A stretch of 64,000 nucleotides of DNA, from assembly GCA_963971285.1 (NCBI GenBank), contig OZ020253.1:2542001-2606000 (forward strand), given 5' to 3'. A program made the translations under genes and the position numbers. The notes under the pieces are model-generated. The model ran no database searches. It worked only from the letters and a program-made list of their open reading frames with translations, and was not told the origin of the DNA. Positions 1 to 64,000 of this stretch are shown here, piece after piece; the first letter of the stretch is position 1; the number at the start of each line of letters is the position of its first letter. This DNA is from Astropecten irregularis (taxonomy: Eukaryota; Echinodermata; Asteroidea; Paxillosida; Astropectinidae).

Positions 1-120
1 ATCCAAAGAACAATCACAAGTGATACACAACACATGGAAATTTGGTTCTTAACCCTGTTTTTGACAGAAATGTCATGCTTAGCAAATTTTCGTGCTAAGC
101 AGCTCTATGAAATTGGGAAG
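1..120 (+). mobile_element. MITE-D fragment
   Basis: aagaacaatcacaagtgat, atgtcatgcttagcaaatttt and gctctatgaaattgg match copies at 36287-36530, 48690-48978 and 57210-57458. The left end is cut by the window. Confidence 0.65.
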
Positions 121-842
121 TTCCGCTCTGTGCATGGAAGCAAACTCGTGAAATGTGCTGGGTTTTTTTAACACGTTTACTCCATTTCAGACAGTTTAGT
201 ATTCAACCGCCTCTGTTTTCAATTTCACTTTAAATACGCTGTGCCGCATCTTAACGTCTGCTGCTAAATTCTGTGGTGAGTGTTGTTCCCTGTGCACTGT
301 ACATGTATACATAATGTGGTGTCGATTGGTGATGAGTACCAGCCAAAAAGCATACAAAAATTGCACATGATCATGTTGGTATCCCGTCTGGTGCATCGTG
401 TACAGTTTCTGCATTAATATTTAATCATGTGTGGCCTTAATGTCTATGAACGACCATTTTCTGCACTCTTTAAAAATTAATAATCATATCCCTTTTTTGT
501 TTTTGGTTCATGTGTGTGAGTCAGCTTTTGAAAAGCTTTTTGTAAATATATCAACAACGACCTTTTTTGCCAGTTACTTTCATTTGTTTTAAATCCTGCT
601 AAAAATGGAGGACGATTGAGTAGTTTGTTTGAATTTGAATTTGAATTTGAATGCACCAATCAGGTGAAGGGAAATTTTGATGGTAAAGTGGGTAGATTTT
701 TCTCTTTAATTCGCTGTGCAGCACAATGAATAATTTTGTGAATATGTGAAATAATTTCTTTTTTTTCTTTCTAACCATCAAATAACCACAAGGGAAACTG
801 ACTGAATTGTAAGTCTTTGAAAGGTCAGTGAAGAAAGAAAAA
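121..842. other. No gene seen
   Basis: AT-rich sequence. Only a short (gaattt)n run near 631-650 and a motif aaccacaagggaaactgac (784-802) that recurs beside tRNA-like SINEs elsewhere in the window. Confidence 0.4.
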
Positions 843-846
843 TTCA

Positions 847-949
847 CTGGAGCGGGATTCGAACCGTTGACCTCCTGAATACCGTACAGGTATTCAGGTA
901 TTACCATACGGTATTCAGGAGGTCGCCGGTTCGAATCCAGGTCCAGTCA
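847..949. mobile_element. Head-to-head pair of tRNA-like SINE halves
   Basis: 847-891 carries the inverse B box (gggattcgaacc) and 902-949 the direct B box (cggttcgaatcc), with tattcagg...accgtacagg / ccatacggtattcagg mirrored around 895. The two halves form a hairpin; 5' parts of the tRNA-like units are lost. Confidence 0.7.
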
Positions 950-1209
950 CATTTCATTTTTTCTGGTTGATTTGGGAAAACAACAAACTTAAATCTGCAA
1001 TCAAAGGTTGGGGGAAATCTTTCGCATTTGGAACTGTGGGTTATAAAGCAAAACAAGTTGGGAATATTTCCATAAAAAAATCTCACTGGTTTTAATTTTT
1101 CATCTCGAGTCACGTGGGTTAAACTGTCATTTGTGTATAAGAAATGATTTCATTGGACATATTTTTGGTTGTTCTGATTTCGAGGTGAATAATTGGTTGT
1201 TTAAACAGG

Positions 1210-1352
1210 TCTTGGGTTGATTTCACGAAGCCCTACGATCGATTGTAACTCGAGTTACGAAGGATAGCCCATCGTATCCTACATAAGGCTTCAATGCATC
1301 ATAAGTTCTACGATTGATAGTAAGTTACGATGAGTTTGGTGAAATCGAACCC
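1210..1352. mobile_element. MITE-B, complete copy
   Basis: Ends ggttgatttcacgaag and gtttggtgaaatcgaac are inverted. The inner part holds ctcgagttacgaaggat and gattgatagtaagttacga. About 143 bases, non-coding. Confidence 0.75.
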
Positions 1353-1506
1353 TGGAGTCAATTTCACGAAGCACTTAGATTAATCGTACAACGTGAATCA
1401 ATCTTAGTTGCTAAGCAAAGTGTGATGTCACAATACAAATCACCATGGTGACATTGACAACTCCAAGTTCAGATTAATCTTAGCGTTTCGTGAAATCGAT
1501 CCCAGG
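1353..1506. mobile_element. MITE-B-related element, adjacent
   Basis: Starts gagtcaatttcacgaagc and ends gtttcgtgaaatcgatcc, inverted ends, with inner gattaatcgtac / cagattaatcttagcg. Same end motif as MITE-B, different body. Confidence 0.65.
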
Positions 1507-1736
1507 TCAACCAAGACAGTGACATTTGACCAAAGATTTCTTGAAGATTTTCTTGATTCAGTAAGATGGGGATGCAAAAGATTCTCCAGCAAGTCTTTGA
1601 AGTTAATGCAAGTGCGGAAGATTTCCAGTTGTTTCTCTGAAACCTCTAGGGGTTCACACAAATCGGTTGATACTGGTGATGTTGTGTGGAGATCGCTATT
1701 TAAAACAACTCCCTTCTCTACAAACTATGTACCGGT

Positions 1737-2173
1737 AGTCTTGGTTTACGACTATGTTATTACTCAAACGTACAAACCGATTACCCGCACTGATCCACAC
1801 GCACGTACATACATGTACATGTACATAAAGACTTCTCTGACATATAGTCTTGGGAATCATGTAAAATCTCCCACCGAAAACGGGGGAAACACACTGCGCA
1901 TGCGTTACTTTTGAACAGGTGCAGCCTATTAACATACACGTACAGTACATGTCCTTGCATGCAGGCCAGTGCGGGTAATCATACATATTCAACAGTGTGT
2001 CATGGAGATGACGTAGCGCGCTACATAACAAGGTGCGCACGCAACTCACGACCCTTACAGGATTCCCAAGACTATGTTTTAGACAGGTCTTTACGTACAT
2101 ACTTACGTGCGTGCGGGTCAGTGCGGGGAATCAGTTCGCACATTGAGTAAATAACATGGTCGTGGACCAAGAC
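1737..2173. mobile_element. Long-TIR element, copy 1
   Basis: The first ~90 bases (gtcttggtttacgactatg, then ttactcaaacgtac) are the inverse of the last ~90 (acataacatggtcgtggacc...). The inner part has actgcgcatgcgttacttt. A second copy is at 25865-26222. Confidence 0.75.
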
Positions 2174-2520
2174 ACATGTGGTTCCGAAACTTAGTTTTTT
2201 GTTAGACTAACAAATATCTGATTGTACAAACTATATTCTTTTGCAATTTTCTTTTTTTAATCTGCAGATTTGTAAATAATATTTTGGGTGGAAGGAGAGA
2301 GGCAGCGTTGTAATAATTGAGTTGTATGAATTATTCATAACTATGGGCTCTGCATGTGCTTTGTATCAACTATTTTGATGTACATCTTAAAAGATTAATA
2401 TGCATTTTGTATATGACTGTTAAATAAAAAGAAGCATTTCTGTCGATATCATGGCTAAAAAAAAAGAATTGGTTGACGTTTGGTCATTTTTTTGCTTTTA
2501 TTGAGGCATAGGCTGAGTCC
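2174..2520. other. AT-rich, no gene seen
   Basis: Nothing recognisable. Confidence 0.4.
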
Positions 2521-2672
2521 TAATAGGAGGCTTTGGAGAACCGGTCTTAAAGTCAACAGCGCACGCGCATGCAATTTTGATCATGCGTGCATTGTTTTGC
2601 GCATGCGTACGCGTGTATGCACGCGCGTGCGCTGTTGACTTGAAGACCGGTTCTCCAAAGTCTCCCATTCTC
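2521..2672. mobile_element. MITE-C palindrome with alternating CG/CA core
   Basis: Left arm ggctttggagaaccggtctt and right arm gaagaccggttctccaaag are inverted, and so are agtcaacagcgcacgcgc / gcgcgtgcgctgttgac. The core is alternating purine-pyrimidine. Other copies: 52519-52656, 53701-53835, half at 34681-34713. Confidence 0.85.
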
Positions 2673-3256
2673 TGGCTGCGACCGCTAATAACACACAAGT
2701 CTATGGAAATGACTGCAGTCACTGGCTAGTGGCTGCCATAGGTACGTGTGTAATATGCAGCCGCAGCCAGAGAATAGCACTCCACACTTGCGCTAAAAAT
2801 AGCACACTAGCTCAGACAAACATTGCAACCATGCACATGTGTGGTGTGTGCGCGCGCGTGCGGGTGTGTGTACACTGCGTGTGCGAGTCAATGTTTGTCT
2901 GACATCTGGGGATTTTGTTCACTCACGTGATGTCATTAGTTCGGAGCGCTATTGTTACACGGCAATTATGTGGAGTGAGACATATGAATTTAAATTCTGG
3001 GAAACACATTTCAATGGAGGTCAGGGGGTTTGTATCTGAAATGTGCTTGTGCGATATGATTACAATGTGCATGTGCAATACCTTCGTAGAACTTCGCTTA
3101 CCACACTTGATCACCGTGCGCTCTCTCCCCATTGAAACGTGTGGTTTTGTGGATCAGAATTGAGTTTCCTACGTCAGTCTCTATCATGGCCCTGAAGGAA
3201 TCTGTTAATAACAATAATGATTAAGGCATTCATATAGCGTTCTTACACAAGAGTGG
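2673..3256. other. No gene seen
   Basis: Contains a GT/GC-rich stretch (2838-2895). Nothing coding is supported. Confidence 0.4.
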
Positions 3257-3540
3257 TATTATCATCCCTGGTCATTGGGCCCATTTACATTCCTGAAACA
3301 ATCTCAACTCCCTGGGGAGTATACAGCCCGCAGCTGCCTGCAAAGCGTGCAGGGCTAATCAAGCACACCAAGCCATCTCTACCCTCACAGGTACCCATTT
3401 ACACCTGGGTGAAGAGAAGCAATATGTGGCAAAGCGTCTTGCCCAAGGACGCAAGCACCACTACCCCATGGCTGGATTCGAACCCACGATCTGTAGACTG
3501 ACCACAAGATCTTGAGTACGACACGCCACTAGACAAGCGA
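3257..3540 (-). mobile_element. tRNA-derived SINE (family 4), full-length
   Basis: tRNA-like head on the minus strand at about 3470-3540 (B box gggttcgaatcc in reverse) followed by the body with ccatttacacctgggtgaag and ccctggtcattgggcccatt. Its left end directly precedes the tandem modules. Confidence 0.82.
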
Positions 3541-3784
3541 CAGACTGCAATAGCAGTGATGGGAGCAACATCACTGGAGATGAGCCCATGGCCATGGTAA
3601 TAATTTGCTCTTTGTTTGGTTTTTCGGTCTGTTAGTCAGTGGGGCTGTCCGTCTGTCTGTCGGTCGTTTATCTCTCCTTCAATTGAGGGAATCCAATCAT
3701 TTATTATGAACATGTCTTCTTCATTTCCTCTGGACTAAAAGGATTGACTGTGCACCTCGCGTACTACCAGCATCACAGATACGA

Positions 3785-3970
3785 GTCAAGCATCATCCCT
3801 GGACTACAGAGGTCAAGAGAGACATCTAGGAGGGTCTACAGAGGTTCTTGCAGTTGAGGAAACTTCCCAGCAAACATAACATCGAGGGCAGCTTGTTCAG
3901 TGGCACTGCAGACCCGAACGTGAAGGAACATCAAGGACTTTTGTCGAAATTCCCTGACGCTCTACTGTAG
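3785..3970 (+). pseudogene. Block C relic, module 1
   Basis: Reads VKHHPWTTEVKRDI, then TAG, then LQRFLQLRKLPSKHNI. A one-base insertion follows, then in the shifted frame CSVALQTRT, TGA, RNIKDFCRNSLTLYC. It carries the shared TAG, the +1 insertion and the TGA also seen in modules 2-4. Confidence 0.66.
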
Positions 3971-4013
3971 GTAAGCCAAAACACTAGATATCTTACTTTA
4001 AAAAAAGTATACT

Positions 4014-4850
4014 TTGACGGCAGTGACGTCAGCAACAGCAGAGACAGCAGAGACAGCAGAGACAGCAGCGAGAGCAGAGACAGCAGAGACGGCAGAGACG
4101 GCAGAGATGACAAAGACGGCAGTGACGGCAGAGACGGCAGAGACAGCAGCGACAGCAGAGATAGCAGAGATGGCAGAAACAGCAGCAGTAGCAGAAACAG
4201 CAGAGACGGCAGCGACAGCAGAGACAGCAGCAACAGCAGAGATGGCAGAGACAGCAGAGACAGCAGAGACAGCAGAGACAGCAGAGACGGCAGAGATGAC
4301 AAAGACGGCAGCGACGGCAGAGACAGCAGAGACGGCAGCGACAGCAGAGACGGCAGCGATGGCAGAGACGGCAGAGACGGCAGCGACAGCAGAGACGGCA
4401 GCGACGGCAGAGACGGCAGCGACAGCAGAGACGGCAGCGACGGCAGAGACGGCAGCGACGGCAGAGACAGCAGAGACAGCAGAGACAGCAGAGACGGCAG
4501 AGACGGCAGCGACAGCAGAGACGGCAGCGACGGCAGAGACAGCAGAGACGGCAGCGACAGCAGAGACGGCAGAGACGGCAGCGACGGCAGAGACGGCAGA
4601 GACGGCAGAGACAGCAGAGACAGCAGAGACGGCAGAGACGGCAGAGACAGCAGAGACGGCAGAGACGGCAGAGACAGCAGAGACAGCAGAGACGGCAGAG
4701 ACAGCAGAGACAGCAGAGACGGCAGAGACAGCAGCAACAGCAGAGACGGCAGAGACGGCAGATACGGCAGAGACGGCAGAGACGGCAGAGACGGCAGAGA
4801 CGGCAGAGACGGCAGAGACGGCAGAGACGGCAGAGACGGCAGAGACAGCA
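4014..4850 (+). repeat. 9-bp minisatellite block, module 2
   Basis: Tandem (acggcagag / acagcagag)n with scattered variants such as gatgacaaagac and agcagcagtagc. No unit phase produces a stop codon, so all six frames are open: TAE, RQR or GRD on plus and LPS, SAV or LCR on minus. Confidence 0.95.
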
Positions 4851-5079
4851 GTGATGGGAGCAACATCACTGCAGATGAACCCATGGCCATGGTAATAATT
4901 TGCTCTTTGTTTGGTTTTTCGGTCTGTTAGTCAGTGGGGCTGTCCGTCTGTCTGTCGGTCGTTTATCTCTCCTTCAATTGAGGGAATCCAATCATTTATT
5001 ATGAACATGTCTTCTTCATTTCCTCTGGACTAAAAGGATTGACTGTGCACCTCGCGTACTACCAGCATCACAGATACGA

Positions 5080-5265
5080 GTCAAGCATCATCCCTGGACT
5101 ACAGAGGTCAAGAGAGACATCTAGGAGGGTCTACAGAGGTTCTTGCAGTTGAGGAAACTTCCCAGCAAACATAACATCGAGGGCAGCTTGTTCAGTGGCA
5201 CTGCAGACCCGAACGTGAAGGAACATCAAGGACTTTTGTCGAAATTCCCTGACGCTCTACTGTAG
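5080..5265 (+). pseudogene. Block C relic, module 2
   Basis: Same sequence and same three lesions (TAG, +1 G, ACG TGA) as the relic at 3785-3970. Confidence 0.66.
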
Positions 5266-5308
5266 GTAAGCCAAAACACTAGATATCTTACTTTAAAAAA
5301 AGTATACT

Positions 5309-6118
5309 TTGACGGCAGTGACGTCAGCAACAGCAGAGACAGCAGAGACAGCAGAGACAGCAGCGACAGCAGAGACAGCAGAGACGGCAGAGACGGCAGA
5401 GATGACAAAGACGGCAGTGACGGCAGAGACGGCAGAGACAGCAGCGACAGCGGAGATAGCAGAGATGGCAGAAACAGCAGCAGTAGCAGAAACAGCAGAG
5501 ACGGCAGCGACAGCAGAGACAGCAGAGACAGCAGAGACAGCAGAGACAGCAGAGACAGCAGAGACGGCAGAGATGACAAAGACGGCAGCGACGGCAGAGA
5601 CAGCAGAGACGGCAGCGACAGCAGAGACGGCAGCGATGGCAGAGACGGCAGAGACGGCAGCGACAGCAGAGACGGCAGCGACGGCAGAGACGGCAGCGAC
5701 AGCAGAGACGGCAGCGACGGCAGAGACGGCAGCGACGGCAGAGACAGCAGAGACAGCAGAGACAGCAGAGACGGCAGAGACGGCAGCGACAGCAGAGACG
5801 GCAGCGACGGCAGAGACAGCAGAGACGGCAGCGACAGCAGAGACGGCAGAGACGGCAGCGACGGCAGAGACGGCAGAGACGGCAGAGACAGCAGAGACAG
5901 CAGAGACGGCAGAGACGGCAGAGACAGCAGAGACGGCAGAGACGGCAGAGACAGCAGAGACAGCAGAGACGGCAGAGACAGCAGAGACAGCAGAGACGGC
6001 AGAGACAGCAGCAACAGCAGAGACGGCAGAGACGGCAGATACGGCAGAGACGGCAGAGACGGCAGAGACGGCAGAGACGGCAGAGACGGCAGAGACGGCA
6101 GAGACGGCAGAGACAGCA
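5309..6118 (+). repeat. 9-bp minisatellite block, module 3
   Basis: Same variant order as the block at 4014-4850 with small in-frame indels, showing it is a recent copy of the whole module rather than independent growth. Confidence 0.95.
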
Positions 6119-6347
6119 GTGATGGGAGCAACATCACTGCAGATGAACCCATGGCCATGGTAATAATTTGCTCTTTGTTTGGTTTTTCGGTCTGTTAGTC
6201 AGTGGGGCTGTCCGTCTGTCTGTCGGTCGTTTATCTCTCCTTCAATTGAGGGAATCCAATCATTTATTATGAACATGTCTTCTTCATTTCCTCTGGACTA
6301 AAAGGATTGATTGTGCACCTCGCGTACTACCAGCATCACAGATACGA

Positions 6348-6533
6348 GTCAAGCATCATCCCTGGACTACAGAGGTCAAGAGAGACATCTAGGAGGGTCT
6401 ACAGAGGTTCTTGCAGTTGAGGAAACTTCCCAGCAAACATAACATCGAGGGCAGCTTGTTCAGTGGCACTGCAGACCCGAACGTGAAGGAACATCAAGGA
6501 CTTTTGTCGAAATTCCCTGACGCTCTACTGTAG
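6348..6533 (+). pseudogene. Block C relic, module 3
   Basis: Same three lesions as modules 1 and 2. The flanking piece differs by single bases (for example gattgattgtgcacc at 6305). Confidence 0.66.
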
Positions 6534-6576
6534 GTAAGCCAAAACACTAGATATCTTACTTTAAAAAAAGTATACT

Positions 6577-7404
6577 TTGACGGCAGTGACGTCAGCAACA
6601 GCAGAGACAGCAGAGACAGCAGAGACAGCAGCGAGAGCAGAGACAGCAGAGACGGCAGAGACGGCAGAGATGACAAAGACGGCAGTGACGGCAGAGACGG
6701 CAGAGACAGCAGCGACAGCAGAGATAGCAGAGATGGCAGAAACAGCAGCAGTAGCAGAAACAGCAGAGACGGCAGCGACAGCAGAGACAGCAGCAACAGC
6801 AGAGATGGCAGAGACAGCAGAGACAGCAGAGACAGCAGAGACAGCAGAGACGGCAGAGATGACAAAGACGGCAGCGACGGCAGAGACAGCAGAGACGGCA
6901 GCGACAGCAGAGACGGCAGCGATGGCAGAGACGGCAGAGACGGCAGCGACAGCAGAGACGGCAGCGACGGCAGAGACGGCAGCGACAGCAGAGACGGCAG
7001 CGACGGCAGAGACGGCAGCGACGGCAGAGACAGCAGAGACAGCAGAGACAGCAGAGACGGCAGAGACGGCAGCGACAGCAGAGACGGCAGCGACGGCAGA
7101 GACAGCAGAGACGGCAGCGACAGCAGAGACGGCAGAGACGGCAGCGACGGCAGAGACGGCAGAGACGGCAGAGACAGCAGAGACAGCAGAGACGGCAGAG
7201 ACGGCAGAGACAGCAGAGACGGCAGAGACGGCAGAGACAGCAGAGACAGCAGAGACGGCAGAGACAGCAGAGACAGCAGAGACGGCAGAGACAGCAGCAA
7301 CAGCAGAGACGGCAGAGACGGCAGATACGGCAGAGACGGCAGAGACGGCAGAGACGGCAGAGACGGCAGAGACGGCAGAGACGGCAGAGACGGCAGAGAC
7401 AGCA
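6577..7404 (+). repeat. 9-bp minisatellite block, module 4
   Basis: Almost the same series of variants as the two blocks before it, including the gatgacaaagac interruptions at matching places. Confidence 0.95.
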
Positions 7405-7633
7405 GTGATGGGAGCAACATCACTGCAGATGAACCCATGGCCATGGTAATAATTTGCTCTTTGTTTGGTTTTTCGGTCTGTTAGTCAGTGGGGCTGTCCG
7501 TCTGTCTGTCGGTCGTTTATCTCTCCTTCAATTGAGGGAATCCAATCATTTATTATGAACATGTCTTCTTCATTTCCTCTGGACTAAAAGGATTGACTGT
7601 GCACCTCGCGTACTACCAGCATCACAGATACGA

Positions 7634-7819
7634 GTCAAGCATCATCCCTGGACTACAGAGGTCAAGAGAGACATCTAGGAGGGTCTACAGAGGTTCTTGC
7701 AGTTGAGGAAACTTCCCAGCAAACATAACATCGAGGGCAGCTTGTTCAGTGGCACTGCAGACCCGAACGTGAAGGAACATCAAGGACTTTTGTCGAAATT
7801 CCCTGACGCTCTACTGTAG
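7634..7819 (+). pseudogene. Block C relic, module 4
   Basis: Same three lesions as modules 1-3. Confidence 0.66.
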
Positions 7820-9505
<1,686 letters not shown>

Positions 9506-9692
9506 TAATAATTTGCTCTTTGTTTGGTTTTTCGGTCTGTTAGTCGGTGTAGCTGTCCGTTTGTCTGTCAGTCGTTTATCTCTCCTTCAACTGAGGGAAT
9601 CAAATCATTTATTATGAACATGTCTTCTTCGTTTCCTCTGGGCTAACAGGAGTGACTGTGCACCTCACGTACTACCAGCATCGCAGACACGA

Positions 9693-9877
9693 GTCAAGCA
9701 TCATCCCTGGACTACAGAGGAGAAGAGAGACATCTAGGAGGGCCAGCAGAGATTCTTCCAGTTGAGGAAACTTCCCAGCAAACATAAAAACAAGGCAGCT
9801 TGTTCAGTGGCACCGCAGACCCGAACGTGAAGGAACATCAAGGACTTTTGTAAAAATTCGTTGACGCTCTACTGTAG
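9693..9877 (+). pseudogene. Block C relic, module 5 (intermediate)
   Basis: Reads VKHHPWTTEEKRDI, TAG, then QQRFFQLRKLPSKHKNKAAC, SVAPQTRT, TGA, RNIKDFCKNSLTL. It has the TAG and TGA but lacks the one-base insertion of modules 1-4, so it is intermediate between them and the copy at 14308. Confidence 0.68.
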
Positions 9878-9900
9878 GTAAGCCAAAACACTAGATATCT

Positions 9901-10264
9901 TTAAAAAGTAGTATCATACTTTGGTAAGAAACCAAATCAGAAATGTTCACAGATTTACGTATAACTTACAGGGTGTGAAGATGGTGGTGGTAGAAACATA
10001 CCGTTAACATTTGAGTGCCTGAAATGGTGTATTTTTCCAGAAATTAGTAAAACAATGACCGAAAATCTGTTTAATCTTTTAAAAGATCAAAAATAAAAGA
10101 GAAAAGACTTAAGAAATACAGTGGCTGTTTTTCACTGTTTTCTCAAAAAGCGGGCACCGTATGGGACTGAAATTTTCACAGATGACTGTTACTGTATCTG
10201 TCTTTATATTTTTGCCCATGAATCTGTATTTCTTTGATGAAAAACAAAGTATGATACTACCTTT
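9901..10264 (+). mobile_element. MITE-A copy with inverted ends
   Basis: Begins agtagtatcatactttggt and ends with the inverse ccaaagtatgatactacctt. About 360 bases, no coding capacity. It is inserted in the 3' flank of module 5, right after the conserved cactagatatc. Confidence 0.85.
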
Positions 10265-10420
10265 AAGAAATACGGTGGCAGTTTTTCAGTTTTCTCAAAA
10301 AGTGGGCAACGTATGGGACTGAAATGTTCACAGATGACTGTTACTGTATATTCCTTGATATGTTTGCCCATGAATCTGCATTTCTTTGATGAAAACCAAA
10401 GTTTGATATTACCTTTAATA
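10265..10420 (+). mobile_element. Second right half of MITE-A
   Basis: Repeats the right half of the preceding element (aaatacggtggcagttttt to gatattaccttta), so it is a partial tandem copy. Confidence 0.8.
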
Positions 10421-10690
10421 GTTGAACAATGATAGAATGTTCCAACAGTCCAGTCTTGAGAAGCCAGTGTGTCATAAAGCACAATGAATAAGACCCAATA
10501 ATTGAGATAGTACAAAGATGTACTGTAATTGCTTCTGTGCACTGTCACATGCTGTAACTGTCCTCTATTGCATAGACTGCCAAGTATGTCCTGAATGTAC
10601 AGTGTCTGCACATATGTGGTCTGCAGTCTATGTGGTTGGTTGCAGCAATATGTATGAAGCTTGTGTGGCTGATAAAAATGATAACTGGGT
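10421..10690 (+). other. 3' flank paralog carrying a single satellite-like unit
   Basis: The stretch 10547-10670 aligns with 14517-14630, the left edge of the 35-bp satellite (shared: gccaagtatgtcct, aatgtacagtgtctgca, atatgtatgaagcttgt). Here there is only one tatgaagcttgtgtggctgat, so this looks like the unexpanded form of the locus. Confidence 0.7.
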
Positions 10691-10734
10691 TTATAGAGCG
10701 CCAAATTGCCAAAGGATACATGGCACTGAATTTA

Positions 10735-10980
10735 ATATTATCCCTGGTCATCTGGCCATAATTCCTAAAACCATCTCAACTCCCTAAGGAGTATATAGCC
10801 TCGTGCTACCATAGGGCACACAGAGGCTATAATCAAACCACAAAGCCATGTCTACCCTCACAGGTATCCATTTACACCTGGGTGAAGAGGAGCAATACGT
10901 GACAAAGTGTCTTGCTTAAGGATGCAAGCACTTCTAGCCCATGGATGGATTCGAACCCACAATCTGCCTGCAGCATCCGT
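10735..10980 (-). mobile_element. tRNA-derived SINE (family 4)
   Basis: Contains the conserved body (attatccctggtcat, accatctcaactcccta, acacctgggtgaagag) and a tRNA-like B box on the minus strand (gattcgaaccc near 10950). It abuts the recombinase-like block A. Confidence 0.8.
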
Positions 10981-10985
10981 TCAAT

Positions 10986-11027
10986 GAAACTCATGTAGCC
11001 ACTGCAGCTCAAATTCTTGCATTAAAG
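10986..11027 (+). pseudogene. Block A left half: ETHVATAAQILALK
   Basis: Fourteen codons preserved between an upstream SINE (ending about 10980) and a MITE that begins within the last codons. In the family this reads R/K-H-I/V-A-T-x-x-Q-x-L-x-L, carrying the box II Arg region of the recombinase. Here the preceding Lys/Arg is replaced by Glu-Thr. Confidence 0.62.
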
Positions 11028-11535
11028 GTAGTATCATACTTTGGTGTTTGTCAAAGAAATGCAGATTCATGTGTAAAAATATCAAAGTAGACACAATAAC
11101 AATAATCTGTGAAATTCCAGTCCCATACGGTGCCCACTTTTTGAAAAAACAGTGAAAAACAGCCACAGTATTTCTTAAGCCTTTTCTTTTTTATTTTTGA
11201 TCTTTAAAAGATAAAAAATAATTTTGGTCACTGCTTATTCTTGAAAGATAGTATCATACTTTGGTAAGATAACGAAACAGAAATGTACACAGATTTACCT
11301 ATAACTTACAGGATATAAAGATAGTGATGTTAGAAACATACCGTTAAAATCTTTCTGCCTGAAATGCTGTATTTATTCAGGGTTTGACTCTTTTCTGAAG
11401 AAATACACCATTCCAGGCAGAAAGATTCTTGATAACGGTATGTTTCTACCACCACTATCTTTATACCCTGTAAGTTATATGTAAATCTGTGATGATTTCT
11501 GTTTTGTTATCTGATTAAAGTATGATACTATGTTG
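11024..11535 (+). mobile_element. Two MITE-A elements nested in block A
   Basis: 11024-11245 is the left part of a MITE-A (taaaggtagtatcatactttgg). 11246-11534 is a nearly perfect palindrome of MITE-A halves (gatagtatcatactttggt to aaagtatgatactat). Together they separate ALK from NNQLELL of one coding segment. Confidence 0.8.
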
Positions 11536-11536
11536 A

Positions 11537-11727
11537 AAGAATAACCAGCTGGAACTCTTGCAGACTTCATGGGCCATAATTTGAGGCTACATCACAAGTA
11601 CTACTAGTTGCCAGATATGCTATTCAGCGGGGCGTACACCAAACTGCCCAGATTATTCCTGAGTTTGGAGAGGGGCTACTTCCTTTCCCAGCTGGGCAGA
11701 TCTTTAGAGGACGTGCATAAACAGGAG
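11537..11727 (+). pseudogene. Block A right half: recombinase-like box with MGH...H..YY
   Basis: After the MITE the frame resumes with KNNQLELL. A one-base loss shifts to LADFMGHNLRLHHKYY, an in-frame TAG follows, then LPDMLFSGAYTKLPRLFLSL and ERG. The segment ends GRSLEDVHKQE at a good donor (gtaagg, 11728). The Gly-His plus downstream His and Tyr resemble boxes near the active-site Tyr of tyrosine recombinases (inference). Confidence 0.7.
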
Positions 11728-12041
11728 GTAAGGGCACCCCCAATTTAAACCCCATTTAGCAGATTCTGACTCGGTGGAAGGGAAAAACCAAATTCGGGTA
11801 TTTTTTTGAAGCCGCACCCCCCCCCCCCCCCTTAAAAAAAAAAGAGGAAAGGCTGACCAAGCCAGGACCAAAGTGAAGGCAAGAAAACTTCCCCCAACCA
11901 AATTGGACTTGACTTGATCATATAACTCTGATGATATCCTTCCTTCCGCCCTCCACCAAAACCAGCCCTGCAGAGAGTGTCCAATACAAATGTTGTGAAC
12001 TGATTTTAATATGCAATTTAGTGCACTGTGTTTACTTTCAG
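11728..12041 (+). other. Intron-like gap between blocks A and B
   Basis: It begins gtaagg and ends tttactttcag, a good acceptor. It contains a C-run followed by an A-run around 11815-11843. No coding similarity seen. Confidence 0.5.
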
Positions 12042-14120
12042 AAGACTTCAGTAGTCAACAGCAGTGACAGTAGCGACAGCAGCGACAGCAGTGACAGCGG
12101 AGACGGCAGAAACAGCAGCAGTGACAGCAGCAGTAGCAGAAACAGCACAGACATCAGCGACAGCAGAGACAGCAGCGACAGCAGAGACGGCAGAGATGAC
12201 AGAGACGGCAGCGACAGCGGAGATGACAAAGACGGCAGTGACGTCAGCAACAGCAGAGACAGCAGAGACAGCAGAGAAAGCAGAGACGGCAGAAACAGCA
12301 GCAGTAGCAGAAACAGCAGAGACTGCAGCGACAGCAGAGACAGCAGCAACAGCAGAGATAGAGACAGCAGAGACAGCAGAGACGGCAGAGATGACAGATG
12401 GCAGTGACAGCGGAGACAGCAGCAACAGCAGAGATGGCAGAGACGGCAGTGACAGCAGAGACAGCAGAGACGGCAGAGATGACAAAGATGGCAGCGACGT
12501 CAGCGACAGCAGAGACAGCAGAGATGGCAGAGACGGCAGCGACAGCAGAGACAGCAGCAACAGCAGAGATGGCAGCGACAGCAAAGACGGCAGAGATGGC
12601 AGAGACGGCAGCGACAGCAGAGACAGCAGCAACAGCAGAGATAGAGACAGCAGAGACAGCAGAGACGGCAGAGATGACAGATGGCAGTGACAGCGGAGAC
12701 AGCAGCAACAGCAAAGATGGCAGAGATGGCAGAGACGGCAGCGACAGCAGAGACAGCAGAGATGGCAGAGACGGCAGCGACAGCAGAGACAGCAGCAACA
12801 GCAGAGATGGCAGCGACAGCAAAGACGGCAGAGATGGCATTGACGGCAGAGACGGCAGCGACAGCAGAGACAGAAGAGACAGCAGAGACAGCAGAGACAG
12901 CAGAAACAGCTGAGACAGCTGAGACAGCAGAGACAGCAGAGACAGCAGAGACGGCAGAGATGACAAAGACGGCAGCGACGTCAGCGACGGCAGAGACGGC
13001 AGTGACACCAGTGACAGCAGAGACTGCAGAGACAGCAGAGACGGCAAAGACGGCAGAGACGGCAGAGACAGCAGAGACAGCAGTGACAGCAGAGATAGCA
13101 GAGACAGCAGAGACGGCAGAGACGGCAGCGACAGCAGAGACGGCAGAGACGGCAGAGACGGCAGAGACGGCAAAGACGGCAGAGACGGCAGAGACAGCAG
13201 AGACAGCAGTGACAGCAGAGATAGCAGAGACTGCAGAGACAGCAGAGACAGCAGAGACGGCAGTGACACCAGTGACAGCAGAGACTGCAGAGACAGCAGA
13301 GACGGCAAAGACGGCAGAGACGGCAGAGACAGCAGAGACAGCAGTGACAGCAGAGATAGCAGAGACAGCAGAGACGGCAGAGACGGCAGCGACAGCAGTG
13401 ACAGCAGTGACAGCAGAGACAGCAGAGACGGCAGAGACGGCAGAGACGGCAGAGACGGCAGAGACGGCAGAGGCGGCAGAGATGGCAGAGATGGCAGCGA
13501 CAGCAGTGACAGCAGTGACAGCAGAGACAGCAGAGACGGCAGAGATGGCAGAGGCGGCAGAGACGGCAGAGACAGCAGAGACAGCAGAGACAGCAGAGAC
13601 AGCAGAGACGGCAGCGACAGCAGAGACAGCAGAGACGGCAGAGACGGCAGAGACGGCAGAGATGGCAGAGATGGCAGAGAAGGCAGAGACGACAGAGACG
13701 ACAGAGACGGCAGAGACAACAGAGACGGCAGAGACAGCAGAGACGGCAGAGATGGCAGAGATGGCAGAGAAGGCAGAGGCGGCAGAGACAGCAGCGACGG
13801 CAGAGACAGCAGAGACGGCAGAGACGGCAGAGACGGCAGAGACGGCAGAGACGGCAGAGACGGCAGAGACGGCAGAGATGGTAGAGACGGCAGCGACAGC
13901 AGAGACGGCAGAGACAGCAGAGACGGCAGAGACGGCAGAGACAGCAGAGACGGCAGAGATGGTAGAGACGGCAGAGATGGCAGAGACGGCAGAGACGGCA
14001 GAGACAGCAGAGACGGCAGAAACAGCAGAGACAGCAGCAACAGCAGAGACAGCAGCGACATCAGAGACAGCGACAGCAGTGATGGGAGCAACATCACTGC
14101 AGATGAACCCATGGCCATGG
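12042..14120 (+). pseudogene. Block B: Ser/Asp-rich exon expanded into a 9-bp minisatellite
   Basis: After the acceptor the frame reads KTSVVNSSDSSDSSDSSD and continues as SRD, GRD and SDS triplets to a stop at 12405-12407; frame slips then alternate the reading. The right end reads [15 protein letters not shown] and meets a donor-like gtaata at 14121. The 9-bp unit (roughly agcagagac / ggcagagac) encodes S/G-R-D in this frame. The left end is less regular (true SSD codons); homogeneity rises to the right. I read it as an original low-complexity coding exon that grew into a satellite. Confidence 0.62.
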
Positions 14121-14307
14121 TAATAATTTGCTCTTTGTTTGGTTTTTCGGTCTGTTAGTCGGTTTGGCTGTCCGTCTGTCTGTCGGTCGTTTATCTCTCC
14201 TTCAACTGAGGGAATCCAATCATTTATTATGAACATGTCTTCTTCATTTCCTCTGGTCTAACAGGAGTGACTATGCACCTCACGTACTACCAGCATCGCA
14301 GACATGA

Positions 14308-14490
14308 GTCAAGCATCTTCCCTGGACTACAGAGGACAAGCGAAACGTCCAGGAGTGCCTACAGAGGTTCTTGCTGTTGAGGAAAGTTCCGGGCAATCGT
14401 GACATCAAGGCAGCTTGTTCGGTGGCACTGCAGACCCGGTATTGGAGGAACATCAAGGACTTTTGACGAAATTCGCTGACACTCTACCCT
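14308..14490 (+). pseudogene. Block C: C-terminal Trp/Lys-rich domain, best-preserved copy
   Basis: Reads VKHLPWTTEDKRNVQECLQR, then FLLLRKVPGNRDIKAACSVA, then LQTRYWRNIKDF followed by TGA and RNSLTLY. The pattern P-W-T-x-E-x-K, F-x-x-x-x-K-V-P-G, C, R-x-W-x-x-I-K-x-F is a domain I recognise at the end of tyrosine-recombinase-like proteins of invertebrates and fish. A frame break lies just upstream of VKH (TGA at 14305-14307). This copy lacks the stop and frameshift found in the other five. Confidence 0.7.
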
Positions 14491-14600
14491 AGAGAAGCGA
14501 AAACACTAGATATCCTACTGTCTCATGTACATGCTGCAACTATCCTCTTTTGGATAGATACTGCCAAGTATGTCCTCAATGTACAGTGTCTGCATGTATG
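14491..14600 (+). other. 3' flank of the decayed gene, left edge of the 35-bp array
   Basis: Contains cactagatatcctactgtc and the segment paralogous to 10547-10670. Degenerate satellite units begin about 14600. Confidence 0.7.
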
Positions 14601-14835
14601 GATGATAGCTATATGTATGAAGCTTGTATGTGATTGATGATCCGTATGAAGCTTGTGTGTGATTGATGGTAGATATACGTATGAAGCTTGCCTGTGATTG
14701 ATGATAGATAGACGTATGAAGCTTGCCTGTGATTGATGATAGATATACGTATGAAGCTTGCCTGTGATTGATGATAGATATACGTATGAAGCTTGCCTGT
14801 GATTGATGATAGATATACGTATGAAGCTTGCCTGT

Positions 14836-17365
14836 GATTGATGATAGATATACCTATGAAGCTTGTATGCGATTGATGATAGATATACGTATGAAGCTTG
14901 TGTGTGATTGATGGTAGATATACGTATGAAGCTTGCCTGTGATTGATGATAGATATACGTATGAAGCTTGCCTGTGATTGATGATAGATATAAGTATGAA
15001 GCTTGTATGTGATTGATGATAGATATACGTACGAAGCTTGCCTGTGATTGATGATAGATATACCTATGAAGCTTGTATGCGATTGATGATAGATATACGT
15101 ATGAAGCTTGTGTGTGATTGATAGTAGATATACCTATGAAGCTTGTATGCGATTGATGATAGATATACGTACGAAGCTTGCCTGTGATTGATGATAGATA
15201 TACGTATGAAGCTTGTATGTGATTGATGATAGATATACGTATGAAGCTTGCCTGTGATTGATGACAGATATACGTATGAAGCTTGCCTGTGATTGATGAT
15301 AGATATACCTATGAAGCTTGTATGCGATTGATGATAGATATACGTATGAAGATTGCCTGTGATTGATGATAGATAGACGTATGAAGCTTGCCTGTGATTG
15401 ATGATAGATATACCTATGAAGCTTGTATGCGATTGATGATAGATATACGTATGAAGCTTGCCTGTGATTGATGATAGATATACCTATGAAGCTTGCCTGT
15501 GATTGATGATAGATATACGTATGAAGCTTGCCTGTGATTGATGACAGATATACGTATGAAGCTTGCCTGTGATTGATGATAGATATACCTATGAAGCTTG
15601 TATGCGATTGATGATAGATATACGTATGAAGCTTGCCTGTGATTGATGATAGATATACGTATGAAGCTTGCCTGTGATTGATGATAGATATACGTATGAA
15701 GCTTGCCTGTGATTGATGACAGATATACGTATGAAGCTTGCCTGTGATTGATGATAGATATACCTATGAAGCTTGTATGCGATTGATGATAGATATACGT
15801 ATGAAGCTTGCCTGTGATTGATGACAGATATACGTATGAAGCTTGCCTGTGATTGATGATAGATATACCTATGAAGCTTGTATGCGATTGATGATAGATA
15901 TACGTATGAAGCTTGCCTGTGATTGATGATAGATATACGTATGAAGCTTGCCTGTGATTGATGATAGATATACGTATGAAGCTTGCCTGTGATTGATGAT
16001 AGATATACGTATGAAGCTTGCCTGTGATTGATGATAGATATACGTATGAAGCTTGCCTGTGATTGATGATAGATATACCTATGAAGCTTGTATGCGATTG
16101 ATGATAGATATACGTATGAAGCTTGTGTGTGATTGATGGTAGATATACGTATGAAGCTTGCCTGTGATTGATGATAGATATACGTATGAAGCTTGCCTGT
16201 GATTGATGATAGATATAAGTATGAAGCTTGTATGTGATTGATGATAGATATACGTACGAAGCTTGCCTGTGATTGATGATAGATATACCTATGAAGCTTG
16301 TATGCGATTGATGATAGATATACGTATGAAGCTTGTGTGTGATTGATAGTAGATATACCTATGAAGCTTGTATGCGATTGATGATAGATATACGTACGAA
16401 GCTTGCCTGTGATTGATGATAGATATACGTATGAAGCTTGTATGTGATTGAAGATAGATATACGTATGAAGCTTGCCTGTGATTGATGACAGATATACGT
16501 ATGAAGCTTGCCTGTGATTGATGATAGATATACCTATGAAGCTTGTATGCGATTGATGATAGATATACGTATGAAGATTGCCTGTGATTGATGATAGATA
16601 GATGTATGAAGCTTGCCTGTGATTGATGATAGATATACCTATGAAGCTTGTATGCGATTGATGATAGATATACGTATGAAGCTTGCCTGTGATTGATGAT
16701 AGATATACCTATGAAGCTTGCCTGTGATTGATGATAGATATACGTATGAAGCTTGCCTGTGATTGATGACAGATATACGTATGAAGCTTGCCTGTGATTG
16801 ATGATAGATATACCTATGAAGCTTGTATGCGATTGATGATAGATATACGTATGAAGCTTGCCTGTGATTGATGATAGATATACGTATGAAGCTTGCCTGT
16901 GATTGATGATAGATATACGTATGAAGCTTGCCTGTGATTGATGACAGATATACGTATGAAGCTTGCCTGTGATTGATGATAGATATACCTATGAAGCTTG
17001 TATGCGATTGATGATAGATATACGTATGAAGCTTGCCTGTGATTGATGACAGATATACGTATGAAGCTTGCCTGTGATTGATGATAGATATACCTATGAA
17101 GCTTGTATGCGATTGATGATAGATATACGTATGAAGCTTGCCTGTGATTGATGATAGATATACGTATGAAGCTTGCCTGTGATTGATGATAGATATACGT
17201 ATGAAGCTTGCCTGTGATTGATGATAGATATACGTATGAAGCTTGCCTGTGATTGATGATAGATGTACGTATGAAGCTTGCCTGTGATTGATGATAGATA
17301 TACCTATGAAGCTTGTATGCGATTGATGATAGATATACGTATGAAGCTTGTGTGTGATTGATGGT
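14836..17365 (+). repeat. 1225-bp higher-order repeat (35 units), two copies
   Basis: Rare variants recur exactly 1225 bases apart: taagtatgaag at 14991 and 16216, gaagattg at 15348 and 16573, with the order of variants conserved up to about 16140/17365. Confidence 0.88.
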
Positions 17366-20300
17366 AGATATACGTATGAAGCTTGTATGCGATTGATGAT
17401 AGATATACGTATGAAGCTTGCCTGTGATTGATGATAGATATACATATGAAGCTTGTATGTGATTGATGATAGATATACGTATGAAGCTTGCCTGTGATTG
17501 ATGATAGATATACGTATGAAGCTTGCCTGTGATTGATGATAGATATACGTATGAAGCTTGCCTGTGATTGATGATAGATATACGTATGAAGCTTGCCTGT
17601 GATTGATGATAGATATACGTATGAAGCTTGCCTGTGATTGATGATAGATGTACGTATGAAGCTTGCCTGTGATTGATGATAGATATACCTATGAAGCTTG
17701 TATGCGATTGATGATAGATATACGTATGAAGCTTGTGTGTGATTGATGGTAGATATACGTATGAAGCTTGTATGCGATTGATGATAGATATACGTATGAA
17801 GCTTGCCTGTGATTGATGATAGATATACATATGAAGCTTGTATGTGATTGATGATAGATATACGTATGAAGCTTGCCTGTGATTGATGATAGATATACCT
17901 ATGAAGCTTGCCTGTGATTGATGATAGATATACGTATGAAGCTTGCCTGTGATTGATGATAGATATACCTATGAAGCTTGTGTGTGATTGATAGTAGATA
18001 TACGTATGAAGCTTGCCTGTGATTGATGATAGATATACCTATGAAGCTTGTATGCGATTGATGATAGATATACGTACGGAGCTTGTGTGTGATTGATGGT
18101 AGATATACGTATGAAGCTTGCCTGTGATTGATGATAGATATACGTATGAAGCTTGTGTGTGATTGATGGTAGATATACCTATGAAGCTTGCCTGTGATTG
18201 ATGATAGATATACGTATGAAGCTTGTTTGTGATTGATGATAGATATACGTAAGAAGCTTGCCTGTGATTGATGATAGATATACCTATGAAGCTTGTTTGT
18301 GATTGATGATAGATATACGTATGAAGCTTGTTTGTGATTGATGATAGATATACGTAAGAAGCTTGCCTGTGATTGAAGATAGATATACGTGTGAAGCTTG
18401 CCTGTGATTGATGATAGATATGTATGAAGCTTGCCTGTGATTGATGATAGATATGTATGAAGCTTGCCTGTGATTGATGATAGATATACCTATGAAGCTT
18501 GTATGCGATTGATGATAGATATACGTATGAAGCTTGTGTGTGATTGATGGTAGATATACGTATGAAGCTTGCCTGTGATTGATGATAGATATACGTATGT
18601 AGCTTGTGTGTGATTGATGGTAGATATACCTATGAAGCTTGCCTGTGATTGATGATAGATATACGTAAGAAGCTTGTTTGTGATTGATGACAGATATACG
18701 TATGAAGCTTGTGTGTGATTGATGATAGATATACCTATGAAGCTTGTTTGTGATTGATGATAGATATACGTATGAAGCTTGTTTGTGATTGATGATAGAT
18801 ATACGTAAGAAGCTTGCCTGTGATTGATGATAGATATACCTATGAAGCTTGTATATGCGATTGATGATAGATATACGTATGAAGCTTGTGTGTGATTGAT
18901 GGTAGATATACCTATGAAGCTTGCCTGTGATTGATGATAGATATACATATGTAGCTTGTATGTGATTGATGATAGATATACGTATGAAGCTTGTTTGTGA
19001 TTGATGATAGATATACCTATGAAGCTTGCCTGCGATTGATGATAGATATACCTATGAAGCTTGCCTGTGATTGATGATAGATATACCTATGAAGCTTGTT
19101 TGTGATTGATGATAGATATACCTATGAAGCTTGTTTGTGATTGATGATAGATATACCTATGAAGCTTGTTTGTGATTGATGATAGATATACCTATGAAGC
19201 TTGCCTGTGATTGATGATAGATATACCTATGAAGCTTGCCTGTGATTGATGATAGATATACCTATGAAGCTTGTTTGTGATTGATGATAGATATACCTAT
19301 GAAGCTTGCCTGCGATTGATGATAGATATACCTATGAAGCTTGCCTGTGATTGATGATAGATATACCTATGAAGCTTGTTTGTGATTGATGATAGATATA
19401 CCTATGAAGCTTGTTTGTGATTGATGATAGATATACCTATGAAGCTTGTATGCGATTGATGATAGATATACGTATGAAGCTTGCCTGTGATTGATGACAG
19501 ATATACGTATGAAGCTTGCCTGTGATTGATGATAGATATACCTATGAAGCTTGTATGCGATTGATGATAGATATACGTATGAAGCTTGCCTGTGATTGAT
19601 GATAGATATACGTATGAAGCTTGCCTGTGATTGATGATAGATATACGTATGAAGCTTGCCTGTGATTGATGATAGATATACGTATGAAGCTTGCCTGTGA
19701 TTGATGATAGATATACGTATGAAGCTTGCCTGTGATTGATGATAGATATACCTATGAAGCTTGTATGCGATTGATGATAGATATACGTATGAAGCTTGTG
19801 TGTGATTGATGGTAGATATACGTATGAAGCTTGCCTGTGATTGATGATAGATATACGTATGAAGCTTGCCTGTGATTGATGATAGATATAAGTATGAAGC
19901 TTGTATGTGATTGATGATAGATATACGTACGAAGCTTGCCTGTGATTGATGATAGATATACCTATGAAGCTTGTATGCGATTGATGATAGATATACGTAT
20001 GAAGCTTGTGTGTGATTGATAGTAGATATACCTATGAAGCTTGTATGCGATTGATGATAGATATACGTACGAAGCTTGCCTGTGATTGATGATAGATATA
20101 CGTATGAAGCTTGTATGTGATTGAAGATAGATATACGTATGAAGCTTGCCTGTGATTGATGACAGATATACGTATGAAGCTTGCCTGTGATTGATGATAG
20201 ATATACCTATGAAGCTTGTATGCGATTGATGATAGATATACGTATGAAGATTGCCTGTGATTGATGATAGATAGATGTATGAAGCTTGCCTGTGATTGAT

Positions 20301-23113
20301 GATAGATATACCTATGAAGCTTGTATGCGATTGATGATAGATATACGTATGAAGCTTGCCTGTGATTGATGATAGATATACCTATGAAGCTTGCCTGTGA
20401 TTGATGATAGATATACGTATGAAGCTTGCCTGTGATTGATGACAGATATACGTATGAAGCTTGCCTGTGATTGATGATAGATATACCTATGAAGCTTGTA
20501 TGCGATTGATGATAGATATACGTATGAAGCTTGCCTGTGATTGATGATAGATATACGTATGAAGCTTGCCTGTGATTGATGATAGATATACGTATGAAGC
20601 TTGCCTGTGATTGATGACAGATATACGTATGAAGCTTGCCTGTGATTGATGATAGATATACCTATGAAGCTTGTATGCGATTGATGATAGATATACGTAT
20701 GAAGCTTGCCTGTGATTGATGACAGATATACGTATGAAGCTTGCCTGTGATTGATGATAGATATACCTATGAAGCTTGTATGCGATTGATGATAGATATA
20801 CGTATGAAGCTTGCCTGTGATTGATGATAGATATACGTATGAAGCTTGCCTGTGATTGATGATAGATATACGTATGAAGCTTGCCTGTGATTGATGATAG
20901 ATATACGTATGAAGCTTGCCTGTGATTGATGATAGATGTACGTATGAAGCTTGCCTGTGATTGATGATAGATATACCTATGAAGCTTGTATGCGATTGAT
21001 GATAGATATACGTATGAAGCTTGTGTGTGATTGATGGTAGATATACGTATGAAGCTTGTATGCGATTGATGATAGATATACGTATGAAGCTTGCCTGTGA
21101 TTGATGATAGATATACATATGAAGCTTGTATGTGATTGATGATAGATATACGTATGAAGCTTGCCTGTGATTGATGATAGATATACGTATGAAGCTTGCC
21201 TGTGATTGATGATAGATATACGTATGAAGCTTGCCTGTGATTGATGATAGATATACGTATGAAGCTTGCCTGTGATTGATGATAGATATACGTATGAAGC
21301 TTGCCTGTGATTGATGATAGATGTACGTATGAAGCTTGCCTGTGATTGATGATAGATATACCTATGAAGCTTGTATGCGATTGATGATAGATATACGTAT
21401 GAAGCTTGTGTGTGATTGATGGTAGATATACGTATGAAGCTTGTATGCGATTGATGATAGATATACGTATGAAGCTTGCCTGTGATTGATGATAGATATA
21501 CATATGAAGCTTGTATGTGATTGATGATAGATATACGTATGAAGCTTGCCTGTGATTGATGATAGATATACCTATGAAGCTTGCCTGTGATTGATGATAG
21601 ATATACGTATGAAGCTTGCCTGTGATTGATGATAGATATACCTATGAAGCTTGTGTGTGATTGATAGTAGATATACGTATGAAGCTTGCCTGTGATTGAT
21701 GATAGATATACCTATGAAGCTTGTATGCGATTGATGATAGATATACGTACGGAGCTTGTGTGTGATTGATGGTAGATATACGTATGAAGCTTGCCTGTGA
21801 TTGATGATAGATATACGTATGAAGCTTGTGTGTGATTGATGGTAGATATACCTATGAAGCTTGCCTGTGATTGATGATAGATATACGTATGAAGCTTGTT
21901 TGTGATTGATGATAGATATACGTAAGAAGCTTGCCTGTGATTGATGATAGATATACCTATGAAGCTTGTTTGTGATTGATGATAGATATACGTATGAAGC
22001 TTGTTTGTGATTGATGATAGATATACGTAAGAAGCTTGCCTGTGATTGAAGATAGATATACGTGTGAAGCTTGCCTGTGATTGATGATAGATATGTATGA
22101 AGCTTGCCTGTGATTGATGATAGATATGTATGAAGCTTGCCTGTGATTGATGATAGATATACCTATGAAGCTTGTATGCGATTGATGATAGATATACGTA
22201 TGAAGCTTGTGTGTGATTGATGGTAGATATACGTATGAAGCTTGCCTGTGATTGATGATAGATATACGTATGTAGCTTGTGTGTGATTGATGGTAGATAT
22301 ACCTATGAAGCTTGCCTGTGATTGATGATAGATATACGTAAGAAGCTTGTTTGTGATTGATGACAGATATACGTATGAAGCTTGTGTGTGATTGATGATA
22401 GATATACCTATGAAGCTTGTTTGTGATTGATGATAGATATACGTATGAAGCTTGTTTGTGATTGATGATAGATATACGTAAGAAGCTTGCCTGTGATTGA
22501 TGATAGATATACCTATGAAGCTTGTATATGCGATTGATGATAGATATACGTATGAAGCTTGTGTGTGATTGATGGTAGATATACCTATGAAGCTTGCCTG
22601 TGATTGATGATAGATATACATATGTAGCTTGTATGTGATTGATGATAGATATACGTATGAAGCTTGTTTGTGATTGATGATAGATATACCTATGAAGCTT
22701 GCCTGCGATTGATGATAGATATACCTATGAAGCTTGCCTGTGATTGATGATAGATATACCTATGAAGCTTGTTTGTGATTGATGATAGATATACCTATGA
22801 AGCTTGTTTGTGATTGATGATAGATATACCTATGAAGCTTGTTTGTGATTGATGATAGATATACCTATGAAGCTTGCCTGTGATTGATGATAGATATACC
22901 TATGAAGCTTGCCTGTGATTGATGATAGATATACCTATGAAGCTTGTTTGTGATTGATGATAGATATACCTATGAAGCTTGCCTGCGATTGATGATAGAT
23001 ATACCTATGAAGCTTGCCTGTGATTGATGATAGATATACCTATGAAGCTTGTTTGTGATTGATGATAGATATACCTATGAAGCTTGTTTGTGATTGATGA
23101 TAGATATACCTAT
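15768..23113 (+). repeat. 3673-bp higher-order repeat (105 units), two tandem copies
   Basis: Copy 1 is about 15768-19440 and copy 2 about 19441-23113. Rare variants taagtatg (16216/19889), gaagattg (16573/20246) and the indel units recur 3673 bases apart. Long open frames at 16639, 16814 and 18490 recur at 20312, 20487 and 22163 with identical translations. 105 x 35 = 3675, less 4 plus 2 from indels, gives 3673. Confidence 0.93.
16814..17830 (+). repeat. 385-bp (11-unit) sub-repeat
   Basis: The series ending in tacatatgaagcttgtatgtg at about 17436 recurs at about 17821, 385 bases later, with gatagatgtacg at 17262 and 17647. The same happens in the second 3673-bp copy. Confidence 0.8.
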
Positions 23114-24430
23114 GAAGCTTGTTTGTGATTGATGATAGATATACCTATGAAGCTTGCCTGTGATTGATGATAGATATACCTATGAAGCTTGCCTGTGATT
23201 GATGATAGATATACCTATGAAGCTTGTTTGTGATTGATGATAGATATACCTATGAAGCTTGCCTGCGATTGATGATAGATATACCTATGAAGCTTGTCTG
23301 TGATTGATGATAGATATACGTATGAAGCTTGTCTGTGATTGATGGTAGATATACGTATGAAACTTGTCTGTGATTGATGATAGATAAACGCATGAAGCTT
23401 GTCTGTGATTGATGATAGATATACCTATGAAGCTTGCCTGTGATTGATGATAGATATACGTATGAAGCTTGCCTGTGATTGATGATAGATATACGTATGA
23501 AGCTTGTCTGTGATTGATGATAGATATACGTATGAAGCTTGTCTGTGATTGATGGTAGATATACCTATGAAGCTTGCCTGTGATTGATGATAGATATACC
23601 TATGAAGCTTGTATGCGATTGATGATAGATATACTTATGAAGCTTGCCTGTGATTGATGATAGATATACCTATGAAGCTTGTTTGTGATTGATGATAGAT
23701 ATACGTATGAAGCTTGCCTGTGATTGATGATAGATAAACCTATGAAGCTTGTTTGTGATTGATGATAGATATACGTATGAAGCTTGCCTGTGATTGATGA
23801 TAGATATACCTATGAAGCTTGTTTGTGATTGATGATAGATATACGTATGAAGCTTGCCTGTGATTGATGATAGATATACGTATGAAGCTTGCCTGTGATT
23901 GATGATAGATATACCTATGAAGCTTGTTTGTGATTGATGATAGATATACGTATGAAGCTTGCCTGTGATTGATGATAGATAAACCTATGAAGCTTGTTTG
24001 TGATTGATGATAGATATACGTAAGAAGCTTGCCTGTGATTGATGATAGATATACCTGTGAAGCTTGTATGCGATTGATGATAGATATACGTATGAAGCTT
24101 GTGTGTGATTGATGGTAGATATACGTATGAAGCTTGCCTGTGATTGATGATAGATATACGTGTGAAGCTTGTATGCGATTGATGATAGATATACGTGTGA
24201 AGCTTGTATGCGATTGATGATAGATATACGTATGAAGCTTGTTTGTGATTGATGATAGATATACGTATGAAGCTTGTTTGTGATTGATGATAGATATACG
24301 TAAGAAGCGTGTATGTGATTGATGATAGATATACGTATGAAGCTTGTATGTGATTGATGGTAGATATACGTATGAAGCTTGTATGTGATTGATGATAGAT
24401 ATACCTATGAAGCCTGTGTGTGATTGATGG

Positions 24431-24660
24431 TAACTACATGTACTTTATAACTCTCAGTCTAATCTGATGAAACTTTCAAAGAAAAACACACATTTTGAAT
24501 AAAATACTCAAAACACAATAGAGGTTCTCAATGAAAGTGATTTTTATTTGTCACATTGTAATTACTTCATTAAGAACACCACTATAATCATTTAAAACAT
24601 CAATTAGGGACACAAAGTGACCATAAGGAATGACCAGATGATAACATGTCTTGTAAATAA
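24431..24660. other. AT-rich spacer between array and G-rich block
   Basis: No repeat or coding similarity seen. Confidence 0.5.
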
Positions 24661-25175
24661 GCAACTACTGGGGGAACTACTGGGGGAACTACTGAATACT
24701 GGGGGAACTACTGGGGGAACTACCGGGGGGCACTACTCCATACTGGGGGAACTACTGGGGGAACTACCGGGGCACTACCGGGGGAACTACTGGGGGAACT
24801 ACCAGGGGGCACTACTCCATACTTGGGGAACTACTGGGGGTACTACCGGGGGCACTACCGGGGGCACTACTGGGGGAACTACTGGGGGCACTACCGGGGG
24901 CACTACCGGGGGAACTACCGGGGGCACTACCGGGGAAACTACTGGGGGAACTACTGGGGGAACTACTGGGGGGCACTACTCCATACTGGGAGAACTACTG
25001 GGGGAACTACCTGGGGGCACTACTCCATTCTGGGGGAACTACCGGGGGGCACTACTCAATACTGGGGGAACTACTGCTGGGCACTACTTCATACTGGGGG
25101 AACTACCGGGGGGCACTACTCCATACTGGGGGAACTACCGGGGGCACTACTCCATACTGGGGGAACTACTAGGGG
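24661..25175 (+). repeat. 12-bp G-rich minisatellite
   Basis: Unit gggggaactact, with gggggcactacc variants and a longer marker ggcactactccatactg recurring about seven times. Runs of five G are separated by seven bases over about 500 bp, all on the plus strand. Confidence 0.95.
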
Positions 25176-25215
25176 GCATATACGTATGAAGCTTGTATGT
25201 GATTGATGATAGATA
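25176..25215 (+). repeat. Lone 35-bp satellite unit right of the G-rich block
   Basis: atacgtatgaagcttgtatg then tgattgatgatagatac: one intact unit, 750 bases beyond the end of the main array. The sequence 24431-24660 and the G-rich block therefore lie inside the former array edge. Confidence 0.85.
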
Positions 25216-25357
25216 CAAAGGGTGCACAAAAAGTAACTTTAGTTGATTTTGACGTCCGACCCCTCTAAACCTAATCGGTTTGGGGTGATATGGGTAGTAT
25301 GAGTGTTTAGGGCACACCTTAAGCTTCATTTTGATGCCCCACTTGATGCCAAAGACC

Positions 25358-25571
25358 CAACACAGTTCAATGCACACATCATTGTTTGTCAAAAGGTACA
25401 AAACCAAAAGTTGCACTTTTAGGTATACAGGTTGAACTTACCATGCGCTATATTGCATAGGGCGATATTGTTTGGGTCAACAATGAGTTACGCACAGCTA
25501 CACACTGTATACCTAAAAGTTTGGTTTTGTACCTTTTGACAAACAATGATGTGTGCATTGAACTGTGTTCA
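25358..25571. repeat. Inverted repeat with ~65-bp arms
   Basis: Left arm 25358-25427 (acagttcaatgcacacatca, ttgtttgtcaaaaggtac, aggtatac) is mirrored at 25506-25571 (gtatacctaaaag, gtaccttttgacaaacaa, tgtgtgcattgaactgtgt). The loop of about 80 bases has no coding potential. Possibly a fold-back element. Confidence 0.85.
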
Positions 25572-25734
25572 ATACGTATTAGGAATACGTATTAGGCCAG
25601 GCACAGTCTATTTTTCCAGACTCAACTATTCATAAGCATGTAATTTCTATACGCTAGATTTGATTCATTGTTAGAATGCTCATCAGATCCACAAACTTTA
25701 ACTGATGTCGAGTTCCGAGTATTTTGTAGCCCGA

Positions 25735-25860
25735 GTACAAGTACCAAAGGACGAGTGCGAGTATTTGGACGTTCAATGCAAGTACGAGTACGAGTACGAG
25801 TACGAGGAAAACAGTACTCGAGTAGTACTCGAGTGCGAGTACCGAGTACGAGTACTACAA
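25735..25860 (+). repeat. Degenerate (gagtac)n run
   Basis: cgagtacgagtacgagtacg and neighbouring gagtac / gagtgc units. Confidence 0.75.
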
Positions 25861-25864
25861 CACT

Positions 25865-26222
25865 GGTACATATACGTAAAGGCCTCTCTTAAACATAGTC
25901 TTGGGAGTCGGGTAAAATCCCCCCCCCGAAAACGGGGGGAAACACACTGCGCATGCGTTACTTTTGAATCAGGCTGAGCTTATTAACATACACATGTACA
26001 TGTCCGTGCATGCAGGCCTACGCAGCCTGTGCAGGTAATCGTACATATTCAACAGTTGTCACAGAGACGACGTAGCGCGTTACATAACAAGGTGCGCACG
26101 CAACTCACGCCCCTTACACGACTGTTTTACACAGGTCTATACGTACATACGTACGTGTGTGCGGGTCAATGCGGGGAATCGGTTCGTACGTTGAGTAATA
26201 ACATAGTCGTTAACCAAGACTA
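25865..26222. mobile_element. Long-TIR element, copy 2 (left end lost)
   Basis: Matches 1806-2172 over its length (cttgggagtcgggtaaaatc, acactgcgcatgcgttactt, caaggtgcgcacgcaactca, tgagtaataacatagtcgtt). The left ~70 bases of the first copy are missing. Confidence 0.8.
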
Positions 26223-26406
26223 GGTGTGACGCTGTTTGGTAAGTCTAAACGATACTTTAATTATATACGGATTCGCCAAGAGTTTCAAGTGATACTATTG
26301 GTATAGTGGAAGTGCGTTTTTGTTTACTAGTTCCCTCCAAAGATGTTTACAGCATTATAAAAGTATATTAATGTCAAATATTATTGAAAAGTGAACAAAT
26401 AAAAAT

Positions 26407-26800
26407 TGACTGGAGCGGGATTTGAACCGGCGACCTCCCAAATACCGTACAGGCGCTCTACCAACTGAACTATCCAGCCATATGTTGGTGGTGTCCCTAA
26501 TAGTCAATTATCTTTGTTCGTTTGGCAGTCAGAAGCCATGAAACCACGCACACACCGCCATACCCCAAGGATCATTTCACTGATACGCGTAGCAATGCTG
26601 CAACCTGGGAATGGTATATGGGGGATCACTCAAAGAGGATACGGCTTTGGCAGTCAGTATTAGCCATGTGGCTTCTGACTGCCAAATGAACAAGGATGAT
26701 TGACTATTGGGGTCACCACCAATTTAGGGCTGGATGGCTCAGTTGGTAGAGCGCCTGTACGGTATTCGGGAGGTCGCCGGTTCGAATCCCGCTCCAGTCA
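26407..26800. mobile_element. 393-bp palindromic element with a tRNA-like sequence at each end
   Basis: 26407-26479 is a 73-base tRNA-like sequence on the minus strand, 26728-26800 a 73-base one on the plus strand. The next segments (ttggcagtcagaagccatg / atggcttctgactgccaaat) are also inverted. Centre about 26590. The right unit folds with a 7-bp acceptor stem (ggctgga / tccagtc), D-arm gctcagttggtagagc and B box ggttcgaatcc; the anticodon stem has a mismatch and position 33 is C. Confidence 0.85.
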
Positions 26801-28075
26801 TGCCCACAATGCAACCTCATTGGCTGATGGGCATCTCATGACATGACATTCTGAAAAAAAAAAACACAGATAGAACTGCAATTATTTTGGGTTAGACCTT
26901 GCATTTAAACACAGGTTGAGATTTATTACAATATATAGCACAGGCCAAAATATAAACGTTTGCATGTCTTGACCAAAAACAAAATAATAATAATAATAAT
27001 TTGAACAATAGGTTCTAATATGCTTCAATAGTCATATCTGTGGAAGCATTTAATTCATTTAAAACAGATTTGTTTTGAAATTATGACAGCAATATACAAA
27101 ATATAATTCCCTCTCCATATTAATACAGTTTTGTAATATGTATCAATAATATTACTATAATAGTAATAATGATAATAATGATAAACAAAATTAACTTGTT
27201 TGTTTTTTTAAATATCAGTGTTTGCAATATAATGATCACATATAGCAGCAGACTTTGTGATAATGCCAAGCCGTATACCAGCCAAAAATGTTATAGTACA
27301 AGTAAATATATATAATCCCGGTGGGTTACCAGTGACGCTTTAACTTCGCCTACACAGTGATATCATAGCAAACTACTACAATATCTGTTAAAAATTAAAA
27401 ACTAAAGATTTGTAGAAATACTCCAAGGTATTTCTGGAACAAATTCATGTTTTTTGGGGTTTTTTTTCGAGGGTATGGCAAGTGACTTAAAATCTACAGC
27501 TTGACTTTATTTACAACTTGAAAAGTGATAATTGTGCCAAAAAAATAAATATATAATTGCTAAAGTAGTCTAATATATCACAAAAAAAACCAACAAATCA
27601 TGAATCATCCATTGAATTGGTGTTAGTGCAGTTTTACTTATTGGAATCTATACAAAATTTTTACATATCTAGTCTTTATCACAACCAAACTTAATTATTT
27701 TCTTAAAAGCCTATTTCTAAGCCATTAATGCCCGAAGCAAACATACAAATCGTGCATTGTGTGAACGAATACTTTAACTGTAGGCAAATCAGCACCATTG
27801 TTAAAAATCACTTGTGAATTTGATTTAAAAAAAAAGCCTATAGGATTCTGTATACAAAAGCAAAAAACACATAATTATTTAGCTAATGCATGTGCGGTAA
27901 TTAACTAACCAAGGAAAGTTACAAATCCGTGCAAGGGTCTTGGCTAAAAATCTTTAAACAGCGCCATCGTTAAAATTCAGTTTGTGCCGTGCTGCGTGCG
28001 TAATGTGCATAGGCAATATTTAACGTCACCAAACAAAGTGATAGGGTGCCGAAATGGAGAGGAAAAACCCAAATA
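26801..28075. other. AT-rich intergenic stretch
   Basis: Simple runs (ataataat at 26985) and no recognised gene or element. Confidence 0.5.
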
Positions 28076-28712
28076 AAAACAAAACCAAGGCAATGACCAG
28101 GGGCACCAAGGCAATGACCAGGGACACCAAGGCAATGACCAGGGACACCAAGGCAATGACCAGGGGCACCAAGGCAATGACCAGGGGCACCAAGGCAATG
28201 ACCAGGGGCACCAAGGCAATGACCAGGGGCACCAAGGCAATGACCAGGGGCACCAAGGCAATGACCAGGGGCACCAAGACAATGACCAGAGGCAGCAAGG
28301 CAATGACCAGGGGTACCAAGGCAATGACCAGGGGCACTGAGGCAATGACTAGGGGCACCAAGGCAATGACCAGGGAAATCACGGCAATGACCAGCGGCAC
28401 CAAGGCAATGACCAGGGGCACTGAGCCAATGACCAGGGGCACTATCTAAGGCAATGACTAGGGGCACCAAGGCAATGACCAGGGGCACCAAGGAAATGAC
28501 CAGAGGCACCGAGGCAATGACCAGGGGCACCAATGCAATGACCAGGGGCACCAGGGCAATGACCAGGGGCACCAAGGCAATGACCAGGGGCACCAAGGCA
28601 ATGACCAGGGGCACTGAGGCAATGACCAGGGGCAACAAGGCAATGACCAGGAGCACCAAGGCAATGACCAGGGGCACCAAAGCAATGACCAGGGGCACCA
28701 AGGCAATGGCCC
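28076..28712 (+). repeat. 21-bp minisatellite, about 30 units
   Basis: Unit ggcaatgaccaggggcacc plus aa (21 bases). Since 21 is a multiple of three, several frames are open on both strands (for example MTRGTKA, ALVPLVI). Confidence 0.96.
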
Positions 28713-29794
28713 AAGAAGCGGCATGTTATATCTCCCAAAGATCACTTAAGCTAAATAGTGCAATTCTTTTTCTAGAAAGCATCATTGTAACATTCAGCAA
28801 CAGTCTACATTCAAATGTGCGCATTATAAATCATTCAATAAACAACAACTTTTTGCATACCATTTTTTGACGACTAAACGCCAAAAATGAAACAAAAAAT
28901 AAATTCAAAAGGCAGCTAAGAAGTACATAACAACCTCTACATTTCTTGCATTATTGGTTATAGCACAATGTATTGTATTTCTGGCCTTTGTCTTCATTTA
29001 AAACAAAGTGGAATTTCACTAAGCATGTTAAAAATAAGAAAACTGGAATTTCCTTCAGGTCCCATATTACATTGATTCATGTTAAAAAAAAGCACCATTT
29101 ATATTTGTTCTAAAACAGCGGGACTCACACTTCACAAGCCACGCCCTTTTTCATGCCTATCAACCACGCCCCTACTAAACACCCCCACCTCCTAAAATTT
29201 AATTTACTTACACTGATCTCAATATACATACATTGATATTTGCGCTCATTGCAAATTCAGTAATCGTTTTAAATCCATTTTTTTTTCTCAATGAAACGTC
29301 TTTACGGTTTCTTTATGAGCTGTCGATTAAAACAAAATCACAAAACTTAAGTGCTGGTAATTCGGCGTTTTCGTTTTTCTGCAACTTGTTTCTCATAAAT
29401 ACTGTTAATATTAAAAGAGTCCAATGCATTGGATTATATATATATATAAATATGCTTGCATGTATTCAACACAAAGCCCTGTGAACAATACTGATTTAAT
29501 ATATATATATATGTATATATATATATACTGTACACACTATATAACATTACCTGTTTGACATTAAGAACATAATTCGCATACCCTATTTAAGCAATACTAG
29601 TATTGAGCAATTTGTGGTAAGCGTAAATGGCTGCACAATAAGCCACATTCATCCTTACCCAAAATTGTTTTAGCTGCCCCCCCCCTAAAAAAAACAACTT
29701 GAAAATAAGAAGAAAATAACCACTGCCTTTCAAGGCTGCTCTGATCATACAAAGCTAACAAAATAAAATACTTGAAAAGTGAACAAAGAAAAAT
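28713..29794. other. AT-rich, no gene seen
   Basis: Includes (ta)n runs at about 29432-29448 and 29500-29526. Nothing else recognised. Confidence 0.5.
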
Positions 29795-29990
29795 TGACTG
29801 GAGCGGGATTCGAACCAGTGACTTCCTGAATACTGTACAGACGCTCTACCAACTGAGCTATCCAGCCCTACGTTGGTGGTGACCCCAATAGTCAACTATC
29901 TTTGTTCGTTTGGCAGTCAGAAGCCATGAAACCACACACACACCGCCTATTCAGTCAGTTTCCCTTGTGGTTATTCAATGAAATAAAATA
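29795..29990 (-). mobile_element. tRNA-like SINE (family 1)
   Basis: tRNA-like sequence on minus at 29795-29867, then the conserved flank ttggtggtgaccccaatag, ttggcagtcagaagccatg, and 29957-29976 gtcagtttcccttgtggtta. Same layout as one arm of the palindrome at 26407-26800. Confidence 0.8.
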
Positions 29991-30011
29991 CTGATTATAA
30001 TGGTAGAAAGA

Positions 30012-30383
30012 AAAAGGTAGTTTCATACTTTGGTAAAGTTGATAGAACAGCTGCGGTCTGTTCATAATTTGATTTGTCATGAAATAAAAACAAACCTGTG
30101 AAATTTTCAGCTCAATTGATCATTGGAAACAGTAGGAAACAGAAAAAAAACATTGGAATTGTTACGGGAAATTGTAAGGTAATTGTACGTGTAAGGTTTT
30201 GATCTCGGAGATCAAAACTGTTTTGGTCTTTTGTTTGACTCATTTCTGGATAAATACGCATTTCAGGCAAGAGAATTTTAACGGTATGTTCGTACCAGGT
30301 TCATCTTCATACCCTGTAAGTTATACGTATATCTGTGAACATTTCTGTTTTGGTTTTCTACCAAAGTATGATACTACCTTTAT
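30012..30383. mobile_element. MITE-A, complete copy
   Basis: Ends aaggtagtttcatactttgg and ccaaagtatgatactacctt are inverted. Inner part includes ataaatacgcatttcaggc and accctgtaagttatacg. Confidence 0.85.
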
Positions 30384-30990
30384 CTCGGCATAATTACCCT
30401 TCTTTCATCAAACCCAAAACTGCATTCTCATGACCACAGCAGGGTTTATACTAAAAAGTATTCAACTGTTCCTTCGATACTGCTCCCAATATCTATATCC
30501 ATCTACTCGTTAAAAATATCGGCATAAACTAAAAACATGATGTACATTTACAAAAAACCAAAAAGCAAGTAAATCTTGTAAACAATAAAGCTTTTTAAAT
30601 TAACATGGACGGTAAATAGATTATAAGCTTCTTGTTGTTGTTTTTTTACAAAGAAAAATAACACAAACTCAGTTCATTTAAGCCAAGTTATCCCGCTATA
30701 AATAAATACAAAAATATCCACAAATTGTAATACCTATCTTTTGCTATACAACCTTTTCCCTTGCAATTCAAACGGTTTTTCTACAATTTCTCTCAAATTT
30801 GGAAGTTTCCTAACTTGGAAACGTTACATTCCAGGCAAAAGTGTAGGAAGCAAATATAAACTGTTTTAAATAAAAAAAAATTGAACACCCCAAAAATTTG
30901 AATGAACAAGGTTTCAACCAAGCTTCAACACGATTCCTTTCCACAAACAAAGTCAAATTTGAACAAAATCCGGAGTTAAGTTGATAAGAC
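30384..30990. other. AT-rich, no gene seen
   Basis: Nothing recognisable. Confidence 0.4.
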
Positions 30991-31134
30991 TAGGGGTCTA
31001 TTTCACCAAACTCATCGTAACTTACTATCAATCGTAGGACTTATGATGCATTGCAGCCCTTTGTAGGATACAATGTGTTATCCTTCGTAACTCGAGTTAC
31101 GATCAATCGTAGGGCTTCATGAAATCGTCCCCTG
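30991..31134. mobile_element. MITE-B copy
   Basis: Starts ggtctatttcaccaaactc, ends gggcttcatgaaatcgtcc. Inner cttactatcaatcgtaggac and cgtaactcgagttacgatc. Confidence 0.8.
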
Positions 31135-32288
31135 GGTCTTATCTAAAGTAAAAATCTCATTGGATGTTGTTGCGGCCTTTGAAGAAGTTTACAACCAAAC
31201 ACGATTCTGTAAGCTCATTCATGGTTTAAATTTGTTTTTTTTTGGCCAGTCAATTTGCAAGAGATTCCTTGATTTCCTCTTGAATATGACAAGATAATCT
31301 AGCATCTATAGTGACCAGTTAGGGCAATTTTCTTTGTGAGGTGCCTCCTACATTATGCCTTACACAAACTGCTTGAATGTCAGTTTTGAGCCTAAAGAGA
31401 TGTCTCATGCCAGGTGCAAGTATTGAGGGGTTCTCCAGGAAAAATGAGGTTCCATGGTCAAGGAGAACCTCGTGAAATACTGTGGCGGTGCGCGACCACG
31501 ACCTCCTTGCAAGAGGCGCCTCAGATGAGGTGCATTAAATGAGGCACAACAACTGAGATGGTGAAACTCCTCTAGAGCAAGTGAGGTGTTGATGACAAGG
31601 AGCCTCTCTAGAGAAATTGCAGCAGTGACCACCTACTCTCAAATGGCACTACGTTTGAGAGGCACACTTCAAAATGAGGTAAGGCGCCTTCCTTTGAGAA
31701 ACCTCTTCGTGGACTAGCGAGTAGTGCATCATTCAAATCCATTCCTTTCCGTTAATATGCAAGGACTCCTCCTTGAGAAAGTTCCTTAACTTATCAGGAA
31801 TCGGAGCAAGAATGTCGCGGAGGATCAGATAGAGATCTGAGACAGGCAGTCATCCTTGAAGGACCTGGATCCTTCAGTGATTCTCTCTCAGAAGTGCCTC
31901 CTCAGAAAGTGGTCGTGCCTGGCAAAACATTGAGCGCCTCCGGCTGTACTGCTGCCTCGCTACAAACATTTTTTTCTTTAAATTCCAAGCAAGGCAAATT
32001 TTAGCCTTTGAGAAAGATCCTGCTAGGATCAAAACGCGTCGGGTCCTCCAAACTCCAAGCAAGTAAAAATCAGAATGGCTCGCTGATCGGAGATTTTGTT
32101 GAGCTGCCTTTGAATAAATCATGAAGCCACGCAGATGCACAACCTCTTCAAGACGGACAGAGTCCGTAAGGCTCCACTAGCCTCTCTCTCTCCTCTCAAA
32201 TCTAAATTGATCCAGCGAGCATGAAACAATCCACGACGTCCTTTATATTTGAGATCTTTTGAGGAGGGCAATGATCTTCGTCCGTCAT
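31135..32288 (-). other. 3' flank / possible 3' UTR of the ADAMTS gene
   Basis: Many short gaggNgcctc-type motifs (31337, 31505-31530, 31660-31700) but no ordered repeat. At 31985-32055 a dispersed motif (ctttgagaaagatcctgcta) also found at 35885, 45375, 52735 and in the 55-kb tandem block. No polyadenylation signal is assigned. Confidence 0.4.
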
Positions 32289-32398
32289 CTACTGATCTTG
32301 ACAACTCTGACAGCACATCTTGCGGAAGTACTCATTGTTGCAGAACTTATACTTGACCACTAGAGGGCAGTATTGGACAGACGTGGCGTCTTGGCAAT
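32289..32398 (-). CDS. ADAMTS exon p: PLAC domain and stop
   Basis: A 110-base terminal exon with acceptor cgccctcacag. It encodes [20 protein letters not shown], then CQSCQDQ and the stop TAG. The six-Cys PLAC pattern matches the ADAMTS10 end. I saw no clear polyadenylation signal on this strand just downstream. Confidence 0.95.
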
Positions 32399-35300
32399 CT
32401 GTGAGGGCGAAGATAAATGCAAGAATTATGAAAAAAATATGGTTTAAAGGTACAGTACAGGATTGGTAACAAACCAAAAGCTAAATCTTCACCAAGCCTT
32501 GAATTTAACGGAGGCCACAGAGGCCATGGCCTTCGTTGCCCTGGTTCTTGGCCTTCGTGCCCCCTTCAAATGTTTCCATAGACATTATGATTTTCCAATG
32601 GGAGTGCCCCTTGCAATGGAAAAGTGGCCTTGCCCCTTTCAGAACTTCAAGTCCTACTTCACAGATTTACCCATAACTTACAGGGTATAAAGATGGACAT
32701 GATAGACACCCCCTGCTAAAATATTTCTTCCTGAGATGCTCTATTTGTTTAGCGAGCCTCATCGGTAGTATGTGACAGGGCCTGTGTTACAGCACTCCTC
32801 TGAAGGTAGAACGACCAATTCAAATCTAGGATTCCAAAACCACAGACTTTCTTTACTGCATTTTTTATATCAACCTGTCGGCCAATTTTTGTTTTTTGAG
32901 AGAGACCTACCTTCGTCCTCTGTGGGTATGGATATGCAGGCGCTTTCACACTGTTGCTGGGCGTTGGGCTTGAGGGAGCGCTTGCAGAAGGCTGAGTTGA
33001 GGGGCACGTTGTTGTAGGAGACGCATCGTACCTGTCGCTGCTGCTGGCCTCGACCACATCGGGCATTGCACTGTTGGCCAAAGTGAAAAGTAGAGGAAGA
33101 ATTTGAATAAAGAACTCCTTTGTGATGATACCAGGGGTCAAATTCACCAAACTCATTGTAACATTGATACTATAAATCGTAGGACTAATAATGCATTGCA
33201 ACCCTACGTAGGATACATTGGGTTATCCTTCGTAACTCGAGTTACGATCGATCAGAGGGCTTTGTGAAATCGACCCCAGGGCACATATAGCGCAATTCCA
33301 CAGCAATGATCGGTGGGACTCTAAACCTTTAATTACCCCTACTCATTGGGCCCTAAAGACATTCCTTGCTAGACCATCTCAGCTCCCTGGGGATATACAA
33401 CCCTAGATGCCGCAATTCTCAGCACAAAACACAACCACCACAGATACCCAAAATGGGGGGCATAGGTGGCAAGTGCGCTAGGCGATCGCCTCTCACCAAT
33501 GTGGCCCGGGTTCGAACCCGGCTTGGGTCATATGTGAGTAGAGTTGGGCGTTGGTTCTCTCCTATGCTACGAGGGTTTTTCTCCAGTTTTCTTCCCTCCA
33601 CAAAAATCAAATACTTTCGATCTCAGGCTGTGCTCCGTGATCATGTACAGGTTGATGTGGCTGGCAGCCAAGGGCGCCCATGAATATCTGAAACTCGATC
33701 ATGTTGTAGCATTTTGCAATTCAGCACCCCAGCTGCCAATAAGGATGATTAGCCTCCCTAATTACCGGTATTATTTTTATAAACTCGTGGATGGAAAGAG
33801 GCAATTACTGACATTGCTCAAGGACTCAAGCATCATAATCCCAGGCTGGATTCGAACCCAGAACCTAAGGAGCTCACCACAGGGTCTTGAGTGATCAATG
33901 CATCATATCACCCAGCCCTGGCACTGTAAAATTAAGTCTTGGCTAAAATCCCAAACCTGTTGAGATTTGCGATAGACTTACCTCGCTCCACTCTCCAGTG
34001 ACCCATCGGGGCGGCGGGCAGCCGGCCGTCTGGCACTCTCTGATCGCTGAGGGACGGGTCGCCCAGTTACACATGTTGGGGTAGGGTTCTCCATTGCTGG
34101 TCATGCAGGTTACCCGCCTAGTCTGGTGACCCTGGCCACAGCTTGGCATGCACTGTTAAAAAAGCACCAGAAAGTCAGGGGTTAAGACAAAACTGTCGAA
34201 TACAGTGCATTTCAAAGCCCAAGGAAATCTTGATTTAATTTGCAACGTTATCAGGGCTGTGCACGTACGGCAATACTATGCTAACTTGGTAATCTGGTAA
34301 TATCATGGTAGTATTAATTTGAAATGCTCTTTTTAGTCAACTAAATCACGCACTTACAATTACCGGGTATTATTATCTCTTGTCATCGGGCCCTATTAAC
34401 ATTCCTGAAACCATCTCAACTCCCTGGGGAGTATACAGCCATCCCCCTTGCTGCCTGCAAAGCGCACAAGGGCTAATCAAGCACACATAGCCATACCAGG
34501 GAAAATAATATGTGCGCCACGAGTGTCTTGGACAGATGTGTGCTCGGAATAAATTCCGAATTATTCTTCTTATTATTATCACTACCCTTACAGGTGCCCA
34601 TTTACACCTGGGTGAAGAGGAGCAATATGTGACATAGCGTCTTGTGACAATATATGACAATGTGTCAGTTGCGCAATCAAGTTGAAGACCCGGCTCCAAA
34701 GTCTCCCATTTTCTTTGAAAAGCAAGGAATATACACAGACTTTTTTCTGGTGAAATTAACTCGGGCCATGATGTGTCAACAATGAGACGTTGTTAATACC
34801 GTACCTGTGACCAGGGTTCAGCAACCCACTGTGGTGGACACTCCTGAGTGCTGCATGCCATACGGTCAATGGGCTTGCGTTTGGTGCACTGAGCTTCATC
34901 CACTACTTCCTCCTCGACCTGGGTGACCCTGGTCATACACAGCACAGTCCTGGTCTTCTGACCACCGCCGCATGTCTTGCTGCACTCTGACCACGTGCCC
35001 TCTGACCAACTGCAGAGACGGAGGAAATGGAAAGAATTAATAGTGAAACAGGTTTATAATGGGGAGTCAGGTTGGCGTAGCGGTTCTTTCCTCGCCTTTC
35101 ACCTCTGTGGACTGGGTTCAAGTCCGGCTCGGTCCACAAATGGATTGGCTTTTCAATCCCTATACCTGATTCTGTGGGTTTTACCCAGAATATTACTCTG
35201 GGATTTTCCTCCCATCTCTAAAACTGTATCTTCTTCTCATCATCTTTCCATAAAAGGTTTCATCAGGCTTTCGAGCTACAGTGACTAGGGTGCTTTTGAG

Positions 35301-38300
35301 GAATCCTTGATGTCATTACCAGAAATAAATAATAATAATTATAATGTAGAGGAGGGGTGCATTTTTGAGTCTGTCACCAGTCAATTTGGCAGTTTTAGGG
35401 TCATTTTTCTTCGGATGGACTTTTCTCAAAAAGTCATCAGTTACCCTAAAGAATATTGAAAGGAAAATGAACATGGAAGTTTTCAGCTTCATTTTGGTGT
35501 AAAGCTTGATTACCTGAGAAATTTCTGAATATTTTTAATAATTTTTTGAAATTGGCCATTTTGCATGGGAGCCTATGGGAAATTATTTTCACACATTTGG
35601 TACTGAAAGAGGCTATGTGGTTGGGTACTTACACTGGTGGACATGGCTCTGTATTGCAAGCTTGCTTCCTCCGGCTTGGTTTGGTCCCAGCATTGCAGAA
35701 AGTATCCGACACGACTGTCTTATCATCATAGCGAATACACTGTACTTCTGCAACAGATTCACCTGAGTGCGCAAAAATACACAAAACAAACTATCAAGTC
35801 TAACCCTACTACAATTACAAGTACAGTAATAAACTGCTTCAAACTGCTCATCAGCCAAACAATTACCAGAAATTTATAGAATGCTTGGAGTTAGGAGGGC
35901 CTGACGTTTCGATCCTACAGCAGGATCTTTCTCAAAGGCTATAATGACTAGAGGACAAGATCATGCAAGTAAAGATACACATAAATGGATCGGGCAGGAT
36001 GAGACGTGGCCAGGAAAGTGTTTTTGACGTCACTCTTGACGGACAGAAAACATAATTTGGGGAGGGCGCCAAAAAGCTTTTGCAAAATGTAAACAAAGAT
36101 GGCGGCGGACGCGGCAGTTGGACCAACGCAAACCAATCCTTTCCCTCGGTTCTTGTTCGGTTTGAACCAATGACGTCATTGAAGCAGAACCGAAGTCACC
36201 AAAACGGCGAACCGATAACAAACCCAGAAACATGTTCACGGTTCAGCCTGCCAAAACACCCCCTAGGCAAACTGGCCAAGGACCAACTTCACAGCCCTGC
36301 TTAGCACAACAATTTGCTAACCATGAAATTTCTGTCTTGATAAAAACAAGATTAACAACCAAATGTCCATGTGTTGTGTAACACTTGTGATTGTTCTTTG
36401 GCTGTTGTTCGCTGATCATGAATATCAAACAGAATTTGTAATGGTTGTTTTCTATATTGAGTAAGACATTTTGTGCTAACCAATTTTTTTGTGCTTAAAA
36501 GCTCCAAGAAATTGACCCTTAGCCTGATAATCTGTTGCGTTCACACTCACCTCCGGCGCAGGTACTGGAGCAGACTGACCAGGAGCTCCAGTGCCATATG
36601 AATACGACCTCATCATCCCCGCTACCCTGCCGAGTGACTGGCTGGTTGTATGAATACGTTATACCCTGCTGTTCCTCCTGCACTAGAAGCTACAAGTATA
36701 AAAGAATAAACGGTACGGAATGAAGATCATATTAGCTGAAAGAACCCACACTTAGCATACCGATACCCATCTCTGGAATGGACTGGTTACTTTGTGCCAT
36801 TCTGTAATATCCATTATGAACAGTGCATTGGTGCAAGACGTCATAACCATTAAAGCAAAAGCTTGCTTCAAATCATGTGATGTAGCAACACTGTCTATAG
36901 TCTGGAGAATTCAGGTTTTGATGTTTACGTACAATGAAAAAATTCAGTGTACCAGATATTGTTCAATTCTCACTTGCGAAAGGCTTATTCCATCAGAAGC
37001 TCAGAGATTGTTTCATCGGTAGTTATAATTTCCTAAAGACACATCTCTTTCCAAGATCTTATAGCTGACTTCTTCTTAGCTTTTCATTTTTTTTTCTTGT
37101 GGACGCCTAGTATCTTTTAAGTTTTTAATACCGATTTGGAACCTTTGTTAGTACTGTTATTTTCATAAGTAGGGTATTAGGGAGACAGGTTAGCATCTGA
37201 AAGTGGACATTATGGAGACATATCGATGTCTCCGTACTAAAGGTACCAACTACCTTTGAAAGAAATATCCATATTTTAATAGAAGACAGAGAATGCTCTC
37301 AATATGAACATAATGTAAATTTCAAGTTCATTGGTTTGGAGGATGTTATGCTTAGAAATAGTTAAGTGAAGTTTCTGAACGATACTGTGAGATTGTCTTC
37401 CTAAGCCAAAACCCTGACCCCCTTTTTCAAGTTTTTAAAATTCTAATGATATACTCTTCTTACCATAACTACAAGTTCTTCGTTGATGGCGCCCAGGGCA
37501 GTGAGTGACTCCACCCCTTTTTCCGGCCGCTCGTACTTGAAGGTGGTCCCGCTGACATCATAGGCCTTTGGCCAATCAATGATCCACTCCGCATTGAGGT
37601 AATAGTCATTGTTTACAGACTTTAAAGCTGGAAATGGAAGGAAGGATGACACTCATGAAATGGCTGACAAGAGCTGAATAAAAGGGCCGAGTACTTTCAA
37701 GGAAACTTCATAATTTGGTAACTTACCAAACAGGAATCTTCACAGATTTACTTATAACTCACAGGGTATAAAGATGGTGCTGGTAGAAACATACCGTTAC
37801 AATCTTTCTGCCTGAAAGGCTGCATTTATCCAGAAATGAGTCAAACCAATGACCATAAACAGTTTTGATCTCGGGGTGAGATAAAAACTCCTACGAATAT
37901 ATATGAAAAAACAGTGAGCGTTTTTCAACGTTTTCTCAAAAAGTGGGCACTGTATCAGTAAATATGATTGGCAAGGCAGTAGCAAACACTATCATCATCT
38001 CCTCAATTATTTCTCTGAGTGGATAGTGTCAACTCTTTATGAAGATTTTAACATTTCAGAGAGATGTCTACTTATTGCGGTCCTTGGCACTCAGTAGTCA
38101 TTTCCCCAAGCACGACCCGAGTTGTTAAAATGAGACAAAACTTCCCGTCTTCTCACCTAAGTAATTTCTAGATACAGTCATCTCTTCTATTCTAATGTGC
38201 ACTGATCCCCGTGGTATAGTGAAGATCTCGTGGTAGTCACCGGCGGGCAACGTTTCGGTGAAGTTCTTGGCGACAGTCTCGCACGTACTGCCGTCCCCTC

Positions 38301-41300
38301 CGCATATTCGGCACTTGTCCTCCTTCATATCGGAACCCAGGATCTTATCGCATCCAACATGCTGTGGGAGGAAAGATAGGAGAGTGAAATAATCGGCCCT
38401 TTAGAAAGAACTCAACTCACTTTATAAGACATGGACTTTGACTGGGGGCCTGGGGATACGACTCAATGTCTTTGGTACTGGGTCTCTGAGGAGGATCCTT
38501 GGGTACAGCTGGTCGGATCATGTGTCTAACGAGAGGTTACACAGGGAGAGTCAGATGAGACCTATTACCTGCATGATAAGTGAGCGTCAGATGCGATTGT
38601 ATACGGTCATGTGGCTAGATTCCATGTGAGTGATCCTGCCAGGCGGATTCTTTCTCTGTGAGAACCTACTGGTAGGACTCGCCCAGTAGGGCATCCGCAT
38701 GACACGTGGTTGCATTAGGTAGATCGTTAATTTGCTGAGATGGGGATGGGTCGCGTGGCTGCTTTGGGAATGGCCATCAGAAGACCAAAAGGGTACTGCT
38801 CGAAGGTAGATACAGCAACGCGCTGCCGCGGTTCATGCTCCCACTGATTGATTGATTGAACTCACTTAAGTCTCGATTTTGGACATGTGCCTATTTGCTG
38901 TTTTCAAGGTATAAGCTCAAAAAATGGACAAACAGTCTTGAGACTTACGTGGCACTTCTTGTTGATGCAGATGTCTAGGACCTCGGGCCGGATCTTCTCT
39001 GGATAGCACCGGGTCCCGTCCACGATCTTGTTGACCTTGCGGAAGTGCTCGCCGCCGGACGTGATGCAGGTCAGCTCGCAAGGGCCCATGTCCTGGCTGA
39101 TGTAAGGCTCCCAGAAGTAGTAGCGACCGCCATACGGCTCGTTGTTGAAGTTGGAGCACTGGACGGAGCGAAAGTCTCGCGAGTTGGTGGGACAGTCCTG
39201 CCAGAGATCAAGAAGAAAATACTGAATTTGAAAACCTTGGAGAATTCTTCAAGACAACTGTCTTACATTTTGATCTTTGTAATCCGAGCCTGTTGCCCTA
39301 AACCACTACTGCTACTATGTTGGGAAGACATTGGGCATGATTTAGCCAATGTCTGCTCGGTCACCATGAACATATCCCCTCCAGGCCACTCTATCCAACA
39401 TGACAGTCCTTAGCTCCTCGATATTGTCTATACCAGTGTCCCTCTTCAGCATGCTGTCGTTTGTTTGCTTTCTACCATGTTTTCTTGTTCCGTGATGTGG
39501 TTCCCAAAGGATTGTTTTACTTGCTAGCAGTTATAATAATTTGGGAGGCTAATCATCCTTACTCGAAGCTGGGATGCTATATTGTGAAGGATGCGACTTC
39601 AACGTGATCGAGTAGCAGGCTTTCATGGGCGCCCTTGGCTGCCAGCCACGTTAACTCATATATGATCACGGAGTACAGCCTGAGATAGAAAGTGTTTGAT
39701 TTTTGTGGAGGGAGGAAAACCGGATCACCTGGAGAAAAACCCTTGTAGCATAGGAGAGAACCAACGCACAACTCTACTCACATATGACTCAGGCCGGATT
39801 CGAACCCGGGCCACATTGGTGAGAGGCGAGTGCCTAACGCACTTGCCACCTATGCCCCCAGTTATGGGATGGATTCCACAAAGCCCTACGATTGATAGTA
39901 ACTCGAGTTACAAAGGATAACCCATCACATCCTAGGTAGGGCTGCAATGTATCACAAGTCCTACGATTGATAGTGAGTTACGATAAGTTTGGTGAAATCG
40001 ACCCTTAGATGACAAATGCTGAGTCCTGCTATGTTAACCTTCTGGTACGTAGTTTATCTGACAGTTTGGGTAATCCTGCTTTAAGATCAATGTTTTTGAC
40101 ATGATCCTTACATGAAACGTCTATGAAGCCAAGTGTACAATCCATCCAAGGCCTTTTCTTGTTGTACTGTCAGTGTCCATGCCTCTGCACCATACAAGAG
40201 CACTGACTCAACAGTTGCCACAAATAATCTCTAATAATCTGCCCTAAACAACCTCATCACTGACTCTGAAGTCCTCCTGTTAATGTTTTGATATGAAACA
40301 GAAACAATAATAATAATCATTCTGAATTAATTCTGCGCACACATCTGTCCAAAGGCACTAGTGCCGCACATATTATTATCCCTGGTCATTGGGCCATAAT
40401 GTACATTCCTGAAACCATCTCAACTCCCTAGGGAGTATACAGCCCTGGCCACCGTATAATTCAGTGCACAGAGGCTAATCAAACCACAAAGCCATCTCTA
40501 CCCTCACAGGTACCCATTTACACCTGGGTGAAGAGGAGCAAAATGTGATAAAGCGTCTTGCCCAAGGACGCAAGCACCAATAACCCATGGCTGGATTCGA
40601 ACCCACTATCAGTAGATTGATCCATGCCAGACCACTAGGCCACAGCACTCCAACAAACAAAGCACAACTTACGTCGATATTGCAGGATTTGTACAGACTT
40701 CTTTCTCCAGTGCAGAACAGTCCTCTATGAGATGGCCTAGTCAATGAAAAAGAAGTAAAAATCTAAATTAGTACAGATTTTGGATTTTATACTCAAGATC
40801 GGATCTTGTTTTGTCAGCTGGAATTTAAATCATGCAGATTCAGAATCTTACAGATTCTGCCGGGCAGGTTCTCTCTCTCTTTGAGAGAACCTGCTGGTAG
40901 GATTCGCCCGGTGGGGCATACGTATCACACATGGTTGCGTCAGGTAGATCATTATTTTGCTGAGATGGGGATGGGTCGTGTGGCTGCCTGGGGGATAGCT
41001 ATCAGGAGACCAAAGGAGTAACGCTCGAAGGTAGATGCGGCAACGTGCTGCCGCAGCGCATGCTCCCACTGATTGATTGATTGATTGATCTTACATCCGG
41101 TGCGACAAATCGCAGTTTCGTTGACGGATTTACAAATTCGTTGTTGCATTCAGAGATATTCGTGGTCAGGTTAAAAAGGCAGTATTTTCCGCGTATTGAT
41201 TTATGTGATTATTGTTTGTAGATTTTGGCAAAAACAACTTAGACTTAATAATCACTGAAGGTGGACAGCGAGGCTAGGAACACGTCACCTGCGCTCACGT

Positions 41301-44300
41301 TCATTCAGCTTAATTATTCATTCTTTAATAGTTCCCAGTCAAACTGTAGAGTTTAGGGGGTACTGTACCAGTACATAACATGCAGCATTGGTCTAAACTT
41401 CTCGCTGCCACTGAGGGCGCTGACCATAGTCTTTGTACTTAACATCGACAATGTTGGGACTGGCAACGAGTCTACTTAACAGATTTTCAAATTCGGAACC
41501 GAAAGTAGGAATCGGATGATAGAGGGCGTTTATGATACAGTTCCGATGAATTCATAGATCCAATGCAACAACTGTCTGCAATACAAAGATCCCTCAACAA
41601 GTTTCGCATGATCAGACATTTGGGCTTTTTTGGGCGTTACCTCGGATTGTCGCACTGCCTCTCGGAGATGGTCACTCCGCCTCCGCATGTCCTAGAACAG
41701 GAGCTCCACTCGGACCAAGACCCCCAGCCTCCGTCCACAGCTTGAGGCCGCTCTCCATACGGTATGCAGTCGCCCTCGTAGCACCACTGCAAGGAAAAAG
41801 CCCCAGAAATAAACGATGAATCATGGAACAGGTTTGATGTCAGATACTTCCCCTTGCTCCCAACATGCCCTCAAGGAGTTGGTGGTGATAGCCCATGCTG
41901 CACTAAATTGAAAATCTCTAAGGTACCGGCAAGCCTGTAGAGCTACAGGACAGGAATCTGGCATTACAAGTATAAAGGGATTGTCGCACGGTGCTATTAC
42001 CCAAACCAGTTATTTTCTTCAAAGCCAAAGTTCTGTCAACTGTCGACACAAACAAAATGCCAAAAACAGTTTTAATCTCCGAGATCAAAACCTCACAATT
42101 ACAATTACCCTATAATTCCATGTTACAACTGCAACGGTTTTTCACTTTTTTCTACCATTTCCAATGATCAGGTTTGTTTTTATTCCATGACAAATCAAAT
42201 TATGAACAGAGTGCTACTATTCTATCAGCTTTACCAAATACTTTGATAGTATGATAGAAGCTTTAAGACGACATCTGCTATATTTTAAAGGTACAATACA
42301 TGATTGGTAATGGTCACAAAACAGTACTCACACTTTGTCTGATCAAACATGTATATGAAATAATAAACCTGTGAAAATTTGAGCTCAATCGGACATCTGA
42401 GTTATGAAAAAAAAAACAGCGAAAACCCGACTCAATTTTTCTTATAAAAAACAAAGAATGGTTTTTTATCTTACCCCGTGATCAAAACTGTTTTCGGTCT
42501 TTGTTTGACTAATTTCTGGATAAATACACCATCTCAGGTGGAAATATTTTAACGGTATGTTTCTACCAGTACCATCTTCATACTCTGAAAGTTATACGTA
42601 AATCTGTGAACATTTCTGTTTGGGTATGTTACCAATCCTGTACTGTACCTTTGAAGAGAAGTGAAACAACCAAAAAACTGACGACAGGACAAATATTATG
42701 AATCATTCGGGATAATTTTGATGTGAGAGGACGTGACAGGGACTTCTGCCAAGAGAGGGATCGACACCAGACTTCATCGGAACAACTGCCGGTGAGTCAA
42801 GGGGTCAACGGAGGGTCAGGATAGGAAGAGGGGGTGGGGGAACCCTAGTCATGACACAGCTCTGTGAAGTGATCAAGGAAATCTGGGCCCAAGTTAAAGG
42901 AGCGACCTATCAGCTGTTTGAGACTAAGAGCCCCTATCCCTCCGCGACAGAAAGAAGACAACAAGTATGTTTCAAATTCCGATACAGGTGGCTGTGAGTT
43001 GACCAGTTAGGGAAGAATAACTCAAAATAGTTCAACGAAAGATTCACTGACAAGATTACATTGTTTCTCAGGTTGCAGCATTGTTAATGCTGCACGTATC
43101 ATAAATGATCCTCGGGATATAACGGTATGTGAGTGGTTTCATGGCTTCTGACTGCCAAATGAACAAAGATAATTGACTATTAGGGACAGCACCAACATAG
43201 GGCTGGGTATCTCAGTTGGTAAGAGTGCCGGTACGGTATTCCGGAGGTCGCTGGTTCGAATCCCACTCCAGCCAACTTCTCAAAGACTTTAAATTCAGTC
43301 AGCTTCCCTTGTGGTTATAAAAGAAAGGTCTCCTATTGAATGCAGGTTTCCTATAAAGAGACTGGCTTCCCTGCAGAGTCACAATGCACAATGTACTGAG
43401 CCTCTCTAAAGGGTATACCGGTGTCCTAAGCCTTGCTTGGCCAAACAATTCAAGACCAGAGACCTTTCTATAAAGTGTTTTCAGGCGAGTGCTGTACCAG
43501 TTCCCTTTCACCTTTCTACGGGGACCCCTTTACAAGTCCCGCTGGGAGGACGTGGTTTAACTGGGTTTCGCAGTCCCAAAGGCCCAATCGCAAGCTCTCC
43601 AAGTCTAACAACTAGCTCTAATGTCGTCTGGAATACCTCCTAACAAAAGATGACTGAGCCCAGAGGCATAAGGGAAAAAGACTTCAGCTAATGCATCAAT
43701 CAGATTGAAGCTCATGATAAACAAGAATGAAATAGTTCAATACAATGTCACGACAACAAGTGGGTGTTGATCGACGCAGGAGCATCTCTGCTCTCTTGGT
43801 ATGAGGACGCAGACGGAATGAACTCCAAAAAGCAGATAAGAGGATCTGACAGAGTTTTTGGTGAGAGGGAGAAAGTTTTTCTAGACGTTTATTTACCCCG
43901 TCGGGCGTGCTGGGCGTCTGGCACCTTGTCCCCTCGGCTGCTGGTGTGTTTGTTCTCCAACAGGACCTAGACCCCGGCTTCAGGCAAGTCAGCTCCCGGC
44001 AAATGCTCTACGACAAGAAAAAAAGTAGTTCGGGTTGGAAGAGTTCAGTTGTTGGTGCAAAAAAACTAAATTAAACTTGGTCTATGAATTATCTTTCTCC
44101 ACATGTTCCTCACACACTTTATAATGAAGTTTACCACCTAAGCAGCCAAATTGGCTTATTATATTATATAATAATATACATAGGGGGTTTATGAAATGGA
44201 GGCTCAGGCTCAGGCTCTGTCATCCCTATGCCAAAAAATATAGGTTGTGGTTTTTTATTGAAGCTGTTTTCTTTTTCAAATCAAAATAATTGTGGGTAGC

Positions 44301-47300
44301 CATGTCAGTCAGATAACAATACAAAATAGAACAATACCAGTAGCACTTTATTGCCTAACTAAAGATTAAAATATAGCTTATGCACATTTTAAACTTTAGT
44401 TAGTCAATTAAGTGCTACTAGTAATTTACTATTTTTCAAACCAGAGAATCTACACCCGGACCGCAGCCAAAAGCCTTTATTTTGATTCCTGTTATTTTAG
44501 AATGGATTCATGAAATTGAGCCGGAGCTTGAGCCTGAGTCTGAGCCTCGTTTCGTAAACCCCCATAGATACTGAAAAAATAATAGCAATATTCCTTTTTA
44601 TTTAAACAAGGGTCAATCTGAGCTTCTGCAGGTTATAGGAATGACTGTCCGGAATTCTGTGTGAAGTTCTCTATACTCACATTTGTTTTGCATGCCTTGA
44701 CCTCTGGTCCGTACTGCAGCCGGCACTGATGGTCACCGTCCACTAGCTCTCCGGGCATGGCCGTAGGGAAGCTGTAACTGACCAGTGTGGGTGGGTTGTC
44801 CAGGCAACTTGCTCTGCCCGATCTTGATGGTCAAACAAAGACAAACACAAAATTGAAATGACAATTGATACAAATCAGGTATTTGCTCCGTTAAAGATAA
44901 CACAAAATCTCCATTGCTCCATTGCTCAATGTTTAAGCAAAAAACATCTTCTTTATAATACCACTGTTTTGGATACCGGCACTCTATTTTCAACTTTCCA
45001 CTGAAAAGTGAACACTGGAGAGGGATTCGAACCGGCAACCTCCTGAATACTGTACAGGCGCTCTACCAACTGAGCCATCCAGCCCTACGTTGGTGGTGTT
45101 CCCAATAGTCAATTATCTCTGTTCGTTTGGCAGTCAGAAGCCATGAAACTGCGCAAACACCGCTATATCCCAAGGATCATTTCATCGATACTCGCAGCAA
45201 TGCTGCAACCTCAGAAAAAAGTGATCCTCCATATATTGATTCAGGAGGCCGCTGGTTCGATTCCTGCTCCAGTTTATTTTTATTTGTTCACTTTTTATCT
45301 TTTCATGGTAGTTTCAGAAATAACACTGTATATGTCAATGCCCGGAGTAAGGAGGGCCTGACATTTCAATCCTAGCAGGATCTTTCTCTTAAGCCTTTGA
45401 GAATGATCGCAATATCAGGCCATCCTTATTCCAGGCATTTCATATAATTATTTCAGGTCAATATTTTGGTTGATGAGCAGTTTGCAACAGTTGCACTTTA
45501 TTTGTGAGTGCAAAGGCAAATTTGCACACAACCATTTTGAGTTTCTAGGGCCCTTTTCCACACCTCGGCTCCGGCTCAGGCTCCGGCTCCATTTCATGCA
45601 TCCATCCTTAAATAACGGGTATCAAAATAGAGGCTTTTGGCTGCGGTTCGGAAGTAGATTCTCTATTTTGAACAAGAAAACAGAGATTCAGCTTCAATGA
45701 AAAGCCACAACCTATATTTTCAGCTTATGGATGACAGAGACGAAGCTGGAGCCTGAGCCGGAGCCGAGGTTTGGAAAAGGGCCTAGATGTGGTTTAAACC
45801 TTGCTAAAAACCATACAACTGCTAGCACTGTATACTCCAGGTATTCATGCGCCCCTGGGGCGAAAAGAAAAATAATAAAAAGGTACTGGTTTTACTCAAT
45901 AGGGACTCAAACCCACAGCCTCCTTGTTATTCCTGCAAGCTAGACCACCACACTCGCCCGGGTCAACAAGCAGCAATCACTCGTGTGAACCGCCCTACAT
46001 TTGAGAAACCTCGCAATCCAACCAGCACCTCTCATGGTGTTTTAGAAGCTATTAAAACTGTTCTACCCACAATAACCACATCAGTAATAATGAAGAGATG
46101 ATTTTGCTTTTTCGGTTAATAGAGGAGTATATCACATGAAACTCCAGAGGGTTCTTTCTTTTGAGAGCTTGGGGGAATCGCTTCTCAGAAATCGGCGGCG
46201 TGGCTAAGCAGCCAAGCTCTCCCATCTGGCTTCATTAATGCAGACAGTAACCACAGAAACTGATGTATAACAGGGACATTGTTGTCAATCGTACCCTAGT
46301 GGAATGAAACTATTTTTGACATATCTTCAGATGGAACACTATTTGGTGTTTGGATATCACAGACCTCTTCCCTTGATTGATGTGAGACAGTGAGATGCAG
46401 AAACTGACCAAGGTGAGAGGAGAAAAGGCTTGATGTTTTCCAAGACCAAGAGGTTTGTCAGATCAAGAGCCCCAGAAGGATCTCTTGCATCAAACAGCAG
46501 CAGCACATGACAAACAACGAAGAGCCAGAGATGGCAGGAATGAAAGCCAACAAGCCAGGAGGCGAGACAGAAAGGGCGGCACTGGAATGGGAGACATACT
46601 GAGGAAAGATGGGAGTGACAACTACGCTGTTGCCCGAGGACAGAACCCGTAGTGGCAAACAGCAGCAGCATGTGACTGACAAAGAAGAGCCAAAGATGGC
46701 AGGAATGGAAGCCAATATTAAGCAAGGAGGCAAGATGGAAAGGGTGGTGCTGGGATGGGAGACATACTGAGGAGAGATGGTAGTGAGGACGGAACCCGGA
46801 GTGGCAAACGGCAGCAGCATGTGACTGACAAAGAAGAGCCAAAGATGGCAGGAATGGAAGCCAATATTAAGCAAGGAGGCAAGATGGAAAGGGTGGTGCT
46901 GGGATGGGAGACATACTGAGGAAAGATGGTAGTGACAACTGCGCTGTTGCCTGAGGACGGAACCCGTAGTGGCAAACAGCAGCAGCACGTGACCAACAAC
47001 GAAGAGCCGAAGATGGCAGGAAGGGAAACCAACAAGCAAGTAGGTGAGACAGAAAGGGTGGTGCTGGATTGGGACACAGAGGAAAGATGGTAGTGACAAC
47101 TTTGCTCTTGCCTGAGGACGGACCCCAGAGAGGGACAGAGAAACAAAGGCCACACCAAGACCACCTGGGGTCAAACTTGGTAGAAGGAGACAAAAAGAAA
47201 GGATACAAAACATGGACTAGACCAAGACAGTCAGCAAAGGACGGAACCTTTAGAGGACAGAGAAACATAAGCCGAACCAAGACCACCTGGGGTCAAACTC

Positions 47301-49091
47301 GGAAGAAAAAGACAGACAGAGAAAGACAGAAGACATGGACTAGACCAAAACAGTCAGCAAAGGACGGAACCTTTAGAGGACAGAGAAACAGAAGCCGAAC
47401 CAAGACCACCTAGGGTCAAACTCTGAAGAAGGAGACAGACAGACAAAGACAGAAGACATGCACTAGAAGACAGTCATCAAAGGACAGACAGCAGTGGAGG
47501 GAGGCTGTTGGAGCCTTCCTCGATTTGACTCGGAAGACGGAGAGAGATAGACAAGGACAGAAGACATGGAAAAGACTAAGACAGTCAGCAAAGAACAGAC
47601 AGCAGGAGGGAGGCTGTTGGAGCCTTCCTTGTTCAGATGAGAAGGGTTTCTGCAGAACTTACTCGATGTAATCTGTGATGTACTCCATGCTGCAGGTAGA
47701 CCAGGAGAACGGGTCGGTGTTCTCTGTAATCTGGTCGGCCATGATGCCCCCTCTTGTCCCGCAGGCGTTGCCGTCACCGTCGTGCTTCATGCCAAAACTT
47801 TGGAAAGAAACAAGAAAACAAAATTATTATCAAAAATAACAAAGTTTCCCTTGTGGTTATTTGATGATTATATTGATTAAAAAGCCGCATCCTCTTTGAC
47901 TGATCCCCCACGCACTGTTTCTCAGGTTGCAGCATTGCTATTAATGCTGCGCGTATCTTAAATGATCCTTAGGGTATAGCAAGTGATTTCATAGCTTCTG
48001 ACTGCCAAACGAACAAAGATAATTGACCATTAGGGACACCACCAACATAGGGCTGGATAGCTCAGTTGGTAAGAGTGCCGGTTTGGTATTCCAGAAGTTG
48101 CTGGTTCGAATCCCACTCCTATCCAGTCAATTTCATTTTTCAAAAATTTGACAGATCCTTGAAGGCCCTTTCAGCCAATTTCACACAGAATGACCTATCA
48201 GGTCGAGAGAACTTTGGAAAACTACTGTCCTAACGGTCCTATATTAAAAACAAAATGGCGGGGAAAAAAACTTAAGAAAAAGCAGGAGCGCACACTTACT
48301 TGTGACCGATTTCATGAGCAATAGTGAATGCAGTGGCCAGACCTGTGTCCTCATTTATGTTACAGCTCTGTCCAGGGTTGCACATGACACCAACAGGGGC
48401 CAAACCTGACAGAAAAAAACAAACAAATAAACAAATAGATAAATAAATAGATAAACAAATAGATAAATAAAAAAATAATTAATAAACAAATGAATAAATA
48501 AATCGTCATTTGAAAAAAATAATAGTGATCACAATTTTGAAACTGGAGAAGAAAGTGCTTTGAAAACGTCCGACAGAAATAAGCATTTCCCAATTTCAAA
48601 TTGAACAATATCTGGTACACTGATTTCTTGCACTGTACGTAAACATCCAAACCTGAATTCTCCAGACTAAAGACACTGTTGCTATATAACATGATTCGGG
48701 TCAAGCTTACGCTTAGTTACATTTTTAACAAAATTTGCTTAAGCATGAAAAGTTTTCCTTGATCAAACTGGATTGCCAACCAAATGTTCATGTGATGTTA
48801 ATACTGCTTTTGACTTGTATGTTTGGCCATTGTTTGCTGAGCGTAACATTCACAAGAAGTTTCGGCTGGCATACTGATTTTATCTACCAAGGTTTTGGCA
48901 ATTCTGTTTGATCTAAGAAGACTTGTCATACTTAAGGAAATTGTGTGCTTAAGCAGCTCAATGAAATTGGCCCCTGGAAAGAGACACATAGCCGACAACG
49001 AGGGAGCAATGGATGCCTCTGCCTCCAAAAGATACAAAGAAACTCACCTATTGTCCCACAAGGCTGGTTCCTCAACATACAGATGTCGTAC
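32289..49091 (-). CDS. ADAMTS6/10-like secreted metalloprotease, 3' part (16 exons)
   Basis: Secreted zinc metalloprotease of the ADAMTS family, which acts in the extracellular matrix. Sixteen exons read on the minus strand join with matching phase and consensus splice sites to give about 759 residues and a stop at 32289-32291. Domain order: C-terminal half of the metalloprotease with the site HEIGHNFGMKHD, disintegrin-like, TSP1, cysteine-rich, spacer, four TSP1 repeats, PLAC. Five TSP1 repeats plus PLAC, the RYDIC...PCGT segment and the GSGDDEV segment before the second TSP1 match vertebrate ADAMTS6 and ADAMTS10. These two are paralogs, so this may be the single ancestor-type gene; I give no symbol for that reason. 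Vertebrate members are about 1100 residues, so the signal peptide, pro-domain and first half of the protease are missing here. I found no exon for them up to 64000. Introns are filled with SINEs, MITEs and LINE pieces. Confidence 0.93.
32449..32756. mobile_element. MITE-A copy interrupted by a second repeat
   Basis: Left piece aaggtacagtacaggattgg (32450) and right piece acagatttacccataacttac (32661) are MITE-A-like. Between them 32498-32654 matches 55363-55525 closely. Confidence 0.7.
32498..32654 (+). repeat. Dispersed ~160-bp repeat, copy 1
   Basis: Shares tggccttcgttgccctggtt, ttgcaatggaaaagtggcct and tgcccctttcagaac with 55363-55525. A short frame reads [17 protein letters not shown]. 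Family unknown to me. Confidence 0.75.
32911..33070 (-). CDS. ADAMTS exon o: fifth TSP1
   Basis: A 160-base exon with acceptor ttggccaacag and donor gtaggt. It encodes [16 protein letters not shown] and ends [15 protein letters not shown]; the final G joins the last exon to give Asp. The true frame is not the longest open frame here. Confidence 0.92.
33129..33276. mobile_element. MITE-B copy (intron o/n)
   Basis: Starts ggggtcaaattcaccaaac and ends ggctttgtgaaatcgacccc, inverted ends, with the shared inner cgtaactcgagttacgatcg. Confidence 0.8.
33321..33416 (-). mobile_element. Family-4 SINE, truncated
   Basis: Only the distal body remains (attgggccctaaagacattcc, catctcagctccctgggg). Confidence 0.6.
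33453..33760 (+). mobile_element. tRNA-derived SINE (family 2), copy 1
   Basis: tRNA-like head with ggcaagtgcgctaggcgatc and B box gggttcgaacccggc, body with ttctctcctatgctacgagg, tgtgctccgtgatcatgtac and ggcagccaagggcgcccatg. Copy 2 is inverted at 39541-39858. Confidence 0.85.
33843..33917 (-). mobile_element. tRNA-like SINE head
   Basis: Minus strand: B box gggttcgaatccagcc with a preceding tRNA-like half containing tcaagaccctgtggtgagct. Likely a family-4 relative. Confidence 0.6.
33982..34152 (-). CDS. ADAMTS exon n: fourth TSP1
   Basis: A 171-base exon (57 codons, phase 0) with acceptor ttttttaacag and donor gtaagt. It begins [16 protein letters not shown] and ends [13 protein letters not shown], the junction into the last TSP1. 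Confidence 0.95.
34368..34650 (-). mobile_element. Family-4 SINE, interrupted
   Basis: Body motifs accatctcaactccctgggg (34411) and ccatttacacctgggtgaag (34598). About 90 bases of other sequence, including a small hairpin aataaattccgaattattct, lie between the two body parts. Confidence 0.7.
34681..34713. mobile_element. MITE-C half
   Basis: ttgaagacccggctccaaag followed by tctcccatt, the right arm only. Confidence 0.65.
34805..35009 (-). CDS. ADAMTS exon m: third TSP1
   Basis: A 205-base exon with acceptor cgtctctgcag and donor gtacgg. It encodes [20 protein letters not shown] and ends [12 protein letters not shown]. It starts one TSP1 repeat and carries the first Trp of the next. Confidence 0.94.
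35062..35344 (+). mobile_element. tRNA-derived SINE (family 3), copy 1
   Basis: tRNA-like head caggttggcgtagcggttct with B box gggttcaagtcc, body with gaatattactctgggatttt and tttcatcaggctttcgagct, and a 3' (aat)n tail. Copy 2 at 59441-59713. Confidence 0.88.
35633..35762 (-). CDS. ADAMTS exon l: second TSP1
   Basis: A 130-base exon with acceptor gcgcactcag and donor gtaagt. It encodes [17 protein letters not shown] and ends [12 protein letters not shown]; the last codon is split. ACNTEPCPP is identical in vertebrate ADAMTS10. Confidence 0.94.
35885..35942 (+). repeat. Single copy of the 'aggatctttctcaaaggct' dispersed motif
   Basis: ttggagttaggagggcctga then gcaggatctttctcaaaggc. It equals one unit of the tandem block at 55010-55350. 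Confidence 0.75.
36287..36530. mobile_element. MITE-D copy
   Basis: Starts cagccctgcttagcacaac and ends gctccaagaaattgaccctt. Inner ccatgtgttgtgtaacact and gtgattgttctttggctgtt. Ends show the inverted rule 'agc...aaattg'. Confidence 0.7.
36551..36689 (-). CDS. ADAMTS exon k: end of spacer, start of second TSP1
   Basis: A 139-base exon with acceptor tatacttgtag and donor gtgagt. It begins [15 protein letters not shown], contains [12 protein letters not shown] and ends [14 protein letters not shown]. The GSGD.EV stretch is close to ADAMTS6. The upstream tract in the reading direction is pyrimidine-rich, which fixes the acceptor. Confidence 0.94.
37464..37627 (-). CDS. ADAMTS exon j: spacer domain
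   Basis: A 164-base exon with acceptor atttccag and donor gtaaga. It encodes [20 protein letters not shown], later [16 protein letters not shown]. The DYYLN.WxIDWP and ESL.ALG motifs are those of ADAMTS6. Confidence 0.94.
37713..37960. mobile_element. MITE-A fragment (intron j/i)
   Basis: aacttaccaaacaggaatct, cacagggtataaagatggtg and ttctcaaaaagtgggcactg. The right terminal part is missing. Confidence 0.7.
38157..38361 (-). CDS. ADAMTS exon i: end of cysteine-rich domain, start of spacer
   Basis: A 205-base exon with acceptor tcccacag and donor gtgaga. It encodes [17 protein letters not shown], then [11 protein letters not shown], the hallmark VGCD...CxxCGGDxxxC motif, then the spacer strand [13 protein letters not shown]. 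Confidence 0.96.
38436..38862 (+). mobile_element. LINE 3' end, copy 1 (ORF2 C-terminus, broken)
   Basis: Frame at 38438-38629 reads [20 protein letters not shown] and [18 protein letters not shown], a layout I know from C-termini of non-LTR retrotransposon reverse transcriptase ORFs. A shifted frame continues to agatggggatgggtcgcgtg (MGMGRVA type) and tactgctcgaaggtagatac. It ends in a (tgat)n run. It lies within an ADAMTS intron, opposite strand. Confidence 0.7.
38949..39197 (-). CDS. ADAMTS exon h: cysteine-rich domain
   Basis: A 249-base exon (83 codons) with acceptor ctctggcag and donor gtaagt. It begins [14 protein letters not shown], contains [10 protein letters not shown] and [11 protein letters not shown], and ends [10 protein letters not shown]. 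This is the whole first part of the cysteine-rich domain. It is more GC-rich than its surroundings. Confidence 0.95.
39541..39858 (-). mobile_element. tRNA-derived SINE (family 2), copy 2
   Basis: Inverse of 33453-33760: gggcgcccttggctgccagc, ttttgtggagggaggaaaac and B box cggattcgaacccgggcc. Confidence 0.85.
39866..40008. mobile_element. MITE-B copy
   Basis: ggattccacaaagccctacg to gtttggtgaaatcgaccctt with inner gagttacaaaggataaccc. Confidence 0.78.
40374..40655 (-). mobile_element. Family-4 SINE, full-length
   Basis: Body motifs ccctggtcattgggccata, aactccctagggagtataca and tttacacctgggtgaagagg, tRNA-like head on minus with ggctggattcgaacccac and ccactaggccacagcactcc. Confidence 0.82.
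40673..40736 (-). CDS. ADAMTS exon g: end of first TSP1
   Basis: A 64-base exon with acceptor attgactag and donor gtaagt. It encodes [21 protein letters not shown], equivalent to the ADAMTS10 segment GGKYCLGERRRHRSCNTD. It ends in phase 0. Confidence 0.92.
40815..41085 (+). mobile_element. LINE 3' end, copy 2
   Basis: Frame [13 protein letters not shown]...[29 protein letters not shown], close to the same part of the copy at 38436-38862. Ends actgattgattgattgattg, a (tgat)n tail typical of some LINE 3' ends. Confidence 0.75.
41641..41786 (-). CDS. ADAMTS exon f: end of disintegrin-like domain and first TSP1
   Basis: A 146-base exon with acceptor ttccttgcag and donor gtaacg. It encodes [14 protein letters not shown], then [18 protein letters not shown], the canonical start of the central TSP1 repeat with W-x-x-W and CSRTCGGG. 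The last two bases (AG) join the next exon to make Arg. Confidence 0.95.
42010..42262. mobile_element. MITE-A variant fragment
   Basis: aaacagttttaatctccgag, tcaaattatgaacagagtgc and actttgatagtatgataga. Confidence 0.65.
42286..42653. mobile_element. MITE-A2 (subfamily), complete
   Basis: Ends aaaggtacaatacatgattg and caatcctgtactgtaccttt are inverted. Inner tcaaacatgtatatgaaata and acggtatgtttctaccagta. Same subfamily at 56130-56475 and 61240-61400. Confidence 0.8.
42654..43124. other. Intron sequence, no element recognised
   Basis: Part of the intron between ADAMTS exons f and e. Nothing seen beyond a G-rich gaagagggggtgggggaacc at 42827. Confidence 0.4.
43125..43322 (+). mobile_element. 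tRNA-like SINE (family 1)
   Basis: 43201-43274 is the tRNA-like unit. Upstream flank ggcttctgactgccaaatga and downstream flank attcagtcagcttcccttgt are both shared with other copies, so the tRNA-like part is internal. Confidence 0.8.
43897..44007 (-). CDS. ADAMTS exon e: disintegrin-like domain
   Basis: A 111-base exon (37 codons, phase 0 both ends) with acceptor cttgtcgtag and donor gtaaat. It encodes [12 protein letters not shown], then [13 protein letters not shown]. The A-A-E-G-T-x-C motif is the family signature of this region. It is more diverged from vertebrate sequence than its neighbours. Confidence 0.88.
44182..44568. mobile_element. MITE-E copy with nested insertion
   Basis: Ends tagggggtttatgaaatgg / cgtttcgtaaacccccata plus ggctcaggctcagg / cctgagtctgagcc are inverted. 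44336-44427 is a second small palindrome (aataccagtagcactttatt / ttaagtgctactagtaattt) inserted in it. Confidence 0.75.
44681..44822 (-). CDS. ADAMTS exon d: start of disintegrin-like domain
   Basis: A 142-base exon with donor gtgagt. It encodes [11 protein letters not shown], then [16 protein letters not shown] and ends in KACKTN. This matches the ADAMTS10 segment from GLCLNN to CRFQHG. The correct frame differs from the longest open frame here. Confidence 0.9.
45011..45280. mobile_element. Deleted form of the tRNA-like palindrome
   Basis: Left tRNA-like unit on minus at 45011-45083, conserved flank ttggcagtcagaagccatga, centre gcagcaatgctgcaacctca, then only the 3' half of the right tRNA-like unit (ggaggccgctggttcgattc). 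Confidence 0.78.
45345..45430 (+). repeat. Copy of the 'gatctttctc' dispersed motif
   Basis: ggagtaaggagggcctgaca, tagcaggatctttctcttaa. Confidence 0.6.
45546..45788. mobile_element. MITE-E, complete, 39-bp TIR
   Basis: tagggcccttttccacacct + cggctccggctcaggctcc is mirrored by ggagcctgagccggagccg + aggtttggaaaagggccta. Both ends are bordered by c/g so ctag is the outer tetramer. 243 bases. Confidence 0.85.
45897..45961 (-). mobile_element. tRNA-like SINE head
   Basis: Minus strand: ggcgagtgtggtggtctagc ... ggctgtgggtttgagtccc, with A- and B-box-like segments. Confidence 0.6.
46497..47120. repeat. Intronic tandem block, ~150-170-bp units x4
   Basis: agcagcagcac/tgtgac starts at about 46497, 46660, 46811 and 46978, each followed by gaagagccNNNgatggcagg, ggtgctgggatgggaga and tgaggacggaacccg. 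Confidence 0.85.
47121..47630. repeat. Intronic tandem block, ~100-130-bp units x4
   Basis: Units carry accaagaccacctggggtca, agacatggactagaccaa and cagtcagcaaaggacggaac. Adjacent to the previous block and to the active-site exons. Confidence 0.83.
47663..47797 (-). CDS. ADAMTS exon c: third zinc ligand and end of protease domain
   Basis: A 135-base exon with donor gtaagt. It encodes [13 protein letters not shown], which supplies the third zinc His and the Asp that follows it, then a GIMADQ segment in the Met-turn position, and ends in the [14 protein letters not shown] helix. All ligands needed for catalysis are present. Confidence 0.94.
47930..48130 (+). mobile_element. tRNA-like SINE (family 1)
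   Basis: tRNA-like unit 48051-48128 (ctcagttggtaagagtgccg, ctggttcgaatcccactcct) with upstream conserved gcttctgactgccaaacgaa. Confidence 0.8.
48300..48405 (-). CDS. ADAMTS exon b: zinc-binding active site
   Basis: A 106-base exon with acceptor tttctgtcag and donor gtaagt. It encodes GLAPVGVMC, then a [11 protein letters not shown] segment, then [11 protein letters not shown]. The HExxH helix with catalytic Glu is intact. The split Asn codon is completed by the next exon. Confidence 0.95.
48418..48505 (+). repeat. Degenerate (aaat/aaac)n microsatellite
   Basis: aacaaacaaataaacaaata, agataaataaatagataaac. It sits in the intron immediately before the active-site exon. Confidence 0.85.
48690..48978. 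mobile_element. MITE-D copy
   Basis: tcaagcttacgcttagttac to ttaagcagctcaatgaaattg with inner tggttgccaacc-type and atgttcatgtgatgttaata segments. Confidence 0.6.
49048..49091 (-). CDS. ADAMTS exon a: metalloprotease segment [14 protein letters not shown]
   Basis: A 44-base exon with acceptor ctgcag and donor gtgagt. One leading base completes a codon from the missing upstream exon, and the last G joins the next exon to give Gly. The peptide corresponds to the stretch just before the active-site exon in ADAMTS10 (RYDIC..KPCGT). This is the most 5' exon I can find. Confidence 0.88.
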
Positions 49092-49784
49092 CTGCAGATG
49101 AAACAAACAAACAAATGAAAAAACATTAAGTTGTAGGCCTACATTTTCATATTCCATTACATCCTCCACTTCAACTTCTCGGATAAATTCAAACTGTTTG
49201 TGGTTATTATTCAAGAATCGTGGGCTTGGACTCCTGCCAAAGTCCTGGCGCTCGTGTCCTCGGGAAGGAAACATTTGCTGGAGTATCTCCTGTTTTGCAG
49301 TCTAGGAGAAGCCGGGTCCCACAGAGGGTAGTTGTTTTGCTCTGTTTGATAGCATCTGTGTGAGTCAGGATCGGAGGAAGTTTCAGTGAGCTGAAGCTAT
49401 TGCCTACCTGCACGCTACTAGCTTGATTTATGATCTTTTGGATTAACCATTACATCAGTGCCCATAGGATTGGTCTGCTGGAAAACTGAAGCCTTTCACT
49501 GTAGGCCTACAAACAAACAAATCACCAGGTATTTGGACCTCTCTGTTGAAATGGCAGGAATCACAAATCACGGTATTGCAGTGCCCCTAAAAGCAAGAAT
49601 CTTGTTCTTTACTGACCCCAAGTGGGTAAACCAGTCTAGATTGTCCTGATTATCGGGACAAAGTCCGAATGCAGAGTGAGTAGACCTCTGGGTCTAGAAT
49701 CTAGTCTAGAAGTGTTGATCTCCAAAAACTTCATCGTGTTACCCTGATGATACACAAGGCTACATAGACCCCACCTTTCAAAGG
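49092..49784 (-). other. Intron upstream of ADAMTS exon a
   Basis: No exon candidate for the preceding ADAMTS segment and no clear element. The intron extends at least to 64000 if no upstream exon was missed. Confidence 0.4.
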
Positions 49785-50128
49785 GCCTTTTCACACTACC
49801 TCCTTTTTGATCCCTGTTGAAACCAACCCGGATCTACCTCGGTTAAGCCCGGCATGTTGTTAAACCGGATCGAAGAGACGAAACATTCACACTATGTTTA
49901 TGGTGAACCAGCTCATACAACACTGATCACAGCGCAAAATGCAGTTTGTAACCGGGTTGAGATTTTCAACCCTGCTCCCTACCAGGGTTTGATTTTAATC
50001 CGGTTAGGCAATCCTACATGGGTTGGCTTGGGGTTGAAACTTTTCAAATTGTGAAAAGGTTGGAAAAAATCTCAGGATTCGATCCGTTTCCAATCCCAAG
50101 ATTTTGAATAGTGTGAAAAGCCCTTAAG
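49785..50128. mobile_element. MITE-F with TIR aagggccttttcacacta
   Basis: Starts aagggccttttcacactacc and ends atagtgtgaaaagcccttaa. About 340 bases, non-coding. Inner inverted halves of ggttgaaa/tttcaacc also present. Confidence 0.8.
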
Positions 50129-51065
50129 GTATGCTGTACATAAGAGGCTATGTATCTCCTTAGAGATTTCCGACATGGTATGTTATACTGGGATGGTATA
50201 CCAATCTAAACATTGACTAACCCCCTGGGTGCCTGTACGTGAGAACCACTGCACAATATACATCTACAGTACCAATAGGGCTCCGTGCTCGAGCTATTTA
50301 TAGAATATGCCCTTTGTATCGACAGCTTTAGTTACCTGGATGTTCAGACAAATATCACAATGATTTACATATAAGTTAATGGGGCCACGTGCGACTTGTT
50401 TGTCCGAACTTCTGAATGTGACGTCACGAGCGCGGAGACCTATTGTCAGTGTCAGAAACCACCATCATGATACATGGGTTTAAAGCAAATGAATCCAATA
50501 TCAAATTTTCACCATTGCACTTGAACTTCATCATTGAAACTGCACAGTCGAGACAGACAAGAACTTGGAAAAAAAAATCCACTGATGATCCACGAACCGT
50601 GACGGAATTCCGACCCAATTTCTCAACACAAGACCTAGCCTACAGGTTCAGGTCCGCGATAGCGACTTTGAGACACATCTCTTGTTGAAATAATTATGCC
50701 CAGTGGACTACTAGCCCCCCCCCCTCCCTAAAGCCCAGATACTCAGGCTGACCTTTGACTCGGTATAATCATCAATCCCAAACTTTCCCCAAAGACAATT
50801 TACCTAAAAATGTTATTGAACAGTCTGGTGTCTGCCCTGTGTGGACAATGCTCCCCTGGTGGGAACATAATTGCAATAGCAGCTAGGAGGTCGACCCTGG
50901 GTACCAGGCAAAGACAAGTAGTCCCAGTATCCCCTCTGTGAGCTGAAAGACATACCGGTAGTCAGCGACTGGGACCCTGGAAATCTGCTGGTTATGATTA
51001 TTAATGCTGGAAAATTATCCTGATACAAAAAAAGCATGGATTCTGTTCAATCCGATTGTTACTGG
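50129..51065. other. No gene seen
   Basis: Includes a C-run at 50716-50726. Nothing else recognised. Confidence 0.4.
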
Positions 51066-51378
51066 TCAGGGCCCAATTTCATGAAATCCGTTACGACCTT
51101 TTTTTGTGATTACAGACTAGGCACTGCTACGTGTGAAATCTACTTCATGGAATCTGTAAGCAATACTTTTGGCGCATATTATCAGTTAGCGAAGAATTTT
51201 TTTGTCTCCATTTTTCGGCTAAAAATGCGCAGTCATACGCATTCTACAGAAAATCCTTGCTTAACCTTGCGTGAAAGAAAACTCTCCCGTGAAATATGCT
51301 AACCATAAGCGAAAAAGTCTGCTATCGTAAGCAAAGACTTTTGCTTACAGTAACAGATTCCATGAAATTGGGCCCAGG
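51066..51378. mobile_element. MITE with TIR gggcccaatttcatg
   Basis: gtcagggcccaatttcatga and ccatgaaattgggcccaggt are inverted. An inner pair acgtgtgaaatctac / cgtgaaatatgc is looser. Same end logic as MITE-D but a different body. Confidence 0.8.
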
Positions 51379-52518
51379 TCAGTAGAGGACTAACCCCATC
51401 TGAAACCCATCTGAAGTTTAACCATCGTCCCAGTTAAATTTCAGTCCAGTCGGGACACAACTTAAGGCCAAGGTCAAATCATACATGAACTTTTTTGGGG
51501 AAGGATTATCATGACTAAAGCCCCGTTCATACTGTACATCCTGTGAACTGCGATAATATGCAAAGTGAAAATCAGGCGACACAAGAAAAGTCGCTTTGCT
51601 TCGCAATGGACCCTTTCGCTCTGTCAATTAATCAAACTGTGCGCATTGACAAAATGGAGGACGCAAAAGCTTAACAACGGTTGCTACCAGTCCTTGTCAT
51701 CCATTACCTCGGTCACATGTGGAAAACACGTGGCATTGCTAAGGTGGGCGGGGCTACGAGCAAAGCCACGGTACGGTCCATTCGCATTTATAAGCATGAT
51801 TCAGGCTTTAGCTTGGCAATCAACACATCACAATGTATAAAATGTACCAGTGACCAAACTATTGAAGTGACATGTCCGAAGACGAATATATAGGAGACAT
51901 TCAGCTCAGCTCCTTAGCATAACCTCAGCCTATCAAAATAGAGCTTTGGCCTGTCATTGGAAGGTGGATACTCTTTTGAGAGGAAATCAGTTAGCAAAGC
52001 TCTTCAACTTCAAGGAACAAAGAAATACCCAAGGATTTTCTGTTTTTTGGCTGACAAGGACAAAGCCTTCCCAGAGCTAAACTCCGGAATTTGGGAAAAA
52101 TAGGAAGAAATCCCTTAAATCTAGAGGTTTTCTCAGGAGCCTCCATCTAAGGTGACCCCTGTAGTGAGCCCCTTAGGCTCCCCTAAAACGACCAATCAAT
52201 TACCAAGAGGGCATGTAGAGGTGACTCGTTTGGTGAGTCATGTCTTCCCTTGTGGGAAGGTGGGGGTGGGGGTGGAAACCAAGGCCCCTAGAGCCCCCCT
52301 CCACCCTCAATCAAAGTTGAACATTCCTGTCTCCGGAATAAATTTATGACATTTTATCAGAAGTTGTAACAATACAGATAGACACTTGTTTAGCCACATG
52401 GTGTCTGCTACTGTCTGGTGTATTACATGTATTATGGGAATCCTGTACATTCATTTGATTGCAACCACAGCACAAGGAATCTGACCATTAGATCTAACAC
52501 AAAACTGTTATAACCCAA
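51379..52518. other. No gene seen
   Basis: Short CG-containing stretch 51590-51760 resembles 58240-58400 in part (gtcaatgcgcacagtttgat in inverse). No coding support. Confidence 0.4.
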
Positions 52519-52656
52519 TGGGAGACTTTGGAGAATCAGTCTTCAAGTCAACAGCGCACGCACAACAGCGCAGGTGCAAAACAACGCGCTCATGCTCACA
52601 ATTGCGTGCGCGTATGCTGTTGACTTGAAGACCGGTTCTCAAAAGTTTCCCATTCA
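52519..52656. mobile_element. MITE-C palindrome
   Basis: aatgggagactttggagaat / ttctcaaaagtttcccatt and caagtcaacagcgcacgca / tgcgcgtatgctgttgactt. Confidence 0.83.
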
Positions 52657-52734
52657 TGTATGACCAAATTTACACTAAAATACAAACTACATGTATTTAC
52701 AAATATCTATAAAATATCTTGCCTAGAAGAGAAA

Positions 52735-52815
52735 GATCCTGCCAGGATCAAAATGTCAGGTCCTCCTTTAAACACTGAGCATATATTTCAGGTCATTAAG
52801 CAGTTTATTAAATAC
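52735..52815 (-). repeat. Copy of the 'gatctttctc' dispersed motif
   Basis: Inverse orientation: agagaaagatcctgccagga, tgtcaggtcctcct. Confidence 0.65.
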
Positions 52816-52845
52816 TTGTACTGATTGTAACTTCATACACTGTAC

Positions 52846-53193
52846 TTTGGTTTTTGTCAAAGAAATACAGATTCATGGCCAAAAATATCAAGAAAGATAC
52901 AGTAACAGTCATCTGTGAAAATTCCCAGTCCCATACGGCGCCCACTTTTTGAGAAAACAGTGAAAACCGCTCATGGTGTTTTTAAATCTTTTCACAAGAG
53001 TTTTTATATTCCAGAGATCAAAACTGCTTTGGGGTGACTGATGTTACTCTTTTCTGGATAAATACAGCATTTCATGCAGACAAATATTAACGGTATGTTT
53101 CTACCATCACCATCTTTATACCCTGTAAGTTAAAGACAAATCTGTTAAGATCTCTGTTTTCGTGTGCTACCAAAGTGTAATAGTCCCTTTAGG
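52846..53193. mobile_element. MITE-A, near-complete
   Basis: tactttggtttttgtcaaag to ctaccaaagtgtaatagtcc with inner tcccatacggcgcccacttt and taccctgtaagttaaag. Confidence 0.78.
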
Positions 53194-53700
53194 TCTAAAT
53201 ATTTGTACCGACTGTTTTAATATTGCACAGTGAATTCAAACCTTGACCATGGTATGATGATGTAGTCCCTACATAATCCCCATTTAGATGTGTCAACTGT
53301 CTGTGTAAATTAGGTCTAGTATTATGTCAAACCCACATAAAATGCTCATAAAACTTAACTAAGTGCCGGCACAAATTGAGGGCAAACAGGGGGCACAGAG
53401 TCAGAATAGAGATCAACCGCATTAGTCAGGTTGTATCCTAGTCACCGAACGACCCTCTTTTTTCTCTTTCTTTTAATTGATAGCTGCCCCCCCCCCCTCC
53501 TGACAAATGCGAGTCTCACACGCGATGCAACAGATGTGTAGGCCTCTAGGTCTTCGCTTTTTCACCGTCGCTAAATAGATGTATCAAACTCCTCTGTGCT
53601 GAAACATGGGTGTTTATAACCATTTGCGGTACTACTGATAATGTTTTTTCATTATAATGTTCTCAGAGGTTGCGATCAGACAACCTTTTATTTAAAACCA
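53194..53700. other. No gene seen
   Basis: C-run at 53487-53497. Nothing else recognised. Confidence 0.4.
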
Positions 53701-53835
53701 ATGGGACACTTTTGGAGAATCGGTCTTGAGTCAATAGCGCACGCGCAAACCATGCTTGCGCAATTGTGAGCATGCGCGCGTTGTTTTGCGCGTGGCTGTT
53801 GATTCGAAGACCGGTTCTCCAAAGTCTCCCATTGA
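53701..53835. mobile_element. MITE-C palindrome
   Basis: aatgggacacttttggagaa / ttctccaaagtctcccattg with core caatagcgcacgcgcaaac / cgcgttgttttgcgcgtgg. Confidence 0.82.
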
Positions 53836-55009
53836 GTTAAACCATCCGGCAACCGCAGGGGATATTAGTCAGAAACTTAAGTTTTAAATATAAAACCGTT
53901 TTAAAGCGTACAGACACAAATTTTAAAAACCGATCGGGATAAAATGGTGATTTTAGTTAATTTTAAACACTGTCTGAATGTACCCATACACAACTTGTGC
54001 GACTCCCCCAAGGGAGTTTTAGGACTGTACTTGGGCTAGTCATTAGTCCTCTTGTGGGACATTAACTACCATCAACCCAAACCCCTAATAACCTCACGGT
54101 TATGGCTCTAATTACTGAAGATAAGACACTTATCCTCTGCGGTTTCCCCCAAAAAAGGAAAACGGAATAGTACCTTGACCTTGTCAAAACTAGGAGCCTT
54201 TCCCAATTTTCGGCTCCGGCTCAGGCTCCAGCTTCATCTAGTGTCATATGATGAGAATATAGGTTGTGGTTTTTCATTGAAGCTGAAGCTCTGTTTTCCT
54301 TTTCAAACCAGAGAGAATCTACTTCCGAACTGCAGCCAAAAGTATTTGGCATGTTTTGGAAACAAAACTTGGGCACCAAGGATGATGTTTGGTATAGCAG
54401 TAATCATTGTGAATATTGTGTTGTTGGTAAACAGACAGACCACACATTAGGGGATTTATGTGCCTGTTCCCCTATTAAAAACAACAAAATAAAAATGGAC
54501 CTCTAAATTGCTAGCGGAACAAAGAATGCCGCAAGGTGGTCAAAACATAACTGACCGAATCCAATTGACAAATCCTTCCTGTTATGTCCAGTGCGTCAAG
54601 CGTCTGCACTTTTTTAATGTGCAGAAATGTTGTTCCACGCAGAAGTGAACTATTTACAAATGGTTAAACGTGTAACCTTCGTCACCGCGTCGCGACCAAG
54701 CACGGATCAATCCTGCACTTTAAAGCTTCCGGCAGCGACCATGCGAACATGTGAGCCACCCCAAGTACTTCCTGTTGATTCAGACAGATTGCTGTAAATT
54801 GTTTTTGCGGGAGGATACAATTGCACAATCATGGTAGCTTTCACTTCGCTTTCAAAGGATGATTTGAAACAACAACAACAATACCAGATAACCGTTGAAT
54901 GCTGGACTACAAAACGAGCCACTTATTATTAATCGTACAAAGTAAAACAACACAGAGTAATAAACTGCTGCAAATCACCAAAAGAATGAAATATATGAAA
55001 TATATACTC
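53836..55009. other. No gene; one MITE-E half
   Basis: 54188-54345 holds gagcctttcccaattttcgg, ctccggctcaggctccagc and acttccgaactgcagccaaa, the left half of MITE-E. The rest is not recognised. Confidence 0.5.
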
Positions 55010-55350
55010 TATAGCAGGATCTTTCTCAAAAGCTGCTTGGAGTTAGGTGGGCTGATGTATCGATCCTAGCAGGATCTTTCTCAAAGGCTGCTCAGAGTTG
55101 GGAAGGCCTGACGAATCGATCCTAGCATGATCTTTCTCAAAGGCTGCTCGGATTTAGGAGGGCCTGATGTTTTGATCCTAGCAGGATCTTTCTCAAAGGC
55201 TGCTCAGAGTTACATGTAGGAGGGTCTGATATTTTGATCCTAGCAGGATCTTTCTCAAAGGCTGCTCAGAGTTGGAAGGGCCTGGCGTTTTGATCCTAGC
55301 AGGATCTTTCTCAAAGGTTGCTCAGAGTTAGGAGGGCCTGAAAAGAGATC
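55010..55350 (+). repeat. Tandem block of the 'gatctttctc' motif, ~57-bp units x6
   Basis: Each unit is about gcaggatctttctcaaaggc, tgctcagagttaggagggcc, tgatgttttgatccta. One member has the extra tacatgtag (55212). Confidence 0.88.
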
Positions 55351-55362
55351 TTCCAATCTAAC

Positions 55363-55525
55363 AAGCCTTGAACTTAACGGAGGTCACGGGGGCCATGGCC
55401 TTCGTTGCCCTGGTTCTTGGCCTTGGTGCCCCTTCAAATATTTCCATAGATATTTTATATGATTTTCCAATGGAAAAGTGCCCCTTGCAATGGAAAAGTG
55501 GCCTTGCCCCTTTCAGAACCAAATT
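55363..55525 (+). repeat. Dispersed ~160-bp repeat, copy 2
   Basis: Close match to 32498-32654. A frame reads [20 protein letters not shown]. It directly follows the tandem block. Confidence 0.75.
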
Positions 55526-56129
55526 AAAGGCCAGATCTTTTCAATCTTCTACAAGTATACCAATCCCTCTATCTGAAAAATTATTCCCCTCATAACATCA
55601 ACTATCAAAGAAACACAGGACAAGACCTACGCTGTAAATTACCACAGCACAAATCTAAAACAACGCAGAATTTATCAAATGCCAAAAAAAAAACACTTTC
55701 CTCAGAGAATACAAAATGCATATACCCTGGATGCTACCAAATTAGTTACAAATACCACTCATAAAGGTCTCATGCCCTCTCCAGTCGATCTCGACCCTCG
55801 ATATTTTCTTTCCTCCCGGAGTGAGTGATGGCCAAGTTAAATTTATCTCCAGTCAGACAAACTCCAGGAGGGGGGCTTTTCCGGGAAAATAATTGAGCAA
55901 GCATTTGAAGGAGACGTGTTTTTTTTTTCTTAGGTAACCTTGGTGATAGAACTCAAAATAATACAGACATATGTTTCATAGTTGCTTGGGACATGAGGAT
56001 GGAATATGTTTGTGGTGTGTTATTTTGGGCCCTGTAAGTTGATTTTGGACATATGTTTAGTATTTGTGTGGAGCCATTAACTGGGTACGATCGCAGGCGA
56101 TGCTGTTGGTCCACCTAGCTTGATGTTTA
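55526..56129. other. No gene seen
   Basis: Nothing recognisable. Confidence 0.4.
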
Positions 56130-56475
56130 AAGGTATAATACATGATTGGTAAAGGACACAGAACAGCACTCACACTTTGTCTGATCAAACATGTACATGA
56201 CATAATAAACCTGTGAAGATTTGAGCTCAATCGGACATCTGAGTCACTAGAATATAGCAAAAACTCGACTCAATTTTTCTGATAAAACATAAAGAATGGT
56301 TTTGATCTTACCCCGAGACCAAAACTTGGGGTTTTGTTTGACTAATTTCTGGATAAATACACCATTTCAGGCGGAAGTATTTTAACGGTAGGTTTCTACC
56401 ATCACCATTTTAATCATCCTGAAAGTTATATGTAGGCCTAAATCTGTGAACATTTCTGTTTGGGTATGTTACCCA
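56130..56475. mobile_element. MITE-A2 copy
   Basis: aaaggtataatacatgattg to ctgtttgggtatgttacc with inner tcaaacatgtacatgacata and tttaacggtaggtttctacc. Confidence 0.78.
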
Positions 56476-56499
56476 AACATGAACAAAAATCATGCACTG

Positions 56500-56569
56500 G
56501 CTCAGGTGGGATTCGAACCCACGACCTCCTGCTTACTAGTGTAGATGCCATACCACTAGGCCACCGAGC
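56500..56569 (-). mobile_element. tRNA-like SINE head (family 5)
   Basis: Minus strand: gctcggtggcctagtggtat ... gtgggttcgaatcccacctg agc, with 6 of 7 acceptor pairs, A-box-like and perfect B-box parts, but no good anticodon stem. More likely a SINE head than a working tRNA gene. Confidence 0.6.
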
Positions 56570-57209
56570 TAGCTGGGGTCAGCAGGTTGAATCGAATCCA
56601 ATATCGCGGTGGGTACCGCAATTAATCATAAATTAAATGGTTAGTCATTTGAAAATCAAGGAAGGCTAGTCGGCAATAGTCAAGTAGGTTGGTCGAGAAT
56701 TGTGTTGTAGAACACGTACTTGTACGACAAATAGGAATTTTTGTAACTGCCTCGATCAATTCAACCTTCAAAAACAGTGAGATGACAGAAAAACACAAAA
56801 ATTCTCATCAGAGCAAGACGGTAGCAACAAGCAAGCCATGAGAAAGATGCTAACATCCAAAAAAGTCCGTCCCTGAACTTTTACACTTGATCCAGGCCTA
56901 CACATGGATCCCAGTCATCTTTTAGGAGAGGGCACGAGCGGAATGCCCAAAGCATGTTCCCTGTCACTTCCAACATCAACGAGCATCATTGAATGTGAAA
57001 TCGTCTCGCGAATTGCCCTGTTTTCTGGGAAGCATTAATGCTAGGCCCCATGAGGTCCTCACACGGCCCCAAGACATTAATGTTCTCATGGTGACACACC
57101 GTTATGTCATTTCCCAGATGCCTCACAAACCTCTCGCCAACATGCTTTCAAGTACTGTTTACAAAAAACGTAAAAAGATACCTCTACTCCTCCTTCAACA
57201 AATGGGGTG
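56570..57209. other. No gene seen
   Basis: Nothing recognisable. Confidence 0.4.
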
Positions 57210-57458
57210 TCGGCCCCAACTTCATGAAGCTGCTAAGCACACAAATTTGCTCAGCACAAAAATGTCTTGCCCAATAAAACAAACCACAATTAAAAATTTC
57301 ATTTGATATTCATGGTCAGTGAACAACAGCCAAAGAACAATCACAAGCGATGCACAACACATGGACATTTGGTAGTTAACCCTGTTTTTGTTAAGACAGA
57401 AATGTCATGCTTAGTGAATTTTTGAGCGAAGCAGGGCTGTGAAATTGGCCCCTGGTGT
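57210..57458. mobile_element. MITE-D, complete
   Basis: gccccaacttcatgaagctg to gggctgtgaaattggcccct, with inner cacaattaaaaatttcattt and agaacaatcacaagcgatgc. The best end-defined copy. Confidence 0.72.
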
Positions 57459-57719
57459 CAAAAGCATGCCCATGAACCGGTCGTCAATTTCAGCACTCGA
57501 TTCAACACCTCTTTTATCACTCCCTAACTTACACAGAAGTGACATGAGATGTACATTAATGTATCAAGGAGGTATGCAATGGTATGGTGTTGATAATAAA
57601 ATTCAAGTGGGTGTATTTTATCAAATGGTTTGGATGGTTTTATCGCGTGTATGGCAATTACAGGGCGATAAAATGTTCACTTGATGGTTTAACAATTTAT
57701 CAGAGTAATTTTATGGTAA

Positions 57720-58010
57720 AACAGTGGAATGCCAAGTATGAACGGCGCTATACCGCACATTTGGCTATACCGAACATCATCCTTGGCTCCCAATTTTAAC
57801 TTTGTTCACTATAACGAACGACCACTATAACAAACAATCTCTGTGCATCCTAGAACAGACTCTGTTCGGTTTTATTTTGTATCCCCCACAACACAACCTG
57901 TCCACATTGCAGACCCATTGATCAACGCGCACACTGTCCCTGTATAGTGCAGCCGCCGAGTAAATTGTGCATCCCGGCGTGTTCGTTATAGTGGTGTTCC
58001 ACTGTACCAT
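57720..58010. mobile_element. pogo/Tigger-like non-autonomous remnant
   Basis: acagtggaatgccaagtatg at the left; ttcgttatagtggtgttcca then ctgta at the right. Inner inverted pair ttcactataacgaacgacca / gtgttcgttatagtggtgtt. The cagtggaa...ataacgaac end style is that of pogo-type elements (inference). Confidence 0.55.
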
Positions 58011-58015
58011 TGGAA

Positions 58016-58148
58016 AACCATTGGTAATACCATGGAAATTATATACGCCAAACTAATGCCATGTTAATACCACAGTAACACCACGGCAACACCACAGTAA
58101 CACAATGGTAACACCATGGCAATACCACAATAATACAATGTTAATGTC
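58016..58148 (+). repeat. Imperfect ~12-bp minisatellite
   Basis: Units like taacaccacagtaacacc, aataccacaataataca. Decayed. Confidence 0.75.
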
Positions 58149-59034
58149 AGTGTTAAAACACTGAATATCACAGTCATTTCATAATGATATTATGAAAATA
58201 CATACATGTCAATGTGTAAAGCGGTTCGTAAAAATGAAAGCAATATCAAGGCAATGGACCGTTCCCCCTTTGCTCTTAAGCCCCGCCCACGTGTGTGTTT
58301 GACATACATGTACCGCATGTGACCGAGGCTTTCGTGGTCACCTGATTAAAAGGCGTCCTCTAATTGGTCAATGCGCACAGTTTGATAGACAGGCCGGAAG
58401 TGTCCATACCAAAGTGTGGTAACACCGTAACATGCTTTATAAGGGCCACCTCATGAGTGATTCCATAACCCCTTCTCTTCATGCCTTAAGCTCCGCCCCT
58501 CGATCCGTACCCGTCCCATTCCAAGGCACCTGTATAGAAAGCATATCAGCCCTAGACAGGTCCCCCGGGATTCACACTGCCAAACATAGCACAGACGAGA
58601 AGGAAACTAGACTGCAGGGGAGGAAATTTTCTTAAAATTGGCCACATTGCAGGGAGCCCAAGCAGGATGGCGTCGTGGGGCTGATGTGGGTCCTACAAGG
58701 GGACTCATGTAGGCCTATCATACTCTGCAGAAGGAAAAGGGACTCCAACAAAATCATTTTAGGTTGGGAAGCCGGGGGAACACTGATGTTTAAGAGTCTA
58801 TGATTGCGGGTCTACTCCCAGAGCTTGTAGTGACTCATGCGAGCTTCCAGCGCACGGGACCTGTCTGTGTGTTTCAAATTGCTTCTTTATGTAAAAGGGG
58901 TCCACTTTGAGTTTGAGCATCCTGTTTGTCAAACGAAAAGCCTGGCCACTCTGTCAATGAATGGCATTCGAATGAACCTCACTTTTAAGAAGTTCTTACC
59001 TATCAGAAAGTCATTGAAAAGTTAACAAAAACAT
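58149..59034. other. No gene seen
   Basis: 58240-58510 has two ccccgcccac/ctccgcccc segments and an inverse of part of 51590-51660. No coding support. Confidence 0.4.
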
Positions 59035-59200
59035 TGACTAGAGCGGGATTCGAACCAGCGACCTCTGGAATACCAAACCAGCACTATTATACCAACTGAG
59101 CTATCCAGCCATAATTATGTTGATGGTGTCCCAAATAGTCGATTATCTTTGTTTGTCTGGCAGTCAGAAGCCATGAAACCACTTACATACTGCTATATGA
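59035..59200 (-). mobile_element. tRNA-like SINE (family 1)
   Basis: tRNA-like unit 59035-59110 (gcgggattcgaaccagcgac, ccaactgagctatccagcc), then the conserved flank ctggcagtcagaagccatga. Confidence 0.8.
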
Positions 59201-59440
59201 GAAATTAAAAAGCTAAAACTTCAAATTAGACGCCTTCTTCCCACAAAACTCAAAAGGGAATTTCAATCCACGGTTTGAGGATTTTTTGTAACGTAAGTTA
59301 CCTATTTTTTGCATATTTGCATGCATTTCAAAGAATCAGAAGAGGTACAGTGTATATATTGTGAAATTGCTGATTCCAATAGGCCCCTAAATCATTTTTA
59401 AATTGGATTCTTTCAAGAATGATTGATCAAGGAATAGGGA

Positions 59441-59713
59441 TTCAGGTTGGCGTAGCGGTTCTTTCCTTGCCTTTCACCTCTGTGGACCGGGTTCAAGTCC
59501 AGTGGTCCAAAAGTGGATTGGGTTTTCAGTCCCTACCTGATTCTGCGGGTTTTACCCAGAATATTACTCTGGGGTTTTCCTCCCACCTCTAAAACTGTAT
59601 CTTCTTCTCATCATCTTTCCATAAAAGGTTTCATCAGGCTTCCGAGCTACAGTGCCTAGGGCACTTTTGAGGAATCCTTGGTTTCATAAATAAATAATAA
59701 TAATAATAATAAA
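59441..59713 (+). mobile_element. tRNA-derived SINE (family 3), copy 2
   Basis: ttcaggttggcgtagcggtt, tgtggaccgggttcaagtcc, body cagaatattactctggggtt and a (aataat)n tail. It matches 35062-35344. Confidence 0.88.
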
Positions 59714-60384
59714 GTCACTTAAGTTGTCAGGTAACTTACGTTACCATGGAATTTCCCAAAAGCAAATTGTGGAGATTTTCAATTTGGTCTTATAGACAGA
59801 TGTAACTCACTCATTACTCAACACTCGCCCAACAGAGATCAACTATTTTTAGTACTAAAAATGATAAATGGTTGTACATGTACCTGCGAACATGTTGGAC
59901 CAGCTGAGAGAATGTTAGTGTTTATTTGCCTAGTAGTGCTGTTTTGGCAACTGTGACATTTTTTGCAGCCCACAGTGTAAGTTTTCCGGGTAATCACTGG
60001 GCACCGGTTGTGGGCTGAGTACCAGCTGTGGATTGAATCCATGTGGGGTACCACAAATACCCCTTCACGGAACAGCACGTGACTGAATATAAATCCAGGA
60101 GATTTGGGAAGGGGGGGGGGTGCGAATTTGTACAAGACTTCCCCCACTTGAGTTTCAGTACAACATATCTCTTGAAATGGATCTATTTGACCCAGAATCA
60201 TCGGCCTCCGTGTGCGAATGCTAATGAGGATTAAATGGTTCCGTGTGTGAACGCTAATGAGGATCAAATGACTAGACTACACCGCAGGAGACACTGGGAT
60301 GCTTTTTGTCCTTCGGAGAATTCACAGAATTCGTTAATGGGATAAGTTGCTTGTGTACCAGCGGACACTGTAGGCATTTCACAG
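59714..60384. other. No gene seen
   Basis: A G-run at 60111-60120. A 142-codon minus-strand frame (59839-60267) has no family resemblance. Confidence 0.4.
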
Positions 60385-60578
60385 GATTTTTGATCTTCCA
60401 AAGATCAAAATTGTTTTTGGTCAATTGGAAATACTCTTTCCTAGATAAATACAGCATTTCAGGCAGAAAAGCTTTAGTCGTATGTTTCTACCATCACCAT
60501 CTGTATGCCATGTAAGTTAAAGGTAAATCTGTGATTTCTGTTTCAGTATGCTGCCAAAGATATGATAGTACCTTTAAA
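60385..60578. mobile_element. MITE-A fragment
   Basis: tttttgatcttccaaagatc, gtatgtttctaccatcacca, tgccaaagatatgatagtac. Confidence 0.7.
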
Positions 60579-61239
60579 GAACAAAATAATCCCCTACTCG
60601 GGATGTCTATGACCTTTACAGATGAAAATAAATGTCAGTTGTTGATCTATTTTCAATTTGCTAAGATTCTTTCAAATTACATGTACTAACTTTCAAGTGA
60701 TATATCACATGAACACAGACCCATTGACAGAAAATTACTAAGCAAAAACTAAATTTATCAAAAATCAAATTTATCATCAATAAAAGAAAAAATTACTTGA
60801 AAAAAGAAGGGAATCTATGAATAAACGTACTGTACTAGTTCAGGGTCATACCCTCCCTTTCAACCGTCAATTTTCTTTGTTCACCCCCCCAAAAAATTAA
60901 TTGTATGAATTTTGTTAGTTCTCCCAAGTCATACTCAATAAAACTCAATACAAAAGCACAGACAGTACAATCTAGGCTTCAGAGGTGAAAATACAATTGT
61001 GCCCAAAAGTGACACAACGAACACGAAACACTGAAATAGTTGAGGAAAAGCAGTAAAAGCTTTGAGAATCAGTCAGGTGTTTCAAGGAAGAGAAAGAGCA
61101 AGATCAATCTTCACTTTGACAGGTTTGCACCCGATAAATGACAGAGCTGGCATTGTTGATGGTTGTGTTACATGTACATGTACATGTATAAGGCCAGACT
61201 GATGATCAGGCAGACCAATGAGTTCAACCATGGAGGTAG
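60579..61239. other. No gene seen
   Basis: AT-rich, with a short (tgtaca)n at 61170-61187. Confidence 0.4.
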
Positions 61240-61876
61240 ATTACACCTAAACTTTGGTAAAGGTCACAGGACAGCACTCATACTTTGTGTGATCAAACAT
61301 GTACATGAAATAATAAACCTGTGAACATTTGAGCTCAATCGGACATCTGAGAAAATAGCGAAAACCCGACTCAATTGTTCTTATAAAACATGAAGAATAA
61401 TTTGATTATGTTCATAATTTGATTTGTCATGGAATTAAAACAAACCTGTGAAATTTTCAGCTCAATTGATCGTTGGAAAAAGTCACTGAAAGGTGAACAA
61501 AGAAACAATGTTGACTGGAGCAGGATTCGAACCAGTGACCTCCTGAACAACGTAAACAGTATCAGTCGGTTTCCCTTGTGGTTGATGATCATTGGAAAAA
61601 GTCAAAAACAGCGAAAAACTGTTGCAATTGTTATACAAAATTGTGTGGTAATTGTAATGTGGGGTATTGATCCCAGAGATCAGAACTGTTTTCAGTATTT
61701 TGTTGCACTGTAGGCCTACTCAATTCTGGATAAATAAGCCTACAGTATTCTTGGCAGAACCATTTGAATGGTATGTTTGTACCAGGTCCATCTTTATATA
61801 CCCTGAAAAGTTTTACGTAAATCTGTGAACACGTCTGATTTGGTTTCCTACCAAAGTATGAAAGTACCTTTAAGCA
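61240..61876. mobile_element. Composite of MITE-A/A2 pieces and a tRNA-like SINE fragment
   Basis: 61255-61400 is MITE-A2; 61405-61480 MITE-A left part; 61500-61585 a family-1 SINE fragment (gcaggattcgaaccagtgac, tttcccttgtggtt) inserted; 61590-61876 the rest of the MITE-A, ending taccaaagtatgaaagtacc. Confidence 0.72.
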
Positions 61877-62633
61877 GCACAGGACTTTAACCTGCATTTG
61901 CAGTAATTCCTTTCAATGCAGTGGCACAGCTTACTGAGTGATAAGTGTACCCTTGCCTTGACAGTTAAAAAGAATGATTGGTACTAAATTCAACACTCTC
62001 AATCTTTTCAACATTTTCCTCCCATAGACCAAAGAAGATACAGAGGAAAAAAACCCAAACAAACTCAAGCAAAAATCATATGGATTTCCCTTCATTTTCC
62101 AATAAAATTCATATTTTTCTTTAAAACAAGCTTCCATTGTTTACAGACAGTTGTTCTGTCACTGTGGGAGTCCAACTCTTTTTTATGTGTACTCCTGTCA
62201 TTTTGCAGTCACCTACTGTATTATCATAAGGCTGAATTGAAAAGCCATCAGTGTGTCAGTGGGCCAATTTTGAGTGGTAAACACCAAAACCACATGTTGA
62301 TGGGCCTTATGTGTCAAGGATGTGTGTTCAGTTCACACTGCTGTCAAGATAACTGTACATGCTGGGAGCCTGTTATTTTTTTGTCAGCACTGTGCTACAC
62401 CTAATGGCCTTTTAGAAGACCATAGAACTTGGTAGAGAACACTGACCAGCTATGGAATTTGTATCCTTGTGGAGACATGGCTTTGTTCTTGTGTACTAAT
62501 GAACACTCTCCGAAGAGCAGAATTGAAATCACTCCCATTTGAACCAGAATCACTTTCCTGGGTTGAAATTTCTAGCGAACATCCCTTATATAAAACACTT
62601 CTCATTGGAAATTCCTCCTTTTTGAGTCAGTAA
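61877..62633. other. No gene seen
   Basis: Nothing recognisable. Confidence 0.4.
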
Positions 62634-62999
62634 AGGTACCATAGTATCATACTTTGGTAAGAAACCAAAACAGAAATGTTCACAGATTTATGTATAACTT
62701 ACAGGGTATCAAGATGGTGGTGGTAGAAACATACCGTTAAAATGTTTCCGCCTGAAATGGTGTATTTATCCAGAAATTAGTCAAACAACGACCGAAAATC
62801 TTTTTGGTCTTTTAAAAGATCAAAAATAAAAGAGAAAAGACTTAGGAAATACTGTGGCCGTTTTTTCACTGTTTTCTCAAAAAGTGGGCACCGTATGGGA
62901 CTGAAATTTTCACTGATGACTGTTACTGTATCTGTCTTGATATTTTTGCCCATAAATCTGTATTTCTTTGATAAAAACCAAAGTATGATACTACCTTTA
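62634..62999. mobile_element. MITE-A, best complete copy
   Basis: aaaggtaccatagtatcata ctttggt at the left; accaaagtatgatactacct tta at the right. About 365 bases; non-coding. Reference copy for the family. Confidence 0.9.
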
Positions 63000-63551
63000 T
63001 AAAGAATTTCCCTGTGGAGACATATTCAACCTATTGTGCTCGGTCTCCACTAAGGCACCAGATAAGCATTCAAACTTTTTGGCCACACAAACCCATGAGC
63101 GAAATTAAATGAATATCCTCAATTTGAAGAAATGATGAAAACATTTTGATTCATTTTAATATTTCAAGCCCAAACAATTTTTCTTTCCACTAGCTTCTTT
63201 GAAATTGGACAACTTCCCTTTCGATGTTTGCTTTGCTAAAAAGGTCCCGCGACGATTGAAATGTCTGCCTATTAACTAGACTTTTATATTCTTCCGACTT
63301 AATTTATTAAATGTACATTCTCCAGGGAAAGTTGGGGGGAGCCTCTTATCAAATTTGATAACAAGCAAGCTTTATGCTCGATTATCCAAATAAATAAGAT
63401 TTGATTTTCGGTTGGGGTCAGCAACGTCTAATTTGATTTAGGAACCGATTATTGGCACGACTAATTTGGAGAGGCCATGAGTAATATTAATGTCACGGAC
63501 AAACAGCATCTCCGAGTCAACATTGTTGAAGACTTCGGAAACAAAAGCCAG
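63000..63551. other. No gene seen
   Basis: Nothing recognisable. Confidence 0.4.
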
Positions 63552-63616
63552 GGATTGATTTCACCAGACTCATAGTAACTTACTATCAATCGTAGAACTT
63601 ATGATGCATTGCAGCC
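63552..63616. mobile_element. MITE-B fragment
   Basis: ggattgatttcaccagactc, acttactatcaatcgtagaa, ttatgatgcattgcagcc; right half missing. Confidence 0.7.
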
Positions 63617-63687
63617 TTAAAACACAAAAGAGGTCAATGTAGAATTGACAATCATCAAAAATTTGAGAGAAATCTCAAAATCCCCTT

Positions 63688-64000
63688 TAAAGGTAAAAAC
63701 ATACTTTGATCTTTGTCAAAGAAATACAGATTCATGGGCAAAAATATCAAGGCAGATACAGTAATAGTCGTCTGTGACGTGTTCAGTCCCATACCATTCC
63801 CATTTTTTTTTTTAGAAAACAGTGAAAAACGCCTACAGTATTTTAAAAATCTTTGCATTGTTTTTTTTTATCTTTAAAAGATTAAAACTGTTTTTGGTCA
63901 TTGGTTTTACTCTTTTCTGGATAAATACAGCATTTCGGGCAGAAACATTTTAACAGTATGTTTCTACCAGGTCTTTCTTTATACCCTGTAAGTTATATAC
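63688..64000. mobile_element. MITE-A, cut by window end
   Basis: aaaggtaaaaacatactttg, tcatgggcaaaaatatcaag, ataccctgtaagttatatac. Confidence 0.8.

Follow-up and report, generated by a model that had tools for sequence, protein, structure and literature searches.

The locus at positions 10,986 to 14,490 of the window, by which we mean the whole 64,000-nucleotide stretch of Astropecten irregularis DNA analysed here, raises the question of what kind of gene left its broken pieces there and whether that gene gave rise to the surrounding repeats. The earlier note read the pieces as the relic of a tyrosine-recombinase-like gene, split by MITEs and lying at the root of the whole repeat complex. Tyrosine recombinases (YRs) are more familiar as enzymes of bacterial viruses. 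As a whole, the stretch is very probably best explained as holding, in tandem, two dead and 5′-truncated copies of a YR-mobilised DNA transposon of animals. Intact relatives in the same genome are ~4.4 kb long and carry one gene, whose product has a YR domain, then a Ser/Asp linker and, at the C-terminus, a W-T-x-E domain; these copies have common ends and mostly different flanks.

The two relics and their lesions

The features of the window are as follows.

3536..9899 (+): upstream relic copy with five C-terminal exons, at ~3536-3996, 4821-5291, 6089-6559, 7375-7845 and 9434-9899 (alignment)
9906..10418 (+): MITE-A copy in the upstream relic's 3′ flank, partially duplicated over 152 bp (repeat comparison)
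10545..10616 (+): 3′ end of the element, upstream copy (84.7% to L060 8966-9037)
10965..11024 (+): 5′ remnant of the recombinase exon, reading HVATAAQILAL (84.5% to L060 4491-4561)
11025..11536 (unstranded): MITE-A insertion (ends compared with other MITE-A copies and the L060 site)
11537..11727 (+): 3′ remnant of the recombinase exon with His-III (GHN) and the catalytic Tyr (HHKYY), then LPD..SLERG.., with a frame change and a TAG inside (reading and alignment)
11728..12041 (+): intron 1 (gtaagg...tttcag), with 3′-end conservation in L060 and L012 (alignment)
12042..14119 (+): Ser/Asp exon, expanded to ~2 kb of 9/18-bp units, with frame shifts and stops (alignment)
14120..14264 (+): putative intron 2 (gtaata...aacag) (alignment)
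14265..14466 (+): C-terminal exon, with the W-T-x-E / V-P-G / R-x-W-x-x-I-K block at 14314-14463 (reading and alignment)
14529..14604 (+): 3′ end of the element, downstream copy (85.5% to L060 8968-9041)

Direct reading of the window gives the left half of the split segment as THVATAAQILALK, with HVATAAQILALK at 10992-11027. In the right half, ADFMGH begins at 11560 in another frame than NNQLELL, and a TAG directly follows YY. Peptides and splice signals lie within 1-2 bases of where they had been placed: gtaagg at 11728, tttcag ending at 12041 and gtaata at 14120 (14121 in the earlier note). Homology to the intact relative L060 (C8) begins at 10965, not at 10986. At the DNA level, relic 10965-11028 aligns with L060 4491-4561 (84.5%), 11536-11711 with 4557-4727 (78.5%), 12017-12114 with 5018-5112 (78.8%) and 14048-14518 with 5064-5568 (73.6%). 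These matches place the left and right halves next to each other in the intact L060. In tblastn, residues 552-609 of an intact relative match 11533-11712 with an E value of 6.6e-13, and residues 542-553 match 10992-11027 with 12 of 12 residues identical; the latter match has an E value of only 0.45 taken alone, and the left half reaches 1.5e-16 at the DNA level. With the halves adjacent in L060 and the segment unbroken in all 29 relatives that were read, the proposal that the two peptides are one segment with MITE-A between them holds.

The 512-bp MITE-A (11025-11536) is inserted between two codons, TTA and AAG, which are contiguous in L060 (GCATTA/AAGGACCACCAG, the slash marking the site). 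It is a composite with an internal inverted duplication and the terminal inverted repeat AAGGTAGTATCATACTTTG; its TA target was assigned by eye, its ends agree with other MITE-A copies, and the right TA target copy has apparently decayed to GA. MITE-A landed between these two codons of the YR exon. Among the further lesions of the downstream relic are a small deletion over Arg-II, a frame change and a stop codon. When the sequences are laid side by side, a 7-bp gap relative to L060 in the left half removes the region of the catalytic Arg-II codon, and the Ser/Asp exon contains frame changes and stops. A search of both strands of the window with L060 1264-5700 (E<=1e-3) matched the named parts and the Ser/Asp arrays, and no part 5′ of box II was found. 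The stretch that matches putative intron 2 is an open frame in the intact relatives and may therefore be coding there. The 3′ ends of both relics match a second, short copy on L060 at 8966-9041; this copy, at L060 8074-9041, is deletion-derived. The relic is a dead, broken copy of a transposon that has intact relatives in its own genome.

In the upstream relic, successive C-terminal exons are separated by the expanded Ser/Asp array, and three of the five exons are 99.8-100% identical. The element's Ser/Asp run matches many places in the 9-bp arrays at 4-9.5 kb and 12-14 kb, and the corresponding exon has ~20 codons in intact copies. Most likely, as judged from sequence comparison, the 9-bp arrays and the tandem units derive from the Ser/Asp run of the recombinase gene; the run would have grown into minisatellite arrays, with tandem duplication afterwards. 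To this extent the relic can be called the root of the repeat complex. That role does not extend to MITE-A, which is dispersed, or to a 35-bp satellite found on at least 10 contigs. The satellite occupies window 14601-24429 with ~281 copies. Its origin at the relic locus was rejected: query 14480-14900 gave 341 matches, and those listed, which lie on ten contigs, do not include the window's own array and are therefore incomplete. Among the matches listed, satellite similarity starts at window 14586-14602, about where the element ends. A monomer-like stretch, recognised by eye, also follows the 3′ end of the upstream relic (10646-10670), so the relics adjoin satellite DNA.

Three side observations concern other repeats and frames of the window. 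Satellite translations recur at an offset of 3673 bases, for example at 16289 and 19962, which suggests a higher-order duplication of the satellite. A dispersed repeat lies at 10733-10967, 3257-3493 and 40371-40610, with copies 80-83% alike, and stands just before both relic copies; it contains GGATTCGAACC, which we take to be tRNA B-box-like. On the minus strand, an open frame at 38904-39248 has a cysteine-rich segment that presumably resembles those of the ADAMTS/papilin type.

Relatives in the genome and the recombinase assignment

The genome searched is the window's own 475.7 Mb assembly, in which the window lies on C17. The right half, with its stop read as X, matched 72 places (E<=10); 31 of these, the relic among them, fall below 1e-3. 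The P-W-T-x-E block matched 50 places, of which 24 fall below 1e-3 and 6 of these 24 lie in the window. Match numbers of this size for both blocks are far more than chance would give. The best 30 of the 72 right-half loci, read in frame, are the relic and 29 relatives, many of them near-identical. The split segment (H-[VI]-A-T ... M-G-H) is unbroken in 28 of the 29 by pattern test, and by eye in L023, the remaining one, which has different residues in front. At 14 of the 31 stronger places, with the relic extra, the C-terminal block follows on the same strand 0.4-0.83 kb downstream. At six, only a weak C-terminal match (E 0.0018 to 5.7) lies 1.4-2.1 kb downstream, and near ten the P-W-T-x-E query gave no match. 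Five further weak block pairs, 1.6-5 kb apart, show the same order. The earlier note would have been contradicted by blocks found in this order in no homolog, or by pieces from unrelated proteins; the genome relatives show neither. The succession of a Ser/Asp exon and then the W-x-x-E / V-P-G / R-x-W block recurs in them, and together with the L060 alignment they show that the exon layout is common to a family, as had been proposed.

At E<=0.001, a 350-residue YR query found 118 matches across the genome. Large open frames occur in many copies, the largest having 1629 residues. The 780-residue frame of L060 contains, in order, FNRRRQGEV, EIVGKRGRTVPV, TKLRKHVAT, GHD and REYY, and its N-terminus carries C-x-x-C ... 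H, a possible zinc-finger-like motif that had no Pfam match. The recombinase gene would be spliced, with a zinc finger at the N-terminus of its product.

Pfam Phage_integrase matches 8 of 15 aligned members (best E 1.2e-5) and 5 of 17 members in a wider set; wherever a score was given, it lies under the curated gathering cut-off of Pfam. It also matches the L060 780-residue frame (E 1.4e-4), and the 675-residue frame of L062 matched no Pfam family. DUF6273 matched two of the 17 members (best E 0.0037) and is taken as chance. When the 17 members were compared with six known YRs by hhalign, an E value of 6.4e-6 and a score of 49.4 were obtained, with 31% identity over 101 aligned columns. This score lies above all 400 shuffles (maximum 22.7 in 200 column shuffles and 37.9 in 200 shuffles of 25-column blocks), and the reversed alignment scored 12.7. 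These profile results and the Phage_integrase matches give sequence support to what had been marked as inference, the assignment to recombinases.

The alignment pairs K206, T278-K-L-R281, G306-H307 and Y316 (numbering of L022:601-1650) with the K, H-V-L-R, G-H and Y of XerD, which we take to be its catalytic Lys, HVLR and GH residues and catalytic Tyr. The catalytic order R-I, K, R-II, H/W-III, Y is present in the 17-row alignment, with R159 and K206 invariant and R281, H307 and Y316 conserved to at least 90%. The assignment of R159 as R-I is our own, and the hhalign alignment starts after it. Residue 278, facing the XerD His, is Thr in all 17 members, and the His of the HxxR box is therefore not present; to our knowledge, not all members of the superfamily have this His. 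Mean pLDDT is 72.5 for one AlphaFold model and 85.3 for a second, in which a pair of strands lies around K206. The intact protein would cut and rejoin DNA through Tyr-316.

Other searches gave no recombinase. Among PDB sequences, an intact-relative query returned two weak unrelated matches (E 1.4) and a family-profile query returned none. One relic piece matched nothing in PDB, and the other had two weak unrelated matches (E 0.32 and 0.47). Relic pieces matched nothing in Pfam or PHROGs, and the viral contigs searched yielded no match. In prokaryote genomes, the pattern F-[MLI]-G-H-[DN]..R..H..[YF]Y found one unrelated bacterial protein, presumably sortase-like.

Two further loci were noted. 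G000:C3:34039-149134 contains 24 recombinase matches with 34-39% identity on one strand, many at a spacing of 3.55 kb; each place has at least one in-frame TGA, and two adjacent units show 100% identity across 1452 compared bp. It is a tandem array of a YR element. L086:720-5606 is a relative with a 1629-residue frame, whose N-terminal half is an in-frame repeat of the S-A-Q-S-G-D type, and is a second case of repeat growth inside recombinase-family genes.

Element ends and mobility

Ends were compared in copies chosen for long pairwise matches, and close relatives that stop earlier, of which there are several in pairwise comparison, were left out. Seven copies with six distinct flanks have the 5′ start GGACTTGTCAATGG in common, the C11 copy and one C1 copy having ~0.9 kb of upstream flank in common. 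Eight copies with seven distinct flanks have a common 3′ end, two C25 copies having the same downstream flank. Since these two pairs have a common flank, some copies have spread by larger duplications. The element spans 4365-4472 bp in five copies (~4.4 kb), and the C11 and C17 copies are 99.85% alike over 2.7 kb. In 14 of the 34 rows that a 311-base 5′-end query gave, a 26-bp palindrome matches itself on the opposite strand; of the 20 remaining rows, 18 begin at query base 1-5, a figure that counts copies and is no proof of an end, the query itself beginning at the end.

Within 20 bases outside the ends, TG/GT/CA/AC steps average 0.61 in six 5′ flanks and 0.56 in seven 3′ flanks, against a background of 0.27. 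None of 20,000 resamples was as high, with one shared flank dropped per side, and the fixed-distance 3′ edge may include element bases. Because the junctions lie in TG-rich DNA, the exact junction base and any short direct end repeats are ambiguous. In the C16 copy, comparison of 520 bases of the 5′ end with 510 bases of the 3′ end gave no terminal inverted repeat longer than 9 bp. The perfect 26-bp palindrome GCAAATCGAGGACGTCCTCGATTTGC (L060:8142-8167, bases 69-94 of the 5′-end query) is identical in 14 places and could be a recombinase site. Outside the YR gene's own exons, L060 1264-5700, examined as one copy, has no frame above 131 residues. Among young copies of the closest group, dN/dS is 0.29-1.09 in 15 pairs. 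Another pair, L026 and L027, has 1.89, and synonymous changes account for all of the few differences among L031-L033 and between L034 and L035. Neither an excision nor an empty site was observed among the copies. By analogy with what has been proposed for Cryptons, the element would probably move by way of a circular intermediate, which would recombine with a short target rich in TG.

Alternatives and comparison with known systems

Taken by itself, the motif lacks specificity: the pattern above matched a bacterial protein. The view that the peptides are nothing but chance translations in repeat-rich DNA is nevertheless refuted by the tblastn E value of 6.6e-13, by the adjacent residues on both sides of the MITE and by the 74-85% DNA identity across the exons, the intron end and the 3′ end; we reject it as having practically no probability. 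If MITE-A instead served as a spliceable intron, the gene would be unbroken: with GT from the MITE end (AAG/GTAGTA) and AG from the target AAAG, removal of 11028-11539 gives L-K-N-N-Q in frame. The frame works out exactly, since MITE-A sits between the codons TTA and AAG. However, another AG occurs 19 nt upstream, it is this AG that the T-rich tract precedes, and the copy is dead through its other lesions, so such splicing seems very improbable.

The large open frames seen in many copies, the longest of 1629 residues, would also be expected if the relic were a dead member of a domesticated YR family, a host gene with no transposon involved, and Kojima & Jurka 2011 (PMC3212892) describe animal genes with Crypton-derived domains. 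Near-identical copies with common ends and mostly different flanks on different contigs are difficult to reconcile with a host gene, and DUF3504 is absent among the Pfam families matched by the 17 members at E<=1. Moreover, the Tyr, both Arg, Lys and His-III are kept here, whereas DUF3504 genes, according to the same paper (PMC3212892), have lost the Tyr and the second Arg. We hold domestication to be a highly unlikely account and retain the transposon reading.

The relic itself is ordinary, and the element family mildly interesting. As a fossil it is clear, leading from a coding run to minisatellite arrays and duplication, with a MITE in a coding exon. A set of almost intact and almost identical YR transposons, whose ends are mapped within a single animal genome, makes the little-studied movement of animal Crypton-like elements testable. 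The proposed Crypton-type assignment stands in that the YR gene is the only sizeable gene and neither reverse transcriptase nor inverted repeats were found (one copy each). It does not stand in the catalytic tetrad, which is R-H-R-Y in Cryptons (Kojima & Jurka 2011, PMC3212892) and R-T-R-Y plus His-III in this element. The element is a Crypton-like YR transposon rather than a proven Crypton. Full-text literature contained no description of the family that we could find, a weak negative with most subscription journals and Repbase outside its scope. The intact relatives may represent a lineage of animal YR DNA transposons that has so far gone undescribed, has moved recently and is separate from CryptonA; its marks would be the ~4.4 kb length, the possible zinc finger, the W-T-x-E domain, Thr in place of His, TG-rich insertion and a possible palindromic binding site; we put this forward tentatively, with doubt slightly outweighing belief.

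DIRS and Ngaro elements also use a YR, but L060 1264-5700, one copy, has no reverse-transcriptase-sized frame, and a retrotransposon of this kind was rejected. The likeness to CryptonA of animals lies in the YR gene as the only sizeable gene, in the lack of detectable inverted repeats and in a short deletion-derived copy. According to Kojima & Jurka (PMC3212892), animal Cryptons are without a C-terminal domain and no terminal repeats were found in them, short direct end repeats of 4-6 bp being given for fungal and stramenopile groups; the elements here differ from animal Cryptons in the conserved C-terminal W-T-x-E domain and in the Thr for the His of HxxR. The catalytic boxes, the hairpin Lys, GH and Tyr among them, align with those of XerC, XerD, lambda Int, HP1 Int, P2 Int and Cre, and to this bacterial and phage enzyme plan the elements add a Ser/Asp linker, a C-terminal domain, a possible zinc finger and putative introns.
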